A DNA stretch of 64,000 nt from Nitrospirota bacterium (lineage in GTDB: Bacteria; Nitrospirota; Leptospirillia; Leptospirillales; Leptospirillaceae). The stretch is taken from assembly GCA_021785195.1 (NCBI GenBank), contig JAJYGC010000022.1, forward strand, positions 1 to 64,000. The letters run 5' to 3'. Positions 1 to 64,000 of this stretch are shown one piece after another. A program made the translations under genes and the position numbers. Every line of letters starts with the position of its first letter. Within the stretch, counting starts at the first letter, position 1. A model generated the notes under the pieces. It worked only from the letters and a program-made list of their open reading frames with translations. It was not told the origin of the DNA and made no database searches.

Positions 1-2
1 GA

Positions 3-890
3 ACACTGGATGTCTACTCGCTTTCTCCTTCTGTTTCTTCGGTCCTTTCCAGAGAGAGCCTTGGCCCCAATTCCATCAAGACAGGACAAGAGTCTGCAAC
101 ATTATGTCTTCCCCTGTCTTTCCGGTCCGCCTTTGATGTGTGGAGACTGAAACTCCCCAACCGGGTCGGGTATGGGTCGGAAGGGCGTTCCCTTTTCCTC
201 AATCGCACACTCAATTATCAGAAATGGAAGACAAAACACCTCCACCAGACTTCTTATTACCGCGAACTGGCCGAATCCGTTCTGGGCACGCTTCCCAACA
301 AAAATCCACGTCTTCAAATCCCGGAACCCCTTCAGGAAGGGGCCCTGGCGTTTATGACGGCCAACAATCTCGACAACACAATCCGGATTGCCATTAATCC
401 CGGGGCCTATTTTGGTTCCGCCAAAATGTGGCCTTCCCGATCCTATCAGGCGCTTATTCAGAAGTTCCTGAGAGAAATTCCGGACGTTTCCATCGTTCTC
501 TTCTCCGGTGAGAAGGACAAAGCGGTCACGCGGGAGATTGCCCAGTCGGTCAACTCCCCTCAAGTCGTTTCGACCGATGGACGCCTTCCCCTCACAGAAA
601 GCATCGCCCTCTTGTCCCGATGTCATTATTTAGTGTCGAATGATTCGGGTATGATGCATATTGGAGCCGCATTGAACATGAAGGGAATTGCTCTTTTCGG
701 ACCAACGGACCCTGTTGCGACCGGACCGATGTCAGACAAGATCAGGATCCTTTCGCATCCTGTCTCCTGTTCGCCCTGTTTCCTTCGGGAATGTCCCATC
801 GATCACCGGTGCATGGAGTTTTTAACACCCGAAACGGTTTTTCCGATGATTCGTGAGGATCTCTTGGATCTGGGGGCACTGATATCATGA
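3..890 (+). CDS. waaF: ADP-heptose:LPS heptosyltransferase, GT9 family (5' end cut off by the window)
   Basis: Transfers L-glycero-D-manno-heptose from ADP-heptose to the LPS inner core at the cytoplasmic face of the inner membrane (family knowledge). The frame is open from position 3 to the stop, and the residues before the first ATG (position 138) already match the family (LPLSFRSAF, then RVGYGSEGRS), so the real start lies outside the window. About 295 residues are visible. NPGAYFGSAKMWP and VSNDSGMMHIGAA are the donor-binding motifs of the C-terminal Rossmann domain. A CSPCFLRECP...C cluster near the C-terminus is shared with three other GT9 genes here. The stop overlaps gmhB by ATGA. The family is certain; the choice of WaaF over another heptosyltransferase rests on the similarity of the motifs to heptosyltransferase II. 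Confidence 0.88.
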   Translation, partial: TLDVYSLSPSVSSVLSRESLGPNSIKTGQESATLCLPLSFRSAFDVWRLKLPNRVGYGSEGRSLFLNRTLNYQKWKTKHLHQTSYYRELAESVLGTLPNKNPRLQIPEPLQEGALAFMTANNLDNTIRIAINPGAYFGSAKMWPSRSYQALIQKFLREIPDVSIVLFSGEKDKAVTREIAQSVNSPQVVSTDGRLPLTESIALLSRCHYLVSNDSGMMHIGAALNMKGIALFGPTDPVATGPMSDKIRILSHPVSCSPCFLRECPIDHRCMEFLTPETVFPMIREDLLDLGALIS

Positions 891-1474
891 CAAAAAGAGA
901 AGATCCTTCATTTTTGGTCATGACCGACCGTGACGGAACAATCATTAAGGATGTCCCTTATCTCTCCAGACTGTCGGATATCGAGTTCCTTCCGGGAGTG
1001 GTCGATACAATCAGGAAACTAAATATCCTCAAGGTTCCTGTATGTGTGGTCACGAACCAGTCTGGGGTGGCAAGAGGATATTTTTCGGAGGAGTTTGTCC
1101 AGGAATCGCATCTCTATATGAATGAGCTCCTTGGGCGGGAAGGGGCAACCATCGACCGGTTTTTCTATTGTCCCCATCTCGCACAGACGAATGATCCGCG
1201 TTACAATCGTGAATGCCTTTGCCGAAAACCCCACCCGGGACTTTTGCTATCCGCGCTCGAGACCTTCCCGACCCCTCTTTCCAGGGCCATGATGGTGGGG
1301 GACGCGGTCCGGGATATGGAAGCCGCAAAAGCCTCGGGAGTGAAAGGATATCTCATACTCGGAAACAGCGATATACCCACTTCCAGTCTTCCTGAAAAAG
1401 ATTATGTTGGGGTCTTGTCTTTTCAGGAAGCCGTCAACCGTTTCTTGGGGGAATCTGGAATCACCCTTTCCTGA
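887..1474 (+). CDS. gmhB: D-glycero-D-manno-heptose-1,7-bisphosphate 7-phosphatase, HAD family
   Basis: Removes the C7 phosphate of heptose bisphosphate during ADP-heptose synthesis in the cytoplasm, so it supplies donor precursor for the neighbouring heptosyltransferases. The 195-residue protein has the HAD nucleophile motif DRDGT (about residues 14-18), the second motif TNQSGVARG, a zinc-binding C-x-H plus CLC cluster (CPHL, ECLCRKPHPG) and the third motif GDAVRDMEAA. Length is normal for GmhB. It starts at the ATGA overlap with the upstream heptosyltransferase, which implies translational coupling. Confidence 0.9.
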   Translation: MTKREDPSFLVMTDRDGTIIKDVPYLSRLSDIEFLPGVVDTIRKLNILKVPVCVVTNQSGVARGYFSEEFVQESHLYMNELLGREGATIDRFFYCPHLAQTNDPRYNRECLCRKPHPGLLLSALETFPTPLSRAMMVGDAVRDMEAAKASGVKGYLILGNSDIPTSSLPEKDYVGVLSFQEAVNRFLGESGITLS

Positions 1475-1487
1475 AGGAGTTCGACCC

Positions 1488-1673
1488 ATGTCCATCGATC
1501 CATTTCTTCTGTCCATCCTGGTCTGTCCAAAATGCAAGGGAGAGCTTCAGACAATCCCCAATCCCGAAGGTCTTGCCTGTGCCGCATGCCATCTTCTCTA
1601 CCCGATCAAGGATGAAATCCCCGTCATGCTGGTTGAAGAAGCCTTGCCCTTTCAACACCCCACACCCGATTGA
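1488..1673 (+). CDS. Trm112/UPF0434-family zinc-ribbon protein
   Basis: This is a 61-residue protein with CPKC (about residues 13-16) and CAAC (about 31-34), followed by LLYPIKDEIPVML. That is the layout of the YcaR/Trm112-like family. The eukaryotic relative is a methyltransferase activator; in bacteria the role is poorly known. YcaR-type genes commonly sit among LPS or KDO genes, which fits this cluster. The ATG at 1488 is chosen because AAGGAG stands eight bases upstream and family homology begins there; a longer upstream start would run into gmhB. Function is not inferred beyond the family. Confidence 0.8.
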   Translation: MSIDPFLLSILVCPKCKGELQTIPNPEGLACAACHLLYPIKDEIPVMLVEEALPFQHPTPD

Positions 1674-1704
1674 CGGCTGATTAACGGTAAAAGGCCAATT
1701 TGTC

Positions 1705-2754
1705 ATGAAGAAAGTACTCTTTGTCGGACTCAGATCCCTTGGGGACATGGTCCTGACCATGCCAGCGGTAAGGTCCATCTACGATTCCTGTCCAGACAGC
1801 CAGATTGACTATCTGATGGAACGCCCCTACGCTCAGCTTTTTTCCGAAGAACCGATGATCCGAAAGGTCATTCCACTCCCGCGTCCCGTGAAAGACCATT
1901 CCCCCCCCAAAACCCATGTTCAAAAAAGTTATTTCCGATTTTTACAGGAAATCCGATCAGAGCAATATGATGTCGTCTTTGATCTGTTTACGAGGGGGCC
2001 TCGTTCCAGGGTCATCGTCGCGGCGTCCAACGCCCGCAGGCGGGTAGGGATCTGGGATCATCCGATCCCTATGATCGACTCCTGGATTTATACCGATCAG
2101 TTCATCATCCCGAATGCAATGACCCATATGTTTGATCAGATGCAATACCTGACCAGTCGGCTGGGTTTCCGGGCAAAACAGACGACTCCCATGCTGACGG
2201 TCCACCCAGAAAACATCATTGACGCGAAATCCCTTTTGGGATCCTTTCCGACCCAAGGCCATCAGGAATTCCTGACGGTCCTCCCCGGGTCAGGGATGAA
2301 AAACAAGAATTGGCCTCCAGCACGATTTGCAAGGTTGATCGAAGTGCTCATCAACCTTGGGATACCGGTTCTGTTATTGGGGGGACCGAACGATCGGGAG
2401 GCGGTCAATGAGGTCCTCCAAATGATTCCCCGGGATCGGCCTCTCTTCAAATGGATCCTTCAATCGAACCTGTCCACCTTGAAGGGAATCTTTTCGTTGA
2501 GCCGCGGGGTGATCGGGAATGATTCAGGCCCATTGCACCTGGCCCAGTCTGTCGGGAAAAAAGTTGTTGCCCTGTTCGGTCCTGGGGACCATGTCTCTTA
2601 TCGCCCCTTCCGGGGGACACTCGTCCGAAAACGATTGTCGTGCTCCCCTTGCCAATCCTTTGCCAATGAATGCCCGGACAACCAGTGCATGAAATCGATC
2701 GGAACCGAGGAGGTTCTTCTTGCCCTTGAAGAACAGGGGCTTCTCACCCCATGA
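1705..2754 (+). CDS. Glycosyltransferase family 9 (heptosyltransferase-like)
   Basis: This 349-residue GT-B protein is probably an LPS-core heptosyltransferase. The N-terminal motif GLRSLGDMVLTMPAVRSI (about residues 7-24) is the acceptor-side loop of the family. LTVLPGSGMKNKNWP and VIGNDSGPLHLAQ mark the nucleotide-sugar-binding half. Near the C-terminus is CSPCQSFANECPDNQC, the same four-cysteine cluster seen in the other GT9 genes of the window. The gene sits between the Trm112-like gene and another GT9 gene and overlaps the latter by ATGA. The precise acceptor cannot be told from sequence. Confidence 0.85.
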   Translation: MKKVLFVGLRSLGDMVLTMPAVRSIYDSCPDSQIDYLMERPYAQLFSEEPMIRKVIPLPRPVKDHSPPKTHVQKSYFRFLQEIRSEQYDVVFDLFTRGPRSRVIVAASNARRRVGIWDHPIPMIDSWIYTDQFIIPNAMTHMFDQMQYLTSRLGFRAKQTTPMLTVHPENIIDAKSLLGSFPTQGHQEFLTVLPGSGMKNKNWPPARFARLIEVLINLGIPVLLLGGPNDREAVNEVLQMIPRDRPLFKWILQSNLSTLKGIFSLSRGVIGNDSGPLHLAQSVGKKVVALFGPGDHVSYRPFRGTLVRKRLSCSPCQSFANECPDNQCMKSIGTEEVLLALEEQGLLTP

Positions 2755-3887
2755 ATCCTATGGATCCAAATCCTCCTTCAACCAACGCACCCAACAAGGC
2801 GGCTATTCGAATCGGGATTTACCGCACCCGTTATGCAGGGGACATTTTTCTTCTGGTTCCACTCCTCCACAACATCAAGGAAAGCATCCCGAATGCCGAT
2901 CTTTTCATCATCGTCAACGAGGGAACGGAATATCCCCTAAAGCAGATGGAAATTCCCTTTTTTTTATTTCGGAGAAAGTCCTTTTTTGAAAAAACCCGAA
3001 GCGCAAGGGATCTCTCTCGAATCATTCAAGGAAAAGAGTTTGACCTTTGGGTTGATCTGACCGTCTCCGACCGCTCCAAATTTTTTACCAGACGCGTTCG
3101 ATCCTCTCTCAAAGTCGGGGCAGGGTGGCAGACCGACCATCGAACAGACGATCCCTACGACCTTTTCCTTCCTTTCGATTATGACCACGGACCTGACCAC
3201 GTCACTGTTTTTACCAAATCGGCATTCAAGAGTGCCGGACTCGAATTGGCCGGTGGCCCTTCAAACTTCTTCGTTCCTCCAGCGATTGACGAAAAAGACG
3301 CGGTGGACCAATTTCTTCTGGAACACAAAATAGTGGGGAGGCCTTTCATTGTCGTCCATCCGGGTGCTCGCCACTGGTTTAAACGCTGGCCCCCGGATCG
3401 GTTCGGTCGCGTCGCTTCCTGGTGGGGGAGAACCACTGGCGGGATGGTGATCGTCATCGGAACTGAAGAAGAAACGACCCTGATGGAGTCGGTAGGGGCC
3501 AATATGGATCCTTCAGTGGACCGGATTCTCCTGAAACGGTCAATACCGTTTCTCCATGCCCTCCTCGGGAAAGCCTCCCTTTTCATTGGAAATGACAGTG
3601 CGCCCCTTCATCTTGCCCATAGTACCCAAACCCCGCTGATCGCTCTTTTCGGGTCGACGACCCCCAAGGTCTGGGGACCGATTCACGCTTCCAATTCTTC
3701 AGTGTTTTACCGCCCGCCCGCTTGCTCGCCCTGCAATCATACCGGGTGTTCGATGGGGGCTAAAAACTGTCTTTTGAAGATCACTGTGGATGAGGTCACC
3801 GAAAACTGTCTTTTGAAGATCACTGTGGATGAGGTCACCGGCGCAATGGGGAGAATGGGGACGCCGCACAAGGTCCTGGCCCCATGA
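2751..3887 (+). CDS. Glycosyltransferase family 9 with an internal duplicated segment
   Basis: This 378-residue GT9 protein is again likely to add a heptose or related sugar to LPS core. It has IYRTRYAGDIFLLVPLL near the N-terminus, HPGARHWFKRWPPDRF in the middle and FIGNDSAPLHLAHS in the C-terminal half. The cysteine cluster reads CSPCNHTGC...NC. A perfect 39-bp tandem duplication (3763-3840) repeats 13 residues, NCLLKITVDEVTE, so the last cysteine of the cluster and the following strand occur twice. The reading frame survives and the protein continues to an ATGA overlap with the deacetylase. Whether the duplicated copy still folds is unknown. Confidence 0.83.
   Translation: MNPMDPNPPSTNAPNKAAIRIGIYRTRYAGDIFLLVPLLHNIKESIPNADLFIIVNEGTEYPLKQMEIPFFLFRRKSFFEKTRSARDLSRIIQGKEFDLWVDLTVSDRSKFFTRRVRSSLKVGAGWQTDHRTDDPYDLFLPFDYDHGPDHVTVFTKSAFKSAGLELAGGPSNFFVPPAIDEKDAVDQFLLEHKIVGRPFIVVHPGARHWFKRWPPDRFGRVASWWGRTTGGMVIVIGTEEETTLMESVGANMDPSVDRILLKRSIPFLHALLGKASLFIGNDSAPLHLAHSTQTPLIALFGSTTPKVWGPIHASNSSVFYRPPACSPCNHTGCSMGAKNCLLKITVDEVTENCLLKITVDEVTGAMGRMGTPHKVLAP
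3763..3840 (+). repeat. Perfect 39-bp tandem duplication inside a GT9 gene
   Basis: Bases 3763-3801 and 3802-3840 are identical. The unit is a multiple of three, so it adds 13 residues without a frameshift. Perfect identity suggests a recent slippage or recombination event. Confidence 0.95.
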
Positions 3888-4639
3888 TCCGACTCGAAGA
3901 TGGGACAATCATTCCTTCCATTCTCTATTACCACCGCGTCTCTCCAGGGATCTCGCCCCATGTCGGGGTCTCCCCCGAAACCTTCTCCCGACAGATGGAG
4001 TTCCTGAAAAAAATTGGCCTCAGGGGAATCACGATGGAAGAGGGGTTCGTAAACCGAGATGCCAAGAATACCTGTATCATTACCTTTGACGACGGTTATC
4101 TGGACAATTACGAATATGCTGCCCCAATTCTTGAGCGATTTGGCTTCCAGGCCACCATCTTCTGCGTTTCCTCCCGAATTGGGAAAGTGACCGACTGGTC
4201 GAAGGATCCCCTTTGGGGAGGCATCCCGTTAATGGACGCAGGGGAGATCCGCGAACTGCAGACCAAGGGATTTGAGATTGGATCCCATACAAGAACCCAT
4301 TGCGATCTGGGCTCCCTTTCCATCGAGGACCCCTTGCAGGCAAGACGAGAGATTTTTGATAGCCGCTCTGAACTGGAAGACCTTCTGGGAAAGAAAGTGA
4401 CCTCCTTTTGCTACCCTTACGGGAACTGCACGAATGAAAGCGTTCAATGGGCACGGGAGGCGGGATATCATCGGGCGAGAACGGTCCGGCACACCCGGTT
4501 CGGGCAAAGCTATGATCCATTCTTGTTGCCATGTCGCCCTGTGTCGGGAAAACTCCCGAACATTCGCTTTATGGGTTATGCTCTGATATTCAAGGCCGGA
4601 GGCTCATTGGTCACCGACCTCATGGGCAGGAGAGGTTAG
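3884..4639 (+). CDS. Polysaccharide deacetylase (NodB domain, carbohydrate esterase family 4)
   Basis: This 251-residue protein probably removes acetyl groups from an N-acetylated sugar of the surface polysaccharide or LPS core. The family motifs are in order: TFDDGYLDN (motif 1 with the catalytic Asp and metal Asp, about residues 67-75), SHTRTH (motif 2 with the two metal His, about 131-136) and CYPYGN (motif 3). SILYYHRV near the N-terminus is also typical. No signal peptide is visible, so a cytoplasmic or membrane-face role fits. It is ATGA-coupled to the GT9 gene upstream and abuts the GT4 gene downstream. Confidence 0.88.
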   Translation: MIRLEDGTIIPSILYYHRVSPGISPHVGVSPETFSRQMEFLKKIGLRGITMEEGFVNRDAKNTCIITFDDGYLDNYEYAAPILERFGFQATIFCVSSRIGKVTDWSKDPLWGGIPLMDAGEIRELQTKGFEIGSHTRTHCDLGSLSIEDPLQARREIFDSRSELEDLLGKKVTSFCYPYGNCTNESVQWAREAGYHRARTVRHTRFGQSYDPFLLPCRPVSGKLPNIRFMGYALIFKAGGSLVTDLMGRRG

Positions 4640-5800
4640 ATGAGGATCCTTCATCTGGACTGTTCGACCGGATTTGGCGGACAGGAAAGGGACCACATTA
4701 CGGAAGCCCAGGGTTTTGCCAATAAAGGCCATGAATATATTCTGGGAGTCAGATCGGGAACCTTGTTCGAGGAGGAGGCCAAAAAAGAGACCAGAACTCT
4801 CTCCCTTCCCCTCCGAAGCAATATGGATCTTGAGTCTTTCCGACTGATCCGGAAAGTTCTCATCGATGAGAAGATCGATGTGCTCGTGACGACAAGTTAC
4901 ATCGACAGCTGGATAGGCGCTTTGGCCGCCCGGTCACTGGGGAGCAAAAGACCACTGATCATTCGTCAACGACATATCCTGAATACCCCCCATAACCTTT
5001 TTCCTTTCCGGCACATGTGCGACAAACTGGTTGTGGTCAGCGATGTATTGAGGATATTCTTCATTGAACAGGGAATTCCTTTCTGGCATGTCGTCTCCAT
5101 CCACCGCGGCATATCAGTCACGAACATCCCGTTGGGAACTTCCGGGAGCGCCGCAAAAACCAGGGGAGACCATTCACTTCCAGCCCAAGGACCGATTGCC
5201 CTTCAGGTCGGGACATTTCAGAAGGACAAGGGGCATTTTTTGATGATTGAGGCCCTTGGAACAATCTGGAAAAGGATCCCTGACTTTGTCATGGTTTTTC
5301 TCGGGGAAGGCCCATTGAAGGATGAAGTGATCGCAGCCGCAAGGAAAAAATATCCGGACAAACTTGGAAAGCAGCTTGTATTCCGGGACAGGGAATCTCC
5401 AGAGCCCTATTTTTCAATTGCTTCCGTCTCCCTCCTTCCGTCCATCCGGGAATCCCTTTCGCTGGTCACCATGGAAAGCATGCTCCATGGGGTTCCTGTA
5501 GTTGCCTTCAGGGTCGGAGGGATTCCGGAAATTTTCAATGTATCTCCCAACGGCAAAATGGTCCGCCCCCAGGACCCCGTGGCATTTGCCGAAGGCGTCA
5601 TAGAGGTTCTCTCGGACCCGGAAATGACGAGAACCACCCATCAGTCCCATTCCGAGAAGATCGTTCGCCATTTTTCGATCGAACGGTCCGTCCAGCGAAC
5701 CGAATTGCTGTACGAGGCGGAAATCAGAAGGATTCGCTCAGGAGAGCGAAACAAGAATCATTACCAAAGGTCTGGAGGGGCAGGGGATCCGTTCCTCTGA
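4640..5800 (+). CDS. Glycosyltransferase family 4 (GT-B fold)
   Basis: This 386-residue retaining glycosyltransferase likely builds the LPS core or another surface glycan. The N-terminal half starts MRILHLDCSTGFGGQERD (the GG-x-E loop). The C-terminal half has LQVGTFQKDKGHF, VFLGEGPLKDE, and an ESLSLVTMESMLHGVPVVAF segment carrying the E-x7-E type donor-binding motif, then VGGIPEI. Its ATG directly follows the TAG of the deacetylase, with the purine-rich sequence GGAGAGG just upstream. It is the last gene of the LPS cluster; no clear terminator follows. Sugar and acceptor are unknown. Confidence 0.87.
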   Translation: MRILHLDCSTGFGGQERDHITEAQGFANKGHEYILGVRSGTLFEEEAKKETRTLSLPLRSNMDLESFRLIRKVLIDEKIDVLVTTSYIDSWIGALAARSLGSKRPLIIRQRHILNTPHNLFPFRHMCDKLVVVSDVLRIFFIEQGIPFWHVVSIHRGISVTNIPLGTSGSAAKTRGDHSLPAQGPIALQVGTFQKDKGHFLMIEALGTIWKRIPDFVMVFLGEGPLKDEVIAAARKKYPDKLGKQLVFRDRESPEPYFSIASVSLLPSIRESLSLVTMESMLHGVPVVAFRVGGIPEIFNVSPNGKMVRPQDPVAFAEGVIEVLSDPEMTRTTHQSHSEKIVRHFSIERSVQRTELLYEAEIRRIRSGERNKNHYQRSGGAGDPFL

Positions 5801-5914
5801 AGAAACGGCTGAATCAGAGAGAAGCTGGATCGGAAAAACCAAATCGGACCATCAGATCGTTGTGATTCCATCTGTCATTGGATCCTGTCATCAGATCCTA
5901 ATAGGGAGCCCCAA

Positions 5915-6217
5915 ATGAGTCGACAAATCAGGATGAACCCCCGCATTGCCAAAGGACAACCCTGCCTACAGGGAACCCATATACCGGTTTCGGTTTTTCT
6001 CGAACTCTTTAAAAAAGGCTATTCCATCGAACGCATTGTGACAGAGTGCTATCCCGATCTTTCTCGGGAGGATATCATCGGTGCGATCGATTTCATCATC
6101 GATTGGGTGCGCAGGACCCCTCTCTACCTGCCGGATCTGATCGACCAGGGAAATCCGGGCGGTGAAGAGAGTTTTGTCATGTTCGAAAGCAAAAAAGGGT
6201 CTGACCCCGCCCCGTAA
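5915..6217 (+). CDS. DUF433 domain protein (VapB-like antitoxin), orphan
   Basis: This is a 100-residue protein. Residues about 5-70 match DUF433: RMNPRIAKGQPCLQGTHIPV, then a helix-turn-helix-like region VFLELFKKGYSIERI and DLSREDIIGAIDFI. DUF433 proteins are usually antitoxins next to a PIN-like DUF5615 toxin, but no toxin gene follows within 300 bases. The tail after residue 75 (TPLYLPDLIDQ...SKKGSDPAP) is not part of the domain, and its end is encoded by the palindrome GGGTCTGACCC (6197-6207). The tail may therefore be an acquired read-through end. A good RBS, TAGGGAG, precedes the ATG. Confidence 0.75.
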   Translation: MSRQIRMNPRIAKGQPCLQGTHIPVSVFLELFKKGYSIERIVTECYPDLSREDIIGAIDFIIDWVRRTPLYLPDLIDQGNPGGEESFVMFESKKGSDPAP

Positions 6218-6517
6218 GAGTAGTCAAAGCGGTCAACATGCGACTCGAACACGCGTTTTCTGGGAGAACGATCTTCAGAAATCAATGAGGCCGAAGGGAT
6301 GAACAAACTCATGGGGAACCCAAGTTCTCCTTCCCACCTAACGCCCTTCACCCCACCTGTCCGTTCCGATCCCCGCGATTTCCGAACCATTAGGCTCCTC
6401 CCGTAAGCCACCCTCGACAAGCTGTTTTCCACGGTGGAACGCCTTTGAAGGCCTGGACGGAAGTCCTGTGATATTCATTTGAACCCTATGGAAATACGGA
6501 ACCTGTGTCATGGTGTT
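6218..6517. other. 300-bp gap with no supported gene
   Basis: The gap lies between the convergent DUF433 gene and the lipid-kinase-like gene. I see no convincing coding sequence, tRNA or T-tract terminator. A minus-strand open frame covers 6124-6432 but overlaps the end of the DUF433 gene and resembles no family I know. The region could be the remnant of a lost toxin partner. Confidence 0.5.
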
Positions 6518-7540
6518 TCAGGACAGCGACCTCCGTCCTCTCCCGGTCCAAGATTTTCCGAGATTTGCCGAATTCGGAATGGGCCATCGACGAAGGCTGT
6601 TTTCAGAAAACAGAAATGTCGCTTTTTTCAGGGACATTGAAAGACTGTCCCCACTCAAAAGAGGTTCCCCGTCCAGATGACCAAGAACGGGAGACATCAG
6701 ATCAACACGCTGGGCGAACAGGGAGACTCCACGCGATGATGGATGTTGCGGAAAGAAGGCCCGCTCAAGGAGATACAGGAGGAACTCAAGCCGGGTTTTT
6801 CCTGTAAAGAGATCCACGGAAAGGGTGTCGGAGAAAACGGAACTCATCTTCGTCAGGGGAAAGGGGGGGAAATAGACCGGAAAACGTCTGGCAACAAGCC
6901 ATTTTGTCTTCCAGTCGGTCACTCGATGCCGTTCGCCATTGGGTTCATGGGCAGCATCGTCTGGAACGTTTTGTCTGAAACAGCGGATTGTGGCATCCAT
7001 TGCCTTCCATTGCAGGAGCGCTTTGGCTGCCGCCACCAGATAACCGGTGGAACCCAAAAGCTTCTTGAGGGTGGGGCTCAAGAGGGATACGGCCCTTCCA
7101 TCAAACCCGATTCCGGCCATCAGGACAAAATAGTGTCTTCCCCATTGCCCGAGGGCAACTTGGCGGGGAAGGAGCGGATCCATATTCAATGCCGGTTTCA
7201 GCCCCCCGCGCCCGTAAAGATTGAATCCCAGCACATTTCCGGTCCCTAGGGGAACGATTCGAAGCGGAAGGTTTTCGGGAAGGTCCCATTGGAGGAGGTG
7301 GTGAACGGTGCCATCCCCCCCACCGATCATCAGACAGTCCGGGTCCCATCGCAAAATTTCCTTCAGGGCTTTTTGAGCGTCCTTTTCGTCAACAGTGGGA
7401 CAATACAATCCAGAAGGATATTTCTTTCTGAACCAGTCTCTCGCAATCGAATGGCGGAACCTCCTGGTGAAAGGACCTGACTGGGTGTTATGCAGGAATG
7501 CGGGACGAAGGGGAAGAACACCCGCGCGCCAATCGTTCAT
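6518..7540 (-). CDS. Diacylglycerol kinase / lipid kinase family protein (YegS/DagK-like)
   Basis: This 340-residue cytoplasmic enzyme probably phosphorylates a lipid such as diacylglycerol or a sphingoid-like base. The DAGK catalytic motif GGGDGTVHHLL lies at about residues 72-82 and the second nucleotide motif PLGTGNVLGFNL at about 97-108. AGIGFDGRAVSLLSP is the conserved segment of the C-terminal domain. The first family motif (N-P-x-S) is replaced by HNTQSGP. The gene is preceded nine bases upstream by the end of an exported-protein gene on the same strand and probably shares its transcript. The substrate cannot be assigned. Confidence 0.82.
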   Translation of the reverse strand: MNDWRAGVLPLRPAFLHNTQSGPFTRRFRHSIARDWFRKKYPSGLYCPTVDEKDAQKALKEILRWDPDCLMIGGGDGTVHHLLQWDLPENLPLRIVPLGTGNVLGFNLYGRGGLKPALNMDPLLPRQVALGQWGRHYFVLMAGIGFDGRAVSLLSPTLKKLLGSTGYLVAAAKALLQWKAMDATIRCFRQNVPDDAAHEPNGERHRVTDWKTKWLVARRFPVYFPPFPLTKMSSVFSDTLSVDLFTGKTRLEFLLYLLERAFFPQHPSSRGVSLFAQRVDLMSPVLGHLDGEPLLSGDSLSMSLKKATFLFSENSLRRWPIPNSANLGKSWTGRGRRSLS

Positions 7541-7549
7541 ACATGTGTC

Positions 7550-8407
7550 TCAATGGGCATTTCCCGTACCGGACGTGTCTTCAGATTTTTTGAAACCGGA
7601 AGGAACATCAAAAAGTGAAGGTTCAAAAGATTGGGCTCCAACCGACTGGACCGTAGAGCTTTCCTTTTCGAAGGAAGGAACCTTGGAAAGGTCATAGAGT
7701 CCAATGGCATTCAAAATCTTGATGATAAAGCCGGTTTTGTAATGCGTGACCCGTGAAAGGGACAGGAAGAATTCCGGAGAGGCAGACCCGTTGAGCGCCT
7801 TGGGTTCCAGGGTCTTCTTGTTCATTGCCATGAGATTTTTCTTGAACGATTCCAGCGCCTCAAGACCCTTGACATCCTTCGACTGGCAAAGGACTGTTTT
7901 TTGGTCGCCATTGATCATTCCGACCACCGTTCCCCTGAATTTATGTTCAAAAACTTCAGGCATGCAGGAATATCCGGCAACATGGAGGGAGTTGGTCAAT
8001 GTTTTTTTTGTGTCTCCGGGATTGCTTCCGGCGTGTTGCCCGATCAGATCGGAAAATCCCTGATAGGAGAGCAGTTCCTTGATGGATTGTTCCCTGTATG
8101 TCTTTTTTCGGGTGTCAATAGCATAAACTTTTCCCAAATCCAGCCTCCAGAGGATCAGGTCGAAACCTTTGTTGTCGGGTTGGTCAATCCGGAGAGCCGT
8201 AGGCGTGGCCGAATAGACGAGGTTGTGTGTCTGAAGGGTCTTGCCCGACTGTTCCGTCCTGATTTCGACTTCCCAACGGATACCGTTGGCATAATCAGGC
8301 GTGATACCCGGTTGTGCCAGAACATTCAAGGGTTCGTGAAGAAAAATCGAGATCGGCAATATCAAGGCATTTGTTCCCCATTTCAGGAGGAATTTCATCC
8401 AGGTCAT
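7550..8407 (-). CDS. Exported protein of unknown function (DUF4412-like outline)
   Basis: This is a 285-residue protein. The start is the ATG at 8407, giving MTWMKFLLKW, a hydrophobic stretch and a possible signal-peptidase site after NVLA (about residue 31). The purine-rich AAGGAAAAGG precedes this ATG; an earlier TTG at 8467 would put 20 charged residues before the signal peptide. The mature part is beta-rich: WEVEIRTEQSGKTL, LRIDQP, GFDLILWRLDLGKVYAID, TYREQ. That pattern resembles DUF4412-type periplasmic proteins, but the match is from memory and weak. It lies immediately upstream of the lipid-kinase-like gene. Location is likely periplasm or outer membrane. Confidence 0.65.
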   Translation of the reverse strand: MTWMKFLLKWGTNALILPISIFLHEPLNVLAQPGITPDYANGIRWEVEIRTEQSGKTLQTHNLVYSATPTALRIDQPDNKGFDLILWRLDLGKVYAIDTRKKTYREQSIKELLSYQGFSDLIGQHAGSNPGDTKKTLTNSLHVAGYSCMPEVFEHKFRGTVVGMINGDQKTVLCQSKDVKGLEALESFKKNLMAMNKKTLEPKALNGSASPEFFLSLSRVTHYKTGFIIKILNAIGLYDLSKVPSFEKESSTVQSVGAQSFEPSLFDVPSGFKKSEDTSGTGNAH

Positions 8408-8500
8408 CTTTTTCCTTTTCCTTGTGATCGTCTTAGTGGGGAACCTTTCATCAAATAGGATTCCCAATGAATAACAGCGACCCGGTCCACGATGGGGACA

Positions 8501-9838
8501 TCATTGGGGGGTCATACGCCGAACGGCTTGTAACAACCGGTCGCACATGGTCTCCAGATCATGAACGGAGACCGAAAGGGGAGGAATCAGGTAAATGGTG
8601 TTGAGCAGGGGCCGGATGATCAACCCACTCGATTGGGCGTCCAGCTGAATGGACGTCATGAGCTGAGCTCCGGCCGGAACCTTGAGATCATTGTCCTCAA
8701 ATAGGTCGAAGGCAAAAACCAGACCCAAGGAGCGAATGTTTCCGATTCTGGGTAAGTTTTCCAGGGCCAGGCGGAACGGATCGAATACGGTCCTTTTTTT
8801 TGGAATTTCGGAGAGAACGGCAGTCTCCCTGAGCTCCTTGAGGGTGGCCCGAGCCGCTGCTACTGCCAGTGGGTTTCCTGTATAGCTATGACCATGGTAG
8901 AAAATTCCAGGATCTCCTTTCAGTTTCCGATAAACCTCTTCAGAGAAAATCGTTGCCGCCATGGGAAGATAGCCTCCGGTCAACCCTTTGCCGACACAAA
9001 GTAAGTCCGGGGTGACATCTTCCAGCTGGCAGGCGAAATAAGGTCCCGTTCGGCCAAACCCTGTGGCCACCTCATCAAGGATCAGGGGAATTCCATGGGA
9101 TTTGACCTCCACCGAAATCCGGGAAAGATATCCTTCCGGCCAGAAGATCATCCCGCCTGCCGCCTGAAGCCTTGGTTCCAGAATGACACCGGAAAGTTTG
9201 TCACTGTGCCGCCGCACAAGATCGATCGCAGCATCCGCACAATCGATGGAGCAGGTGTCCCGTTTCAAGTCCAGCGGGCAATAAAAGCAATCGGGGGAGG
9301 GCGCTTTCAGGGATTCCCGGGTCAAGGGATAGAAGGTCTCATGGAATCTCGGGATCCCGCCCACTCCCACCGCTCCAAGGGTGTCCCCATGGTAGGATCG
9401 ATCGAGGGAGAGGAACCGGTGGGACTTTTTGCCTCTTCTGAGGAGAAAGGCCATTTTCAGGGCAATCTCAACCGCAGTCGACCCATTGTCCGAATAAAAA
9501 ACCCGGGAAAGCCCATCCGGTACAATGTCGAGAAGATCCTGGGCAAGCAGGACACCTTCCTCATGGGTCAACCCAAGGAAGGTGGTGTGGGCAATCCGTT
9601 CGAGTTGATCCCTGACCGCCTTGTCAATGTTCGGATTCCGGTGACCCAGGAGGTTGACCCAGAGAGAGGAGGTTCCATCGAGATAAGCCTTCCCCTGGTG
9701 GTCAAAGAGGGTGCTTCCCGATCCCCCGGCAATGACCAGGGGATCGGAGCGTTCCCATTCCGCGATGCGGGTAAACGGATGCAGAAGGGTTTTTCTGTCC
9801 AGGTCGATGATGTCCTTCAATAAGTTCTTGTAATTCAC
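8501..9838 (-). CDS. bioA: Adenosylmethionine-8-amino-7-oxononanoate aminotransferase
   Basis: This PLP enzyme of biotin synthesis uses SAM as amino donor to make 7,8-diaminopelargonate. The 445-residue protein has HPFT near the N-terminus, DGTSSLWVNLLGH (the BioA variant of the family motif), YSDNGSTAVEIALKMA, EPRLQAAGGM, LDEVATGFGRTG with the PLP-binding Asp at about 255, and the Schiff-base lysine in CVGKGLTGGYLP at about 284. The CFYC...CSIDC insertion near residues 184-200 occurs in other BioA proteins. The start is GTG at 9838 with an AGGA-type RBS upstream. No other biotin gene is in the window. Confidence 0.93.
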   Translation of the reverse strand: MNYKNLLKDIIDLDRKTLLHPFTRIAEWERSDPLVIAGGSGSTLFDHQGKAYLDGTSSLWVNLLGHRNPNIDKAVRDQLERIAHTTFLGLTHEEGVLLAQDLLDIVPDGLSRVFYSDNGSTAVEIALKMAFLLRRGKKSHRFLSLDRSYHGDTLGAVGVGGIPRFHETFYPLTRESLKAPSPDCFYCPLDLKRDTCSIDCADAAIDLVRRHSDKLSGVILEPRLQAAGGMIFWPEGYLSRISVEVKSHGIPLILDEVATGFGRTGPYFACQLEDVTPDLLCVGKGLTGGYLPMAATIFSEEVYRKLKGDPGIFYHGHSYTGNPLAVAAARATLKELRETAVLSEIPKKRTVFDPFRLALENLPRIGNIRSLGLVFAFDLFEDNDLKVPAGAQLMTSIQLDAQSSGLIIRPLLNTIYLIPPLSVSVHDLETMCDRLLQAVRRMTPQ

Positions 9839-10053
9839 GAAAGGATTCCTGCATGGTAAATCATGACATTGGAGCGTCCGGGAGAGGGGCTAAGACAAAT
9901 ACGTTCATGCTTCATCCATCAACTAATCCTTCAAGCATTCACGGATCGGCCTTGTTGTCCCAGGTTATCGAATCATCCGATGACTCAGTGCAATGATGAT
10001 TCCTTGGCATTTTCTTTAACGACCCTAAAGCCTCGCGCCCAGGGAGCCTTCTC

Positions 10054-10899
10054 ATGAGCAAAATCGCGTTTCCCGTGTCCCTTGAAACTGGATTCGTCCT
10101 GGTCCTTTCCGGGGGAGCTGCCCGAGGGATGGCCCATCTCGGATTCCTGAAAGCCTGCGGGGAAGCGGGTCTCCCCATCAGGGCCATTGTCGCTACCAGT
10201 GCAGGCGCGATTGCCGGTAGTCTTTTTGCAAGCCCAAAATGTACCATAGAAGAAGCCCAAAAACGAATCCTGAACCTGAACAGGCGGGAAATGTTCAAGT
10301 TCGCCTGGAGCCGAATGGGGGTCTTCGATTCGGGCAACACCACAAAACTGCTCCACGATCTGATCGGAGAAGGGACCACGTTCAAGGACCTGGCCATTCC
10401 CTTGGTGGCAGCCGCCACGAGCCTGATCACCAAATCATTGACACTGATGGACAGGGGAAATGTCGGAACCGCCGCGGCGGCATCGGCGGCACTGCCTCCT
10501 TTACTGACTCCCCTCCGGCGAGAAGGAGACCTTCTCGTCGACGGCGGGCTGATTTCCATCCTTCCGGTCCTTGGGGCACGTTCGTTTTACCCTGGCATTC
10601 CCATTGTTGCGGTCAATGTCAATGATTATTTCGATGTCCAGGGGACGCCCAAACCTTTTCAGATCCCGTCTGGTGATCTACAGACGTCCTCACCGATTGG
10701 AGGAAACTGGGTAACGTTGCCCCTTCGACTTTATGGACTAGGACTTTATCGAACCCTTCAGATCGAAAGTTCTTTTTCCGACTGGTATATCGGAATTTCG
10801 GGCGGAAGGTTTTCCATGTCGGGGATTTCCTGTCTGGATAAGCTTTTCCAGTTAGGATATGATGCGGGGAGTAGATTTGTCCGATTGTTCAATCCATGA
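10054..10899 (+). CDS. Patatin-like phospholipase (RssA/YchK type)
   Basis: This 281-residue protein has the patatin oxyanion-hole motif SGGAARGMAHLG (about residues 18-29), the nucleophile elbow ATSAGAI with Ser at about 50, and the dyad Asp in LLVDGGL (about residue 168). The first residue of the elbow is Ala, whereas the usual motif is G-x-S-x-G. Substrate would be a phospholipid or acyl ester. There is no signal peptide, so a cytoplasmic role is likely. The ATG at 10054 has AGGGAG nine bases upstream. It stands before the O-antigen ligase-like gene with an 87-base gap. Confidence 0.85.
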   Translation: MSKIAFPVSLETGFVLVLSGGAARGMAHLGFLKACGEAGLPIRAIVATSAGAIAGSLFASPKCTIEEAQKRILNLNRREMFKFAWSRMGVFDSGNTTKLLHDLIGEGTTFKDLAIPLVAAATSLITKSLTLMDRGNVGTAAAASAALPPLLTPLRREGDLLVDGGLISILPVLGARSFYPGIPIVAVNVNDYFDVQGTPKPFQIPSGDLQTSSPIGGNWVTLPLRLYGLGLYRTLQIESSFSDWYIGISGGRFSMSGISCLDKLFQLGYDAGSRFVRLFNP

Positions 10900-10986
10900 G
10901 ACCCGTGCCATGATGCCCGGAATTGCCGTGATTGGCTTCGGACCCAAGTCGATACCATTGGATTCTTTACCGTCTGGATCTTGCAC

Positions 10987-12285
10987 ATGGCCTCTCTGAC
11001 CCCATCAACCCCCCTGAACTCCGCCAAGACCCCGATTGACCAAAATCAAGGGACCCATCGGAAACTTTTTGCAGTTCTTCCTGACCTCTTTCTTGAGCAA
11101 TCCGTAATTGGGCTTTCCTTGATCTGTCTCTTCAATCTTCCATTTTCAGAGGCATTCAAGGAAATCTCTCTCGTGGGGGGGATGATCGCTTCGCTCCTCC
11201 TGCTTCTGGAACACAGGCAGACCGGTCGTTTCTTCATCCGTCTGCTCACCGTGGGATGGCCAGTTTTTCTCTTCGTGGGCGTTTCCTTTGCGTCCGGAGT
11301 GCATTCGATCAATACATTTGAAGGGCTCAGGGGGGCTTGGGGAGACCTTGAAACACTGATGGGCCTCATCCTTTTTTCCACATTGCTGAACGTTGAACGC
11401 TCCCCTGGCCGGATCCGCAAATGGATGCTGATGGCGATTCTTTCCGGGACGTTTTCCGGAGCCGCGGTGGGTCTATTCAGAATATGGAACGAGCATCGTC
11501 CCTTCCTGGGAATGATGAACCTCGGGGATAAAAATACGACCGCCCAATTTCTGTCGTTTCTTTTCCTGATCGTCTTTTTTTTCCATTCCCAGAAAAACCG
11601 CTGGAACATCCCCTTCAGTCTTTTCGTAGTCCTGTATCCCATCCTTGCGGTCTTCTTGTTCCTGACCCACAGCCGGACATTTTTGATTGCCGTTCCGGTA
11701 GCCCTTCTTGTGATGATTGCCGTCCTGAAATGGTGGAAAACACTGGCGGTCGTGGGGGGATTCTTGTTCTGCCTTCTGGTCGGAACGGCAGTGAGTCCAA
11801 CGCTCAGGTGGGAGGTCCAGACCGTCATCCATCCCATGTCGGACGGATCCTTTGAAAGCCGCTATCCGACCTGGGAAGGCGCCATCAGGATGTGGAAAGC
11901 ACATCCTTTCCTGGGGGTGGGCCCGGATAACTTTCACATGCCGAACATCCACTCCATCTACCATCTCCCTGATTACGCCGCTCACGGCCACAATGTATTC
12001 TTCAACCTTCTCGGGGAATATGGAGCGCTTGGGGTGATCGCCTTTTTTCTTTGGTTGACTGTGTGGGTCAAGACCGCCGTTTCCGGCCTCGGATCCGGTC
12101 GATTGCCGCCGGCTTCACTGGCATTATGCCTTGGAACGATGGTCAATCTCCTGATCGGGGGAATCGCCCACCCGATGTGGGGAGGATCTACCTCGCTCTT
12201 GCTGATGTTGGCCATGGCCCTTTCCCTTTTTCCCGATCCGGTCCTAATCGAAAATTCCCCGAATCCTCAAGGGAGGATTGCATGA
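10987..12285 (+). CDS. O-antigen ligase / Wzy-type polymerase family membrane protein
   Basis: This 432-residue polytopic inner-membrane protein has about ten to twelve hydrophobic segments. The conserved Wzy_C features are present: HSRTFLIAVPVALL, then a periplasmic loop with SRYPTWEGAIRMWKAHPFLG, VGPDNFH, and AHGHNVFFNLLGEYGALG (H-x-H-N and N-x2-L-x2-x-G). Such proteins either ligate O-antigen to lipid A-core (WaaL) or polymerise it (Wzy); sequence alone does not separate the two. Start ATG at 10987. The end overlaps the next gene by ATGA. Confidence 0.83.
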   Translation: MASLTPSTPLNSAKTPIDQNQGTHRKLFAVLPDLFLEQSVIGLSLICLFNLPFSEAFKEISLVGGMIASLLLLLEHRQTGRFFIRLLTVGWPVFLFVGVSFASGVHSINTFEGLRGAWGDLETLMGLILFSTLLNVERSPGRIRKWMLMAILSGTFSGAAVGLFRIWNEHRPFLGMMNLGDKNTTAQFLSFLFLIVFFFHSQKNRWNIPFSLFVVLYPILAVFLFLTHSRTFLIAVPVALLVMIAVLKWWKTLAVVGGFLFCLLVGTAVSPTLRWEVQTVIHPMSDGSFESRYPTWEGAIRMWKAHPFLGVGPDNFHMPNIHSIYHLPDYAAHGHNVFFNLLGEYGALGVIAFFLWLTVWVKTAVSGLGSGRLPPASLALCLGTMVNLLIGGIAHPMWGGSTSLLLMLAMALSLFPDPVLIENSPNPQGRIA

Positions 12286-13334
12286 ACCGTCCCATGATCA
12301 CCCAGCTTCTCTTTCTCGTCATCACCGCCGTGGCGGGAATTTATGTTTTTACCATCATTCGTGGACAACCCTGGCCCATGGGTCTCGGGATCGGAATGGC
12401 CGTCGGGGGCTTTGCGATCCTGATCCAGTACCTGTTTGGACGGTTTTCCCTCAGGATCGTGCTCGGCGGACTTGTTGGGCTTTATGGAGGGCTGATCGCC
12501 GGGGGACTCCTGACCTATTCCACGGGAACCCTCTTCCACATGACCCGCGAACAGACCGCCCCCATGGACATCTTTGTAGGACTCATCCTGGGCTATTTCG
12601 GGATGGTCACCGGAATCAGGGCCGGACGGGAGTTCCAGCATGCCGGGTCCATCCTGTCCTTCTGGCTGGAAGGCTATCGGGCGATCCCTCCCAAGATCCT
12701 GGATACGAGCGTCATCATTGACGGCCGGATTGCCGATATTTGCTCGACCGGATTTCTGGAAGGCGTTTTCTACCTTCCCCAGTTTGTCATCCTGGAACTC
12801 CAGTACATCGCGGATTCACCCGACAGCCTGAAGCGGGCCCGGGGAAGGAGAGGGCTGGATGTCTTGCAAAGAATGAGAACCATGAACCAGATCAAGGTCC
12901 ACATCACCGATGAGGACTTCCCCCACATCAAGGATGTGGACGCCAAACTGGTCGCACTGGCAAGGCGGATGAAGGCCCGCATCATCACGAATGACCTGAA
13001 TCTCAATAAAGTGGCAGAACTTCAGGGGGTCCGGGTCCTGAACATCAACGACCTTGCCAATGCGGTCAAGCCCGTCGTCCTGCCAGGGGAAATCATGCGA
13101 ATTTATCTGGTCAAGGAAGGGAAAGAGCATGGGCAAGCCATCGCCTATCTGGACGATGGGACGATGATCGTTGTGGACAACGCCCGAAAGATGATCGGAA
13201 AAAATGTGGATGTCGTCGTGACCTCCGTTCTCCAGACATCCGCCGGAAGGATGATTTTCGGAAAACAGAAGGAAGAGGGAGAGTTCTTGAGGGAACGAAG
13301 TGGGGAGCTGACCCCGGAAGATGGTCAGTCCTAA
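12282..13334 (+). CDS. PIN-TRAM domain membrane protein (YacL-like)
   Basis: This 350-residue protein has about four transmembrane helices in the first 120 residues, a PIN nuclease domain beginning KILDTSVIIDGRIADI (the first acidic residue is the Asp of LDTS) with further acids in DVDAKLVALA and TNDLNLNKVA, and a C-terminal TRAM domain (GEIMRIYLVKEGKEHGQAIAY). This matches Bacillus YacL, whose gene also precedes ispD. RNA processing or decay is likely but unproven. The start is the ATG in the ATGA overlap; an in-frame extension further upstream would lie inside the preceding gene. Confidence 0.88.
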   Translation: MNRPMITQLLFLVITAVAGIYVFTIIRGQPWPMGLGIGMAVGGFAILIQYLFGRFSLRIVLGGLVGLYGGLIAGGLLTYSTGTLFHMTREQTAPMDIFVGLILGYFGMVTGIRAGREFQHAGSILSFWLEGYRAIPPKILDTSVIIDGRIADICSTGFLEGVFYLPQFVILELQYIADSPDSLKRARGRRGLDVLQRMRTMNQIKVHITDEDFPHIKDVDAKLVALARRMKARIITNDLNLNKVAELQGVRVLNINDLANAVKPVVLPGEIMRIYLVKEGKEHGQAIAYLDDGTMIVVDNARKMIGKNVDVVVTSVLQTSAGRMIFGKQKEEGEFLRERSGELTPEDGQS

Positions 13335-13337
13335 TCC

Positions 13338-14600
13338 ATGCCTGGACCCTACGCCATTGTCATCGCTGCGGGAGGGAAGGGGACCAGAATGGCCACTCCC
13401 CGTCCAAAGCAGTTTCTCCTTCTTTCCCGAAAACCCCTCTTTTCCTATTCGGTCGGAACGTTTCTGAAATGGGACAGGGTGGGGCTTGTCTGTCTGGGCG
13501 TTCCCCGGGACTACCTTTCTGAGTGTCAGGACATGGCCAAGGTTCTTTTTCCACAGGAGTTCCAGAAAGGACGCATCCTTCTCTACGAAGGGGGAGCCCG
13601 ACGCCAGGATACGGTGGCCCTCGGAGTGCGTCTTGTCAGCGAACGGTTTCCGGAAATTGATTCCATCCTGGTGCACGATGCCGCCCGGCCCTTTGTGTCG
13701 GAGAGAATCCTGGCGGATTCCTCGAGGGCGCTCGATGCAGGAAAGGCTTTCGGGGTCGGGATCCCTGTCTCTGACACCCTTTGGAGGGCGACCGGTGACC
13801 CGGGGGCTCCGATTCTCGACTCCATCGTCAGACGGGAGGGGGTTTTCAGGGCCCAGACTCCCCAGGGTGGGCCCGTTTCCAAGTTCATGGATGCCATCAA
13901 CAGGGCGGCAGCCTCGGGTGACCCCGATTTTACCGATGAAGCGAGCCTTTTCCAGTGGGCGGGATACCCTCTCCAAGTCGTCCTGGGGGAGGAGTCAAAC
14001 AGGAAAGTGACCACTCCTGAAGATCTGGTCTGGGCACAGGAATACCTCAACCACTCCGGAAAGGATTCAACCATGTCCCCAGACAAGCTGCCACCACGAT
14101 CGACTTCGGGACTCTGGCCCAGGGTCGGACAGGGAATCGACGTTCATCCGTTCGAAGAAGGAAGGGAACTCTGGCTCGGTGGAGTCCAGATCCCCCATTC
14201 CAGGGGGTTGTCAGGACATTCCGATGCCGATGCGGTCATCCATGCCCTGTGCGACGCCCTGTTGGGAGCCGTGGGACAAGGTGACATCGGACGCCATTTT
14301 CCCCCTTCAGATGAACGTTATCGGGGTCAGAGAAGCCTGTTCTTCCTGGAACGGATCGTCGAGATTGTCCGCCGGGAAGGGTATTCCCCCCACCAGGCCG
14401 ATTTGACAATCGTGGCCGAGCGTCCGAAAATTTCACCCTATGCATCCAAAATGCAGGAAATCCTTTCAAGGGCCTTGGGTGTTTTGCCGAGAGACATCAG
14501 CATCAAGGCGACGACGAGTGAAAAACTGGGATATACCGGTCGGGAAGAGGGATTGATGGCGGTTGCCGTGGTAACGGTCATCCCGCTCCCCCGGCCTTAA
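13338..14600 (+). CDS. ispDF: Bifunctional IspD-IspF (MEP cytidylyltransferase / MEcPP synthase)
   Basis: Catalyses steps 3 and 5 of the MEP isoprenoid pathway. The 420-residue fusion begins with Isp[15 protein letters not shown] (CTP-binding, residues 4-17), [10 protein letters not shown] (about 110-119) and [15 protein letters not shown] linker lies at about residues 240-260. IspF follows with [12 protein letters not shown] (metal Asp and His), [21 protein letters not shown] and [17 protein letters not shown]. Both active sites look intact. Such fusions are known in several phyla. It starts three bases after the yacL-like stop. The products feed undecaprenyl phosphate, which the downstream glycosylation genes would use. 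Confidence 0.95.
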
Positions 14601-14613
14601 ACGAGGTCAGTTC

Positions 14614-15324
14614 GTGGGCAGCACTGGACAATCTTCACATGACAGTCTGGATCAAGCCGGCATTTCCTCCCTGGCGGCGATCCGGAGAGACTATCGGGCC
14701 ATTTTCGAACGGGATCCGGCGGCCCGCTCACGCATGGAAGTGCTATTGACCTATTCCGGTTTTCACGCCATTGCCTTGCATCGCCTTGCCCATTGGGTAC
14801 ACCGTCTCGGTTTCCGGTTGGTGGCGCGCCTGATTTCCGCATTTTCCCGATTTGTGACAGGGATCGAAATTCATCCGGGGGCCCGTATCGGCCCGGGTTT
14901 TTTTATCGATCACGGCATGGGAGTGGTCATTGGCGAAACCACAGAAATCGGAACGGACGTCACCCTTTTTCAGGGAGTCAGTCTGGCGGGAAACGGAAAG
15001 GACAGGGGCCAGAAACGCCACCCTACGCTGGGAGACCACGTTCTTGTCGGAGCAGGGGCCAAGATTCTCGGAAATATCAGGATTGGTGAGGGGGTACGGG
15101 TTGGAGCCAATGCAGTCGTTCTCCAGTCCATACCGTCACACTGCACAGTGGTGGGAATTCCGGGGAGGGTAGTCAGGACAAAGGAAAGAGGTTACCCCGA
15201 GGCCTACCTTAACCATCAGGATATGCCGGATCCCTTTCTGGAACGGATTGAAAGCCTTGAGAAAATTATTTCTGACCTCAGGGAAGAGCTTGATTCGGCA
15301 CGCAATAGCCGAATGAAACCATAG
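14614..15324 (+). CDS. cysE: Serine O-acetyltransferase
   Basis: Makes O-acetylserine, the first committed step of cysteine synthesis. The 236-residue protein has the N-terminal helical part ([17 protein letters not shown]) and a left-handed beta-helix of hexapeptide repeats: [42 protein letters not shown] and [10 protein letters not shown]. The catalytic His is in IDHGMG, with Asp just before it. The length fits the short Bacillus-type SAT. Start GTG at 14614 with a GAGG RBS. The order yacL-ispDF-cysE repeats a known Firmicutes gene order. Confidence 0.92.
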
Positions 15325-15338
15325 GAATTTTCCCACAC

Positions 15339-15890
15339 TTGACCATCACACTGCAGCACCTCGACTTTTCCCTTTACCACCTGATTTTATTTGGACCCCA
15401 TCCAGACTGGCTGAACAAGGCCATGCTCTTCATTACGAATCCCCAGAACTTTTTCCTGGGAATCCTGGTCGCAGTTGGCTTTGTCTGGGCAAAATTCGGA
15501 CTCCGTGGAAAACTCCTGCTGGCCAGCTCCTTGATCAGCATTCTCATCTCGGATCCCTTAAACAGCCAAATTCTAAAATCCCTCTTCCAGCGAAGCCGTC
15601 CGTGCCATCTTGTCAACACCCCCAATCTGCTGACAGGATGTTCGGATTCCTATTCTTTTCCATCCTCCCATGCGGTCAACATATTTGCCGAAGCGACCGT
15701 CCTTTCCCTCATCTATCCAAGAACAGCACCATTTGCCTATGCATTTGCCGCGCTTGTGGGTTATTCCCGTGTCTACGTGGGGTATCATTATCCGTTTGAC
15801 GTCATCGGGGGTGCCATCATCGGAATCCTGGTCGGAGGAGCCGTTGTCGTGATCATTGAAAGGCTTTCGGTGTTCAGGAGGCTTCCCTGA
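15339..15890 (+). CDS. PAP2-family membrane phosphatase
   Basis: This 183-residue membrane protein has the three PAP2 motifs: KSLFQRSRPCHL (K-x6-R-P), FPSSHAVN (P-S-x-H) and SRVYVGYHYPFDV (S-R-x5-H-x3-D). About five hydrophobic segments surround them, and the active site should face the periplasm. Likely substrates are undecaprenyl pyrophosphate, phosphatidyl phosphates or lipid A phosphate. Its place before two GT39 genes and a GT2 gene suggests lipid-carrier recycling or lipid A remodelling, which is an inference. The start is probably TTG at 15339 with AGGA upstream; no ATG is available near it. Confidence 0.85.
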   Translation: MTITLQHLDFSLYHLILFGPHPDWLNKAMLFITNPQNFFLGILVAVGFVWAKFGLRGKLLLASSLISILISDPLNSQILKSLFQRSRPCHLVNTPNLLTGCSDSYSFPSSHAVNIFAEATVLSLIYPRTAPFAYAFAALVGYSRVYVGYHYPFDVIGGAIIGILVGGAVVVIIERLSVFRRLP

Positions 15891-15946
15891 TTCCCAAGGA
15901 TTCCAAGGAAACACCCCTTCAGGTCAGCCGATCAGGAAAATCCGGT

Positions 15947-17515
15947 TTGGGTTGGGTGCTGGCTCTCCTCCTGATCCCTTACCTTTTCCGGCTGTTCCTG
16001 ATTGGAAGGTTCAATCTGGGGAATGACGAAGCCCATTATTACATGTATGCCGTCCATCCGGATTTCAGTTTTTTCGACCACCCCCTCATGATCGGACTGC
16101 TGATTTCCAAAAGCATGGACTGGTGGGGGATCAATGAATTTGGGGTCCGCTTCTTTGCTCCGACGCTCTTTCTGACTGCTTCCATCCTGATGGCATTGAT
16201 CGCATGGCGCCTGGTCCCAACTTGGAAGTTTGTGCTGACTGTCCTGACACTCCTGAACGCGGTTCCCCTCTTCGGCCTGCTTGGATCAACGCTGATGATC
16301 CCGGATGATCCGCTATCGGTTTTCTGGCTCCTCTATCTTTACATCGCCATCAGTTTCCTGCCGACTCTCCCTGAAAAGCCACTCCCAGGAAAGTGGGCCG
16401 GGTGGCTCCTCCTTGGAGCCACTTTCGGACTTGCCCTTCTGTCAAAATACAATGCGATCCTTCTTCCTGTGATGACAGCCGGGGTCCTGCTGGGACGGAA
16501 CTCCACCCGAAAATACTTGTTCGAGGCGTCTCCATGGGTTGGGTTCGCAATGGGCCTGGGAATGGCCTGGCCCCTTTTTTACTGGAATTATCTTCATCAG
16601 GGAGCGTCTTTCCTTTTCCAGATCCGCCATGGAATGGGCGGAGTTTCCTTCAACTGGGTTTCCTTCTATCAGATGGTTCTCGGCCAGATCGGCTATGTCT
16701 CTCCCATTCTCTGGGCCCTCATCATCATGTCCTTGGTCTGGCTGTCAAAATCCGTTCGACACCTGGCCAATGAACATGACCGCATCGCCTGGTCGATCGT
16801 GGCGTGGTTCGGAATCTTTCCCCTCGTCTTTTTTAACGGGATCGGACTCCTCCACCCCATTCTTCCCCATTGGCCCGCCATGGGCTATATGGCGGGCATT
16901 CTGGCACTGTCGTTCCATCTTCACCGTATTGTGCCCGGTTGGATTCGCTGGACACGAATCGGTGCTGGATTGGGAATATTCATGTCGATCCTGGTTCTTT
17001 TGCAGGTGACAGTCCAGATCATTCCTTTGCCCGAAACGTTTCCCCGAAAAATCCTCCTCGAACCACGATTTCCTTTTTTGGCCCTCCAATCGGCCCCTGT
17101 TCCGAGGTGGGTGGATATCACCAACGATCTTTACGGTTTCAAGAGGCTTGCACGCCACCTCGCCAAAGAGGGAGAAGCCGGAACGGGATCCTGGGCTTTC
17201 TATGTGTCAGACCATTTCAATACGGCGGATGAATTGGCGTTCTACCTGAAAGCCCCCGACCGGACACTCTGCCTCGAACCTTCGCCAAACCAGTTCGACT
17301 ACTGGACGGACCCCAAGAGATTCCAAGGGAAAAATGGTATCTTTGTATCGACGGACAAATACCCTACCGATCCCCGGTCACTTTACCCGGCTGGGACTTT
17401 TCGGAACATCGTTCCCGAACGGCCCTTCTCCATCTATCGCAATCAACACTTGGCTCGCACGTTCTACATCTACCAACTCATCGGATTTCAACAGATTCCC
17501 TGGAAGAAAGGATGA
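15947..17515 (+). CDS. GT39/ArnT-like membrane glycosyltransferase (first paralogue)
   Basis: This protein of about 522 residues has ten or more hydrophobic segments. Loop 1 carries GNDEAHYYMYAVHPDFSFFDHPLMIGLL, which contains the acidic DE motif and the FDHP motif of the ArnT/PMT superfamily. These enzymes move a sugar from a polyprenyl-phosphate donor to lipid A, protein or glycan in the periplasm. The start is uncertain: TTG at 15947 is the first standard codon, but in-frame residues reach back toward 15890, where the phosphatase gene ends. The 3' end overlaps the GT9 gene by ATGA. A second paralogue lies at 19537. The substrate is unknown. Confidence 0.83.
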   Translation: MGWVLALLLIPYLFRLFLIGRFNLGNDEAHYYMYAVHPDFSFFDHPLMIGLLISKSMDWWGINEFGVRFFAPTLFLTASILMALIAWRLVPTWKFVLTVLTLLNAVPLFGLLGSTLMIPDDPLSVFWLLYLYIAISFLPTLPEKPLPGKWAGWLLLGATFGLALLSKYNAILLPVMTAGVLLGRNSTRKYLFEASPWVGFAMGLGMAWPLFYWNYLHQGASFLFQIRHGMGGVSFNWVSFYQMVLGQIGYVSPILWALIIMSLVWLSKSVRHLANEHDRIAWSIVAWFGIFPLVFFNGIGLLHPILPHWPAMGYMAGILALSFHLHRIVPGWIRWTRIGAGLGIFMSILVLLQVTVQIIPLPETFPRKILLEPRFPFLALQSAPVPRWVDITNDLYGFKRLARHLAKEGEAGTGSWAFYVSDHFNTADELAFYLKAPDRTLCLEPSPNQFDYWTDPKRFQGKNGIFVSTDKYPTDPRSLYPAGTFRNIVPERPFSIYRNQHLARTFYIYQLIGFQQIPWKKG

Positions 17516-18735
17516 TCTCCCCCATGACGGACCAACCCGGGCCTCAGGAAATTGGGCCACCTCCCGTTAAAATGTCGGATTTTTCCTCCCTGGCGGGACT
17601 CCCTCCTTTTCCAGTCTCGCTGGATTGCAGGCATTACATCGGAGACCGACCCTGCAAATTTATGCGGGAATGCAGTGGCTGTCCCCATTATTCGCCCCAG
17701 GGAACCCGGATTCTGATCCTGAAAACGGGCGCCCTGGGGGATGTCCTCAGGACCACCATCCTTTTGGGAGGACTCAAGAGAAAGCATCCACAAAGCCACA
17801 TTACTTGGATCACGGCTTCCTCGGCCGTCCCGCTGGTTCCCCGATCCCTCGTGGACCGGGTTCTTCCCGTTTCATCGGAAACCCTTGCCAGATTGCAGGT
17901 TGAACGGTTCGACATCGTTTATTCCCTGGACAAGGAACCGGAAGTCGCCGCGCTGGCGATGCTGTCGAATGCCAGCGAGAAAAGGGGGATGGGAGTGGAT
18001 GCCCTTGGTGCCGTCTACCCGCTGAATCCCGAAATGGCCTATTATTACCGGCTGGGTCTGGACAATCAGCTGAAATTCCACGGAAACAAGCGGACATATC
18101 CGGACTTACTTGCCGAAGCGGTCCAAATTCCTTATGATTCCGCCGTGGACGATTACCATCTGGATATTTCGGAGGCGGATCGAACCATTGCCGACGAGCT
18201 GTTCCGCCAACAGGGGCTGACCCCGGGGGATCCCATAGTCGGAATCAATACCGGTGCGGGAGGCGTCTTCGTCAACAAGGACTGGACTTTCTTCGGATAT
18301 GTCGATTTGATCCGGGAACTCGAGCGGGAAAAAATTCCCGTCGTCCTGTTGGGGGGAGACCGGGAGTCCAAACGGGTCTCCGAGCTGCACCGGAGATTCC
18401 GGAGCCCGTATGTCAAGGATGTCGGAACAAACCATCCCCTGGGCATTTTTTCCGCGCTGGCGTCGAACTGTAGGGTGATCGTGACAGGCGATACCTTGGG
18501 GATGCATATCGGACTTGCAGTCAAGAGCCGGGTCATCGCCATCTTTGGGTCGACGCAGCCCCATGAAATTGAAATGTTCGGAAGAGGAGAAAAAGTCATC
18601 ACACCCATTGAATGCTCACCCTGTTATCGAAGGTCCTGCGACATCCATCCTTCCTGCATGGAACTGATCGGACATGAAATTGTCATGGGTGCCGTCAGAC
18701 GGCAACTGGAACTCACCCGGAATGCACCCTCATGA
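17512..18735 (+). CDS. Glycosyltransferase family 9 with N-terminal cysteine cluster
   Basis: This 407-residue GT9 protein is longer than the other three because of about 60 N-terminal residues. These contain four cysteines in CRHYIGDRPCKFMRECSGCP, just before the GT9 start motif ILKTGALGDVLRTT. The donor-binding half shows VGINTGAGGVFVNKDW and VTGDTLGMHIGLAVKS. The C-terminal cluster is CSPCYRRSCDIHPSC. The two clusters together suggest a bound metal, but that is inference. It sits between two GT39 genes and before a GT2 gene, so it likely adds a heptose-type sugar to the same glycan. Start ATG at 17512; another ATG lies at 17524. Confidence 0.83.
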   Translation: MISPMTDQPGPQEIGPPPVKMSDFSSLAGLPPFPVSLDCRHYIGDRPCKFMRECSGCPHYSPQGTRILILKTGALGDVLRTTILLGGLKRKHPQSHITWITASSAVPLVPRSLVDRVLPVSSETLARLQVERFDIVYSLDKEPEVAALAMLSNASEKRGMGVDALGAVYPLNPEMAYYYRLGLDNQLKFHGNKRTYPDLLAEAVQIPYDSAVDDYHLDISEADRTIADELFRQQGLTPGDPIVGINTGAGGVFVNKDWTFFGYVDLIRELEREKIPVVLLGGDRESKRVSELHRRFRSPYVKDVGTNHPLGIFSALASNCRVIVTGDTLGMHIGLAVKSRVIAIFGSTQPHEIEMFGRGEKVITPIECSPCYRRSCDIHPSCMELIGHEIVMGAVRRQLELTRNAPS

Positions 18736-18745
18736 GTGCCATCCA

Positions 18746-19540
18746 ATGACGGCCGTCCCGCCACCCCAGTCCTTAAAGGATCCCGTTTTCACCGGGCCCG
18801 CGCATCCCCCGGATGAACCGCTTTCACTGATCATGATCATTCCGACCTACAACGAGTCGGAGAACATTGTTGCCCTGATCGAGCGCATTCTGCTTCTCTC
18901 TCCTTCCTATGGGGTCATGGTCGTGGACGATCATTCCCCGGATCGAACCTGGGAAATAGTCGAGAACTACCAGAAAGCAAGGAAAGGGTATATCTACCTC
19001 CTCCACCGGTTTCACGACAGGGGAAGGGGACCCTCAGGGATTGAGGGATACGAGAGAGCCATCCAGATGGGCGTTCCCTACATTGGGGAGATGGACGCGG
19101 ATGGATCCCATGCCCCCGAAGACCTTCCCGCCCTGATGGACGGAATCAAGGGGTATGATGGCGTCATCGGCTCCAGGCTCGTTCCCGGGGGAAAGGAAGA
19201 GGGAAGACCCTACTCCAGAACCCTTCTCACCAAATTTGCCAATCTCTATATCCGGATGGTGCTTTCAATGCCTTACCGGGACATCACTTCTGGTTTCCGG
19301 ATTTTCAGAAGGGAGATCCTCGGCAAGATTCCCTGGAAACATCTGGTCAGCCGCGGACCCTCTGTCCTCCAGGAAATGCTGTACATCCTCCATCTGAAAG
19401 GCTGTCGTTTCAACGAAGTGCCGATCACCTTCCGGGATCGGATTTTGGGGAGTTCCACCTTAAACGGAAGGATCCTCCGGGACAGCCTGAAGAAAATTGT
19501 TCTTTTCAGATTGAACCATCGCTCCGGATCGACTCCTTGA
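18746..19540 (+). CDS. GT2 polyprenyl-phosphate sugar transferase (DPM1-like)
   Basis: This protein of about 264 residues likely makes a polyprenyl-phosphate-linked sugar from a nucleotide sugar at the cytoplasmic membrane face. Motifs include MIIPTYNESENIV, VVDDHSPDRTWEIV, GEMDADGSHAPEDLP (D-x-D and acceptor region), GSRLVPGG and ITSGFRIFRREIL, all typical of the dolichol-phosphate mannosyltransferase group. It lacks a C-terminal membrane domain. Such an enzyme would supply the donors needed by the GT39 proteins on either side. ATG 18746 is chosen; ATG 18722 is possible but overlaps the GT9 gene by 14 bases. The end overlaps the next gene. Confidence 0.87.
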   Translation: MTAVPPPQSLKDPVFTGPAHPPDEPLSLIMIIPTYNESENIVALIERILLLSPSYGVMVVDDHSPDRTWEIVENYQKARKGYIYLLHRFHDRGRGPSGIEGYERAIQMGVPYIGEMDADGSHAPEDLPALMDGIKGYDGVIGSRLVPGGKEEGRPYSRTLLTKFANLYIRMVLSMPYRDITSGFRIFRREILGKIPWKHLVSRGPSVLQEMLYILHLKGCRFNEVPITFRDRILGSSTLNGRILRDSLKKIVLFRLNHRSGSTP

Positions 19541-21054
19541 ACGTGCTTCTCCGCCGGCAACCTGGACAACTTGCGATTCTGGTCACCCTGGCGGGAACCC
19601 TGATCCATGCCATCCTCGCCTTTTCGACCGGGCTCGTCGCAGACGAGGCGTACTATTGGTCATGGTCCCTCCACCCTCAAATGGGATACTTTGACCACCC
19701 TCCGATGACCGGATGGCTCCTCTGGATCACGACCCACCTCCTGGGGACAAATCGCTTGGCAATCCGGATTCTCCCGCTGCTCTCGGGCCCCATCCTGAGC
19801 TACTTCATGTACCAGCTAGCAAAGAACATCAGCAGGGATCGATGGGCGGGGTTCTGGGCGGTCATTCTTCTCAATGCGAACATCCTGTTTGCGGCGGGGG
19901 GGTTCCTCATGACCCCTGACACCCCCCAGGTCCTCTTCTACATTCTGACGGTCTGGGCATTTTATCAGGGGATGCAAGAGGGAAGCGGACGATGGGTTCT
20001 CGTGGCCGGAGTGTTTTTCGGGTTGGGCCTTCTTTCCAAGTACACCATGGTCCTCCTGGCCCCTCTTCTCTTCCTCTTCTTGATCCTGTCCCCCGATTAT
20101 CGCTTCTGGCTCAGAAAACCCGCCCTCTGGTTATCACTCGGGGTTTCCGGGGTGATTTTCCTTCCCGACATTTACTGGAACAGCCAACACCAGTGGGTTT
20201 CTTTTTTGTTCCAGTGGCACCACGGGATGCAATCCCATCAGGATACCCCGCTGGCAACGTTTCTGGACTACCTCGGGGGTCAGACGCTGATGCTCAGCCC
20301 GGGCATCTACCTGATCCTGATATGGGTGGGAGCCACGACCCTTCCCGGAATCTTGAAAACCAGGCGACCCGGCCCCCTTTTTCTCTGGATGACTTCCTAT
20401 CCGGTCCTTCTGTTCTTTGCCTATTCAAGTTTTAAATCCAAGGTCGAAGCCAACTGGCCGGTGGAAGGATACCTTTCTGCATTTGTCCTGACCGGAATCT
20501 ACCTGTCTGAACGCATTGACATCAGCCGGGTCTGGAAACGGATCACCCAGTGGAGCCTGGGAATGGGCTTTTTGATGATCCTTGTGGTCTTTGCACAGGC
20601 GCTGTATCCCATTCTTCCGATCAATCCGAGAGTTGACGGAACGGGCCGGCTGCATGGAATGGAGTCGATGGATCGAAAAATTCATCAGGAAATCGACCGC
20701 CTTCCCTCAGGAAAACGGCCTGTGGCCTGGGTGGTCGACGGATACCAGAACGCGGCCCAGCTCAAGTTCCTGGAATATGGAAGGACTCCCGTCTACCACA
20801 TAAAGCCCCAACGTCATTTCAGGACCACCAAGATCACCCGGGCAGAAGCCGATTCCCTGAAGGGAAAACCGGTTTTACTGATCCAGAATGGCCCCAAGGG
20901 AGGATTCTACAAGGAACTTGGAAATCGGTGGGGAATTCCACAATACCTTTCAACCCTCCAGATCCCCCGTCGATGGGCCCATTCCCAGGAACCCGTCTAC
21001 CAGGTGGATCTCTTTTTGATTCCAGCGTTCCGCAACGGATTTTCGCAACCATGA
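19537..21054 (+). CDS. GT39/ArnT-like membrane glycosyltransferase (second paralogue)
   Basis: This 505-residue polytopic membrane protein has VADEAYYWSWSLHPQMGYFDHPPMTGWLL in its first periplasmic loop, carrying the DEAYYW and FDHPP motifs of the ArnT/PMT family more canonically than the first paralogue. Further hydrophobic segments follow, and a soluble domain of about 130 residues ends the protein. It probably transfers a sugar from a polyprenyl-phosphate donor made by the GT2 enzyme directly upstream. The start may be TTG at 19537 (overlapping the GT2 stop) or GTG at 19543. The acceptor is unknown. Confidence 0.85.
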   Translation: MNVLLRRQPGQLAILVTLAGTLIHAILAFSTGLVADEAYYWSWSLHPQMGYFDHPPMTGWLLWITTHLLGTNRLAIRILPLLSGPILSYFMYQLAKNISRDRWAGFWAVILLNANILFAAGGFLMTPDTPQVLFYILTVWAFYQGMQEGSGRWVLVAGVFFGLGLLSKYTMVLLAPLLFLFLILSPDYRFWLRKPALWLSLGVSGVIFLPDIYWNSQHQWVSFLFQWHHGMQSHQDTPLATFLDYLGGQTLMLSPGIYLILIWVGATTLPGILKTRRPGPLFLWMTSYPVLLFFAYSSFKSKVEANWPVEGYLSAFVLTGIYLSERIDISRVWKRITQWSLGMGFLMILVVFAQALYPILPINPRVDGTGRLHGMESMDRKIHQEIDRLPSGKRPVAWVVDGYQNAAQLKFLEYGRTPVYHIKPQRHFRTTKITRAEADSLKGKPVLLIQNGPKGGFYKELGNRWGIPQYLSTLQIPRRWAHSQEPVYQVDLFLIPAFRNGFSQP

Positions 21055-21133
21055 AATTATGGCAACATGGAACCTGGAAACTGTTCCAACTTCAGATCAA
21101 CCCATTAACAGCCAAGACGCTCAGGAGAGCAAA

Positions 21134-22690
21134 ATGTCCCGTCCCAAATATCGTGCACTGATCAGTGTTTCAGACAAAACCGGCCTTGAATCCCTTGGAA
21201 AACGCCTCTCTGCGCTGGGAGTCGAGATCCTGTCGACGGGAGGAACCGCCAAATTCCTCCGGGACCACGGGGTTTCAGTCCTTGACGTCTCTTCCGTGAC
21301 AGGGTTTCCCGAAATCATGGATGGAAGGGTCAAGACCCTTCATCCCAAAATTCACGGCGCCCTTCTGGGGCGGAGGTCTGTCTCGGAACACAGGCTGGCG
21401 ATGGAAACCCACGGAATCTCCCCCATCGACTTTGTCTTTGTCAATCTGTACCCGTTTTCAGAAACGATTCGAAAATCGGGCGTCACGGTCGATGAAGCCA
21501 TCGAACAGATCGACATCGGCGGGCCTTCCATGATCCGGTCGGCATCCAAAAACCACGAATCGGTTGTGGTGGTCACCGATCCGTCGGATTATGACTCCGT
21601 TCTGGCAACCCTGGAAAAAGGGGAGGGGGTGCCTCCCGAGGTGAGACGCCAGCTTGCCCGAAAGGCTTTCCGTATGACCTCCGAATATGACCGGGTGATC
21701 TCTGAATATTTTGAAACTCTGGAACCCACTCCTGAAGAATCCACCCCCAGCTTCATGACACTCTCCCTCCAGAGGGAGCAAGTCCTTCGATATGGAGAAA
21801 ATCCGCATCAGACCGCGGCCCTTTACCTTCCGAAGGGTCTTCCTGCCACCGGGGTCGCCGGTGCGCGCAAGATCTGGGGCAAGGAAATGTCCTACAACAA
21901 TTTTCTGGATGCAGATGCCGCATTCAAGCTCGTTTCTGAATTTTCCGAGCCCGCCGTGGTGATCGTCAAACACAACAACCCCTGCGGGGCTTCCCTGGGA
22001 AGCAATGTGACACAGGCTTATCAGAAAGCCCGTGAAACGGATCCCGTCTCGGCCTTCGGAGGGGTCGTCGCAGTGAACAAGATTGTTGACGGGGCGCTCG
22101 CCGGAGAAATGGCCAAGATTTTCCTCGAAGTGGTCATCGCCCCGGAATTTTCCCCTGAAGCCAAAGAAATCCTGATGAAAAAGAAAGACATCCGTCTTCT
22201 GGAAATTCCCGCGGGCCTTCGTTCCGAACACACCTGGGAGATCCGGACCATTTCAGGAGGGGTCCTGGTTCAGTCTCCCGATATAGCATTGGTACCGGAC
22301 GAACACCATCTGAAATTTGAGGGGGCGGTCAAACCCTCCCCGGCCCAGGTTCGGGACGCCCTCTTTTCCTTCGCGGTTTCCAAACATGTCAAGTCCAATG
22401 CCATCATTCTGGTCAAGGATGGGACAACGGTCGGGATCGGGGCCGGGCAGATGAGCCGAGTGGATTCTGTTCGATTGTCCGGAATGAAAGCCACCCGGGA
22501 AACCCGGGGATCGGTCTTGGCCTCCGATGCCTTTTTTCCTTTCAGGGATGGAATCGACGAAGCGGCAAAGCTAGGAGTCGCCGGCATCATCCAGCCAGGA
22601 GGGTCCATTCGGGATGAAGAGGTTTTTGCAGCCGCAAAAGAGCACAACATGTTCATGATCTTAACCGGGATGCGCCATTTCAGACACTGA
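21134..22690 (+). CDS. purH: Bifunctional AICAR transformylase / IMP cyclohydrolase
   Basis: Performs the last two steps of IMP synthesis. The 518-residue protein starts with the IMP cyclohydrolase/MGS-like domain (ALISVSDKTGLESLGKRL, STGGTAKFL, VTGFPEIMDGRVKTLHPKIHG). The AICAR transformylase domain contains RYGENPHQTAA, IVKHNNPCGAS (catalytic Lys and His) and GAGQMSRVDS. Length agrees with the family. ATG 21134 is chosen because CAGGAGAG lies just upstream and homology starts there. purD follows after 11 bases, so the two are likely co-transcribed. Confidence 0.96.
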   Translation: MSRPKYRALISVSDKTGLESLGKRLSALGVEILSTGGTAKFLRDHGVSVLDVSSVTGFPEIMDGRVKTLHPKIHGALLGRRSVSEHRLAMETHGISPIDFVFVNLYPFSETIRKSGVTVDEAIEQIDIGGPSMIRSASKNHESVVVVTDPSDYDSVLATLEKGEGVPPEVRRQLARKAFRMTSEYDRVISEYFETLEPTPEESTPSFMTLSLQREQVLRYGENPHQTAALYLPKGLPATGVAGARKIWGKEMSYNNFLDADAAFKLVSEFSEPAVVIVKHNNPCGASLGSNVTQAYQKARETDPVSAFGGVVAVNKIVDGALAGEMAKIFLEVVIAPEFSPEAKEILMKKKDIRLLEIPAGLRSEHTWEIRTISGGVLVQSPDIALVPDEHHLKFEGAVKPSPAQVRDALFSFAVSKHVKSNAIILVKDGTTVGIGAGQMSRVDSVRLSGMKATRETRGSVLASDAFFPFRDGIDEAAKLGVAGIIQPGGSIRDEEVFAAAKEHNMFMILTGMRHFRH

Positions 22691-22701
22691 GGAACGTTTC
22701 T

Positions 22702-23976
22702 GTGAACAAACGAACAAAAAGAATCATCATCGTCGGTTCCGGTGCCAGAGAACACGCCCTTGCCGCCGGGATCGCCCGTAGTCCGGAGAAACCGGAAGTC
22801 ATTGTGGCCCCGGGCAATCCCGGAATGTCCGCAGATGCCAAAATCCTATCCGGAATGCCCACCACCTCTGCCGAGTCCGCTGACTGGATCGCATCACAGG
22901 AACCTGACCTGGTGGTCATCGGCCCGGAAAAGCCCCTCTCCGATGGCATTGTGGACCGTCTGACCGACCGTGGAATCGCGGTCGTCGGACCTTCATATGA
23001 AGCGGCCCGGATCGAAGGATCCAAGCTGTTTGCCAAAGAAAGAATGATGGAAGCCGGAATCGCCACGGCGGATTTCAGGGTGATCAAGGGGGTCCAGCAG
23101 GCAAGGGAGACTGTGAGGGAGTGGGGTTACCCGATTGTTCTGAAGGCGGATGGCCTTGCCCAAGGGAAAGGGGTCTCCGTGATTCTGGACGACCACGATC
23201 TCGAGGAGGCCCTGGACCGATTCTTTGTCCGCAAGGAGCTGAAGGAGGCCCAGGAAAGGGTCTTTCTTGAAAAAGGGCTGAGTGGACCGGAAGCCTCCTT
23301 CATCGTCCTGACGGACGGCACCCGTTTTATCCCTTTTCCGGCCGCCAGGGACTACAAGCGCATCTATGACGGCGACAAGGGCCCGAACACGGGAGGGATG
23401 GGGGCACTGACCCCTCTGGGAGACTGGACCGAAAATGACCAGAAGGACGCCTGCCAGATTATCGATCGTTGTCTTTGGGCGATGCGGCGATATGGAGCAC
23501 CCTTTGTCGGATTTCTTTATGCGGGGATCATGAGAACGCCCAACGGGCTGAAAGTCCTTGAGTTCAATGCCCGATTCGGCGATCCGGAGGCACAGGTCCT
23601 CGTTCCCGCGGCAGGGGAGGGATTGCTCGACCTCCTGACCCAGGCGACCCAGGGAGCCCTTTCCACAGGGGTTTCCATGGAGGGGCGCGCAAGGGTTGCC
23701 GTTGTCCTGGCCTCCGAAGGATACCCTGAAAACCCGGTGTTCGGAACTCAATTGGAAGGCATCGAAAAGGCCCGCCAGGAACCACACATCCAAATCTATA
23801 CCGCTGGGGTCTCCCAAAAGGGAGGGCACCTTGTGACATCTGGAGGGAGGGTTTTATCTGTCGTAGGAGAGGGAGCCAGTTCCCTTGAAGCGAGGAACAG
23901 GGCCTACCAGGCCATGGCCCAAATCCGTCTTGAACGCGGTCAATACCGAAGGGATATAGGCGGGAGACAAGAATGA
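22702..23976 (+). CDS. purD: Phosphoribosylamine-glycine ligase
   Basis: This ATP-grasp enzyme of purine synthesis makes GAR from phosphoribosylamine and glycine. The 424-residue protein begins with IIVGSGAREHALA, has the ATP-grasp segment YPIVLKADGLAQGKGV, the signature GDKGPNTGGMGALTPL, and FNARFGDPEAQVL with metal-binding acids. The start is GTG at 22702, 11 bases after purH. Length is normal. The downstream 225 bases hold a separate regulated promoter. Confidence 0.95.
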   Translation: MNKRTKRIIIVGSGAREHALAAGIARSPEKPEVIVAPGNPGMSADAKILSGMPTTSAESADWIASQEPDLVVIGPEKPLSDGIVDRLTDRGIAVVGPSYEAARIEGSKLFAKERMMEAGIATADFRVIKGVQQARETVREWGYPIVLKADGLAQGKGVSVILDDHDLEEALDRFFVRKELKEAQERVFLEKGLSGPEASFIVLTDGTRFIPFPAARDYKRIYDGDKGPNTGGMGALTPLGDWTENDQKDACQIIDRCLWAMRRYGAPFVGFLYAGIMRTPNGLKVLEFNARFGDPEAQVLVPAAGEGLLDLLTQATQGALSTGVSMEGRARVAVVLASEGYPENPVFGTQLEGIEKARQEPHIQIYTAGVSQKGGHLVTSGGRVLSVVGEGASSLEARNRAYQAMAQIRLERGQYRRDIGGRQE

Positions 23977-24068
23977 CATCCGGTCGAAAAGGCCCTTCCA
24001 GCCTTTACCCAAGCCGGATTGTAGGGGAAGAGATAAATCCTTGTTTTCACCTTATCAATAATGTGAGG

Positions 24069-24098
24069 ACTGTCAATTCTTCGCTATTTGTTGACAGT
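24069..24098. promoter_or_regulatory. Inverted repeat overlapping a -35 box (candidate operator)
   Basis: ACTGTCAA (24069-24076) and TTGACAGT (24091-24098) are perfect inverted 8-base arms separated by 14 bases. Centre-to-centre spacing is 22 bases, about two helical turns. The right arm contains the -35 hexamer of the promoter that follows. A dimeric repressor or activator site is an inference. Confidence 0.55.
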
Positions 24099-24119
24099 GA
24101 GGGATCGTATTGTTATGAT
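24091..24119 (+). promoter_or_regulatory. Consensus sigma-70-type promoter for the secreted PG-binding protein
   Basis: TTGACA (24091-24096), a 17-base spacer and TATGAT (24114-24119). The start of transcription is predicted near 24126, leaving a leader of about 76 bases before the ATG at 24202. The same pair of hexamers with the same spacing occurs at 53178-53206. Confidence 0.75.
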
Positions 24120-24201
24120 CCGGAACCGAACAAGCCTGTTTTGTAGGCTGGCCAGTCAACCCGACTCTGAGCAATGGGAGTCAAAGGAGGTGATTCAAAC
24201 G

Positions 24202-24591
24202 ATGGAGACAAAAAATCGGTCATTCAAGACGATGGTGGCAGTGGCCTTTGGTGGACTCATGATGGGTATTTCGGCGTTGGCCCTCCCCATCAGTGGAGCA
24301 TTTGCGGATCCAGCCACAACCCCGGCTGCGGCTCCTGCCGCTCCGGCTAAGGCTGCTCCTGCGAAGAAAGCTGCCAAGAAGCCGATGAAGCACATGAAGA
24401 TGGCCAAAAGAAAGCCATCTCCTTTTGTGATGAAAGTTCAGAAGGCTCTGGTTGCCAAAGGTGCAAAGATCAAAGCCGACGGTTATTTTGGGCCAAGCAC
24501 CCGGAAAGCCATCAAGGCATTCCAGAAGACCCACAAGCTGAAGGCAACCGGTCATGTTGACGCTGCCACAAAGAAAGCTTTGGGAGTATAG
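24202..24591 (+). CDS. Small secreted peptidoglycan-binding protein, Ala/Lys/Pro-rich
   Basis: This is a 129-residue protein. Residues 1-35 form a signal peptide (hydrophobic core, then SGAFA before DP). Residues about 37-70 are a low-complexity Ala-Pro-Lys linker with KKPMKHMKMAKRK. Residues about 73-129 are a PG_binding_1 domain (VQKALVAKGAKIKADGYFG, TRKAIKAFQKTHKLKATGHVD). The protein is very basic. It probably binds cell-wall peptidoglycan in the periplasm. It stands alone between a consensus promoter and a strong terminator, with a near-perfect RBS (AAAGGAGGTGA) nine bases before the ATG, so high expression is expected. Confidence 0.87.
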   Translation: METKNRSFKTMVAVAFGGLMMGISALALPISGAFADPATTPAAAPAAPAKAAPAKKAAKKPMKHMKMAKRKPSPFVMKVQKALVAKGAKIKADGYFGPSTRKAIKAFQKTHKLKATGHVDAATKKALGV

Positions 24592-24613
24592 TTCAGGAGC
24601 AATCCGAAAAAGG

Positions 24614-24638
24614 GGGGCCTAAAAGGCCCCTTTTTTTT
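24614..24638 (+). terminator. Rho-independent terminator
   Basis: Seven-base perfect stem GGGGCCT / AGGCCCC with an AAA loop, followed by eight T residues (24631-24638). It closes the single-gene transcript of the PG-binding protein, just before rsmD. Confidence 0.92.
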
Positions 24639-24648
24639 ACCCCGCCCA

Positions 24649-25218
24649 ATGCTTCGCATCCAATCAGGCTCCCTTAAGGGGACTCCCATTCCCTACAATC
24701 CCCAACCAGGTCTCAGGCCAACGACCCAAAAGGTTCGGGAAGCCGTCTCCAACATTCTCAGGAACGACTGGAGCAATTCGTCCGTTGCCGATTTGTTTTC
24801 AGGTACCGGTGCCTATGGCCTCGAAGCCCTGTCCAATGGGGCACGGCAGGTCCTGTGGGTGGAGCGGGACAGGAAACTCGTCCAGCCATTCCAGCATTTT
24901 TTGAAAGAACGGTTTAAGGATCGTGGAGCCTCTTTGCAGGTTTTCCAGGAGGATGCACTTTCTTTTTTGGGGAGGTGGACAGGGGACCCGGTCGACATCC
25001 TGATCCTGGATCCGCCCTATCATTGGGCCCTCAGGGAAGAACTCTTGTCCCATCTGAATCTTAGTGTTATAGTGGGAACCGGTACCCTTTTAGTATTGGA
25101 GTTCCACCACAAAGACCCGTATCATGCAGATTCCTTCCGGCTGAACGGGTTCGAACTTCTTAAAATGTACGCCTATGGCGAAAGCCGGGTGGCTTTGCTA
25201 AGACGACATAACGAGTGA
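24649..25218 (+). CDS. rsmD: 16S rRNA (guanine966-N2)-methyltransferase
   Basis: Methylates G966 of 16S rRNA using SAM. The 189-residue protein has RPTTQKVREAVSNIL, motif I DLFSGTGAYGLEALSNGA and the catalytic motif ILDPPY (D-P-P-Y), which identify the RsmD family. ATG 24649 begins 11 bases after the terminator T-tract, so its own promoter is not obvious. It overlaps coaD, the common bacterial partner of rsmD. Confidence 0.92.
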   Translation: MLRIQSGSLKGTPIPYNPQPGLRPTTQKVREAVSNILRNDWSNSSVADLFSGTGAYGLEALSNGARQVLWVERDRKLVQPFQHFLKERFKDRGASLQVFQEDALSFLGRWTGDPVDILILDPPYHWALREELLSHLNLSVIVGTGTLLVLEFHHKDPYHADSFRLNGFELLKMYAYGESRVALLRRHNE

Positions 25219-25712
25219 ATAAAAAAGCAGTCTATCCGGGTACCTTCGACCCGGTTACCTTTGGGCACCTGGATATGCTGAATCGGGCTCTCACGATCTT
25301 TGACGAGATCCTGATCGCCGTCGCGGAAAACCCCAGAAAGTCCCCCCTCTTTTCCCTTGACGAACGGATTGAATTGATCCGCCATGTTGCTCTGGCGCCT
25401 CCACCCACAGTCCAGGTTGTTGGCTTTCACTCCCTTCTGGTGGATTTTGTCCGAAAAAACGGGGCCCAGGTGATTCTCAGGGGAGTTCGTGCAGTCTCCG
25501 ATTTTGATTATGAACTTCGAATGGCATTGATCAATCAGACCCTGGCAAGGGATATCGAAACAGTCTTTCTGATGCCAAGCGAAAAATACATGTTCATTAC
25601 TTCGACCATGATTCGGGAAATTGCCGAGTTTGGCGGAGACCTCTCCCAACTTGTCCCCGCTTCCGTTGATGAAGCCCTCAAGAAAAAATTTTCCCGGAGA
25701 AATTTGGAATGA
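25215..25712 (+). CDS. coaD: Phosphopantetheine adenylyltransferase
   Basis: Catalyses the fourth step of coenzyme A synthesis, making dephospho-CoA. The 165-residue protein has YPGTFDPVTFGHLDMLNRA with the T-x-G-H nucleotide motif, GVRAVSDFDYE, and ITSTMIREIAEFGG. Length and motifs are typical of the hexameric bacterial enzyme. GTG start at 25215 overlaps the rsmD stop; its own stop overlaps the aminotransferase start by ATGA. Confidence 0.95.
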   Translation: MNKKAVYPGTFDPVTFGHLDMLNRALTIFDEILIAVAENPRKSPLFSLDERIELIRHVALAPPPTVQVVGFHSLLVDFVRKNGAQVILRGVRAVSDFDYELRMALINQTLARDIETVFLMPSEKYMFITSTMIREIAEFGGDLSQLVPASVDEALKKKFSRRNLE

Positions 25713-26920
25713 CAACGCCCCACAAGTTCGTCCTTGCCAACCGTCTTTCACGCCTGAAACCTTCACCGACCCTTCAGCTTGCGGCCAGGTCCCGGGAAAT
25801 GAAAGAACAAGGAATCGATATCCTGGACTTCTCGGGGGGAGAACCCGATTTCAGGACGCCGGATGACATCAGTGAAGTCGCGATCCAGGCCATCCGTGAT
25901 GGTTTTACAAAATATACGGCCGTTGGCGGCATTCTTGAACTCAAGAATGCCATCGTCAACAAATTTCAACGGGATCAGAATCTGTCCTATACCTCAAAGG
26001 ATATTGTCGTCTCCTGCGGGGCCAAGCACTCCCTGTTCCAGATCTTTCAGGCATTGGTCAATCCTGGGGACCATGTCCTTTTGCCGACACCGGCATGGGT
26101 TTCCTACCCCGACCAGATCTTTCTGAACGGGGGAGAACCAATTTTCATCCCATGCCGGGAAGCGGACGGGTTTCGGCTCAACCCGGATGCGCTGGAAGCG
26201 GCCATCACTCCCCGATCCAAAATCCTGATCTTGAACTCTCCCAACAACCCCACAGGGGCAGTCATCGGGAAGAAAGAAATCGAACGGATCGGCGAAATCG
26301 TCCTGAAACACGGGCTGACGGTCATCTCTGACGAAATCTATGAGAAAATTGCCTTTGACGGCCACCAGCCAATCTCGATCGCCTCTCTGGACAAGGAACT
26401 CAAGGACTCCACCATCATTGTGAATGGCGTTTCAAAGACCTATTCAATGACCGGTTGGCGGATCGGATACGCGGCAGGACCCCGAGAGATCATCACCGCC
26501 GTGGACAACATCCAGAGCCAGACCACCTCGAATCCGACCTCCATCTCCCAAAAGGCGGCGGCCTACGCCATCGCTTCAGGGGACAAGGATTTCCGGCCCA
26601 TGCTCGAAGCCTATACGCAAAGACGGTTTAGGATTGTCTCCATGCTCAATGAGGTCCCGGGCATTTCCTGCCCGATGCCCGATGGCGCTTTTTATGTATT
26701 TCCCAATATTTCCGGACTGCTGGGACGCTCCTACCGGGGCCATCCGCTCTTGAATGTCTTCGAATTGGCCGAGTTTTTTCTGGATGTCGCCCGTGTCACC
26801 CTGGTCCCGGGTGCCCCGTTTGGAAACGACCACCACATGCGGATGTCCTTTGCGGCGTCCCTGAACGTTCTTGAAACGGGAGCCCATCGAATCAAGGAAG
26901 CGGTTTCAAGGCTGGACTGA
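25709..26920 (+). CDS. Class I PLP aminotransferase, probably aspartate aminotransferase
   Basis: This 403-residue cytosolic enzyme probably interconverts aspartate and oxaloacetate. FSGGEPDFRTP, YTAVGGILELKNAI, LNSPNNPTGAVIG and the PLP-lysine motif VNGVSKTYSMTGWRIGYAAG (Lys at about 241) all match the subgroup I-gamma aspartate aminotransferases, and a C-terminal Arg in HHMRMSFAAS would bind substrate carboxylate. A prephenate or kynurenine specificity cannot be excluded. It is translationally coupled to coaD. Confidence 0.88.
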   Translation: MTTPHKFVLANRLSRLKPSPTLQLAARSREMKEQGIDILDFSGGEPDFRTPDDISEVAIQAIRDGFTKYTAVGGILELKNAIVNKFQRDQNLSYTSKDIVVSCGAKHSLFQIFQALVNPGDHVLLPTPAWVSYPDQIFLNGGEPIFIPCREADGFRLNPDALEAAITPRSKILILNSPNNPTGAVIGKKEIERIGEIVLKHGLTVISDEIYEKIAFDGHQPISIASLDKELKDSTIIVNGVSKTYSMTGWRIGYAAGPREIITAVDNIQSQTTSNPTSISQKAAAYAIASGDKDFRPMLEAYTQRRFRIVSMLNEVPGISCPMPDGAFYVFPNISGLLGRSYRGHPLLNVFELAEFFLDVARVTLVPGAPFGNDHHMRMSFAASLNVLETGAHRIKEAVSRLD

Positions 26921-26939
26921 ACGCAAATCCGAGGGAATC

Positions 26940-26968
26940 TTGCGCTCATTTGAGGACTGATTTATCCT
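26940..26968 (+). promoter_or_regulatory. Weak candidate promoter upstream of the FmdB-like gene
   Basis: TTGCGC (26940-26945), 17-base spacer, TATCCT (26963-26968). Each hexamer keeps only part of the consensus. It would give a leader of about 50 bases before the ATG at 27027. Confidence 0.3.
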
Positions 26969-27026
26969 AGAGCGAAGAGAACATGTTGGACATTATTTTC
27001 ACCTATCCAACGAATAGGGAGTGCCG

Positions 27027-27341
27027 ATGCCAATTTATGAATACCAGTGCGACAAATGTTCCAAGATATACGAGAAAATCCAGAAGTTTTCCGATCCGAT
27101 CATGTCGGTGTGCGAGGTGTGCGGGAGTCCGGTTGTCAAACTGATGGGAAAACCCGCCCTTCAGTTCAAGGGAACGGGATTCTACATCACTGATTATGTG
27201 CGGAAGGGGAATAACGGGGAACCGGCCGGGACCACCAGCAAGGCTTCTTCCTCAGAATCGTCCCCTGCACCGGCCCCTGCCGCTTCGGCACCACCCGCAT
27301 CAACGTCGGAAAGTTCGACGGGAGAAACCAAAACTGCCTGA
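27027..27341 (+). CDS. FmdB-family zinc-ribbon protein
   Basis: This is a 104-residue protein. The N-terminal zinc ribbon has CDKC (about residues 8-11) and CEVCGSP, preceded by MPIYEYQC, the hallmark of the FmdB/CxxC_CxxC_SSSS family. GKPALQFKGTGFYITDY completes the domain. The last 35 or so residues are a Ser/Ala/Pro-rich disordered tail. The family is linked to regulation of formamidase in one case; its general role is unclear. ATG 27027 is preferred over GTG 27021 because family proteins begin MPIYEY. It converges with lolD, only four bases away. Confidence 0.87.
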   Translation: MPIYEYQCDKCSKIYEKIQKFSDPIMSVCEVCGSPVVKLMGKPALQFKGTGFYITDYVRKGNNGEPAGTTSKASSSESSPAPAPAASAPPASTSESSTGETKTA

Positions 27342-27345
27342 CACC

Positions 27346-28065
27346 TTACTGCACAACAGGCGTTTCGCTCTCTCCTCCGGGTGCCTTGTCCAGAATCCGA
27401 CCATCTTCCATATGAATGGTCCGGTCCGAAAATCGGGCGAGTGATTCGTTGTGCGTGGCGAGAATGAGGGTCATTCCCTCTTCCCTGTTCAACTCCCGCA
27501 GAAGATGAAACACCTCAAGACTCGTGTGGGTGTCAAGGTTACCGGTCGGCTCGTCCGCCAGCACCAGTCCCGGATGGAGAAGAAGGGCCCTGGCAATCGC
27601 CACACGCTGCTGCTCCCCTCCTGATAGTTCCGAGGGACGGTGTTGGACTCGTTTTCCCAACCCGATCCTTTCGAGCAGGGCCGTTGCCCGTCCCTCCAGG
27701 GAAGGACTGCTCTCCTGATGGATCCAGGCTGGCATGAGGACATTCTCGAACGCTGAGAACTCTGGCAGCAAATGGTGAAACTGGAAGATGAACCCGATCG
27801 ACCGGTTCCGGAAGTTGGCCCTGGCATTTTCAGATTCTTCTTCCATCCTTCTTTCCCCAATCATGACGACCCCTGAAGTCGAGCGGTCCACCGTTCCAAG
27901 AATGTGGAGGAGGGTACTTTTTCCCGCCCCTGAAGCACCCGTGAGCGCCACCAGTTCTCCGGCCCCGATGGACAAGGAAATCCCCTTCAGGACAGAAACC
28001 TCTCCCGTTCCCATCCGGTAATTTTTGACCAGATTCTCGGTCTGAACGGAAAGTCCTGTCATCAT
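27346..28065 (-). CDS. lolD: Lipoprotein-releasing ABC transporter ATP-binding protein
   Basis: ATPase of the LolCDE complex, which extracts outer-membrane lipoproteins from the inner membrane. The 239-residue protein has Walker [10 protein letters not shown] (about residues 43-51), the Q-loop [10 protein letters not shown], signature [15 protein letters not shown] and Walker B LVLADEP, then the H-loop ATHNE. The start is the ATG of an ATGA overlap with the permease gene; a long in-frame extension upstream would run antiparallel to sense through the permease gene and is rejected. It ends the mtnA-lysS-lolC-lolD run. Confidence 0.92.
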
Positions 28066-29297
28066 TCGTACCGCAGTGCCGTGATCGGATCGAGCTTCGC
28101 GGCCTGGGAGGATGGATAAAGGGTTGCCAGGAAACTGATCCCGATGGCAGAGATCGAAACGGACAAGATGTCCCGGGAACGGATGATGACCGGAATATGG
28201 CTGACGAAATAGACATCGTTGGGCAACCGGTAGAAATGTTCCAGCATGAAGCAGATCAGATATCCGATCGGAAGCCCGAGGAGGGTTCCCACCAGGCCGA
28301 TCAGGACTCCGTCGATCATGAAGATTTTCCGGATCTGTCCTTCGGTCGCGCCCATGGTCTTCAGGATGGCGATCTCTTTCCCCTTGTCCATGACGATCAT
28401 CGTCAGGGTGCTGATGATGTTGAAGGAGGCGACAAGGACGATGAGGACAAGGATGATGAACATCACGGTCTTTTCTAGAAAGAGGGCCGAAAAAAGGTTC
28501 TTGTTCATCTGCAGCCATGACCTCGGCCAATAGGGATATCCCAGACGGGTCGCCATTTCCCGGGCAATGCGCGAGGCATCCATGATGTGGGCCACCTGAA
28601 TCTCAAGTCCACTCACCGATCCGGCGGGAATTCCGAGAAACCGGGCAGACTCCGAAAGGGAGAGAAGCGCCAGGGTATTGTCATACTCATACAATCCGGA
28701 TTTGAAGATCCCCACCACCGCGAAATGCCGTATTTTCGGGATCATCCCGAAAGCGGAAGGGGTCCCGTTGGGGCTAATGATGTCCACGGTATCCCCCACG
28801 TCAAGATTCAGGTGGTCCGCCAGATCTTCCCCCAGGATGATTCCCGGACGTTTTGCCGCGGCAGGGCGGATCAGGTCATGCAATTGTCCCCTGACCATAT
28901 ACCGCTGGAGCCGCGTCACCTTTTCCTCCTCATCGGGGGAGACTCCCCGGAGAACGGCTCCGGCCACCACCTTGTCGGCCGAGAGCATTGCCTGGCCCAT
29001 CACAAACGGGGCCACATGGAGAACTCCCGGCAACTGCTGGACGATGGCGGCAATGGACTCCGGATGGGCCAGGGGGACGCCCCTTCCATCGGTCAGAACG
29101 ATGTGGGAGTTGATTCCCAGGATTTTCGAGCGAAGCTTATGCTGAAATCCGGTCATGACCGCAAGGGTGGCCATCAAGGCAGCCACTCCAACGGTCACGC
29201 CGCTGATGGAGATGATCGTCTGGAGGGAAAGGGTCCGGGAACGGCGGTTTGACCGGAGGTAACGAATGGCGATCTTCCATTCAAACCATCCCGGCAT
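28062..29297 (-). CDS. lolC: Lipoprotein-releasing ABC transporter permease
   Basis: Inner-membrane subunit of the Lol complex (MacB/FtsX superfamily). The 411-residue protein has an N-terminal helix (TIISISGVTVGVAALMATLAV), a large periplasmic domain (about residues 50-260) and three C-terminal helices, with IVMDKGKEIAILKTMGATEGQIRKIFM, the cytoplasmic coupling motif of LolC/E. Only one permease gene is present, so it may act as a LolF-like homodimer. Start ATG overlaps the lysS stop by one base (TAATG), and the end overlaps lolD. Confidence 0.9.
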   Translation of the reverse strand: MPGWFEWKIAIRYLRSNRRSRTLSLQTIISISGVTVGVAALMATLAVMTGFQHKLRSKILGINSHIVLTDGRGVPLAHPESIAAIVQQLPGVLHVAPFVMGQAMLSADKVVAGAVLRGVSPDEEEKVTRLQRYMVRGQLHDLIRPAAAKRPGIILGEDLADHLNLDVGDTVDIISPNGTPSAFGMIPKIRHFAVVGIFKSGLYEYDNTLALLSLSESARFLGIPAGSVSGLEIQVAHIMDASRIAREMATRLGYPYWPRSWLQMNKNLFSALFLEKTVMFIILVLIVLVASFNIISTLTMIVMDKGKEIAILKTMGATEGQIRKIFMIDGVLIGLVGTLLGLPIGYLICFMLEHFYRLPNDVYFVSHIPVIIRSRDILSVSISAIGISFLATLYPSSQAAKLDPITALRYE

Positions 29298-30820
29298 TAT
29301 TCCGGTCTCATCTGGGGAAAGAACAGGACATCACGAATGGAGGCCTGGTTGGTCAGGAGCATGACAAGCCGGTCGATCCCGATCCCTTCTCCCGAAGTGG
29401 GCGGCAGGCCAATTTCCAGGGCGCGGATATAATCGTAGTCGGGAGGAGGGGCTTCCAGATCCCCCGAAAGCCGGGATTCCTGTTGGGAGAGAAAGCGGTT
29501 CATCTGTTCTTCGGGATCATTGAGCTCCATGAATCCATTTGCGATCTCAACCCCGGCGATGAAAAGCTCGAATCGATCCGTAATCTCCTGGTCGGCTCTT
29601 GAGGATCGGGCCAGAGGGGAGATTGCGCGGGGATATCCGGTGACAAAAGTCGGTTGAATCAATGTTTTTTCAATCGCCTCTTCAAACAGGAGGTTCTGGA
29701 GATCACTGACGTAGGGCTTTCCCGCACGACGGGGCGGGGGGGGCAGGGAGCGCTCCTGAAGAATCTTGAGCAGGATCGACTCATCATCGAGTTGGGGCCG
29801 GGTCAGACGGTAGGCTTCACCAAGGGCTTCGTAATAGGAAATCCGCCGGTAGGGCCCGCCAAAATCCAGCACATGGTCACCATAGGGGACATGATCGGAA
29901 TGATGGAGCTCCTGGGCCAGTTCCCGGAAAAGGGATTCCGTGAGCCTCATCAGATCGTCAGGGGAATGGTACGCCATGTAGAATTCCATCATGGTGAATT
30001 CCGGATTATGACGTGGACTGAATCCTTCGTTGCGAAAATTCCTGTTGATTTCATAAACCCTTTCAAATCCCCCGACAACCAGCCTCTTTAAGTAGAGTTC
30101 GGGGGCAATCCGCAAGTACAGGTCTACACCCAGGGCATTGTGATGGGTCACGAAGGGCCGGGCCAGTGCACCGCCCGGGGAAGGGTGCATCATGGGGGTT
30201 TCCACCTCCATGAATCCCTCTTGATCCATATATCGTCTGACCAAACGAAGAATCTGGGCCCGACGGACAAAGACATCACGGGCCTCGGGGTTCACGATCA
30301 GGTCGATATAACGCTGGCGGTACCGTCGTTCGATATCGGTGAGCCCATGCCATTTTTCCGGGAGCGGATGAAGGGATTTCCCCAAAAAGAGGACCATTGA
30401 GGCTTCAAGGGTCGGCTCCCCTGTTTTGGTCAGGAAAAAACTTCCCTCGACCCCCACATGATCACCGATATCCAGGACCTCAGAAATCAGGGAATACTCT
30501 TCAGGTCCCAGATGATCCTGTCGGACATAGACCTGAAATCGGCCGGTGCTGTCCTGGATCGTGGCAAAAAAAGCCTTTCCAAATCTTCTGAGGAGAAGGA
30601 TCCTTCCGGCGATCCGGGAACGGATGGGGGGATCAGGGGGAGGGGCGGACAAAAAAGGGGCGACCCGATTCCTGAGAGCATCGATTGACTCCCGATCCGG
30701 GAAGGGTTCCCCGTAGGGATCCCGACCAAGTTCGATCAGGCGGTCACGCTTTCCGCGACGGACTACCTCCTGTTCCGAAAGCTCTCCGGAACGGAAAAAA
30801 CCTTGTTCTTCTGGTTGCAC
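29297..30820 (-). CDS. lysS: Lysyl-tRNA synthetase, class II
   Basis: Charges tRNA-Lys. The 507-residue protein has an N-terminal OB-fold anticodon-binding domain (about residues 65-160, IRSRIAGRILLLRRFGKAFFATIQD), class II motif 1 (MDQEGFMEVETPMM), motif 2 (FERVYEINRNFRNEG...HNPEFTMMEFYMAY) and motif 3 (GEGIGIDRLVMLLTN). All core residues appear intact. Start GTG at 30820. It lies 24 bases downstream of mtnA on the same strand and is followed by lolC with a one-base overlap, an arrangement (lysS-lolC-lolD) found in many proteobacteria. Confidence 0.95.
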   Translation of the reverse strand: MQPEEQGFFRSGELSEQEVVRRGKRDRLIELGRDPYGEPFPDRESIDALRNRVAPFLSAPPPDPPIRSRIAGRILLLRRFGKAFFATIQDSTGRFQVYVRQDHLGPEEYSLISEVLDIGDHVGVEGSFFLTKTGEPTLEASMVLFLGKSLHPLPEKWHGLTDIERRYRQRYIDLIVNPEARDVFVRRAQILRLVRRYMDQEGFMEVETPMMHPSPGGALARPFVTHHNALGVDLYLRIAPELYLKRLVVGGFERVYEINRNFRNEGFSPRHNPEFTMMEFYMAYHSPDDLMRLTESLFRELAQELHHSDHVPYGDHVLDFGGPYRRISYYEALGEAYRLTRPQLDDESILLKILQERSLPPPPRRAGKPYVSDLQNLLFEEAIEKTLIQPTFVTGYPRAISPLARSSRADQEITDRFELFIAGVEIANGFMELNDPEEQMNRFLSQQESRLSGDLEAPPPDYDYIRALEIGLPPTSGEGIGIDRLVMLLTNQASIRDVLFFPQMRPE

Positions 30821-30844
30821 GCGGACTCTCTCGGATTGAAAGGA

Positions 30845-31885
30845 TTAAGGGGCCATGGAACGGATCTCTGAGGGTTTAAAAACCCCCTTTTCGGTCATGA
30901 TGGCGGTGATGAAAGCTGCAGGGGTGACATCAAAAGCGGGATTATATACGGAGACACCCTCCGGAGCGATCCTGACCCCTGGTCCAATGTGGGTGATTTC
31001 ATTGGGCGACCGCTCTTCAATGGGGATCTGCTCCCCCGAGGAAAGGGAAAAATCGATCGTCGAAAAAGGAGCGGCCACATAGAATGGGATCCCGTGGGCC
31101 CGGGCCAGGACGGCAAGGCCATATGTCCCGATTTTATTGGCAACATCTCCGTTTGCGGTTACACGGTCCGCTCCGACAATGACCGCATCAATCTTTTTCT
31201 TGGCCATCAGGGAAGCACCCATGCCATCGGTAATCAATGTTGTCGGGATTCCATCCTCCAGCAACTCGTAGGCAGTGAGCCGGGCGCCCTGCAGATAGGG
31301 TCGGGTTTCGTCGGCAAACACCCGAATGACCTTTCCGGCCCCAATGGCGGCCCGGATGACCCCCAATGCCGTTCCAAACCCACCCGTCGCCAATGCTCCC
31401 GCATTACAATGGGTCAAGACCGTACAGGTATCGGGAAGAAGGAGCTGTCCATGTGCACCCATGGCCTGGTTGAGGCGGACATCCTCGTCCTTGATGTGCT
31501 GGGCTTCGTGGAACAGGAGATCCGTTGGAGCAGGGGACCCTGCGGGGCTGGACACCCAGAGGGGCTTCATCCGGTTCAGTGCCCAGAAGAGATTGACTGC
31601 GGTGGGTCTGGTCTCTCCCAGAATCCGGGAGACCCCTTCCATGTAAACCGGGTAGGAGATTCCGGCATCGGGCCGGAAAGACTGGGACCCCAGAGCCACT
31701 CCGAATGCAGCAGCGATTCCGATGGCGGGGGCTCCCCGCACCACCATATCCCGGATGGAGGAAGCCATTTCAAGGTGGTCCGAACAAACGACAAACTCCG
31801 TCCGCAACGGAAGAAGGCGCTGATCTAGGACGTGAACTTCATGTCGGTTTTCGGGTGTCCGGACCCATCTGACTGCATCAACCAT
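30845..31885 (-). CDS. mtnA: S-methyl-5-thioribose-1-phosphate isomerase
   Basis: Methionine-salvage enzyme that isomerises MTR-1-P to MTRu-1-P. The 346-residue protein has [32 protein letters not shown] (active-site Cys), and [19 protein letters not shown] with the catalytic Asp. These motifs separate it from eIF2B-like relatives. The ATG at 31885 fits the family N-terminus, but the predicted promoter leaves almost no leader. mtnA is followed by lysS on the same strand. Confidence 0.93.
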
Positions 31886-32551
31886 GGCCGTGATTGTAAA
31901 CGCTCCGTTGAGGATGGGTCAAGACTGAGATGACTCAAAAAAAGGCCAAGCCCATTTCTCGAGTCGGCAAGCCAATCCTTGATTTTTCACCGGACATTCA
32001 GGTTGGACCCATTCCCGATCTTCCTGAAACAAGCGGATTCCAGAAAAAGACCCTGGGCCAAATCGACAGAAACCATTTGTTCCAGATTTTTCTTCAGCGG
32101 AAAGTCCTCATGGTTACTTTCTTTCCGTCCGAGCTGAAAGAACCCAGTCACGGAGGAAGATCGCTCCACAGATAGAATCCGACATTCAATAGATCTCCCG
32201 CATAACCGAAGAAAGGGTTGATCAGGTGGGTCAACTGGGAGATTATAAAACAGTGAGCGTAAGGACTCTTTCCGGTAGGTTCCTTAATCTTTAGATCTTT
32301 ATTTGATCCATTGATTGAGGATGGTGGTTCTTCATCAACTTACCCTTGGGTGGATGGACTTTCCGGACTCAGGGAGTGTTCTGGTCATATCCGCAACCTC
32401 CCATTTCAAACCGTCACTGCAAAGCATTTTCCCAGACAATTTTGCATTTTCGGGCCAAGGCCGTTTCCGGGTGTCCGGACGATCTGGATGGGGCCGTCTG
32501 ACCAAGGGATTAAACGTGAAATTCATTCTAATTTGAAGAGGAGTGATGGTA
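31886..32551. other. 666-bp intergenic region with no supported gene
   Basis: Besides the mtnA promoter at its left end, I see no supported coding sequence. Two short frames (31930-32175 and 32311-32568) lack an RBS or family resemblance. There is a nested inverted repeat at 32193-32243 (ATCTCCC/GGGAGAT outside, GTTGA/TCAAC inside) directly before TATAAA at 32244. The RBS for the next gene (GAAGAGGAG) lies at its right end. Confidence 0.55.
31893..31922 (-). promoter_or_regulatory. Minus-strand promoter for mtnA-lysS-lolCD
   Basis: Read on the minus strand: TTGACC (31922-31917), 18-base spacer, TACAAT (31898-31893). The -10 box ends only seven bases before the mtnA ATG at 31885, so the message would be leaderless or nearly so. 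Confidence 0.55.
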
Positions 32552-33622
32552 ATGGTACGACTGTTTGAACCCTGGCCCATCAAGGGAGTGACCATCCGGA
32601 ACCGGATCTGTGTTTCTCCCATGTGCCAGTACTCGACAGCGGACGGAATTGCCCGGGACTGGCATATGGTCCATCTGGGAAGCCGTGCGGTAGGTGGGGC
32701 GGGAATTGTCATGGTGGAAGCCTCGGCGGTCCATCCCGAAGGCCGGATCACCCCCGGTGACCTCGGGATATGGACCGGTGAACAAGCCAAGGCCCTTTCT
32801 CCCATTGTCGCCTTCATCAAGAGCCATGGAGCCGTTCCTGCCATCCAGATTGCCCATGCGGGGCGAAAGGCCTCCACCGCCCCACCGTTCAACGGAGGCC
32901 ATCCGTTAACGCCCGAAACCGGAGGGTGGGTTCCGCTGGCCCCAAGTTCCATTCCCTTCGGGAATTATCCCCTTCCTCGGGCCATGCAGGAGAATGATTT
33001 TTCCCGGATTCGGGATCATTTTGTCTCGGCAGCCAGACGGGCGTTGTCCGCCGGATTCGAGATCCTGGAAATCCACATGGCTCACGGCTACCTCCTGCAC
33101 AGCTTTCTCTCCCCACTCAGCAACCGACGGACCGATTCGTATGGGGGATCACTCGAAAACCGGATGCGTTTCCCGCTTGAGGTGACTCGGGCCGTGCGCG
33201 AAGTCTGGCCGTCAGACCTTCCCTTGTGGGTCAGGATTTCCACTACGGATTGGATGGAAAACGGCTGGTATCCGGAGCAGTCTGTCTCCCTGGCGATTGA
33301 ACTCAAACAATGCGGGGTGGACGTCATCGATTGTTCCAGCGGAGGGTTGTCACCCGATGCGAGGATTCCCCTCGGTCCGGGATACCAGACCCGATTTTCC
33401 TCCCAAATCCGCCAGTCTGCGGAGATCCAGACCATCGCGGTGGGGATGATCACCGATCCGGTTCAGGCGGAGCATATTCTCGTCACCGGACAGGCCGACG
33501 GGGTGAGCCTTGCCCGGGAGATGCTCAGGGATCCCTACTGGCCTTTGCATGCCGCACAAAAGCTTGGACATGACCTGGAATGGCCCGAGCAATACAGTCG
33601 GGCGAAACCAACCGTTCGATGA
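32552..33622 (+). CDS. Old Yellow Enzyme family NADH:flavin oxidoreductase (YqjM/NamA-like)
   Basis: This 356-residue FMN-dependent ene-reductase probably reduces electrophilic alkenes with NADPH in the cytosol. The N-terminus VRLFEPWPIKGVTIRNRICVSPMCQYSTADG carries the Cys of the thermophilic/YqjM subclass. HVL-type FMN contacts appear in HMVHLGSRAVGGAG. AHAGRKAS, then EIHMAHGYLLHSFLSPLSNRRTD and YGGSLENRMRFPLEV complete the signature. ATG 32552 is preferred: AGGAG lies nine bases upstream, whereas GTG 32543 and ATG 32546 are too close to it. It overlaps the transporter gene downstream. Confidence 0.9.
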   Translation: MVRLFEPWPIKGVTIRNRICVSPMCQYSTADGIARDWHMVHLGSRAVGGAGIVMVEASAVHPEGRITPGDLGIWTGEQAKALSPIVAFIKSHGAVPAIQIAHAGRKASTAPPFNGGHPLTPETGGWVPLAPSSIPFGNYPLPRAMQENDFSRIRDHFVSAARRALSAGFEILEIHMAHGYLLHSFLSPLSNRRTDSYGGSLENRMRFPLEVTRAVREVWPSDLPLWVRISTTDWMENGWYPEQSVSLAIELKQCGVDVIDCSSGGLSPDARIPLGPGYQTRFSSQIRQSAEIQTIAVGMITDPVQAEHILVTGQADGVSLAREMLRDPYWPLHAAQKLGHDLEWPEQYSRAKPTVR

Positions 33623-34560
33623 ATCGATCTATGGGTTGTACGGAGGGTTCCACGAAGGGCTGGTCGGAAAAGGCAATGCCTCTCAGTGCGCTGGGGCTTC
33701 TTTCCCTGATCTGGGGATACAATTGGGTTGTCATGAAAACAGCCCTTCTCGACTGTCCTCCGCTTCTCTTCGCCGCACTGAGGGTATTGGGCGGTGCCGC
33801 CATCCTGTTTCCTCTCCTCAGGGTTCTGGACCGACCCCTGAAGGTTCCTCCCCTGAATTACATCCTTCCCCTAGGCCTATTGCAGTCAACCGGTTTTGTG
33901 GGGTTCACGATGGGGGCACTGGAAACCGGGGAAGCGGGCAAAACAGCCATTCTTGTCTACATGATGCCCATCTGGCTGATCTTTTTGGCCTGGCCCCTGC
34001 TCGGAGAGAGGATCCACGGTCTGGAATGGCCCGCGATCACCCTGGCCATCCTGGGTCTGCTGTGCATTCTGGAACCCTGGAACCTCCATGGCCCAATCAA
34101 GGGAACCTTGTTTGCACTCCTTTCAGGAATCAGCTGGGCGGCGTCTGCGATCTGGCAAAGGCGACAAGCCCCTCCTGGCACGGATCTGCTCAATGCCACA
34201 ACCTGGCAGATGATTTTTGGAGGCCTGGCGCTGGGGGTGGTGGCACTGATGGCAGATCCAGTCCAGATTCATTGGACTCCCCGTTTTATCGGGGCACTCC
34301 TCTACAATGCGATTCCAGGAAACGCCCTGGCATGGGTGTTATGGGCCTACGCCCTCCATCGTCTTCCTTCCGGGATCGCCGGAATGGGGACGCTTTTTGC
34401 CCCCCTGATCGGGGTAGTGGCCGCCTGGGTCCAATTGGGGGAACGTCCCGGAATCTGGGAGTCGGCGGGAATGGCTTTGGTCTTCCTGTCGCTCATTCTG
34501 GTGAGCTGGCACCACCTTCGTCCCAAAGAGGAGATTCCTTTTCCGGCTGCCCAGGAATAG
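33619..34560 (+). CDS. EamA/DMT-superfamily transporter
   Basis: This 313-residue inner-membrane protein has ten predicted helices in two EamA repeats. The first begins ALGLLSLIWGYNWVVMKTAL and includes the conserved ILVYMMPIWLIFLAWPLLGERI; the second begins GTLFALLSGISWAASAIWQR and ends near FAPLIGVVAAWVQLGERP. These transporters export metabolites such as amino acids, but the substrate is unknown. ATG 33619 forms an ATGA overlap with the oxidoreductase gene; ATG 33580 upstream is also in frame. It converges with the debranching enzyme; no terminator is evident in the 104-base gap. Confidence 0.85.
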   Translation: MNRSMGCTEGSTKGWSEKAMPLSALGLLSLIWGYNWVVMKTALLDCPPLLFAALRVLGGAAILFPLLRVLDRPLKVPPLNYILPLGLLQSTGFVGFTMGALETGEAGKTAILVYMMPIWLIFLAWPLLGERIHGLEWPAITLAILGLLCILEPWNLHGPIKGTLFALLSGISWAASAIWQRRQAPPGTDLLNATTWQMIFGGLALGVVALMADPVQIHWTPRFIGALLYNAIPGNALAWVLWAYALHRLPSGIAGMGTLFAPLIGVVAAWVQLGERPGIWESAGMALVFLSLILVSWHHLRPKEEIPFPAAQE

Positions 34561-34664
34561 GGGTAGCTCCACTCTTCATTCCAGAAAATCACAGGGATTG
34601 GGAACGGGAAAGGGAAAAGCGGCATGTGGGGTCGGGGTCCCGGCAGATCCGTCGATCAATGCCC

Positions 34665-36725
34665 TCAAATCACCGAGGGGGAATTCTGACAGGGAGATTC
34701 GACCCCTTCTCCCAGACTCCCCTTTTTCAGGAATAACCATGCCTCAAGAGTACACCCGACCGACCATGCCTGAAGGGGACATCCCCTCGGCAGATGAGGG
34801 GCATCCCCGTCGAAAATTTCGCTGATGGATCCCAGACCGGCGTCCTGAAGATGGCCCGAAAACCCCTCCAGGGAGGACAAGGCATGCCTGGCTGATCCCT
34901 CGACCCGAAAGGCCCCCATCGCATAGTGTCCCAGAAGCCAGCCCCAGACCGTTCCCTGATGGTAGGCCCGATCCCTTTCCAGCCGGGACCCCCTGTAGAT
35001 TCCCCTATATTCCGGAGATTCGGGAGAAAGGCTTCTGAGACCGAAAGGGGTCAGGAGATGATCGCGAACAATCGTCAAAACATCCTGTTGGTCATTCGGT
35101 TCCAGGGGACTGAATTCCAGGCTCAGCGCAAAAATCTGGTTTGGACGAATCTGTCCGCCTTCCTTGCCGGACCCGTCCAGGAGATCCCACAATCCTTTTC
35201 GATCCGGTCGGACGAACCGCTGGAATCCCGTGCGGGTTTTCTCCGCCTCATTGAGAAATGGGGACTTGTCCTCCCTGAGACGGTCCGCAAGGGCGGCCAG
35301 CCCCATAAGGCCGTTGTACCAAAGGGCAGAAAGTTCCACGGGCTTGCCTGTTCGGGGAGTCATCGTCTTCTGGTCCACCCGGGCATCCATCCATGTCAGG
35401 GGTTGGTCGGACATCCCGACCCGAACCAATCCATCCCCCGGATCAATTCCAATTCCCCAGGAGGTTCCCTTCAGGTAATGGGATACTATCTCAAGCAGGG
35501 TCGGAAAAATTTGGCGCAGTGTCGCATAATCCTGGGAAAACTGGCCATAAAGCAAGGCCGCCCGGAGATACCATAGCGATGCGTCGGCGGTGTTGTACAA
35601 AGGTTCGCTGCCATCCTCCGGAAAGAAATTGGGAAGGAGTCCATTCTTGAGTGTCCTGGAAAACCCCAAAAGAATCGAACGGGCATCCTCATATCGTCCC
35701 GTGGCCAGCAAGAGTCCGGGGAGAGAGATCATCGTGTCCCGTCCCCAGTCCGCAAACCAGGGAAAACCTGCCATGACCGTTTTCCCCCAATCCCCTGAGG
35801 AAGGGTCCTTCCGATCCACAATGAAAGAATCTCCCGCAAGCAGAAGCTGGCGGATCCAGTCCGGGGCCAAATCCCAAACCTCCTGACGAAAAGTGGCTTT
35901 CAGAAGGCGCCTTCGATCCCCTTCCTGGAATTCTTCCCGGGACTCCTTGAGCAGGAAACCCTCGCCAACCGTGGATCCATCTCCATCCGTCAAGACCAGG
36001 CCGGATTCTGAATCCGTCTCCAGCGTCCAGCGGGCCGTCACGCTTAGACAATGGTTCTCCCAATCGTTCAAGCCCCGTTCGCGCTCATGAACATAGTAAA
36101 ACGACCGGTAAATCACCCCCTCCGGATGAACGTTTTCCGAGGGCGCCCGGAGCATTAACCGTCTGTCTCCCCAGCCGAGGATGGTCCTCTTCCCGTCCAC
36201 TTGAACCGTCGGACAGACAGGGTCACCCTGAATGATTCCATGATGGTCACGGTTGTTGAAATACAGTTTTCCCGTTATCTGGAGGGGGACAGGGGATTCA
36301 AGGGAGAAGGAAAGGCATGTGGCCCGCAGTTTCCGGTCAAACCAGATCCAGAGATGGAAAAAATGTTCTTTCCATCGATATGTCCAGTGCGGAACCCTTC
36401 CATCCAGCGAGAAAGATTCAATGTAATGGTGTCCGGATGGGGAAAAGGATCCGTCGATCCAATGATTGGTCGTCAGGGGGATTTCCCCTTTTCCGTCTGA
36501 TACCGTCCCATCCCATTTGACCCAGAAAAGCGTGCGGCCGACCGGAGGGTTTGTCGCATAAACGGCCAGTCCATTGTATCCCCTCGACAAGGAATGGATG
36601 GGAGTCCCGGAAAGATACCCCCCATCTCCCATGGAAAGCCACCATTCCCTCAGCTCTGAACCCCCGGGATTGCGCAGGGCATCGGGGCTGAGAACGACGA
36701 TGTGGGGAAGGGGAGGGGCGTTCAT
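34665..36725 (-). CDS. Glycogen debranching enzyme (amylo-alpha-1,6-glucosidase, GDE family)
   Basis: This 686-residue cytosolic protein likely hydrolyses alpha-1,6 branch points of glycogen or processes malto-oligosaccharides. The N-terminal GDE_N domain (about residues 10-220, beta-rich: GYNGLAVYATNPPVGR, FSLDGRVPHWTYRWKEH) is followed by the GH133-type C-terminal catalytic domain: FPWFADWGRDTMISLPGLLL, NTADASLWYLRAALLYG, VELSALWYNGLMGLAALAD, YHQGTVWGWLLGHY. The start is the ATG in an ATGA overlap with hemH. Pairing with ferrochelatase is unexpected. No other glycogen gene is in the window. Confidence 0.88.
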   Translation of the reverse strand: MNAPPLPHIVVLSPDALRNPGGSELREWWLSMGDGGYLSGTPIHSLSRGYNGLAVYATNPPVGRTLFWVKWDGTVSDGKGEIPLTTNHWIDGSFSPSGHHYIESFSLDGRVPHWTYRWKEHFFHLWIWFDRKLRATCLSFSLESPVPLQITGKLYFNNRDHHGIIQGDPVCPTVQVDGKRTILGWGDRRLMLRAPSENVHPEGVIYRSFYYVHERERGLNDWENHCLSVTARWTLETDSESGLVLTDGDGSTVGEGFLLKESREEFQEGDRRRLLKATFRQEVWDLAPDWIRQLLLAGDSFIVDRKDPSSGDWGKTVMAGFPWFADWGRDTMISLPGLLLATGRYEDARSILLGFSRTLKNGLLPNFFPEDGSEPLYNTADASLWYLRAALLYGQFSQDYATLRQIFPTLLEIVSHYLKGTSWGIGIDPGDGLVRVGMSDQPLTWMDARVDQKTMTPRTGKPVELSALWYNGLMGLAALADRLREDKSPFLNEAEKTRTGFQRFVRPDRKGLWDLLDGSGKEGGQIRPNQIFALSLEFSPLEPNDQQDVLTIVRDHLLTPFGLRSLSPESPEYRGIYRGSRLERDRAYHQGTVWGWLLGHYAMGAFRVEGSARHALSSLEGFSGHLQDAGLGSISEIFDGDAPHLPRGCPLQAWSVGCTLEAWLFLKKGSLGEGVESPCQNSPSVI

Positions 36726-37825
36726 CCCGGCTTGGAATCCGGAATCGAACGGGCTGGGCAGGCCCCGCACCGGCAGGGACAGGGGGAGCATGGCCCGGGC
36801 AAAACATCTGTCTTTTCCCTCACCATGGAAGCCAGGGCTTTAATGAAGAGGGGACGGGTGTTCAGGGAGGGTGCCCGCAGGAATCGGGGGATCTTGAGGT
36901 CGGAGGCAAGGTCACGATAGAGGATGTCGATTTCGTAGAGCGTTTCCTGATGGTCCGAAACAAAACTGACAGGAACAATGACCACATTCAAAACGCCCGA
37001 TTGAGCCACTCGGGCCAGTTCCGAACGCGTATCCGGACCCAGCCATTTCAGGGGACCGACACGACTCTGATAGGCCAGTGAATGTTGGATCTTGCGATCT
37101 GGAAAAAGGTTGAGGATCCGGTCCATGACGGATTGGACCGTCGCCTCGGTATCTTCCTGATAAGGATCCTTGTCTTTTTTAACGAAAAATTCCGGAATCC
37201 CGTGTGCCGAAAAAAGGATGTGGATGGGCTCTTCGAGAGGAATACCGCGAACCGGTTCTGCGACCGAATCACACAGCGATTCGATAAAGGGTGGATAGAC
37301 CGGATAGGCAGGGATCGTCCAAAGCGGAGTCTTTGGACTGACTCTGTCCAGCAGATTCTTGGCCTCCCGAAAGGAGGACCCTGTTGTGGTCCGGGAGCGT
37401 TGGGGATAAAGGGGAAGGAAAAGGATCCGGTCAGGTTGAAAATCCAAGAGGGCCTGGACGGCCTTGTCCGAGCGGGGAGGAGCATACCGCATCGCCACCT
37501 GAACGGAAAATCGGGTCCCCGATTCATTGCGATTGAGCTCTTCCTCAAGCAGGCGTGCCTGCTCGAGGGTGATCCGGAGCAAGGGAGACCCTCCGCCGAT
37601 TTGGCGGTAGTACTCCCGGCTCTTCGGGGCTCTCCGGCGGGCGATGACCCTTGCAATGAGGGGTTGCAACACCCTTGGAACCCGGAAGATCTCCGGGTCG
37701 CTGAAAAGGTTCAGAAGGAACGGGTAAACGTCATCGAGTGTCTCTGGTCCACCCAGATTGAACAGCAGAACGCCGATTCTTTCCTGAGTGAGATCCAGTG
37801 ATGGAGAAGGAAGATGGTCTGTCAT
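36722..37825 (-). CDS. hemH: Ferrochelatase
   Basis: Inserts Fe(II) into protoporphyrin IX (or coproporphyrin III in the alternative route) at the end of haem synthesis. The 367-residue protein has GVLLFNLGGPETLDDVYPFLLNL at the N-terminus, the segment PLYPQRSRTTTGS, the metal-binding His in ILFSAHGIPEFF, and SRVGPLKWLGPDT (ferrochelatase signature), then PVSFVSDHQETLYEID. ATG 37825 is chosen since family homology begins just after; longer frames add a stretch of non-homologous residues. It ends in the overlap with the debranching enzyme and lies 11 bases downstream of lptG. Confidence 0.94.
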   Translation of the reverse strand: MTDHLPSPSLDLTQERIGVLLFNLGGPETLDDVYPFLLNLFSDPEIFRVPRVLQPLIARVIARRRAPKSREYYRQIGGGSPLLRITLEQARLLEEELNRNESGTRFSVQVAMRYAPPRSDKAVQALLDFQPDRILFLPLYPQRSRTTTGSSFREAKNLLDRVSPKTPLWTIPAYPVYPPFIESLCDSVAEPVRGIPLEEPIHILFSAHGIPEFFVKKDKDPYQEDTEATVQSVMDRILNLFPDRKIQHSLAYQSRVGPLKWLGPDTRSELARVAQSGVLNVVIVPVSFVSDHQETLYEIDILYRDLASDLKIPRFLRAPSLNTRPLFIKALASMVREKTDVLPGPCSPCPCRCGACPARSIPDSKPG

Positions 37826-37836
37826 GAAAATCCTCG

Positions 37837-38925
37837 TCAGGAACGATTCAGGAGAAGGAATAATGCCATGGATACGGAAAACACAATCAGATTTGCAAAC
37901 CATGCGCTGATCCAGGGGGAGAGGACCCCCGCCTCGCCAAGGGCCAATCCCAGGGAATAGATCGTCCAGTAGGCCATTGACAACATCAGGCTGATTCCGA
38001 ACCCTTTTGCGATCCCCACCTGACGCCCTTCCCGGATGCCGAAGGGAATGGCCATCAGAATCATCAGGAATGAGGCCATTGGAAAGGCGACCATCGCGTT
38101 AGCGGTCACCTCAAATTTCTCCGAAGGCAGGTGGCTGTTCCGAAGCAGGGTGATATACCTCTTCACTTCGGGGTATGAAAGATGGGTGATGCGTGTCTGC
38201 TCGAACGTGAAATCCACAGGATTCCTTTTGAGGTCACTGGGCCAATGGACGAATCGCCGGATCTGAAGGGCGCCATCCCTCCCAAACACGATCTTCTGCC
38301 CATCGTTGAACTGCCACCTGCTTTCCTGAAACTGGAGCAAACGTGACCTGATCTGCCATTTGAGGTGAAAGCGGTCATCCAGATGATACATGACCACATG
38401 GCTCAAGGTCTTTCCACCGTCCTTGACCAAACGAACCCCATAAATTTCGTGGATTCCATGACGGAACCAGACATTGTCGAGTTCGAAGGAAACCCTTCCG
38501 CTTCGTCCCGCATCGATCCGGATGTCCTTGATATAATCCGTCATCTGGTAAGCATGGGGAATGATCCGGTAATTCAATCCCATTTCCAGGAATGAGATGA
38601 TCAGGCCCAGGGCCAGAAAAGGCTTTGTCGCCTTGACAAGACTGATTCCCGCTGCCCTAATGGCTGTCAGCTCATGATTTTTCGAAAGGATTCCCAGGGT
38701 GAGCAGAGTGGCGAGCAGTCCCGCCATCGGGAGAACCCTGAAACTGACCTCGATCCCCCTGTAAAAGAAATACTCGCCGATCAGTCCGATCGAAGCGTGG
38801 TGGCTCAGGAAATCCTTGATCTTTTCAACAGAGTCGATGACTCCATAAATCGCTTCCAGCGAAACCAGGCACAACAGGAAAATCTTGACCAGTTCGCCTG
38901 AAATATATCGCGTCAGTATCCTCAC
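37837..38925 (-). CDS. lptG: LPS export ABC transporter permease LptG
   Basis: Inner-membrane permease of the LptB2FGC machine, which extracts LPS from the inner membrane. The 362-residue YjgP/YjgQ protein has three N-terminal helices (MRILTRYISGELVKIFLLCLV...), a periplasmic beta-jellyroll (about residues 105-265) and three C-terminal helices (PFGIREGRQVGIAKGFGISLMLSMAYW). The conserved NHELTAIRAAGIS coupling-helix motif is present. It follows lptF with an ATGA overlap. Assignment as G rather than F follows from gene order and the family-typical RILTRY start. Confidence 0.9.
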   Translation of the reverse strand: MRILTRYISGELVKIFLLCLVSLEAIYGVIDSVEKIKDFLSHHASIGLIGEYFFYRGIEVSFRVLPMAGLLATLLTLGILSKNHELTAIRAAGISLVKATKPFLALGLIISFLEMGLNYRIIPHAYQMTDYIKDIRIDAGRSGRVSFELDNVWFRHGIHEIYGVRLVKDGGKTLSHVVMYHLDDRFHLKWQIRSRLLQFQESRWQFNDGQKIVFGRDGALQIRRFVHWPSDLKRNPVDFTFEQTRITHLSYPEVKRYITLLRNSHLPSEKFEVTANAMVAFPMASFLMILMAIPFGIREGRQVGIAKGFGISLMLSMAYWTIYSLGLALGEAGVLSPWISAWFANLIVFSVSMALFLLLNRS

Positions 38926-40058
38926 GGTCGGGAAGCAAAGCCCCGAAACAGCCAGGATAATGAGGGCAGGGAGAGGGAAACCTCCCGAAAGACCAGGATC
39001 AGGAGAAAGACCATGAGTCCCCCGAGAGCAAGGTCCGGAACCAATGAGGCAAAGAACGGGGACATCAACCTGCGGGCGACCATCAAATCATCGATTGTGT
39101 TCAATATGTAGAAGAAAATGACGGAAGAAGTGGCAAAGACAAATCCCGAAAGCTTTCCTGACCTCTTGGCGTAGATCCCGAACGGAATGCCCAGAAAGGC
39201 AAAAATCAGGCAGGAAAATGGATAGGTGTAGTTTTTGTAACGATCTTCGAGCTTCCTGAGAAGAGCGATTTTCGGCGGGGAAGATTCCCGGATCATTCTT
39301 TTCAATTCACGGATTGAAGGAGTGCCCCCCGCGGACTGCCCCGGTGGTTTCCCGAGGATCGTCAGATCATATGAACTGAATTGGACAAACTGCTGAATCG
39401 CCCCTTCCCGAACCAATGTTCCGGAGCGCAATTGCAGCCGGATCCCGGGACGATCGGGATTTCGTTCATTCATCAGGGAACCCTGCCTGGCCATGATGAT
39501 TGTACTCGGCTCTCCGGCACGGGCTTTCTGGTAAATGAAAATTCCCTGCATTTTTGAAAAGGTCGGCATCTTGTCCACATAGATCACAAACCGGTCCATG
39601 AAATTATTGAACACCTGGGGCTTGATGCCCAACGAAAGTTTTTTCTGCAACACGGTCGTGATCAGCTCCTGCAAGGACATGCCCTGGGTTTCTCCCGCTT
39701 TGATGGACATGTAGAAACTCCCCAGAAATCCGATGAGCGCAAAGAAGAAAAGGGGCAATAACAGACGGGAAATGGCAATTCCCGAAGCCTTGAGCGCCGT
39801 GATTTCCCCATCAGAGGCCAGGCGATGGAATGTGGCCGTCGAGGCGGCCAGCACGGAGACTGGAATGATCATGGTCAAAAACTGCGGAAAAATCATCAGG
39901 ACAAGGCGAAAAACCGTCTGGACGGAAAGCCCCTTATTGACGAGGAGGTTCATGATCATCAGCGTCTGTTGCGTCAGGATCAGCACAATCAGGACAAAAA
40001 GGCCGATCAGAAAAGGGGGCAGGAGTTCCAGAAAAACATACCGGTCGATGATTTTCAT
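38922..40058 (-). CDS. lptF: LPS export ABC transporter permease LptF
   Basis: Partner permease of LptG. The 378-residue protein begins KIIDRYVFLELLPPFLIGLFVLIVLILT, has the coupling motif SDGEITALKASGIAISRLL, a periplasmic domain (about residues 130-285) and the C-terminal helix set starting FLGIPFGIYAKRSGKLSGFVFA. It lies 48 bases after miaB on the same strand. Together with lpxA and the heptosyltransferases it confirms an LPS outer membrane. Confidence 0.9.
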   Translation of the reverse strand: MKIIDRYVFLELLPPFLIGLFVLIVLILTQQTLMIMNLLVNKGLSVQTVFRLVLMIFPQFLTMIIPVSVLAASTATFHRLASDGEITALKASGIAISRLLLPLFFFALIGFLGSFYMSIKAGETQGMSLQELITTVLQKKLSLGIKPQVFNNFMDRFVIYVDKMPTFSKMQGIFIYQKARAGEPSTIIMARQGSLMNERNPDRPGIRLQLRSGTLVREGAIQQFVQFSSYDLTILGKPPGQSAGGTPSIRELKRMIRESSPPKIALLRKLEDRYKNYTYPFSCLIFAFLGIPFGIYAKRSGKLSGFVFATSSVIFFYILNTIDDLMVARRLMSPFFASLVPDLALGGLMVFLLILVFREVSLSLPSLSWLFRGFASRP

Positions 40059-40106
40059 GCGGTCATTGCTCCCGCACTGAGAATCGCCTTCTTTCCGTCT
40101 CCCTGT

Positions 40107-41510
40107 TCAAGCACGACCGGTGCAGGTTCCCTTCAGCCCAGATTTTGAGGCCACCTCAATGTTGACCTTCAGAAGATCCCCCAATTCAGGCTCTCCCCAG
40201 GACGGCGGCAAAATCCCCCTTACGTTCTGGAACTGGGGCGTCCTCCCCATGGCAACCCTGTTTTCAGGGTCCCACTTTTCGACCAGGATCTCCACCGTTT
40301 GACCCATCTGGGCTTCGTTTCTACGGGACGACTGGCTCTCGACAAGCTTTTGAAGCCGTTCCAGGCGCTCGACTGAGACTTCACGGGGAGGAAGCGTCCC
40401 CCAGGAAAAGGCAGGGGTGGATGGACGGGGGGAGTAAATGAAGGAAAAGGCCCCCTCAAACTGGAACTCCGCAACAACTTCCATGGTCTGGGTAAACTCT
40501 TCCTCGGTCTCCCCGCAAAATCCGACGATCAGATCCGTGGTCAGGGAAAATCCCGGGACCACTTTCCGGAGAAGTGAAACCCATTCCCGATATTGGGCAA
40601 CCGTATATCCCCGCTGCATCCGGGAAAGGACCGCATCCGATCCCGATTGGACCGGAAGGTGCAGGTGGGGCATGATTTTGGATCCCCTGGCCATCACTTC
40701 CAGAAGTTCATGGGACATATCGACCGGGTGCGAGGTCGTAAAGCGAACCCGCTTGAGTCCACTGATCCCCTCGACCTTCCTGAGCAGGTCCGGAAAGAGC
40801 GCGCCGCCTGCATCCCCTTTTTTTCCATATCCGTTGACATTCTGGCCCAGAAGCGTCACTTCGCTGTACCCCGATCGAACCAGCATCTCGATTTCGTTGA
40901 CAATATCCTGGACTGGCCTGCTCCTTTCGGCACCCCGTGTCGAAGGGACCACACAATAGGCACAGGCCTTGTCGCATCCTTCCTGAACGGTGACAAAAGC
41001 GGTGGCTCCCCCGGGACGGAGGGCCGGAGGTGTTGTCATTTCCGGGTTGGGGAGGATCGTTCCATTGACCCGGGTTTTCCCGGAGGAAACGGTTTCGATC
41101 AGGGGGATGAGGTTTCGGATCTGGGAAGGACCCAGAATCAGGTCCACATCGGGAACAAGGCGAAAAATCTCCTCTCCTTCCCGCTGGGCCATGCATCCGG
41201 TCACCGCCAGGATATTTTCCGGGCCATCCTTTCGGACCATCCGGATCCGTCCCAAGTCCGAAAGGGCCTTCTGGTCCGCCTTGTCCCGGATGGTGCAGGT
41301 GTTGACCAGAATGATGTCCGCTTCTGCCGGATCGTTCACCGGAAGGGCTCCGGATCCCGCCAGAAGTCCTGACATCCTTTCGGAATCATGGACATTCATC
41401 TGGCATCCGAATGTTTTGACAAAAAACGTTTTTCCACGCAGGTCTTGTTCCCCGGACAAAATGGCCCCCTGGGACTCTGCGGCAATGTCGGATTGAGCGC
41501 GTTCAGTCAT
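40107..41510 (-). CDS. miaB: tRNA-2-methylthio-N6-dimethylallyladenosine synthase
   Basis: Radical-SAM enzyme that methylthiolates i6A37 in tRNAs reading UNN codons. The 467-residue protein has the N-terminal UPF0004 domain with FVKTFGCQMNVHDSERM and further cluster Cys (VNTCTIRDKA, VTGCMAQREG), the radical-SAM motif CDKACAYCVVP (C-x3-C-x2-C) and a C-terminal TRAM domain. The motif CQMN and C-x3-C-x2-C spacing fit MiaB rather than RimO. It is ATGA-coupled to the DUF5069 gene. Confidence 0.94.
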   Translation of the reverse strand: MTERAQSDIAAESQGAILSGEQDLRGKTFFVKTFGCQMNVHDSERMSGLLAGSGALPVNDPAEADIILVNTCTIRDKADQKALSDLGRIRMVRKDGPENILAVTGCMAQREGEEIFRLVPDVDLILGPSQIRNLIPLIETVSSGKTRVNGTILPNPEMTTPPALRPGGATAFVTVQEGCDKACAYCVVPSTRGAERSRPVQDIVNEIEMLVRSGYSEVTLLGQNVNGYGKKGDAGGALFPDLLRKVEGISGLKRVRFTTSHPVDMSHELLEVMARGSKIMPHLHLPVQSGSDAVLSRMQRGYTVAQYREWVSLLRKVVPGFSLTTDLIVGFCGETEEEFTQTMEVVAEFQFEGAFSFIYSPRPSTPAFSWGTLPPREVSVERLERLQKLVESQSSRRNEAQMGQTVEILVEKWDPENRVAMGRTPQFQNVRGILPPSWGEPELGDLLKVNIEVASKSGLKGTCTGRA

Positions 41511-41875
41511 TCTTCCATCCCTTTTCTTCCTTCTTCCCGTTCCAGCTCTTCAAGAAGGCGGGCATACCGTATCATGAACACATCGGACCAGATCGACCGT
41601 TCAGCCGCTGGCCGGAGGGAAATACCCAGCGAGGAGACAAGCTCCTGTTCATCGTCCGTGATCCGCAGAAGATCAAGAAACACACCCGAATCAAGGCCCA
41701 GGAACTTGAGAAGCTCGTCATCCATGGCACAGGGATAGGCGTACTCCCCAAGGGTTCCGGACAATGAGGCACGCCCCTTGTCGATCATACGGGCAAGCCA
41801 GGGAATCCCCTCGATTCGGAACAAACCTGAACGCGGGGAAAATTGGGTCGGTGGAAAATCTGGGTCAGGGGTCAT
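41507..41875 (-). CDS. DUF5069-family protein
   Basis: This 122-residue protein has no signal peptide. The segment FSPRSGLFRIEGIPWLARMIDKGRASLSGTLGEYAYPCAMDDELLKFLGLD matches the DUF5069 outline as I recall it (proline-arginine start, then L-x-R-M-I-D-K-x-R-A). The family has no known function. The ATG at 41875 lies in an ATGA overlap with the methyltransferase gene; a start at 41917 would read 14 more residues inside that gene. It is coupled to miaB. Confidence 0.68.
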   Translation of the reverse strand: MTPDPDFPPTQFSPRSGLFRIEGIPWLARMIDKGRASLSGTLGEYAYPCAMDDELLKFLGLDSGVFLDLLRITDDEQELVSSLGISLRPAAERSIWSDVFMIRYARLLEELEREEGRKGMEE

Positions 41876-42447
41876 CTTCCCGCTTGCACAGTCATGTGCC
41901 ACGGATAGAGGTCCCATGACCGGATCCGGTCAAAACCCGCAGAGAGGAGATCGTCATAAAGGTCCACTTCCAGGATACGCTCTTCCATCGGCGGACCCGA
42001 AGGGGTTTCCTCCCGTTTCCAGTCAACGATGAAAAGGTTCCCTCCCGGAGAAAGGATCCGCAGGAGCTCCGTCAGTGTCGCCTTCCGATCGTCCAGCTCA
42101 TGGTAGACGTTGACCATCCAGATCGTTCCGATCTCCCCATCGCCGATCGGCAGCTTCCCCCCCTTGAACAAGATGGGGTGGAGGATCTCCTTGCCAAATC
42201 GCTCCTGGCTTCTCTTTTTTAATATATCGAGCATTTCCTGCTGAATATCAACCCCGAAGAAAGGCCCATCCCCGGAAAACTTCTCATAGAGCGGGAAGGC
42301 AAAATATCCTGCTCCCACCCCATAATCCAGAAAGCCCTTTCCCGGAACCGGATGAATGATCTCTCCGAGCTTTCCGGGGTTCTGTTCTTCCAGACGTTTG
42401 GGATCATCCAGACGGTCGATCATTTTTGGGTTAAAGACATGAGCCAT
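41872..42447 (-). CDS. Class I SAM-dependent methyltransferase
   Basis: This 191-residue cytosolic protein has motif I FLDYGVGAGYFAFPLYEKF, the acidic residue at the end of strand 2 (FFGVDIQQEML), motif IV-like EIGTIWMVNVYHELDD and ILSPGGNLFIVDWK, typical of Methyltransf_11/25 members. The substrate is unknown; small-molecule or quinone-type substrates are possible. It heads a coupled run with DUF5069 and miaB. A 15-base palindrome (42466-42480) lies just upstream. Confidence 0.82.
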   Translation of the reverse strand: MAHVFNPKMIDRLDDPKRLEEQNPGKLGEIIHPVPGKGFLDYGVGAGYFAFPLYEKFSGDGPFFGVDIQQEMLDILKKRSQERFGKEILHPILFKGGKLPIGDGEIGTIWMVNVYHELDDRKATLTELLRILSPGGNLFIVDWKREETPSGPPMEERILEVDLYDDLLSAGFDRIRSWDLYPWHMTVQAGR

Positions 42448-42541
42448 CAGACCACCCCTTGAAACTTCCGGTTACCGGAAAAATTGACTGTTTCAGTTGC
42501 AAAAAAAGGCGATGATTCCAGAACACATTGTTCTTCGCCTG

Positions 42542-43168
42542 TCAGACATTGGAATGAAGCTGCCAGAGAGATTCTCCCATGATCAGGGGTGGAGACTGCG
42601 AGGGGGACAGGTAGATCAGCACATCATTGTCCTGGACGGGGGTATCCTGGGACAGTTCGACCGCATAGCCCCGCCTGATCGCCATCAGCACAACAATACC
42701 GGGTTTTTGAAAATTCTGTCGAATCTCGGTCAGAGAGTGCCCAATCAGCGACGATCCGTCCCGAATCCAGTGGGCTCTTGTTTCAAGTCGCTGGGAATAC
42801 AGTTCGCCGGACAGATTGGTGAGGACCCACATCAACTGATTCTCTTCAAGAAACGATTCTTCCGTCTGCAGCTTCTTGTCGAGCCGATCAAGGACCCCAA
42901 TCCGTTTCACGATGGACTGGACCGGCTCAGAATCCCTCATCTGGTCAAGCCAATCCCTGGAGTTCGAAAAGCGATGGTGGGATTCCTCTCCCAGGGACTC
43001 CATCAATCGGTTCCTCTTGGACTCGATGCTCCTTCGTTTCATCCCAGCCTGAATCAATTCAATCCTGGGACGAATCATCTCCCCGATTCTGGCAAAGATA
43101 TCCCTTAAAAGGCGCCATTGCTCTGAAAGGAAAAATCTGAGTGTCTTTAAGCCGGATGGAGTACTCAC
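42542..43168 (-). CDS. Soluble protein with a TrkA-C/RCK-C-like domain
   Basis: This protein has about 208 residues. The last 80 or so (WIRDGSSLIGHSLTEIR, GIVVLMAIRRGYAVELSQDTPVQDNDVLIYLSP) fit the RCK C-terminal ligand-binding domain found on K+ channels and transporters. The N-terminal 120 residues are helical and charged, with no membrane span and no NAD-binding RCK-N domain. GTG 43168 is the preferred start: GAGG lies upstream. A TTG at 43228 gives 20 more residues. A role as a regulator of an ion transporter elsewhere is inference. Confidence 0.6.
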   Translation of the reverse strand: MSTPSGLKTLRFFLSEQWRLLRDIFARIGEMIRPRIELIQAGMKRRSIESKRNRLMESLGEESHHRFSNSRDWLDQMRDSEPVQSIVKRIGVLDRLDKKLQTEESFLEENQLMWVLTNLSGELYSQRLETRAHWIRDGSSLIGHSLTEIRQNFQKPGIVVLMAIRRGYAVELSQDTPVQDNDVLIYLSPSQSPPLIMGESLWQLHSNV

Positions 43169-43326
43169 CCAAAAAGCCTCGCTATGACATGCCCAATTCG
43201 GGCCGACGGAAACCGATCCCTGATCCAAGGGTTACATCATATCAAAAAAAATGCGGCGGGAAATACATCATTCCCTTGAGTTTGCCGGCCTGCATGACTG
43301 GGAGGTCGCGAAACCACACAAAAATC

Positions 43327-43335
43327 TGCTAGTAT
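43327..43335 (+). promoter_or_regulatory. Candidate extended -10 promoter for the cytochrome c gene
   Basis: TGCTAGTAT (43327-43335) is an extended -10 element (TG-N-TATAAT type) without a clear -35. It would start transcription near 43342, about 64 bases before the TTG start. Confidence 0.3.
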
Positions 43336-43405
43336 GGCGGGATTGAAGCCATGGCGGCTCTTGTCGCCATAATACCGCAATCTTTCATCCCGCTGAGGAT
43401 TTTCT

Positions 43406-43825
43406 TTGGGCAAATCTGGGATCATTCTCTGTTTTTCTATTTTGTCTGTCATCTGCGTCAACCTGTTCTCGTGTCCTGAAGTTTCCCTGGCCGGAGAACT
43501 GGACCAAAAGAAATCGATCGATTCCGGAAAGGAGATCTACCGGCAAAACTGTGCTGTCTGCCATGGTTTCACCGGGGATGGGAAAGGGGTTCCCCCGGAA
43601 GAGCTGGATCCACCCCCTCCGGATTTTACCCTTCCGGAGTTCTGGAAGGACAAAAGTAATTCCTTCCTGTTTCACATCATTTCAAACGGAATCGGACAAA
43701 TGCCCGCCTGGTCGGACTCTTTGACGCCCGAACAGATCTGGAATGTCCTGTCCTACATCAAAACATTCCCGAAAACGGACCCGAATGCCGTTACCCAAAC
43801 GCCTCCCGGATCTCTGGCACATTGA
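43406..43825 (+). CDS. Small class I c-type cytochrome, exported
   Basis: This is a 139-residue protein. An N-terminal hydrophobic segment (about residues 5-22) ends in LFSC at residue 23, so it may be a signal peptide or an imperfect lipobox. The haem attachment site CAVCH is at residues 49-53, and the distal Met ligand is probably Met99 in GIGQMPAW. WNVLSYIKTF is the conserved C-terminal helix. The protein likely acts as a periplasmic electron carrier or subunit. Start TTG 43406 with GAGGA upstream. It is a single gene with no oxidase nearby. Acidophilic iron oxidisers have many such cytochromes, but the partner is unknown. Confidence 0.87.
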   Translation: MGKSGIILCFSILSVICVNLFSCPEVSLAGELDQKKSIDSGKEIYRQNCAVCHGFTGDGKGVPPEELDPPPPDFTLPEFWKDKSNSFLFHIISNGIGQMPAWSDSLTPEQIWNVLSYIKTFPKTDPNAVTQTPPGSLAH

Positions 43826-43964
43826 AAGGCCGCCCTTTATTCTGAGATAATCATTTCATATAACGTTGACTTAAAAGTGCTTCCGTATTTCCGAACGGTG
43901 GACGCATTTCCACCTGTGCTCAAAAGGGGATCATTCAGCCAAGGATCCATGGGTCGAGGAGAGT

Positions 43965-45164
43965 ATGGAATTCAAGCGCATTAACCAGCTTCCCCCGTAT
44001 GTATTCAGCATCGTGAATGAAATGAAGGTCGACTTCCGGAGGCGGGGGGAAGACATCATCGACCTTGGGATGGGAAATCCTGACCTTCCGACTCCTCCGT
44101 CCATCGTGGAAAAGCTTGTCGAAGCGGCCCGCAATCCCAGAAACCATCGTTACTCGGCTTCCAAGGGGATCCCCAAGCTTCGGGAGGCGATTTGCGCCTG
44201 GTACATGCGCCACTACGGCGTTGTCCTGAATCCCGACAAAGAAGCGGTGGTCACCATCGGATCAAAGGAAGGGATCGCGCATCTGGCCTTGGCCACAATT
44301 GACCGGGGCGACAAGGTCCTGGTTCCGAACCCGACCTATCCGATCCATGCCTTCAGTTTTGCGATGGCCGGGGCGGAGGTCTGCTCCTTTCCAATGCATC
44401 CTGACCGCAATTCCTGGACTGAGTTCCAGGAAGCCCTCGAAAAAATGGGAGGATACCCAAAGGCAGTCCTCCTGTGCTATCCGCACAACCCCACCACACT
44501 GACCGTCGAAGAGGGTTTTTTTGAGAAGGTGGTTGCCCTTGCCCATGAAAGGGATTTCTTTGTCATCCACGACCTGGCTTATGCGGACATCACCTTTGGC
44601 GGGTACAAGGCCCCGAGCTTTCTCGCTGTCCCCGGGGCACGGGAAGTCGGAGCCGAATTCTTTACCCTTTCCAAATCCTACAACATGCCGGGATGGCGGG
44701 TTGGCTTCCTGGTCGGAAACAGCCAGATCGTGGGGGCACTGACCAGGCTCAAGAGCTATCTCGACTACGGGATGTTCCAACCGATCCAGATTGCCAGCAT
44801 TCTGGCCCTGAACCAGCTGGACTCCGTGCCGGGACAGATTTCCAGCATCTATGAAAAACGCTGCAAGGTTTTGGTGGAAGGTCTCAATCGGGGGGGCTGG
44901 GCAGTCACGATGCCAAAGGGTTCGATGTTCCTGTGGGCCAGAATCCCAGCAGCCTATCGCCAAATCGGGTCCCTCGAATTTGCAAAGATGTTGATGTCAG
45001 AAGCACAGGTAGGGGTTTCCCCCGGAATCGGGTTTGGCTCCGAGGGAGACGAGTACGTCCGGTTTGCCCTGGTGGAGAATGAAAACAGGATCCGCCAGGC
45101 CACCATGAACATCAAGAGATTTCTGGCACGAACGGAAAGGGCCGAAGTAGGCGGGAGTCGATGA
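43965..45164 (+). CDS. Class I aminotransferase (AlaC / LL-DAP-aminotransferase-like group)
   Basis: This is a 399-residue PLP enzyme. FKRINQLPPYVFSIVNEMK, DLGMGNPDLPTPPSIVEKL, YSASKGIPKLREAI and the PLP-lysine motif TLSKSYNMPGWRVGFLVGN match the AlaC group, whose members make alanine or act in the aspartate family. It stands upstream of hom-thrC-lysC, which suggests a role tied to aspartate-derived amino acids. The stop overlaps an exported-protein gene by ATGA. Exact substrate pair is not determinable. Confidence 0.86.
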   Translation: MEFKRINQLPPYVFSIVNEMKVDFRRRGEDIIDLGMGNPDLPTPPSIVEKLVEAARNPRNHRYSASKGIPKLREAICAWYMRHYGVVLNPDKEAVVTIGSKEGIAHLALATIDRGDKVLVPNPTYPIHAFSFAMAGAEVCSFPMHPDRNSWTEFQEALEKMGGYPKAVLLCYPHNPTTLTVEEGFFEKVVALAHERDFFVIHDLAYADITFGGYKAPSFLAVPGAREVGAEFFTLSKSYNMPGWRVGFLVGNSQIVGALTRLKSYLDYGMFQPIQIASILALNQLDSVPGQISSIYEKRCKVLVEGLNRGGWAVTMPKGSMFLWARIPAAYRQIGSLEFAKMLMSEAQVGVSPGIGFGSEGDEYVRFALVENENRIRQATMNIKRFLARTERAEVGGSR

Positions 45165-45817
45165 GGACGATGGAAATGCGAAAACCAATCATGGGAAAAC
45201 TCCTGTCTGCCGCCGTGGCCGGACTCCTTGTTTCTTTTTCCCAGGTGAATGCCTGGGCCTGGAGCTGGAACCTTGGAGACACCCCGGAAAAGGTACTGAC
45301 CATTTTCCATAAGGGAAAACCTGATTTGATGCCGAGGGAAGGGGCTTCGACAGCGCTCCCCTGCGGGATTTACACTGACTTTGATGCCCATCCCCAGGAT
45401 CATTACCTCTTTTTTTCCCCCATCAAGCTTTCCGATCGGAAATACTCCCCGGAATTCCAGTTTGAATTCCGGAAGACACGCCTTCTAGCCGTTCTCGTCA
45501 CGGCTCCCTATACAGGGATCAGCGGAAAACCCTACTGGACCGTTCCGGACATACTCCCCCAGGAACTGGCGGGAGTGCAGCCACGAATCATCCATTCGGA
45601 CAAGCTCAGGGAGAAAAAGGGAATCCAGCTTCCCCATGATGCCGTCCTCATATGGGACTACAAGGACAGGGAGCTCCAGATTCTCGTCTTCAACCTCCCG
45701 GCCAACGGTGACTGGAAAAATGCACCGGTCGCTGCCTATTTCAGGGCCTATCGCAATGTTCTCGTCGATGAAGGGAAAACCATTCCTCTCCCGATGAAAA
45801 ACCCGTTCATGCAGTGA
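45161..45817 (+). CDS. Exported protein of unknown function
   Basis: This 218-residue protein begins with charged residues, then a hydrophobic stretch LLSAAVAGLLVSFSQVNAWA, with likely cleavage near residue 33. The mature part (SWNLGDTPEKVLTIFHKGKPD, DHYLFFSPIKLSD, AVLIWDYKDRELQILVF) resembles no family I recognise; it looks like an alpha/beta periplasmic domain. It is ATGA-coupled to the aminotransferase gene and followed by a 91-base gap before hom. Confidence 0.65.
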   Translation: MRTMEMRKPIMGKLLSAAVAGLLVSFSQVNAWAWSWNLGDTPEKVLTIFHKGKPDLMPREGASTALPCGIYTDFDAHPQDHYLFFSPIKLSDRKYSPEFQFEFRKTRLLAVLVTAPYTGISGKPYWTVPDILPQELAGVQPRIIHSDKLREKKGIQLPHDAVLIWDYKDRELQILVFNLPANGDWKNAPVAAYFRAYRNVLVDEGKTIPLPMKNPFMQ

Positions 45818-45908
45818 GAGCCCGAAAGACCATCCTGATCGGATTTTCCCGTTCGGATCCGGAAAGACTAGACCCGTCTTAAGACAAAGGCCCGATTGAA
45901 GGACATTC

Positions 45909-47237
45909 ATGACAACCAGACATCGAAGTGAACCGGTCGTACTCGGACTGATCGGACTCGGAACGGTCGGCACGGGCTTCTTTAACCTTTTGCAAAAAGA
46001 GCAGAAACTTCTCGAGCGCAGGCTGGGATTTCCGCTCCGGCTCAAAACGATCGCCGACAGAAGGATTGAAACCAAGGCAGGCAAGGAACACCAAGGAATC
46101 CACCTCACTTCCGACGCCCAGGAGATCATCTCGGATCCGGAGATCCAGATTGTCATCGAACTGATCGGTGGAATTGAACCCGCCCGCACGCTCCTCCTGG
46201 ATTCGATCAAGGAAAGAAAATCTGTCGTGACCGCCAACAAGGCCCTGCTGGCCACTCACGGCGAGGAACTTTTTGCGGCGGTTCACGCCTCAAGGACAGA
46301 TTTTGCCTTTGAAGGGGCGGTCGGGGGCGGAATCCCAATCCTTCGATCCCTCAGGGAAGGAATTGGCGGGAACAGGATCCTTTCCATCAAGGGAATCATC
46401 AATGGAACCTGCAACTACATCCTGACCCGCATGACCTACGAACATCTGGACTTTGACACCGTGCTCAAGGATGCGCAGGCGCTTGGTTATGCCGAATGCG
46501 ATCCGTCCCTGGATATTGACGGCATGGATGCTGCCCACAAACTTGCCATTCTGGGCACTTTGTCCTTCGGGACACCGATTCCCTTTGAACAGATTCCGGT
46601 CGAAGGCATACGGGGAATCCAGATTGTCGACATTGATTTTGGTCGGGAATTTGGGTACACCCTCAAACTTCTGGGTATCGCAAAGGATCATGGATCCACG
46701 ATCGACCTTCGGGTTCACCCGGCATTTTTACCGGAAGATTCGATGCTGGCAGAGGTCGATGGAGTCTTCAATGCCGTGGAAGTCACAGGGGAATCCCTGG
46801 GACCGGCACTGTTTTACGGGAGGGGAGCCGGGGCGGACCCGACAGCCACCGCGGTCATGGGGGATGTCATGGAACTGGCCCGGGCCATCCACACGGGCTG
46901 CTTCCACCAGGTCCCCCCCCTCGGGTTTTCCTGGAATGATCGAGTCCAGCGGCCAATGACCGGACTGGACGAGGTGCGTTGTGAATACTATCTGAGGTTC
47001 ATGGCGCACGACCAGCCCGGAACGCTTTCATACCTTTCGGGAGTTCTCGGAACCCACGGGATCAGCATCGAATCGGTCATCCAGAAGGGCCGTAAAAAGG
47101 GGGGGAGCGTGCCTGTCGTCATCCTGACCCATACTGCTCCGGAATCGAGCGTCCGGGCTGCCCTCCAAATTATTGACAGATCAACCCACGTGACGGAACC
47201 AACCGTCTTGATCCGCGTGGAAGGGAAAGACGAATAA
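45909..47237 (+). CDS. hom: Homoserine dehydrogenase
   Basis: Reduces aspartate semialdehyde to homoserine with NAD(P)H. The 442-residue protein has the Rossmann motif LIGLGTVGTGFF (residues about 13-24), TANKALLATHG, the catalytic segment AVGGGIPILRSLREGI and GTCNYILTRMT, and DIDGMDAAHKLAIL. A C-terminal ACT domain begins near residue 355 (FMAHDQPGTLSYLSGVLG), which implies feedback control by threonine. Its stop overlaps the thrC start by one base (TAATG). Confidence 0.95.
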   Translation: MTTRHRSEPVVLGLIGLGTVGTGFFNLLQKEQKLLERRLGFPLRLKTIADRRIETKAGKEHQGIHLTSDAQEIISDPEIQIVIELIGGIEPARTLLLDSIKERKSVVTANKALLATHGEELFAAVHASRTDFAFEGAVGGGIPILRSLREGIGGNRILSIKGIINGTCNYILTRMTYEHLDFDTVLKDAQALGYAECDPSLDIDGMDAAHKLAILGTLSFGTPIPFEQIPVEGIRGIQIVDIDFGREFGYTLKLLGIAKDHGSTIDLRVHPAFLPEDSMLAEVDGVFNAVEVTGESLGPALFYGRGAGADPTATAVMGDVMELARAIHTGCFHQVPPLGFSWNDRVQRPMTGLDEVRCEYYLRFMAHDQPGTLSYLSGVLGTHGISIESVIQKGRKKGGSVPVVILTHTAPESSVRAALQIIDRSTHVTEPTVLIRVEGKDE

Positions 47238-48301
47238 TGCGCAAGGAATGGCCTGGAATCATCGAACACTACCGGGATTTTCTGCCCGTTCTTCCCCACA
47301 CCAGGCCTGTCACGCTTTTGGAAGGGGGGACACCCCTTCTTCCGCTGGAACGGATTCCGGAGAAACTGGGGATCAAGATTTCCCTCTTTGCCAAGATTGA
47401 AGGACAAAATCCAACGGGAAGCTTCAAGGACAGGGGAATGACCCTGGCCGTCACAAAAGCCCATGAAAGGGGTGCCAAGGCCCTGATCTGCGCCTCGACA
47501 GGGAATACCTCAGCCTCAGCGGCGGCCTATGGAGCCAGAGCCGGCCTGAAGGTCTACGTGGTGATTCCCGAGGGGAAGATTGCCAAAGGGAAGCTCGCAC
47601 AGGCGGTCATGCATGATTCTGTGGTCATCCAGATCCAGGGCCTCTTCGATGAAGCGCTCCAGGTAGTCCGGGAGATTTCCGAAACCCACCCGGTGGCCCT
47701 GGTCAATTCGGTCAATCCCGATCGTCTGGAGGGACAGAAGACCGTCTCCTTCGAAATCTGCGATTTTCTGGGACATGAACCGACCTACCATTTTCTCCCG
47801 GTCGGCAACGCGGGAAACATCACTGCGAGCTGGATGGGCTACAGGGAATACAAGATGGCGGGAAAAATGCGCGAATTGCCCAGAATGGTCGGGGTTCAGG
47901 CCGAGGGAGCCGCGCCGATCGTCAAGGGACACATCGTTGAAAAGCCCGAAACGGTGGCTTCGGCCATCCGGATCGGAAACCCGGCGTCATGGCAGGGGGC
48001 GCTGAAGGCAGCCTCCGAATCGCGCGGGGAGATCATTGCATTGAGCGACGAAAGGATCCTCGAAGCCTACCGTATGCTGGCCCGGGAAGAGGGGGTTTTC
48101 TGTGAACCCGCCTCTGCCGCCTCTTTGGCGGGAGTGATCGAATATGCCAGGAACGGCCGCTTCCTTTCTGGCGAAACCGTGGTCTGCACGCTGACCGGCC
48201 ATGGACTCAAGGATCCTGAAACAGCCCTTTCCACCCCCCATTCAGAGATTCGGGTGCCTCCAGGAAAAGAAGCCGTATTGAAAGTCCTGGGGTTCCACTG
48301 A
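47237..48301 (+). CDS. thrC: Threonine synthase
   Basis: PLP enzyme converting O-phosphohomoserine to threonine. The 354-residue protein has LLEGGTPLLPLERI, the PLP-lysine motif NPTGSFKDRGMTLAV (Lys at about 62), STGNTSASAAAYGARAG, and VGNAGNITASWMGY. Length fits the short bacterial group. It is tightly coupled to hom and followed after 69 bases by the ApgM-like gene. Confidence 0.95.
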   Translation: MRKEWPGIIEHYRDFLPVLPHTRPVTLLEGGTPLLPLERIPEKLGIKISLFAKIEGQNPTGSFKDRGMTLAVTKAHERGAKALICASTGNTSASAAAYGARAGLKVYVVIPEGKIAKGKLAQAVMHDSVVIQIQGLFDEALQVVREISETHPVALVNSVNPDRLEGQKTVSFEICDFLGHEPTYHFLPVGNAGNITASWMGYREYKMAGKMRELPRMVGVQAEGAAPIVKGHIVEKPETVASAIRIGNPASWQGALKAASESRGEIIALSDERILEAYRMLAREEGVFCEPASAASLAGVIEYARNGRFLSGETVVCTLTGHGLKDPETALSTPHSEIRVPPGKEAVLKVLGFH

Positions 48302-48370
48302 ACATCTGATGGCACAACGAGTGCCGTCCAGGCCAATTGAGCCTATAGGGGCTGTAGGAACAGACGACTC

Positions 48371-49528
48371 ATGCCATGCAAGCACCTTGTTCTGATTCTG
48401 GATGGTCTCGGGGAGCCGGAGTTCCCGTCAACACTCGAACGGGCTGCCACCCCCTTCCTTGACCGGCTGGCAGGAGAGGGCACGGTAGGACTTCTCGACA
48501 TCCATGATCCGGACGACAAAAGAGTCCCTTCCTCCGAAAGGGGGATCCTTTCCCTGTGCGGGGCCTTGGATATCCGGGATTCCGTCGCAAGGGCTGAACT
48601 CCTGACCAGGGGAATGGATTTGGGACCTTCAATGCGATGCCCCCAATGGGTATGGCTGCTCAATCCCGCGAGGGTCCAGGATGGCAGGCTTGAATCCTTT
48701 GTGGAAACAATGCCTCTGCACACTTTCTGGGAGGGTTTCCTCGGCCGGGCCAGTCGGGCAGAGGAAAAATGCGGGTTCCGCTATGTTCCGATCCGGCGCG
48801 AGGACGGGGCGATCACCAGAATGGCGGCATTTCTCCCGATCGGGGAAACGGTTCCTCCCGAATCTCCGGTCCCAAGAATCGGAGAATTTCTTCCCGATGA
48901 CGGAGGAATCCTCGGGGACCTGATCCGGGAATCCTCCCTTTTGGTCCCCCCTCATCCGGAGTTTAATTGCGTATGGCCATGGGGCATGGGAAAATGGTCA
49001 CCAGAGTCCGAACTCCCTCCCGACAGGAAGGAGGGCAGGCGCTGGATGGTGGCTGCAGTTCCGCTGGCCCGCTCGATCGGAAGGTGTCTCGGTTGGACGA
49101 TCCCTTTGGTACCTGGAGGCACGGGAGATACGGACACATCCCTTGAAAGCAAGCGGGATGTGGTCCTGTCCGCTTTGTCGGACCCAAAAACAACCCATGT
49201 CTTTTGCCATATCGAAGGATTCGACCTCGCCAGCCACCGTCAGGAGCCGAAAGAGAAGCAGTCCTTTCTGGAACGGTTCGACCGGGTGTTTGGCCCGGCC
49301 CTACTGCAGGCCATCGAGGAGGGGGAGGTAGACAATCTTTGGCTCACCTGTGATCATTTGAGTTCGCCGATCACCGGGAACCACGAACAAGGACCGGTCC
49401 CGTTCCTTCACCGGGCCCGGATGTCACGGAACATTCCTCACCAGGGTTCCGGGCGATTTGAGGAATCCTCTGCCAGGCGGGGCCCAAGGCTGACGATCGT
49501 CCAGTGGAAAGAATGCATTGAACTGTAA
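48371..49528 (+). CDS. ApgM-like cofactor-independent phosphoglycerate mutase family; possible homoserine kinase
   Basis: This 385-residue alkaline-phosphatase-superfamily protein has the metal Asp in VLILDGLGEPE (residue 11) and a candidate catalytic Ser in VPSSERGILSL (residue 54 or 55). Metal ligands lie in CHIEGFDLASHRQEPKEK and TCDHLSSPITGNHEQGPVPF (D-H and H motifs). This is the archaeal-type ApgM fold. Database annotators call some bacterial members proposed homoserine kinases when they sit beside threonine genes. Here it lies between thrC and lysC, and no GHMP-type ThrB is in the window, so that role is likely but inferred. A 3-phosphoglycerate mutase role remains possible. Confidence 0.78.
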   Translation: MPCKHLVLILDGLGEPEFPSTLERAATPFLDRLAGEGTVGLLDIHDPDDKRVPSSERGILSLCGALDIRDSVARAELLTRGMDLGPSMRCPQWVWLLNPARVQDGRLESFVETMPLHTFWEGFLGRASRAEEKCGFRYVPIRREDGAITRMAAFLPIGETVPPESPVPRIGEFLPDDGGILGDLIRESSLLVPPHPEFNCVWPWGMGKWSPESELPPDRKEGRRWMVAAVPLARSIGRCLGWTIPLVPGGTGDTDTSLESKRDVVLSALSDPKTTHVFCHIEGFDLASHRQEPKEKQSFLERFDRVFGPALLQAIEEGEVDNLWLTCDHLSSPITGNHEQGPVPFLHRARMSRNIPHQGSGRFEESSARRGPRLTIVQWKECIEL

Positions 49529-49549
49529 AGGAAGGTGGAACGGATAGAG

Positions 49550-50785
49550 ATGGCACTGATCGTTCAGAAGTTCGGTGGCACATCGGTCGGATCGATCGAA
49601 CGGATTCGCAAGGTGGCACAGATCGTCCGGGAAACGTGGGAATCCGGACATCGTTTGGTGGTTGTCGTTTCTGCGATGAGCGGAGAAACAGACAGGCTGC
49701 TCCGCCTTGCCTATGAGCTTTCGGCTGAACCCCATGAGCGGGAAATGGACATGCTGCTCTCTTCGGGGGAACGTGTGACAAGCGCCCTTTTGGCCATAGT
49801 GCTCAATGAGATGAAAATTCCGGCCCAGTCCATGACCGGCAGGCAAGTGGGAATCAAGACGGATAGCGTCCACACCAAGGCCCGGATCGCCAGCATCTCG
49901 TCCGAACGTCTTACGGAAACCCTCCAGAAGGGAATCATTCCGATCGTAGCGGGTTTCCAGGGCATTTCCGCCGAAGAAAACGTCACGACGCTAGGACGGG
50001 GGGGATCGGATACGACAGCGGTGGCCCTTGCTGTCGCGGTCAAGGCAGACCGTTGCGATATCTATACTGATGTTCTTGGAGTCTATACAGCGGATCCCAA
50101 TCTGGTTCCATCCGCCCGGAAACTCGACCAGATCTCCTATGAAGAGATGCTCGAAATGGCCTCTTTGGGGGCCAAGGTCCTTCAGACAAGATCCGTCGAA
50201 TTTGCCATGAAATACAAGATGCCCGTCAGGGTCCGCTCCACATTCTCGACAGATCCCGGCACCCTTGTGACGGAAGAGGAGAAACGGATGGAACACATTG
50301 TCGTTTCAGGAATCACATTGGACAAAAACCAGGCCAAGATCACCGTTCAGGATGTCCCTGACAAACCCGGTCTGGCCGCCCGCCTGTTTGAAACCATTTC
50401 AAGCCAGTCCATCGTCGTGGACATGATTGTCCAGAATGTGGGCCAGGATGGACTGACCGACATTTCGTATACCGTGCCGCGTTCGGACGCCCGGAAGGCA
50501 GAGCGACTTGCCGCCCAGATCGCCAGCGAGATTGGTGCGGGGGAGATCAAGATCAAGGAAGACATCGTCAAGATTTCCATCATTGGCGTCGGCATGCGAT
50601 CCCATTCCGGCGTGGCCGCCCGAATGTTTTCCACGCTCGCCCGCGAAGGGATCAACATTCTGATGATTTCCACCTCCGAGATCAAAATCTCCTGCCTGAT
50701 CGATGAAAAATATTCCGAACTGTCAGTGAGGGCCCTTCATGAAGAGTTTCAGCCGGAAACCAGGGGAACCCTCCATGAAGGCTGA
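49550..50785 (+). CDS. lysC: Aspartokinase, monofunctional
   Basis: Phosphorylates aspartate, the entry to Lys, Thr and Met synthesis. The 411-residue protein has [16 protein letters not shown] at the N-terminus, [15 protein letters not shown] and [10 protein letters not shown] in the kinase domain. Two ACT domains follow from about residue 265 ([18 protein letters not shown] and [20 protein letters not shown]), so feedback inhibition is expected. ATG 49550 matches the family start; GTG 49535 is possible. It overlaps cimA by 11 bases. Confidence 0.95.
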
Positions 50786-52400
50786 AAACCCAAAGACGGG
50801 ATCCCTCCCTGCCGACCCCGTCCCGGAAAAAATTACGCTTTACGATACGACCCTGCGCGACGGAAGCCAGTCGGAAGATATCCATTTCACGATGGAAGAC
50901 AAGATCCGGGTGGTCGAGGAACTCGATCGTCTGGGGGTTCGCTACATTGAAGGCGGGTGGCCTGGCGCCAACCCCAAGGATATCGAGTTCTTTCAGGCAG
51001 TCCGTCGTCTTCCGCTCAAGAACAGTCGGATTGCCGCATTTGGCAGCACGAGGAAATCCGGCAATCGCACCCAGGACGATCCCGTCCTCAAGGCATTGAT
51101 CGATGCTGGAACCGAAGTCGTCACCATTTTCGGAAAATCCTGGTCCCTCCATGTTGAGGAAATCCTGGGGATCACGCGGGAGGCCAATCTCGAGATGATT
51201 CGTGAAAGCGTCGATTTTCTGAAGCAGTCCGGACGGGAAGTGGTATACGATGCAGAGCACTTCTTTGACGGATTCAAGGAAAACCCGGACTTTGCCCTGG
51301 AAACCCTCCAGGCGGCAGCCAAGGGGGGAGCGGACTGGATCGTCCTGTGCGACACCAATGGGGGAGCGATGTCGTGGGATGTCGACTTGGCCTTTCGTGC
51401 CGCCGCCCGATCCCTCAATACCCCTCTTGGAATCCACGCGCACAATGACGCAGAGCTTGCAGTGGCAAACTCACTCATGGCGATCAGGGCCGGGGCTCGC
51501 CAGGTTCATGGCACGATCAACGGAATCGGGGAACGTTGCGGAAATGCAAACCTCATCTCGGTGATTGCAAACCTCTCCCTTAAAATGGGATTTCCGGTCG
51601 TCTCCCCCGATGAGCTTGTCAGATTGAGGCCGATCGCGTCCCTCCTTTCCGAAATCCAGAACCGGCCCCTTCCCAAGAACCAGCCCTTTGTGGGAGAGTC
51701 GGCATTTGCCCACAAGGCCGGTGTCCACGTCCACGCCATCCGGAAAAACAGTCGGGCCTACGAGCACATTCGCCCGGAATCCGTCGGCAATGCGCAACGC
51801 ATCCTCCTCTCCGAACATTCGGGTCGCAGCAACCTCATCGAAAAGGCCCGTCAATACGGAATCCCGATGGAATCCGACAGTCCGGACATCCAGAAGCTCC
51901 TGACCACCCTGAAACAGCTCGAACACGAGGGGTACCAGTTCGAGGGGGCAGAGGCCTCCTTTGAACTCCTGATGCGCTCCGCCTCCGGAACGTTCAGGCC
52001 ATTCTTCGAGGTGGACTTCTTCCATGTATTGATGGAACAGAAGGGGCACAATCCGGAAGGACTGACCGAAGCAACGATCAGGGTTAGGGTCGGGAATCGC
52101 TACGAACACACCGCAGATTTGGGGAACGGTCCGGTCAATGCCCTGGACAAAGCCCTTCGAAAGGCATTGACGGCGTTTTACCCCCAAGTGTCGTCAATCA
52201 ACCTTCTGGACTACAAGGTACGGGTTCTCACCGGCAATCAGGGTACCGCCTCCCGGGTCAGGGTCCTGATCGAATCCGGGATTCCTTCCATGAAATGGGG
52301 AACGGTGGGGGTCTCAGAAAACGTGATTGCCGCAAGCCTTCTGGCATTGAAGGACAGCATCGATTACTGCCTCCTCAAGTCAGGGGTCCAGCCCTTATGA
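50775..52400 (+). CDS. cimA: (R)-citramalate synthase
   Basis: Condenses pyruvate and acetyl-CoA to citramalate, giving isoleucine without threonine deaminase. The 541-residue protein has [17 protein letters not shown] (metal-binding Asp after the TTLRDG motif), [26 protein letters not shown] with metal His, and [12 protein letters not shown]. The C-terminal LeuA-type allosteric domain follows from about residue 400. The sequence [13 protein letters not shown] is characteristic of the citramalate rather than the isopropylmalate subgroup. ATG 50775 is taken; the stop overlaps lpxA by ATGA. Confidence 0.92.
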
Positions 52401-53209
52401 GTTCCACCCTGATCCACCCCACTGCGATTGTTGATCCGAACGTCGAACTGGCTGACGATGTGTCCATCGGGCCGTTCTGCGTGGTCAGGGGCCCTTCCCG
52501 CATCGGAGCCGGAACAGTACTGATGGAAAGGGTTTCAATCGGACCCGGAGTCGAAATGGGAGAAGGAAACAGGGTCCACATGGGAGCCATTATCGGTCAC
52601 GAACCCCAGGATCGGGCCTATGGTGGCCATCTGACCCGGACCCGAATCGGAAACCAAAACGAGATTCGGGAATATGTGACCATCCATCGGGCCACCAAGG
52701 AAGGGACGGAAACGGTCCTCGGCGACAAGAACCTCCTGATGGCACTGTCCCATGTCGCCCATAATTGCCACATCGGAAACCAGGTTATCCTGGCCAACGG
52801 CGCCCTTCTCGCCGGCCATGTCCATGTGGATGACCAGGCGTTCCTCTCCGGCGCCGTCTTGGTCCACCAGTTTGTCCGGGTTGGCCGACTCTCCCTCATG
52901 AGGGGGGGAGCCCGGACAAGCCGCGATGTCCCCCCATTCTGCATCATTGACGGGACGCATACAGTCCGGACCCTGAACAGGGTTGGCCTTCGGCGGGCAG
53001 GGTATACCCCCGATGAGATCATGAATCTCAAGAAAACATTCCGGGAAATCTTTTTGTCCGGCTCTCTCAAGAAGCCGTTCATTGAATCCATCTCGCAGAG
53101 GGGAGACACCCTTTCCAGGGAGTTGGCGCAATTCGTACTTTCAAGCCACCGAGGTGTCTGTCATGCTGGCGATTTCATTGACAAAACGCTCTCCAATGAA
53201 TATGATTGA
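52397..53209 (+). CDS. lpxA: UDP-N-acetylglucosamine O-acyltransferase
   Basis: First step of lipid A synthesis. The 270-residue protein is made of hexapeptide repeats from residue 5 (LIHPTAIVDPNVEL) to about 190, including GHEPQDRAYGG, the catalytic His in ALSHVAHNCHIGNQ (E. coli LpxA His125 equivalent) and LAGHVHVDDQAF. The C-terminal helical part contains RVGLRRAGYTPDEI. The ATG lies in the cimA overlap. Its last codons hold a promoter for the next transcript. lpxD, fabZ and lpxB are not adjacent. Confidence 0.94.
   Translation: MSSTLIHPTAIVDPNVELADDVSIGPFCVVRGPSRIGAGTVLMERVSIGPGVEMGEGNRVHMGAIIGHEPQDRAYGGHLTRTRIGNQNEIREYVTIHRATKEGTETVLGDKNLLMALSHVAHNCHIGNQVILANGALLAGHVHVDDQAFLSGAVLVHQFVRVGRLSLMRGGARTSRDVPPFCIIDGTHTVRTLNRVGLRRAGYTPDEIMNLKKTFREIFLSGSLKKPFIESISQRGDTLSRELAQFVLSSHRGVCHAGDFIDKTLSNEYD
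53178..53206 (+). promoter_or_regulatory. Consensus sigma-70-type promoter inside the 3' end of lpxA
   Basis: TTGACA (53178-53183), 17-base spacer, TATGAT (53201-53206). Transcription would begin near 53213, giving a leader of about 20 bases before the ATG at 53234. Hexamers and spacing are identical to the promoter at 24091-24119. Confidence 0.75.
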
Positions 53210-53233
53210 CCCACTAATTTTGTCAGGAAAAAG

Positions 53234-53530
53234 ATGAAAAGACTTGATATCGTTCAGCGTGTCCTCCAAAAATCGAACCGGTCAGAATACAATGCCAAGT
53301 TCATCGGGCAGGTTTTCGATGTATTTCTGGAGGAAATTTCCACGTCTCTCGAAAATGGTGAGGACGTCAAGATTTCCGGATTTGGATCCTTCATTGTCCG
53401 GAAAATCAAAGACCGTCCAGGCAGGAACCCCAAAACAGGCGAGCCTGTTCAGATCCCTGCCCATCATACGGTCCTTTTCCATCCGAGTCGGGCTTTTTTC
53501 AAAAAAGGGCATGGGATAGAAGAAGACTAG
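53234..53530 (+). CDS. Integration host factor / HU-family DNA-binding protein (IhfA-like)
   Basis: This 98-residue DNA-bending protein has N-terminal helices (DIVQRVLQKSN...FIGQVFDVFLEEISTSLENGEDVKISGFGSFIVRKI) and the minor-groove beta-arm DRPGRNPKTGEPVQIPAHHTVLFHPSRAF. The order ihfA-merR-tRNA-Pro is a known arrangement in many proteobacteria, supporting IhfA rather than HU, but the arm motif alone does not decide. It has its own strong promoter inside lpxA. Confidence 0.87.
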   Translation: MKRLDIVQRVLQKSNRSEYNAKFIGQVFDVFLEEISTSLENGEDVKISGFGSFIVRKIKDRPGRNPKTGEPVQIPAHHTVLFHPSRAFFKKGHGIEED

Positions 53531-53539
53531 GGAGTCGGT

Positions 53540-53890
53540 GTGAGATCACAGCTGGTGACTCATCACATCACCCAGAAATACCGGATTGGCGAAGCCTGTC
53601 GCATCCTCGGCATCACAGCGGCCACCCTCCGGTATTGGGAAAAGGTTTTTCCGGTTCTGTCCCCCAAAAAGACCCGTGGGGGACAGAGGGAATACTCCGA
53701 AGAGGACCTTCGGTTTCTCGGAAAGATCATCGACCTCGTCCAGGTCGAAGGTCGCTCCCTCAAGGGAGCCAAGGGCTTTCTCGATGGAACAAACCCCGCG
53801 GAAAGCCCTCAATGGATCGGCGAGATGTTGGTGGAAATCCGCAGGGCCTTGCAGATCATGGAAGAAAACGACTCTGAAATCGGGGCGTAG
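53540..53890 (+). CDS. MerR-family transcriptional regulator
   Basis: This 116-residue protein carries the MerR winged helix-turn-helix at residues about 13-80: [44 protein letters not shown] short helical tail follows without recognisable effector-binding residues. It starts at GTG 53540, nine bases after the ihf stop. Its stop codon TAG (53888-53890) lies inside the tRNA-Pro gene, so the last three codons overlap the tRNA. It belongs to the small MerR type found after ihfA; no target is known. Confidence 0.85.
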
Positions 53891-53957
53891 CGCAGCCCGG
53901 TAGCGCACTCCCTTGGGGTGGGAGTGGTCGAAGGTTCAAATCCTTTCGCCCCGACCA
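53881..53957 (+). tRNA. tRNA-Pro (anticodon GGG)
   Basis: Full cloverleaf of 77 bases. Acceptor stem CGGGGCG (53881-53887) pairs perfectly with CGCCCCG (53947-53953). D stem GCGC/GCGC. Anticodon stem CTCCC/GGGAG with loop TTGGGGT gives anticodon GGG (53915-53917). T stem GAAGG/CCTTT with loop TTCAAAT. A discriminator base and encoded CCA end the gene. Its first ten bases are shared with merR. Confidence 0.95.
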
Positions 53958-54039
53958 GTTCTGACAGCATTCCCCGGTTCGCTGAAGATGGGCTCTTCGC
54001 CGTATCTTTGGGGAACATTGCGATACTCCCAGGAGTTCC

Positions 54040-54840
54040 TTGAACAAACCCCTCATTCTCGTATCCAATGATGACGGAATCTCCTCTGACGGAATCCGTT
54101 TTCTGGAAGAAGCCATGGCCCCCCTCGGGGAGGTCTACGTGGTCGCTCCGGACCAGGAACGCTCCGCGGCCTCGCATGCCCTGACCATCCACAAACCCTT
54201 GCGCATCAACCAAAAGGATCCCACGCATTTTTCCCTCAACGGAACCCCGACGGACTGCATCAACTTCGCCCTGTACGTGATCCTCCCCCGAAAACCCGAC
54301 CTGATCGTTTCCGGGATCAATCACGGAGTGAACCTTGCCGATGATGTGACCTACTCCGGAACGGTCTCCGCGGCATTCGAGGGATCCATCCTGGGCACCC
54401 CCTCCCTGGCATTTTCACTGGAGGTTCCAAGCGATCCCTATTCGCCGTTCCAGATGGAAACCGCGGCCCATTATGCCCGGATCATCGCGGGCCTTCAGCT
54501 GGAACGGCCCCCGGATCCCTCGGTCCTGCTATCGGTCAACATTCCGAACCTTCCACTGGAAAAGGTTCAGGGAATCCGAATCACCCACCTCGGAAAAAGA
54601 ATCCTGAACGAAACGAACATCATCAAGAAGGAAGATCCCCGGGGCAGGCCCTATTACTGGATCGGAATGGGCCCCAAGGACTACGATCCCGATGAAGCCT
54701 CGGACCTCCATGCCATCGACCACGGATATGTGTCGGTCACCCCCTTGCACCTGGACCTGACCCACTACCCTTCGATCCACTCCCTGAAAAAATGGGAGGA
54801 ACAGACCGCTCCGAAGCAGGACGGGACTCCTTTTCCATGA
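54040..54840 (+). CDS. surE: 5'-nucleotidase SurE
   Basis: Stationary-phase survival phosphatase acting on nucleoside 5'- and 3'-monophosphates in the cytosol. The 266-residue protein begins [19 protein letters not shown], with the metal-binding Asp pair at residues 11-12. It has [20 protein letters not shown] carrying metal Asn and the conserved Ser region. Start TTG at 54040 with AGGAG upstream. It overlaps the Pcm-like gene by ATGA, reproducing the surE-pcm pairing. Confidence 0.94.
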
Positions 54841-55397
54841 CACCCGATGTAGAAAAGCCCTTCAAGGACCAACTCGTGCAAGCCATCCTGAAAGACCATC
54901 CGCACCTTTCACCCAGGCTTCTGGCCGCCACCATCCGGCTTCCCCGGTCTTCTTTCTTTCCCGGAGAGCCCCCTGAAAGGCTCTTTTCCCAGTTTCATCC
55001 CAAGGGCTGGGGAGGGAGGATCGCCCCCTCCATCCTGGATGCGCTTTTGATCCTCACGGAACATCCGATCCACCCAGGTGACCGCGTTGCGGTCTTCCGT
55101 CTGACGGATCCCTATTTCCTTCTCCTCCTTCTTGAACTGACCCACCGGGTAGTCCTGGTCGAAGACAGTGAGGATCTGTTCCCCAAAATCCAGGAATCGG
55201 TCCGGGATCTTGGCCATGCCTACATTCCGGTTCTCCCTTCCCTGTCTGGACTGTCCGGACTTCCGTCTCCGGTCCTCTCGATCCTTCACGTCGGGGGAGA
55301 AGGTGAATCCCCCCTGAACGGGAATGGAAACGGCCTTCCGAAGGATCGGATCAAAAGCTGGAAAATAGGTTCCCATCTGGAGAAAATGGAATCATGA
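54837..55397 (+). CDS. Pcm-like protein (L-isoaspartate O-methyltransferase fold) lacking the SAM-binding motif
   Basis: This is a 186-residue protein. It follows the Pcm outline: LVQAILKDHPHLSPRLLAATIRLPRSSFFPG resembles the N-terminal helices and VPRE-type segment. GWGGRIAPSILDALLILTEHPIHPGDRVAVFRLTDPYF stands where Pcm has the Q-T-I-S-Q-P region and motif I E-I-G-T-G-S-G-Y. Motif I is gone (VFRLTDPYF), although the following VVLVEDSEDLFPKIQESVRDLG fits the next strand and helix. It is thus probably not an active SAM methyltransferase. It is coupled to surE upstream and cysS downstream. Homology is my reading, not a search result. Confidence 0.6.
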   Translation: MTPDVEKPFKDQLVQAILKDHPHLSPRLLAATIRLPRSSFFPGEPPERLFSQFHPKGWGGRIAPSILDALLILTEHPIHPGDRVAVFRLTDPYFLLLLLELTHRVVLVEDSEDLFPKIQESVRDLGHAYIPVLPSLSGLSGLPSPVLSILHVGGEGESPLNGNGNGLPKDRIKSWKIGSHLEKMES

Positions 55398-56827
55398 CCA
55401 GACCGGTTTTCTACAATTCCCTCACCCAGCGGCTGACACCCCTTGAACCGGTCAATCCCGACCAGGTCACCCTGTATGTCTGCGGGGTCACCGTCTATGA
55501 CGATTGCCACCTCGGACATGCCAGGAGCCAGACTGTCTTCGACGTGCTGCACCGGCTCCTCCTGAGGTCGGGGTACCGGGTCCGCTATGTCCGGAACATC
55601 ACCGACATCGATGACAAGATCATCCTGAAAGCGCGGGAAACAGGCCGGACGATCGGGGAGATCACTTCCATCTACATCGATTCCTTTCACCGGGACATGG
55701 ATCGGCTCGGGATTCTTCCTCCGACACTCGAACCACGGGCCACGGAATATCTCGACCAGATGATCACGATGATCCAGTCCATGCTCGATTCGGGGATTGC
55801 CTACAAAAAGGGAAATGACATCTATTTCCGGGTCCGAAAATATGCCGCCTACGGAGAGCTATCGCACCAGAAAATCGACGAACTTCGGGCAGGCTCCCGT
55901 GTCCAGGCCGACGAGGACAAGGAAGATCCGCTGGATTTTGCCCTCTGGAAAGGGGCAAAACCCAACGAACCCTTCTTTCCGGCTCCTTTCGGGGAGGGCA
56001 GGCCGGGCTGGCACATTGAGTGCTCTGCCATGTCACTGGCCTTGCTCGGAACCACGATCGACCTCCACGGTGGGGGAATGGACCTCATGTTTCCCCACCA
56101 TGAAAACGAGCGGGCGCAGAGCGAATCGACCACCGGAACAACTTTCGTCAACACCTGGATCCACAACGGATTTGTCACTTTAAACGAAGAAAAGATGTCG
56201 AAATCGATCGGCAACATCTTCCGGATCCGCACTTTTTTCGAAACCTCACCCTTTCCTGAACCGGTCACCAAAGAATGGCTCCGGGCCTTTATGCTCTCCA
56301 CCCATTACCGCTCCCCCCTCGACCTGACGGAGGACTCCCTGGCCCATGCCAAAAATGGCCTGGACAGTCTTTACCTGTTCCGCTCCCTCCTCGAGGAAAA
56401 AGAGGAACCGGCACGGGAAGGTCCACGGACCCAAGCCTTCCTCGAGGCCCTTGGAAACGACCTCGACACCGCCGTCTGCTTCAGAATCCTCCACGAACTG
56501 AAAAACGACCTGAACCCGTTCCTCACCCGTTCGGAAACGCCTCCTCCGGGAATCATCCCGGACGGAAAAGCGCTTTTTCAGGCGGCCAGGGAAACATTCG
56601 GGATCCTTTCTATTCCCCCGGAAGAGTGGATCTACGGAAAAGGCAATCCCCGGTCCGGGGAAGATGCCATTGCACCCGACCAGATCGAATCGCTCGTGCT
56701 GGAGCGGGAGAAGGCCCGAAAACAAAAAGACTTCCCCCGTGCCGATGAAATCCGTGATCGCCTTAAAAAAGCCGGTTTCTTACTGGAAGACAATCCCGGA
56801 GGAATGCCACGAATCAGGAAGATCTAG
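55394..56827 (+). CDS. cysS: Cysteinyl-tRNA synthetase
   Basis: Charges tRNA-Cys. The 477-residue class I enzyme has YVCGVTVYDDCHLGHARS with the zinc-binding Cys and the HIGH-type motif HLGH, RPGWHIECSAMSL and HGGGMDLMFPHHENE (zinc ligands), and KMSKSIGN near residue 267. Length and motif spacing are normal. It starts with an ATGA overlap after the Pcm-like gene. The next gene, a TrmH/RlmB-type methyltransferase, is the partner seen in many genomes. Confidence 0.96.
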   Translation: MTRPVFYNSLTQRLTPLEPVNPDQVTLYVCGVTVYDDCHLGHARSQTVFDVLHRLLLRSGYRVRYVRNITDIDDKIILKARETGRTIGEITSIYIDSFHRDMDRLGILPPTLEPRATEYLDQMITMIQSMLDSGIAYKKGNDIYFRVRKYAAYGELSHQKIDELRAGSRVQADEDKEDPLDFALWKGAKPNEPFFPAPFGEGRPGWHIECSAMSLALLGTTIDLHGGGMDLMFPHHENERAQSESTTGTTFVNTWIHNGFVTLNEEKMSKSIGNIFRIRTFFETSPFPEPVTKEWLRAFMLSTHYRSPLDLTEDSLAHAKNGLDSLYLFRSLLEEKEEPAREGPRTQAFLEALGNDLDTAVCFRILHELKNDLNPFLTRSETPPPGIIPDGKALFQAARETFGILSIPPEEWIYGKGNPRSGEDAIAPDQIESLVLEREKARKQKDFPRADEIRDRLKKAGFLLEDNPGGMPRIRKI

Positions 56828-57555
56828 AAACCCCGGGAGGAATCGGCGGCCTGCACGCCGTTCTGGAGCTTCTCCGGACACAGCCCAGGCGGATCTCAAG
56901 ACTCTACCTGAAAGACGATCCCCATCCGGATACCCGCAGGCAGGAGATCCTCCAACGGGCCCGTCAGAACGGGATTCCGGTCGATTTCCTGCCCCGTCTG
57001 GCTTTGGATCGCATGGCGGGGGACCTTGTGCACCAAGGGGTTTTTGCCACGCTGGAACCCACCCCGCTTCTGGATCTGGATGGATTCCTTGAGGGAAAGG
57101 TCGACCTTCCGTCTCCTCTCGTGGCTGTCGACGGCGTCCAGGATCCCCGGAATCTTGGGGCGTTGCTCAGGACCTGCGACGCGGCCGGAGTACAGGGAAT
57201 CCTCCTGCCCAAAAGAAGGGTGGCCCCCCTCTCCGCAACCTGTGCCAAAACCTCCTCCGGCGCCCTGTTCACATTACCCCTCATCCGTGTCGGGAACCTC
57301 TCCCAAACCCTTCTCTTCCTTAAGAAAAAAGGGTATGGGGTGCTGTCGCTCGCCCTTGGGGGGGAAACCAGATATCGAATCCAGTTTCCGCCACCGCTCG
57401 TTGTCGTGATCGGGGAAGAGGAAAAAGGGGTTTCAAGACCCGTACTGCAACAGTCCGACTGGACGGTCGCGCTGCCCATGTATGGCCACGTCGATTCCCT
57501 GAATCTGTCAGTGGCCGCCGGCATCTTCCTCTATGCCCAGCGCCCAGACCCCTGA
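56809..57555 (+). CDS. 23S rRNA/tRNA 2'-O-methyltransferase, TrmH/SpoU family (RlmB-like), no standard start codon
   Basis: This SPOUT methyltransferase has about 248 residues. The catalytic part is intact: VAVDGVQDPRNLGALLRTC, VVVIGEEEKGVSRPV and ALPMYGHVDSLNLSVAAGIFLY with the deep-knot motifs. The frame upstream encodes a normal substrate-binding domain (GIGGLHAVLELLRTQPRRI...DLVHQGV) starting near 56836. Between the in-frame TAA at 56764 and the TTG at 57004 there is no ATG, GTG or TTG. ACG 56809 (GGAGGA five bases before) or CTG 56851 (GGGAGGA nine bases before) could serve. The start given is a best guess. Using 57004 would delete the domain. Confidence 0.75.
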   Translation, partial: TNQEDLETPGGIGGLHAVLELLRTQPRRISRLYLKDDPHPDTRRQEILQRARQNGIPVDFLPRLALDRMAGDLVHQGVFATLEPTPLLDLDGFLEGKVDLPSPLVAVDGVQDPRNLGALLRTCDAAGVQGILLPKRRVAPLSATCAKTSSGALFTLPLIRVGNLSQTLLFLKKKGYGVLSLALGGETRYRIQFPPPLVVVIGEEEKGVSRPVLQQSDWTVALPMYGHVDSLNLSVAAGIFLYAQRPDP

Positions 57556-57573
57556 CGCTCCCAAAACAACCTG

Positions 57574-57602
57574 TTGGTTCAGCAAGAATCCTTGTGTATC
57601 AT
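57574..57602 (+). promoter_or_regulatory. Candidate promoter upstream of the TlpA-like gene
   Basis: TTGGTT (57574-57579), 17-base spacer, TATCAT (57597-57602). The -10 matches five of six consensus bases; the -35 only three or four. Transcription would start near 57609, exactly where the repeated GGATGCAAT sequence begins. Confidence 0.4.
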
Positions 57603-57608
57603 TAACTA

Positions 57609-57661
57609 GGATGCAATGAACCCCTGCAATTTGATTGCATCCCGTAAAAGCGGGATGCAAT
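57609..57661 (+). promoter_or_regulatory. Mutually exclusive hairpins in the leader of the TlpA-like gene
   Basis: GGATGCAAT (57609-57617) can pair with ATTGCATCC (57634-57642). The same middle segment, extended as ATTGCATCCCG (57634-57644), pairs perfectly over 11 bases with CGGGATGCAAT (57651-57661), leaving a six-base loop. The two stems cannot coexist. The second covers the ATG at 57660. No T-tract follows, so a simple terminator is unlikely. Confidence 0.5.
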
Positions 57662-57710
57662 GCCAGGGAAAAGAAGGGTTCCAAACCATGGACCGAAGGG
57701 GACAAAGCCA

Positions 57711-58325
57711 GTGACGACAAGGAATTTCCTCCGGATCGCGGCCTCTTGTTCGATCGCAGTGGGATTGCTGGCCCGGCTCTTGTTTTTCCCGGATTGGGCG
57801 TTCGCGCTCTCGGGACCAGAAAAGGCCTCGCTGGAGAATCTGGGGTTCATCCTCTTCGATGACCAGGAGCGGGCCCCGGACCTCAATGGCCCGGAACTTT
57901 CCGGAAACTCCCTTTCACTGTCCAGTTACCGGGGGAAATGGGTTCTCCTGAACTTCTGGGCGACCTGGTGCGTGCCCTGCCGAACGGAAATCCCGACGCT
58001 GAACAGGCTGGGGGACCAAATGAAAAAGGAGCCTTTCCTCCTGATCAGCGTAGCCATGGACTACAACGTCGACAAGGTCCGGGGCTTCGTCCAAAAGATT
58101 CCGGTCGGGTATCCTGTCGTTCTGGGACGGAAGGGAAAGATCGATGACCGGTATTTCGGGATGGGATTGCCCCAGACCTACCTGATCGATCCCCGGGGAA
58201 TGCTGGTCGGAAAAGTCACGGGCTCCAGAGACTGGGACACGCCTGGCGCCCAGGCCCTGTTCCGGGAATTAATGGCATCTCCGATGCCGCCATCCTTACC
58301 CCATCATCATAAGGAATCTTCATGA
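57711..58325 (+). CDS. TlpA-like exported thioredoxin-fold protein
   Basis: This 204-residue protein likely reduces disulphides in the periplasm, for example during cytochrome c maturation. Residues 1-33 look like a signal peptide or membrane anchor (NFLRIAASCSIAVGLLARLLFF, then FALS). The domain starts with APDLNGPELSG and the active site WCVPC is at residues 86-90, with the cis-Pro region GLPQTYLIDPRG. GTG 57711 is chosen because AGGGGA lies eight bases upstream and the signal peptide starts there; ATG 57660 adds 17 hydrophilic residues and lies inside a hairpin. The stop overlaps nadE. Confidence 0.85.
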   Translation: MTTRNFLRIAASCSIAVGLLARLLFFPDWAFALSGPEKASLENLGFILFDDQERAPDLNGPELSGNSLSLSSYRGKWVLLNFWATWCVPCRTEIPTLNRLGDQMKKEPFLLISVAMDYNVDKVRGFVQKIPVGYPVVLGRKGKIDDRYFGMGLPQTYLIDPRGMLVGKVTGSRDWDTPGAQALFRELMASPMPPSLPHHHKESS

Positions 58326-60094
58326 GAAGGCTACGACTGGGTCTTGCCCAGATGAATCCCACCGTGGGGGACATCCCGGGAAATCTTGCACACATCAAGG
58401 ACATGATCGGTCATGCCCGTTCGGAACGTGCCGACCTGGTGGCGTTTCCGGAGCTTGCGCTGACAGGGTATCCCCCCGAGGACCTTCTCCTGAAACCGAC
58501 CTTCATCGAGCGGAACCTGAAAGCCCTCGATGAACTCGTCTCCTTCGCTCCGGACCTCCTGGTCCTGGTCGGATTTGTGGACCGCCAGGATGACATCTAC
58601 AATGCGGCCGCCGTCCTCTACGGGGGCAAGATCATTGGGGTATACCGGAAGCAGTACCTGCCGAACTACGGTGTCTTTGATGAAAACCGGTACTTCCAGG
58701 AAGGCACCGAATCGCCGGTCCTCACGTTCAAATCCATCCGGATCGGAATCAACATCTGCGAGGACATCTGGTATCCCAAGGGACCTCTCTATACCCAGAC
58801 CCTCATGGGGGACGCGGAATGCATCGTCAATCTTTCCGCCTCCCCGTTTCATGCCGGCAAGCGGGAAGTCCGGGAAGGAATGCTCAAAACCCGGGCGGCG
58901 GACAATGCCTGTTATATCGCCTATGTCAACATGGTGGGGGGACAGGATGAGCTTGTATTCGATGGACAGAGCCTGGTCATTGGTCCGGAAGGGGAGATCG
59001 AGAGCCGTGGCAAGGCCTTTCAGGAAGATTTCCTGATCACAGAACTCGACCTGGACCAGGTGTTCAGGGTTCGCCTGCACGATCCGAGGCGACGGAAGGA
59101 CAAGCTGAGCCAGTCCGAGGACAGGCCCCTCTGGAACACGGACAAGCTGGTGAACTGGTCGGCGGGAGACACCCCGTCCCCATCACATCATCCCGACCCG
59201 AAAGACCGGAAGGTCCTCAAGAAAAGCCCTCTTTTGACTCCGATGGGGAAGTTGGAGGAAATCCATGAGGCCCTGGTCCTGGGCGTCCGGGACTATGTCC
59301 GGAAAAACCAGTTCCAGGAGGTGCTGATCGGACTGTCGGGCGGCATAGACTCCGCCCTTGTCGCGGCCATCGCCGCGGATGCCCTGGGACCGGAACAGGT
59401 GCACGGCCTCTTTATGCCCTCCATGTACACCTCCCAGGAAAGCTATGAAGACGTCCTGAAGCTTTCCGGCAACCTGCGCATTCCCGTAGAGACCATTCCG
59501 ATCGGCGCCTCGTTCGAGCATTTTCTCCAGATCCTCTCCCCAATGTTCAAGGACCGGGGCAGGGATACCACGGAGGAGAACCTGCAATCCCGGATCAGGG
59601 GGATCCTGATGATGGCCCTTTCCAACAAGTTCCATTGGCTTGTGCTCACCACCGGGAACAAAAGTGAAATGAGCGTCGGGTACCAGACCCTTTACGGTGA
59701 CATGGCTGGAGGATTTGCCGTGCTCAAGGACCTCCCCAAAACGCTGGTCTACGACCTGTCCGACTACCTGAACGAACGCCGTCCGGGATTGATTCCCGAC
59801 CGGATCATCGAAAAGGCCCCGACAGCAGAACTCAGGCCTAACCAGAAGGATGCCGATTCCCTTCCTCCCTATGAAATTCTGGATCCCATCATGGAGGCCT
59901 ATGTGGAAGACGACAAGGGGCTCGACGAGATTGTCGGAACCGGCTTTGATCCCCGCATTGTCTCCAAGGTGCTGCATCTCATCGATCAAAGCGAGTACAA
60001 GCGACGGCAGTCTCCACCAGGAATCAAGCTGACCATGCGGGCGTTTGGAAAGGACTGGCGGGTTCCGATCACCAACCGGTTCAAGGATATCTGA
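58322..60094 (+). CDS. nadE: Glutamine-dependent NAD+ synthetase
   Basis: Amidates NaAD to NAD+. The 590-residue protein has an N-terminal nitrilase-type glutaminase domain ([12 protein letters not shown], catalytic Glu in [15 protein letters not shown], Lys in [14 protein letters not shown], Cys in GINICEDIW). The C-terminal synthetase domain carries the P-loop [20 protein letters not shown] and the segment [23 protein letters not shown]. Both active sites look intact, so glutamine can serve as nitrogen donor. It is ATGA-coupled to the TlpA-like gene. Confidence 0.96.
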
Positions 60095-60149
60095 CAAGGA
60101 AACGCCAGACCGACCCCATTGGGGAATCTCTCAAGCGAAGGAGTCACTT

Positions 60150-61352
60150 TTGTCCACCATACGAATAGAAGAAGCCATTGAGCGCATCCGGAACGGGCGC
60201 ATGATCATCCTGACAGATGACGAAGATCGGGAAAACGAGGGAGACTTTGTCATTGCCGGTCAGTTTGCCACTCCCGAGGCCATCAACTTCATGGCGAAAT
60301 ACGGCCGGGGACTCATCTGCGTGACCATGACGACCGAAAAGGCCCAGGCGCTGAGACTGGAACCCATGACCGCCGTCAACGAAGCCTCCTACGGAACCGA
60401 CTTCACGATCTCCGTGGACGCCCGGGACGGGATATCCACCGGGATCTCGGCCTTCGACCGGGCCCACACGATCCAGACCATCGTCCGGCCGGATGCAAAA
60501 TCCACCGACCTGGTCCGTCCGGGACACATTTTTCCCATCCGGGCCAAAGAGGGAGGGGTGCTCAAGCGGGCCGGCCAAACCGAGGGGTCCGTGGATCTGG
60601 CCGTTCTGGCCGGCATCATCCCGATCGGGGTCATTTGCGAAATCTTGAACGAGGACGGGTCGATGGCGCGGTTTCCGGATCTGGAAAAGGTTTCGGAGGA
60701 ACACGAAATTCCCATCGTCACCATCCAGGATCTGATCGCCTACAGGGTGCGCCAGGAAAAACTGGTCGTCCAGGTCGCGGAAGCGGACCTCCCGACAGAG
60801 TTCGGGGATTTCCGGGCCGTGGTCTTCGAAGACAAGGTTGAACAGGGTCCCCACATCGCGCTGGTCAAGGGAATCATCGACTCGGACAAGCCGGTTCTTG
60901 TCCGGGTCCACTCCAGTTGCCTGACAGGGGATGTCTTCCACTCCCATCGCTGCGACTGCGGGCCCCAGCTCAGGGAAGCCATGCGCATGATCGAAAAGGA
61001 AGGGTCTGGGATCGTCCTCTACATGAACCAGGAAGGCAGGGGGATCGGACTTGCCAACAAGATCAAGGCCTACAAGCTCCAGGATCAGGGATATGATACC
61101 GTGGAGGCCAATCTTAAGCTTGGGTTCAAGGACGATCTCCGCGATTATGGCCTGGGAGCGCAGATCCTTTGCCAGCTGGGGGTTCGGAAGCTTCGGCTGA
61201 TGACAAACAACCCCAGGAAAATCGTCGGACTGACAGGGTATGGCCTCGAGATGGTCGACAGGGTCCCCGTCGAAATCACCCCGGAAGACCGGAACAGGCG
61301 ATACCTGAAGACAAAGAAAGACAAACTGGGGCACCTGCTCAGCAAAATCTAG
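60150..61352 (+). CDS. ribBA: Bifunctional DHBP synthase / GTP cyclohydrolase II
   Basis: Supplies both precursors of riboflavin. The 400-residue protein has a RibB domain ([15 protein letters not shown] with the metal Glu, [23 protein letters not shown]-like QTEGSVDL). The RibA domain follows from about residue 205 with [23 protein letters not shown] (three zinc Cys), NQEGRGIGL and MTNNPRKI. The start is TTG 60150, with AAGGAG six bases upstream; earlier in-frame starts lie inside nadE. Histidine in the RibB H-T-E-G motif is replaced by Gln, noted but common enough in RibBA variants to leave activity open. Confidence 0.93.
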
Positions 61353-61362
61353 AGGGAGCACC

Positions 61363-61848
61363 GTGGAAATTCGCAACATTGACTTCCCCGATCCGGTTCG
61401 GGTCTGGAGGGTTCTGGTGGTGGTCAGCCAGTTCAACGCCCTAGTCACCGAACGCCTCCTTTCCGGTTGCACCGAGGCATTGAAGGAATCTCCCCTCCCT
61501 CCGGAGAGGGTGGACATCCTCCGGGTCCCGGGGGCCATGGAGATCCCGTCGACCCTTTCCCTGCTCCTGCCGGACTCCGATTATGATGCGGCCATCGCCC
61601 TTGGCTGTGTCATTCGGGGGGAAACAGGCCACTACGATGCCGTCGTTTCGGGAGTCACCTCCGGGATCATGAACCAGAGCCAACTTCATGGGATACCCGT
61701 GGTATTCGGCATCCTGACCGTGGACTCCCTCCAGCAGGCCATGGACCGCATTGGCGGAAAAGAGGGTCACAAGGGAAGGGAGGCCGGGGATGCGGCGTTC
61801 CGCATGGCACAGCTTTTTGGCCACTTACCGGAAACCAGGCGCAAATGA
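61363..61848 (+). CDS. ribH: 6,7-dimethyl-8-ribityllumazine synthase
   Basis: Condenses the two precursors made by RibBA into lumazine. The 161-residue protein has VSQFNALVTERLLSG (substrate-binding Phe region), VPGAMEIPSTLSLLL, ALGCVIRGETGHYDAVV with the catalytic His, and FGILTVDSLQQAMDRIGG. Length is usual. Start GTG 61363, 10 bases after ribBA with GGGAG upstream. The stop overlaps nusB by ATGA, the common ribH-nusB pairing. Confidence 0.95.
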   Translation: MEIRNIDFPDPVRVWRVLVVVSQFNALVTERLLSGCTEALKESPLPPERVDILRVPGAMEIPSTLSLLLPDSDYDAAIALGCVIRGETGHYDAVVSGVTSGIMNQSQLHGIPVVFGILTVDSLQQAMDRIGGKEGHKGREAGDAAFRMAQLFGHLPETRRK

Positions 61849-62360
61849 CCAAACATTCAGGAACTTCCCGCCCGCCGGTCCGCTCGGAGTGGAACCGGCA
61901 ACTTCACAAGGCCCGTGTCGAAGTGCTGCAATCCCTGTTCTCCACTGAGTTTTCTTCCCTAGGGACCTGGAGGACCCATCCGTTTTCGGCCACCTCCCAG
62001 CTCTCAAGCGTCGCCCTGGACCTGAGGGGGCGGCTTTGGGAAGGAATCATGGAGCACCGGACGGAAATCGACAGGATCATACAGTCCCTTTCCATTCAGT
62101 GGTCACTGGAACGAATGGGCAAGATTGACCGGAACATCCTGAGGATCGGAACCTACGAGATCCTCCATGAACCGGAAATCCCGTTCCGGGTCAGCGTGGA
62201 TGAGTCCCTTGAGCTGGCCCACCAGTATTCTGAACCGGAGGCCATCCCGTTCATCAATGGCATCCTGCACCAGGTCGGAATCCGTCACAACCCGGAAAAG
62301 GTGTCCCGGGGAGAGGCACACACGGTCCAGGACGAAAAGAAACGAGAGGGTGTCCAATGA
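61845..62360 (+). CDS. nusB: Transcription antitermination factor NusB
   Basis: Binds boxA RNA with S10 to support rRNA transcription. The 171-residue all-helical protein has RVEVLQSLFSTEF near the N-terminus, the characteristic RMGKIDRNILRIGTYEILHEPEIPFRVSVDESLELAHQYS and FINGILHQVG at the C-terminus. An N-terminal extension of about 20 residues precedes the domain. Starts at the overlap with ribH and overlaps the following unknown gene by ATGA. Confidence 0.93.
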   Translation: MTKHSGTSRPPVRSEWNRQLHKARVEVLQSLFSTEFSSLGTWRTHPFSATSQLSSVALDLRGRLWEGIMEHRTEIDRIIQSLSIQWSLERMGKIDRNILRIGTYEILHEPEIPFRVSVDESLELAHQYSEPEAIPFINGILHQVGIRHNPEKVSRGEAHTVQDEKKREGVQ

Positions 62361-62902
62361 AATGGCCCGGTGCGGGTGCCCCGCCGCGACACGAAGCGCC
62401 CTTTTCCTCCATGCCCGTCTGGGACGGAAACCTTTTCTCCGAACCCTTTCCCTTCCGGATCTTCCTGTTCAGACAGGACATGACCGCCCTCAATGGCCTC
62501 CTGGGATGGCTCGACATGTGGCATTCAGGCCTCCTGACCCGGACCCTGGGCCCCTTTTTCCGGAAAGAGAAGGCGTTTCCGGAGTCCTTCCTGCTTGTCC
62601 CGGCGATGCACCCCCTCCATCATGGATTCCTGCTGTTGCCGGCCGACAAGTTCCCCAAGGGAAAACTGGCCGAATCGATCGTCCGGATTGTCCAGCAGCT
62701 GGGAGTGGGAACAGCCGTCATCGACGTCTCCACAGTTTCCAACGACATCCTACTGGATCTCGAGTCCATCGCCGACCACCTGGCGTCCGGGGAGGCTGTC
62801 CGCATTTTTCTGTCCGACCCTTCCGATTTTCCCGCGTCCTGCCTTTCCCGGGCGTCGGACGGGATGAAAGGACTGCGGCACTCTTCCCAGCAATCCCGTT
62901 GA
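62357..62902 (+). CDS. Conserved-looking hypothetical protein
   Basis: This is a 181-residue protein with no signal peptide or clear membrane span, of no family I recognise. It looks like a small alpha/beta domain: FRIFLFRQDMTALNGLLGWLDMWHSGLL, then ESFLLVPAMHPLHHGFLLLPAD, GVGTAVIDVSTVSNDILLDLESIADH and VRIFLSDPSDF. The ATGA overlap with nusB and codon use like its neighbours support that it is a real gene in the ribH-nusB-purB run. No function is inferred. Confidence 0.65.
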   Translation: MKWPGAGAPPRHEAPFSSMPVWDGNLFSEPFPFRIFLFRQDMTALNGLLGWLDMWHSGLLTRTLGPFFRKEKAFPESFLLVPAMHPLHHGFLLLPADKFPKGKLAESIVRIVQQLGVGTAVIDVSTVSNDILLDLESIADHLASGEAVRIFLSDPSDFPASCLSRASDGMKGLRHSSQQSR

Positions 62903-62968
62903 ACCTTTTCAGCCACTTTCAAGTCATCCTGGCGACACGCCACGACGGACTCAGGAGAACCCCGACAG

Positions 62969-64000
62969 ATGATTGACCGCTATACACGAAAAACCATGAA
63001 AGCCCTGTTTGAGCCCCAGAGACGCCTGCAGGCATGGCTTGAAGTCGAGCAGGCCGCCACCCGGGTCCTTTCCGAAAAGGGTCTGGTGGACCCCCATGCC
63101 GCCAATCTGTTTTTAAACGCCAAGGTTCGGCTCGACTCCGCCCGCATGGATGAGATAGAAGCCGAAACACGACATGATGTTATTGCCTTTTTGACCATGG
63201 TCTCCGAACAGTTGCCTGAACCGGCCCGGGCCATCCTGCATTTTGGAATGACCAGCCAGGACTTGGTCGACACCGCCCAAAGCCGGATCCTGGTCGAGGC
63301 AACAGACCATGTCCTGACTGAGATGCAACGCTTTTCAGGGATTCTGAAATCGCTGGCCCTGGCGCATCGTGAAACCGTCATGGTCGGACGATCCCATGGC
63401 ATCCACGGGGAACCCATTGTGTTCGGGGTCAAGTTCCTGGCCTGGTACGCCGAGTTCCAGCGCCACGAAGATCGCCTCCGGCATGCCCGGGAATCGATGA
63501 GGGTAGGGAAGATGTCCGGCGCCATGGGGACGGCTGTCCACATCGATCCGGAAACGGAAGAGGCCATACTGGCGTCCCTGGATCTGAAGCCTGAGGAAAT
63601 GGCGACCCAGGTGGTCTCGAGGGACCGCCATGCGGAACTGATGTCCGTCATTGCCCTGATCGGAACGACCCTTGAAAAGATATCGGTCGAAATCCGCCAT
63701 CTTCAGCGCACGGAAGTCCGGGAAGTCGAAGAACCCTTCCGGAAAGGTCAGAAAGGCTCTTCGGCCATGCCCCACAAAAGGAATCCGATCGGGGCGGAAA
63801 ATATCTCTGGGCTGGCCCGGCTTCTCCGCTCCTATGCCCAGTCTGCCTATGAAAATGTGGCGCTCTGGCACGAACGGGACATCAGCCACTCCTCCGTTGA
63901 ACGGGTGATCCTCCCGGATGGATTCCTCCTTCTCGACTACATGATCGATCGATTGGGAGTCATCCTGAAGGATCTTGTCGTCTATCCGGACCGGATGAAA
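62969..64000 (+). CDS. purB: Adenylosuccinate lyase (3' end cut off by the window)
   Basis: Cleaves SAICAR and adenylosuccinate in purine synthesis. 344 residues are visible from ATG 62969 (CAGGAG upstream) to the window edge, still in frame. Motifs: residues 1-12 MIDRYTRKTMKA, catalytic-region ETRHDVIAFL, HFGMTSQDLVDTA, GRSHGIHGEPIVFG with a catalytic His, and the superfamily signature GSSAMPHKRNPI near residue 275. About 90-100 residues should follow outside. This matches the bacterial type II-like PurB of about 430-440 residues. Confidence 0.95.
   Translation, partial: MIDRYTRKTMKALFEPQRRLQAWLEVEQAATRVLSEKGLVDPHAANLFLNAKVRLDSARMDEIEAETRHDVIAFLTMVSEQLPEPARAILHFGMTSQDLVDTAQSRILVEATDHVLTEMQRFSGILKSLALAHRETVMVGRSHGIHGEPIVFGVKFLAWYAEFQRHEDRLRHARESMRVGKMSGAMGTAVHIDPETEEAILASLDLKPEEMATQVVSRDRHAELMSVIALIGTTLEKISVEIRHLQRTEVREVEEPFRKGQKGSSAMPHKRNPIGAENISGLARLLRSYAQSAYENVALWHERDISHSSVERVILPDGFLLLDYMIDRLGVILKDLVVYPDRMK

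Follow-up and report, generated by a model that had tools for sequence, protein, structure and literature searches.

The homoserine kinase step of the threonine pathway is expected to be carried out by the GHMP kinase ThrB (TIGR00191), but this enzyme belongs to a protein family different from that of the protein described here. For Desulfovibrio a shikimate-kinase-like homoserine kinase is reported (PMC5764234). Members of TIGR02535 are proposed homoserine kinases as well; a comparative study gave a protein of this type the name ThrB2 (PMC9026213), and mutants of the Bacteroides member BT2402 are reported to require threonine in minimal medium, the same source describing that an E. coli thrB mutant was not rescued (PMC7311316). 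The proposal that TIGR02535 proteins are homoserine kinases is already published and not new (PMC7311316, PMC9026213). The other described system is the archaeal-type, cofactor-independent phosphoglycerate mutase ApgM (TIGR00306; PDB 2zkt, 3kd8 and 3idd), whose genes in bacteria are reported to have been catalogued, including two in Thermodesulfovibrio yellowstonii (PMC2964296). A literature search combining Leptospirillum with homoserine kinase yielded no paper, and none of the titles and abstract openings among the matches listed concerned an ApgM-like gene in the Leptospirillum-like group.

Here, we describe an ApgM-like gene from a Nitrospirota bacterium of the Leptospirillaceae (assembly GCA_021785195.1), found in a window, i.e. 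the whole stretch of DNA analysed, of 64,000 nucleotides on contig JAJYGC010000022.1. The gene order is aminotransferase, hom, thrC, ApgM-like gene, lysC and cimA (Table 1), which corresponds to the threonine gene neighbourhood typical of TIGR02535. The original prediction had named hom, thrC and lysC as members of an operon without ThrB; model matches confirm these three, and a profile search gave no ThrB match on the window's own contig. In all 16 family loci thrC adjoins the ApgM-like gene, and lysC is found on its other side in 14 of them, the remaining two showing a contig end or no lysC within about 1.5 kb. The six-gene order is complete in four of nine stretches of 10-11.5 kb from other families, and several others show part of it. 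Scans for terminators and promoters revealed 10 terminator-like sites (shuffle mean 12.2) and 7 promoter-like sites (shuffle mean 3.8, sd 1.9), on which none of the conclusions depends. The start of lysC is perhaps at 49550 instead of 49535, since in most relatives the alignment begins only at residue 5 or 6, but a relative of the same genus aligns from residue 1 and one further locus (L018) from residue 3.

Table 1. Positions of the ApgM-like gene, its presumed functional sites and the neighbouring genes within the window
Feature	Positions	Strand	Evidence or remark
Aminotransferase, head of gene order	43965..45164	+	
hom, homoserine dehydrogenase with ACT domain	45909..47237	+	PRK06349 507.5 bits
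thrC, threonine synthase, 69 bases upstream of ApgM-like gene	47237..48301	+	TIGR00260 303.9 bits
ApgM-like protein, 385 aa	48371..49528	+	TIGR00306 126.2 bits, TIGR02535 85.9 bits, PF01676 64.3 bits; start codon ATG, limits exactly those of the open reading frame
D11 codon, metal ligand (by alignment)	48401..48403	+	invariant in 15/15 family sequences
S55 codon, nucleophile (by alignment)	48533..48535	+	invariant in 15/15 family sequences
R74 codon	48590..48592	+	kept in TIGR02535 and mutase-side rows
R150 codon	48818..48820	+	kept in TIGR02535 and mutase-side rows
W202-P-W204-G205-M-G207, W-x-W-G-x-G motif	48974..48991	+	mutase-side rows: Leu, Arg at the two W positions
H280 ... E282 ... D285 ... 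H289, metal-site segment	49208..49237	+	E282 is Lys in 6/6 mutase-side rows
D328-H329 ... H338, metal-site segment	49352..49384	+	alignment
lysC, aspartate kinase, 6 bases downstream of ApgM-like gene as listed	49535..50785	+	613.6 bits
cimA, citramalate synthase	50739..52400	+	TIGR00977 725.1 bits

The affiliation of the protein to the alkaline-phosphatase superfamily is evident from its match with PF01676 (Metalloenzyme; 64.3 bits at a cut-off of 24.3), from its core positions and from its fold. Both narrower models are matched below their curated cut-offs, namely TIGR00306 (apgM) with 126.2 bits (1.6e-36; cut-off 320) and TIGR02535 with 85.9 bits (cut-off 446.3), where the best stretch covers positions 213-383 of the 397 in the profile. 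The ApgM-like protein has matches to 7 NCBIfam families (E ≤ 0.01) and to 2 Pfam families (E ≤ 0.1), none of which is a GHMP or ThrB model, and a Pfam search did not find PF10143. An identity with PhpG (NF038358) was considered and rejected (69.5 bits compared with 545). The structure, predicted with good confidence (pLDDT 89.5, pTM 0.89), shows its nearest fold in 2zkt (Z 31.9, rmsd 4.1, 342 aligned residues, 24% identity), which is also the nearest solved structure by sequence, and by fold the nearest ones are 2zkt, 3kd8 and 3idd. Among 16 fetched loci the 13 closest originate from Leptospirillum sp. (2) and Nitrospirae bacterium (11), and the other three from Oscillospiraceae, Segatella and Prevotellaceae.

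That the protein encoded between thrC and lysC retains its metal ligands and serine had also been predicted, and this is borne out when the protein is aligned with ApgM sequences, among them PDB 2zkt and 3kd8. The alignment, together with the ligands of the family, identifies D11, S55, D285, H289, D328, H329 and H338 as the metal and serine core positions. The family alignment covers 15 sequences and omits the partial 16th match at a contig end (G020) as well as the additional partial copy of G002; the interrupted gene of G205 is likewise not part of it. Invariant in these 15 sequences are 62 of 385 positions including all seven core positions (chance 2e-6), and with family f2 added (18 sequences) 39 positions are invariant and again all seven are included (chance 7e-8). 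The W-x-W-G-x-G motif is found in all 15 family sequences, and W202, W204 and E282 are as in all 38 canonical TIGR02535 rows (34 distinct, including K_Oscil from just under the TIGR02535 cut-off), whereas the six mutase-side rows uniformly exhibit Leu, Arg and Lys; these distinguishing marks were derived here and are not curated ones. Compared with the ApgM mutases, the protein thus shares the fold and the metal and serine core, but it shows Trp-x-Trp for Leu-x-Arg and Glu282 for Lys, resides in a threonine operon and reaches 126.2 of the 320 bits demanded by their model.

The canonical rows share 69 invariant positions. All 15 family sequences retain 29 of these, and 21 are retained by no family sequence. 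Within the PF10143 stretch, taken here as the cap, 12 of the 24 canonical invariants have disappeared from all family sequences, compared with 9 of 45 elsewhere (Fisher 0.014), the cap losses being called from an alignment at about 21-30% identity. Examples of lost cap residues are Y65, E78, D92 and R96 (own numbering), and S55, R74 and R150, which belong to this stretch too, are retained. Both canonical-type proteins scanned contain PF10143.

In the phylogenetic tree, reconstructed from 53 of 86 sequences (near-duplicates and the G130 sequence of f24 being left out), a split with support values of 100/99 separates the mutase side from the TIGR02535 side, and the own family f1 and family f2 belong to the latter. 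They branch outside the canonical TIGR02535 rows with long stems (0.9 and 1.12), and the tree carries a warning that long branches may meet. Together with the operon place and the W-x-W-G motif this topology sets the gene beside TIGR02535 and not beside the ApgM mutases, and in this respect its descent still points to homoserine.

The genome investigated (1.41 Mb in 22 contigs, 64% complete) contains a GHMP ThrB on a contig other than that of the window (G000:C2:2117-3022). It was detected by profile search with 197.9 bits (cut-off 168.25) and passes two curated homoserine kinase models. ThrB exceeds the cut-off in 18 of the 21 family genomes, the GLGSSAA motif is intact in all 12 ThrB loci examined, and the thrB gene neighbourhood is conserved in the three relatives compared. 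In conserved order, thrB of this family (L034 in the genome investigated) is flanked by a bacterial proteasome cluster and a gene resembling dihydroorotate dehydrogenase, these names being given from reading frames. A second GHMP match (G000:C18; 42.5 bits, under the ThrB cut-off) is taken as putative IspE-like protein. A predicted phosphoglycerate mutase, dPGM, is located on still another contig (G000:C20:49175-49753) with two matching stretches of 164.2 and 85.8 bits. It carries the RHGQSQWN motif, and its match skips profile positions 122-145, as befits a short form. Over its cut-off dPGM occurs in 18 of 21 family genomes, and gpmI in none of the 21. The ApgM-like gene itself is present in 16 of these genomes, of which 14 have ThrB and 13 both ThrB and dPGM; the exceptions (G014, G019, G020) are only 70-81% complete. 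All three genes occur in G003, a genome of one contig and 99% completeness. Contamination as source of ThrB was considered and rejected because the order on the thrB contig is kept in three relatives and because this one-contig genome has all three genes. The genome investigated is incomplete, yet the argument relies mainly on genes that were found and less on genes that are missing.

With ThrB and dPGM on other contigs, the ApgM-like gene therefore fills no empty homoserine kinase step, and its product is not the sole candidate for a phosphoglycerate mutase. The original prediction would have been contradicted by a functional ThrB elsewhere in a genome with no other phosphoglycerate mutase; a ThrB was indeed found, but a dPGM was found as well. 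An annotation that fills a missing ThrB with its operon neighbour, the first choice here, looks right when judged by the operon and would be wrong for this organism. TIGR02535 proteins and the ApgM-like protein have in common the position in the threonine operon, the W-x-W-G motif, Glu at 282, the metal and serine positions and the side of the tree, but the latter attains 85.9 of 446.3 bits, has lost many cap residues and coexists with both GHMP ThrB and dPGM. Absence of GHMP ThrB from the genome is a usual though not absolute trait of TIGR02535, and the genome investigated departs from it.

In the whole phylum, matches to TIGR02535 occur in 217 of the 245 genomes (in 118 over its cut-off), and ThrB exceeds its cut-off in 36. 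By a hand tally 187 genomes have a strong TIGR02535 match, 30 a weak one and 28 none, where strong means E of at most 1e-60, a line chosen here that admits family f10 proteins with incomplete site, and where 8 of the genomes without match are unnamed in the tallied table. ThrB is found in 3 of the 187 genomes with strong match versus 33 of the 58 with weak or no match (hand tally; Fisher 1e-21, a value that overstates independence because the genomes are related). Strong TIGR02535 matches and ThrB thus mostly exclude each other across the phylum. Of the three exceptions having both, G182 lost three core positions and G118 and G027 (the latter 6% contaminated) lost none. Since these two keep all seven positions, gain of ThrB alone does not force a change. 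HSK-II (TIGR00938) was rejected as explanation, with no genome of the 245 over the cut-off and three weak matches below it.

The gene evolves faster than its neighbours. Its dN/dS ranges from 0.17 to 0.37 in eight pairs (with dS > 1 in three of them), compared with 0.015-0.070 for thrC (eight pairs, three of which cover only 41, 91 and 268 codons) and 0.033-0.050 for lysC (seven pairs). On average the ratio is some six times as high as for thrC and lysC and well under 1, i.e. the constraint is weaker than on the neighbours, yet real.

From the sequence data we consider, with roughly even confidence, that the ApgM-like protein would be a phosphotransferase or phosphatase still active in the threonine branch, in a repurposed or auxiliary capacity. 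The gene derives from the ApgM-like gene that the phylum carries in its threonine operon, with TIGR02535, the proposed homoserine phosphotransferase, as canonical form. In the own family an ordinary GHMP ThrB would now make O-phosphohomoserine and carry the main flux, and the ApgM-like protein may have been freed for a secondary job. Most likely it would act as two-metal phosphotransferase or phosphatase via a Ser-phosphoenzyme, with altered specificity because the cap appears partly rebuilt. Its candidate substrate is a small phospho-compound from this branch, in the first place homoserine or O-phosphohomoserine, as suggested by operon and descent. Operon place, family descent, the intact core, the lost cap residues, the presence of ThrB and dPGM elsewhere and the fast but constrained evolution are what the data show, and the activity, the substrate, the leading part of ThrB and the direction of flux are what we infer. 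The lost cap residues could also reflect decay instead of rebuilding. It is unlikely that the whole protein is a decaying or non-catalytic remnant which the threonine branch retains for structural or regulatory purposes, a view with which the raised dN/dS would agree, as would the stops within the corresponding operon gene of G205, which belongs to another family, and the core positions lost in G130 (all seven), in G182 (three) and in family f10 (at least one in 22 of 22 sequences). Site loss at that operon place has therefore happened elsewhere in the phylum, but all 15 sequences of the own family (all 18 when f2 is included) share the seven positions without exception, dN/dS stays well under 1 and thrC is a constant neighbour in 16 of 16 loci.

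After takeover by ThrB the enzyme may also have been turned to a new reaction, its core being retained and its cap largely remodelled, for example as O-phosphohomoserine phosphatase or as an enzyme that transfers phosphate to another aspartate-family acceptor and so adjusts the flux between threonine and lysine; we regard this as unlikely. Quite unlikely is a homoserine kinase still at work, either redundant with ThrB, or under other conditions, or with a phosphoryl donor other than ATP. The operon with hom and thrC, the tree position on the TIGR02535 side, the conserved W-x-W-G and E282 and the threonine requirement reported for BT2402 mutants in minimal medium (PMC7311316) are in its favour. 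Against it stand the ThrB of the own genome and of 18 among the 21 family genomes, a TIGR02535 score of 85.9 at a cut-off of 446.3, the lost conserved cap residues, the failure of BT2402 to rescue the E. coli thrB mutant as reported (PMC7311316), and the scarcity of ThrB among genomes with strong TIGR02535 match (3/187 versus 33/58). A role as the organism's phosphoglycerate mutase is highly improbable. The nearest solved structures are named phosphoglycerate mutases (2zkt by sequence; 2zkt, 3kd8 and 3idd by fold) and none of the 21 family genomes has gpmI, but the RHGQSQWN-bearing dPGM of the own genome, dPGM in 18 of 21 family genomes, Trp-x-Trp and Glu282 in place of Leu-x-Arg and Lys and the threonine gene neighbourhood speak against it; this alternative, which had been left beside the kinase in the original prediction, fares no better than the latter. 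Of the predicted non-orthologous homoserine kinase the displacement of ThrB cannot be maintained. What stands is the lineage beside TIGR02535 and not beside the ApgM mutases, and a role in the threonine branch, as in the auxiliary phosphotransferase or phosphatase preferred here, is therefore still the likeliest.

The phylum represents a natural series for the unsettled function of TIGR02535, extending from genomes with strong match and mostly no ThrB, via ThrB together with a changed cap as in the genome described here, to an incomplete metal site with neither ThrB nor HSK-II found. In family f10 (L128, L131, L179-L198), which from its gene content is guessed to be Nitrospiraceae-like, the ApgM-like protein of the threonine operon is devoid of the H338 ligand and of R74 in 22 of 22 sequences. 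All seven core positions occur together in none of the 22, although every sequence retains 15 of the 24 canonical invariants of the cap. ThrB exceeds its cut-off in none of the 14 f10 genomes searched (weak matches reach 50 bits), and HSK-II in none of the 245 genomes of the phylum. An Oscillospiraceae frame of 649 amino acids (L176:356-2302) combines a part resembling TIGR02535 (438 bits at a cut-off of 446.3) with about 250 amino acids without clear family. This fusion was rejected as functional clue since it offers no informative partner, with only DUF2620 at 0.0019 and under its cut-off. Finally, two further ApgM-like loci were encountered. One (L135; G205:C10:275831-276798), from a family other than the own one, lies between thrC and lysC and has several stop codons inside. 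The other (L021; G002:C292:6-569) lies at a contig end, where it forms a second but only partial copy interrupted by a TAG, and it may be due to contamination, the genome being 4% contaminated.

What the first reader, a model, noticed from the sequence alone, without database searches (positions are those of the whole stretch)
54837..55397. Pcm-like pseudoenzyme fixed between surE and cysS
surE is normally followed by pcm (L-isoaspartyl methyltransferase). Here a gene in the same place keeps the Pcm outline (the LLAATIRLPRSSFFPG segment, the helix APSILDALLIL, the strand VVLVEDSEDLF) but the SAM-binding glycine motif is replaced by VFRLTDPYF, and the Q-T-I-S segment by GWGGRIAP. The gene is intact and coupled by ATGA on both sides, so it is kept rather than decaying. 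It may be a binding protein for isoaspartyl peptides or a SurE partner.
Basis: partly seen in the sequence, partly recalled or inferred. Interest (0 to 1): 0.6.

Follow-up and report, generated by a model that had tools for sequence, protein, structure and literature searches.

The report
Dead repair-enzyme relative kept beside surE
In iron-oxidising Leptospirillum bacteria the gene for a protein-repair enzyme (Pcm) has been replaced, at its usual place after surE, by a descendant that keeps the enzyme's shape but has lost the parts that hold the methyl donor and the damaged protein, yet selection still preserves it, which suggests a new non-enzymatic job.

Summary
The gene at 54837-55397 (186 aa; called X here) is real. 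It lies between surE and cysS with ATGA overlaps on both sides. X alone matches no Pfam model, but it descends from Pcm. The profile of six orthologues matches Nitrospirota Pcm (hhalign E about 1e-10). Every relative read outside the Leptospirillum family is intact Pcm. AlphaFold models of two orthologues 30% identical both match Pcm/PIMT structures first (twelve best PDB chains each).
Motif I, G-T-G-S-G-Y, has become (R/A/S)-(P/L)-T-D-P-Y; TDPYFL is invariant in all six. The QTIS substrate loop carries an invariant Arg instead, the DG motif is lost and the C-terminal sheet reduced. dN/dS is 0.13-0.18 (0.07-0.13 for residues 1-135), so X is not decaying. No Pcm was found in the family, although 107 of 123 sampled Nitrospirota genera have it. 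X occurs in four of five genera; in the fifth (g2) cysS follows surE directly.
X is thus a maintained PIMT-fold pseudoenzyme. The closest precedent is CI-PIMT, the dead PIMT subunit of Paracoccus complex I, whose cofactor-blocking Arg59 aligns with X's invariant Arg61. Isoaspartyl binding is disfavoured; the partner (SurE or other) is unknown.

The parts
54040..54840 (+). surE, 5'/3'-nucleotidase SurE, upstream neighbour
   Evidence: PF01975 E 2.7e-59; NCBIfam SurE equivalog, 301 bits over a cut-off of 233
54837..55397 (+). X: Pcm/PIMT-derived pseudoenzyme, 186 aa; stop codon included
   Evidence: orthologues; Pcm homology; fold; selection
54837..54840 (+). ATGA overlap of surE stop and X start
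   Evidence: sequence read directly
55005..55031 (+). residues 57-65 GWGGRIAPS, replacing the isoaspartate-binding GxGQTISxP loop of Pcm; Arg61 and Pro64 invariant in six orthologues
   Evidence: Arg61 aligns with Arg59 of CI-PIMT
55092..55121 (+). residues 86-95 VFRLTDPYFL, replacing SAM motif I (EIGTGSGYQ); TDPYFL invariant in six orthologues; modelled as the loop after strand 83-87 and the start of helix 92-101
55158..55163 (+). residues 108-109 VE; Glu109 is the retained acidic residue at the end of strand 2
   Evidence: invariant in A1 and in Pcm
55394..55397 (+). ATGA overlap of X stop and cysS start
   Evidence: sequence read directly
55394..56827 (+). cysS, cysteinyl-tRNA synthetase, downstream neighbour
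   Evidence: PF01406 E 1e-120

Best explanation
X descends from the Pcm (PIMT) gene that follows surE in other bacteria, and is now a pseudoenzyme. Shown: it keeps the Pcm N-terminal helices and the first half of the Rossmann sheet in sequence, and the fold in two models. Its glycine-rich SAM loop is turned into an invariant T-D-P-Y-F-L segment at the start of a helix. Its substrate loop carries an invariant Arg where Pcm has Q-T-I-S. It evolves under purifying selection. Inferred: no glycine loop is left for SAM, and Arg61 (as Arg59 in CI-PIMT) plus the TDP turn fill the cofactor site, so X neither binds SAM nor methylates isoaspartate. Inferred further: it now works as a stable protein-binding subunit, made together with SurE and CysS, as the dead CI-PIMT does on Paracoccus complex I. 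Descent and loss of catalysis: about 0.93. Non-enzymatic binding or scaffold role: about 0.55. The partner is not identified; SurE, whose gene overlaps that of X in three of the four genera with X, is only the first candidate to test (about 0.2).
For: Orthologue profile against Pcm profile: hhalign probability 96.7, E 3e-10; 100 shuffles give at most 10.5 against 59.2. The same profile finds a Pcm as best PDB chain (2yxe, E 6e-5). In 296 Nitrospirota genomes its non-family matches that I read (23 loci plus 5, some of them the same gene) were all Pcm with QTIS and E(I/V)GTGSG. It did not ring on the TrmI or ArsM methyltransferases of the family's own genomes. Fold: pLDDT 80.0 and 82.9, the twelve best PDB chains are Pcm/PIMT in both models, best 1.5e-7 and 1.3e-8. 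Same motif losses in six orthologues down to 29% identity. dN/dS 0.184 (CI 0.10-0.28) and 0.125 (0.06-0.20); residues 1-135 0.131 and 0.066. Synteny: true pcm follows surE in other Nitrospirota. Precedent for a dead PIMT as structural subunit with Arg blocking the cofactor: PMC11522691; the aligned Arg.
Against: No biochemical or interaction data. The retained acidic Glu109 is a ribose-binding position in SAM-dependent methyltransferases of this fold (general knowledge), which could point to a remaining ligand. X is absent from genus g2, so it is dispensable for surE and cysS there. Window X alone has no Pfam hit even at E 10. The C-terminal 50 residues are poorly conserved, and the last part is weakly modelled in the window protein. 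Only six sequences were available.
Confidence: 0.72

Rival explanations
1. X is a new enzyme or small-ligand binder: the old SAM pocket was rebuilt, with invariant Arg61, Thr90, Asp91, Tyr93, Arg104 and the retained Glu109 forming a new site.
For: Several charged or polar residues are invariant in X but not in Pcm (R61, T90, D91, T102, R104), and E109 is kept.
Against: TDP sits at the N-terminus of helix 92-101, where such residues are explained by helix capping (inference). The C-terminal part, which would build the rest of a pocket, is the least conserved (dN/dS 0.30-0.40 after residue 135).
Confidence: 0.2
2. X is a relic: an inactivated pcm on its way out, its frame kept only because it lies between translationally coupled surE and cysS.
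For: Genus g2 has no X at all. X evolves faster than its neighbours (30% identity between g1 and g3 against 65% for SurE and 62% for CysS).
Against: dN/dS far below 1 in two independent pairs (upper confidence limits 0.28 and 0.20); TDPYFL and the other invariant residues kept at 29% identity; lengths 186-190 aa and no stops in six genomes. Coupling would keep the frame, not the residues.
Confidence: 0.06
3. X is an isoaspartyl-peptide binding protein that flags damaged proteins without methylating them.
For: Pcm descent; functional Pcm is missing from these genomes, so damage handling by other means is conceivable.
Against: The T and S of QTIS that hydrogen-bond isoaspartate (PMC11522691) are not kept as a pair in any of the six, and the C-terminal region is reduced.
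Confidence: 0.05
4. X still binds SAM in an unusual way and is an active methyltransferase.
For: Fold and the acidic residue after motif I are kept.
Against: All three motif I glycines are replaced (by Arg/Ala/Ser, Thr and Pro), and the acid at the end of strand 1 is gone.
Confidence: 0.02
5. The resemblance to Pcm is chance or only the general Rossmann fold.
For: No Pfam or single-sequence PDB match.
Against: Specific Pcm matches by profile, by fold and by gene order.
Confidence: 0.01

Closest known systems
Pcm / PIMT, protein-L-isoaspartate O-methyltransferase (PF01135)
   Same: N-terminal helices with the PRxxFxP segment, Rossmann order, acidic residue after motif I, gene order after surE, fold (Foldseek E 1.5e-7)
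   Different: No glycine motif I, no QTIS, no DG motif, reduced C-terminal sheet; not recognised by PF01135
CI-PIMT, supernumerary PIMT subunit of Paracoccus denitrificans complex I (PDB 8qby chain t; PMC11522691)
   Same: Catalytically dead PIMT; Thr and Ser of QTIS lost, DG motif lost, an Arg at the loop that obstructs the cofactor site (Arg59; aligns with X Arg61); third-best fold match of the g3 orthologue
   Different: CI-PIMT keeps a glycine-type motif I (GCGYGY) and its genome keeps a free PIMT; X lost motif I as well and no PIMT was found in its genomes. Complex I is present in both X-bearing and X-lacking genera
RPA2580 of Rhodopseudomonas palustris
   Same: Inactive annotated PIMT with altered substrate and DG positions (as cited in PMC11522691)
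   Different: Alphaproteobacterial paralogue beside other PIMTs; details not tested here
PCMTD1 (human; adaptor associated with cullin-RING ligases)
   Same: PIMT-fold protein without detected isoaspartyl methyltransferase activity (PMC11514484)
   Different: PIMT domain within a longer protein (358-residue PDB chain 9oma), eukaryotic; retention of its SAM site is from memory, not tested

Membership tests
Pcm / PIMT (PF01135) | Single-protein match to the curated model | tested here: not met
   No hit at E 10; PF01135 genome search finds nothing in the window's genome
Pcm / PIMT (PF01135) | Homology at profile level | tested here: met
   hhalign E 3e-10, shuffle control, reciprocal Pcm profile finds X at E 7e-4
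Pcm / PIMT (PF01135) | PIMT fold | tested here: met
   Two models, twelve best PDB chains all Pcm/PIMT
Pcm / PIMT (PF01135) | SAM motif I (D/E)xGxGxG | tested here: not met
   V/L-x-(R/A/S)-(P/L)-T-D-P in all six
Pcm / PIMT (PF01135) | GQTIS substrate loop | tested here: not met
   x-R-x-x-P in all six
Pcm / PIMT (PF01135) | DG motif that contacts SAM | tested here: not met
   No DG at the aligned place in any of six
Pcm / PIMT (PF01135) | C-terminal strands with FVPLxG | tested here: not met
   Shortened, no FVP motif; a strand and a hairpin in the g3 model only
Pcm / PIMT (PF01135) | Methylation of isoaspartyl residues | not testable with these tools
   needs an assay
PIMT-fold pseudoenzymes (CI-PIMT type) | PIMT fold with catalytic and cofactor residues lost, under selection | tested here: met
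PIMT-fold pseudoenzymes (CI-PIMT type) | Arg obstructing the cofactor site | tested here: inconclusive
   Invariant Arg61 aligns with Arg59 (weak alignment E 0.04); geometry not inspected
PIMT-fold pseudoenzymes (CI-PIMT type) | Stable subunit of a larger complex | not testable with these tools
   Complex I gene nuoC occurs with and without X, so no profile support for that partner

The most novel reading that the evidence does not exclude
In Leptospirillum the repair enzyme itself was converted in place into a non-catalytic regulatory or structural partner, for example of SurE, at the price of losing isoaspartate repair altogether: a lineage in which a damage-repair gene was exchanged for a binding protein at the same operon position.
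Probability: 0.2. Interest if true: 0.65.

Novelty: new variant of a known kind. Interest (0 to 1): 0.5.

Why it matters
Pseudoenzymes of the PIMT fold were known from alphaproteobacterial complex I and from eukaryotic PCMTD proteins, where an active paralogue remains. Here the pseudoenzyme sits at the place of the original gene and no active enzyme was found, so it gives a clean case of in-place loss of catalysis with retained selection. It also makes testable how these acid-dwelling bacteria manage without isoaspartate repair, and whether SurE has protein partners. No held paper was found that describes it.

Tried and rejected
Single-sequence searches of Pfam, NCBIfam and PDB gave nothing. 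PF01135 hits in the family looked like surviving Pcm at first, but the reading frames lack QTIS and look like ArsM-type and TrmI-type methyltransferases by eye (two of the thirty loci gave no frame in that script, one gave a wrong frame); the Pcm profile found only weak matches to such proteins and to X itself. Complex I partnership was considered because of CI-PIMT: nuoC is present in X-bearing and X-lacking genera alike, and X has no strong positive charge (net -1 to -6), so it is not supported. Phage records hold no relative. Relic by decay rejected on dN/dS. A consensus promoter scan found no sigma-70 site in 53400-57000, uninformative. The cited paper on R. palustris PIMTs is not held.

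Full report
What is there. The window comes from a Leptospirillum-type Nitrospirota genome: relatives of X lie on records titled Leptospirillum sp. and Nitrospirae bacterium. At 54837-55397 is an intact gene of 186 codons, called X here, with an ATGA overlap to surE before it and to cysS behind it. SurE and CysS are ordinary members of their families.

Is X related to Pcm? X alone gives no Pfam, NCBIfam or PDB match even at E 10. Six orthologues from the family were aligned. Their profile matches a profile of five Nitrospirota Pcm proteins with hhalign E 3e-10 over 144 columns; in my repeat the score is 59.2 against a maximum of 10.5 in 100 column-shuffled controls. The profile's best PDB chain is a Pcm (2yxe, E 6e-5). 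Searched against 296 genomes of the phylum it finds, outside the family, further loci at E 1e-9 to 1e-3. All 28 loci whose frames I read (23 and 5, a few being the same gene twice) carry QTIS and E(I/V)GTGSG, that is, they are intact Pcm. It does not match the TrmI-type and ArsM-type methyltransferases of the family's own genomes, so the signal is specific to Pcm and not to the Rossmann fold in general.

Fold. AlphaFold2 with five sequences gave pLDDT 80.0 and pTM 0.77 for the window protein, and 82.9 and 0.81 for the g3 orthologue, which is 30% identical. In both cases the twelve best PDB chains are Pcm/PIMT proteins, with best E 1.5e-7 and 1.3e-8. For the g3 model the third-best is CI-PIMT (8qby chain t).

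What has changed. Column by column, V-L-E-I-G-T-G-S-G-Y-Q of Pcm stands against V-A-V-F-R-L-T-D-P-Y-F. All three glycines and the acid at the end of strand 1 are gone, Tyr is kept, and TDPYFL is invariant in six of six. In the models the segment is the loop after strand 83-87 and the beginning of helix 92-101; a Thr-Asp-Pro start suits a helix cap (inference). The GxGQTISxP loop has become G-x-x-x-R-x-x-P with invariant Arg61 and Pro64. The acidic residue after strand 2 (Glu109) is kept. The DG motif is lost and the last part is shortened. In the window model the last 30 residues are unreliable; in the g3 model they form a strand and a hairpin.

Distribution. X is found in the two genomes of genus g1, two of three of g3 (in the third, 72% complete, surE was not found either), and the single genomes of g4 and g5. 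Ten g2 genomes hold surE; in those read, cysS follows surE directly, and none of the g2 genomes has X elsewhere. A SurE+CysS tree puts the X-bearing genera together and g2 beside them (84/77 support, not strong), so either one loss of X in g2 or conversion of pcm to X after the split fits. A pattern scan of one genome for each of 84,980 species found only four X loci, all from this group (close relatives of the window may be left out there). No true Pcm was found in the 21 family genomes, several of which are incomplete but four of which are at least 90% complete, while a strong Pcm occurs in 174 of 246 sampled Nitrospirota genomes and 107 of 123 genera. True pcm follows surE directly in several other Nitrospirota, so X sits at the likely ancestral pcm place.

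Selection. NG86 dN/dS for X is 0.184 (95% bootstrap 0.10-0.28) between the two g1 genomes and 0.125 (0.06-0.20) between the two g3 genomes; for residues 1-135 it is 0.131 and 0.066. SurE gives 0.135 and 0.052, CysS 0.101 and 0.045. Synonymous sites are near saturation, so exact values are rough, but X is clearly constrained. The part after residue 135 is looser (0.30 and 0.40).

How it works. Shown: Pcm descent, loss of the cofactor and substrate motifs, purifying selection, no other Pcm found. Inferred: no SAM binding, no methylation. The best-documented parallel is CI-PIMT of Paracoccus complex I (PMC11522691): Thr and Ser of the substrate loop lost, DG lost, Arg59 obstructing the cofactor site, no cofactor density, substrate access blocked by the complex. 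Arg61 of X falls on Arg59 in the profile alignment (E 0.04, so weak). X goes further, since CI-PIMT still has a glycine motif I. By analogy X is most likely a structural or regulatory protein-binding subunit. Its partner is unknown. SurE is the first candidate because of gene order, but g2 shows that SurE can do without X. Complex I has no special claim because nuoC is in both groups.

The observation and the pseudoenzyme reading hold. Isoaspartyl binding is unlikely because the residues that grip isoaspartate are replaced. SurE partnership is neither supported nor excluded.

Verdict. A maintained PIMT-fold pseudoenzyme restricted, as far as searched, to Leptospirillum relatives, unusual because it replaces rather than accompanies the active enzyme: a new variant of a known kind.

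Noticed in passing
Leptospirillum family genomes G000-G020: No intact Pcm was found in any genome of the family, whereas 107 of 123 sampled Nitrospirota genera have one; many members of family f10 listed also lack a strong match.
   Followed up: partly
L007, L008, L009, L077 and other loci: Many Nitrospirota Pcm proteins begin with a hydrophobic, signal-like segment, and some genomes carry two Pcm copies (e.g. G034, G049, G106), which suggests an exported Pcm besides a cytoplasmic one.
   Followed up: no
window 53881-53957: A tRNA-Pro (GGG) gene lies between the MerR-type regulator and surE.
   Followed up: no
window 54909-55376, minus strand: A 155-codon open frame runs antisense through X; nothing suggests it is a gene.
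   Followed up: no
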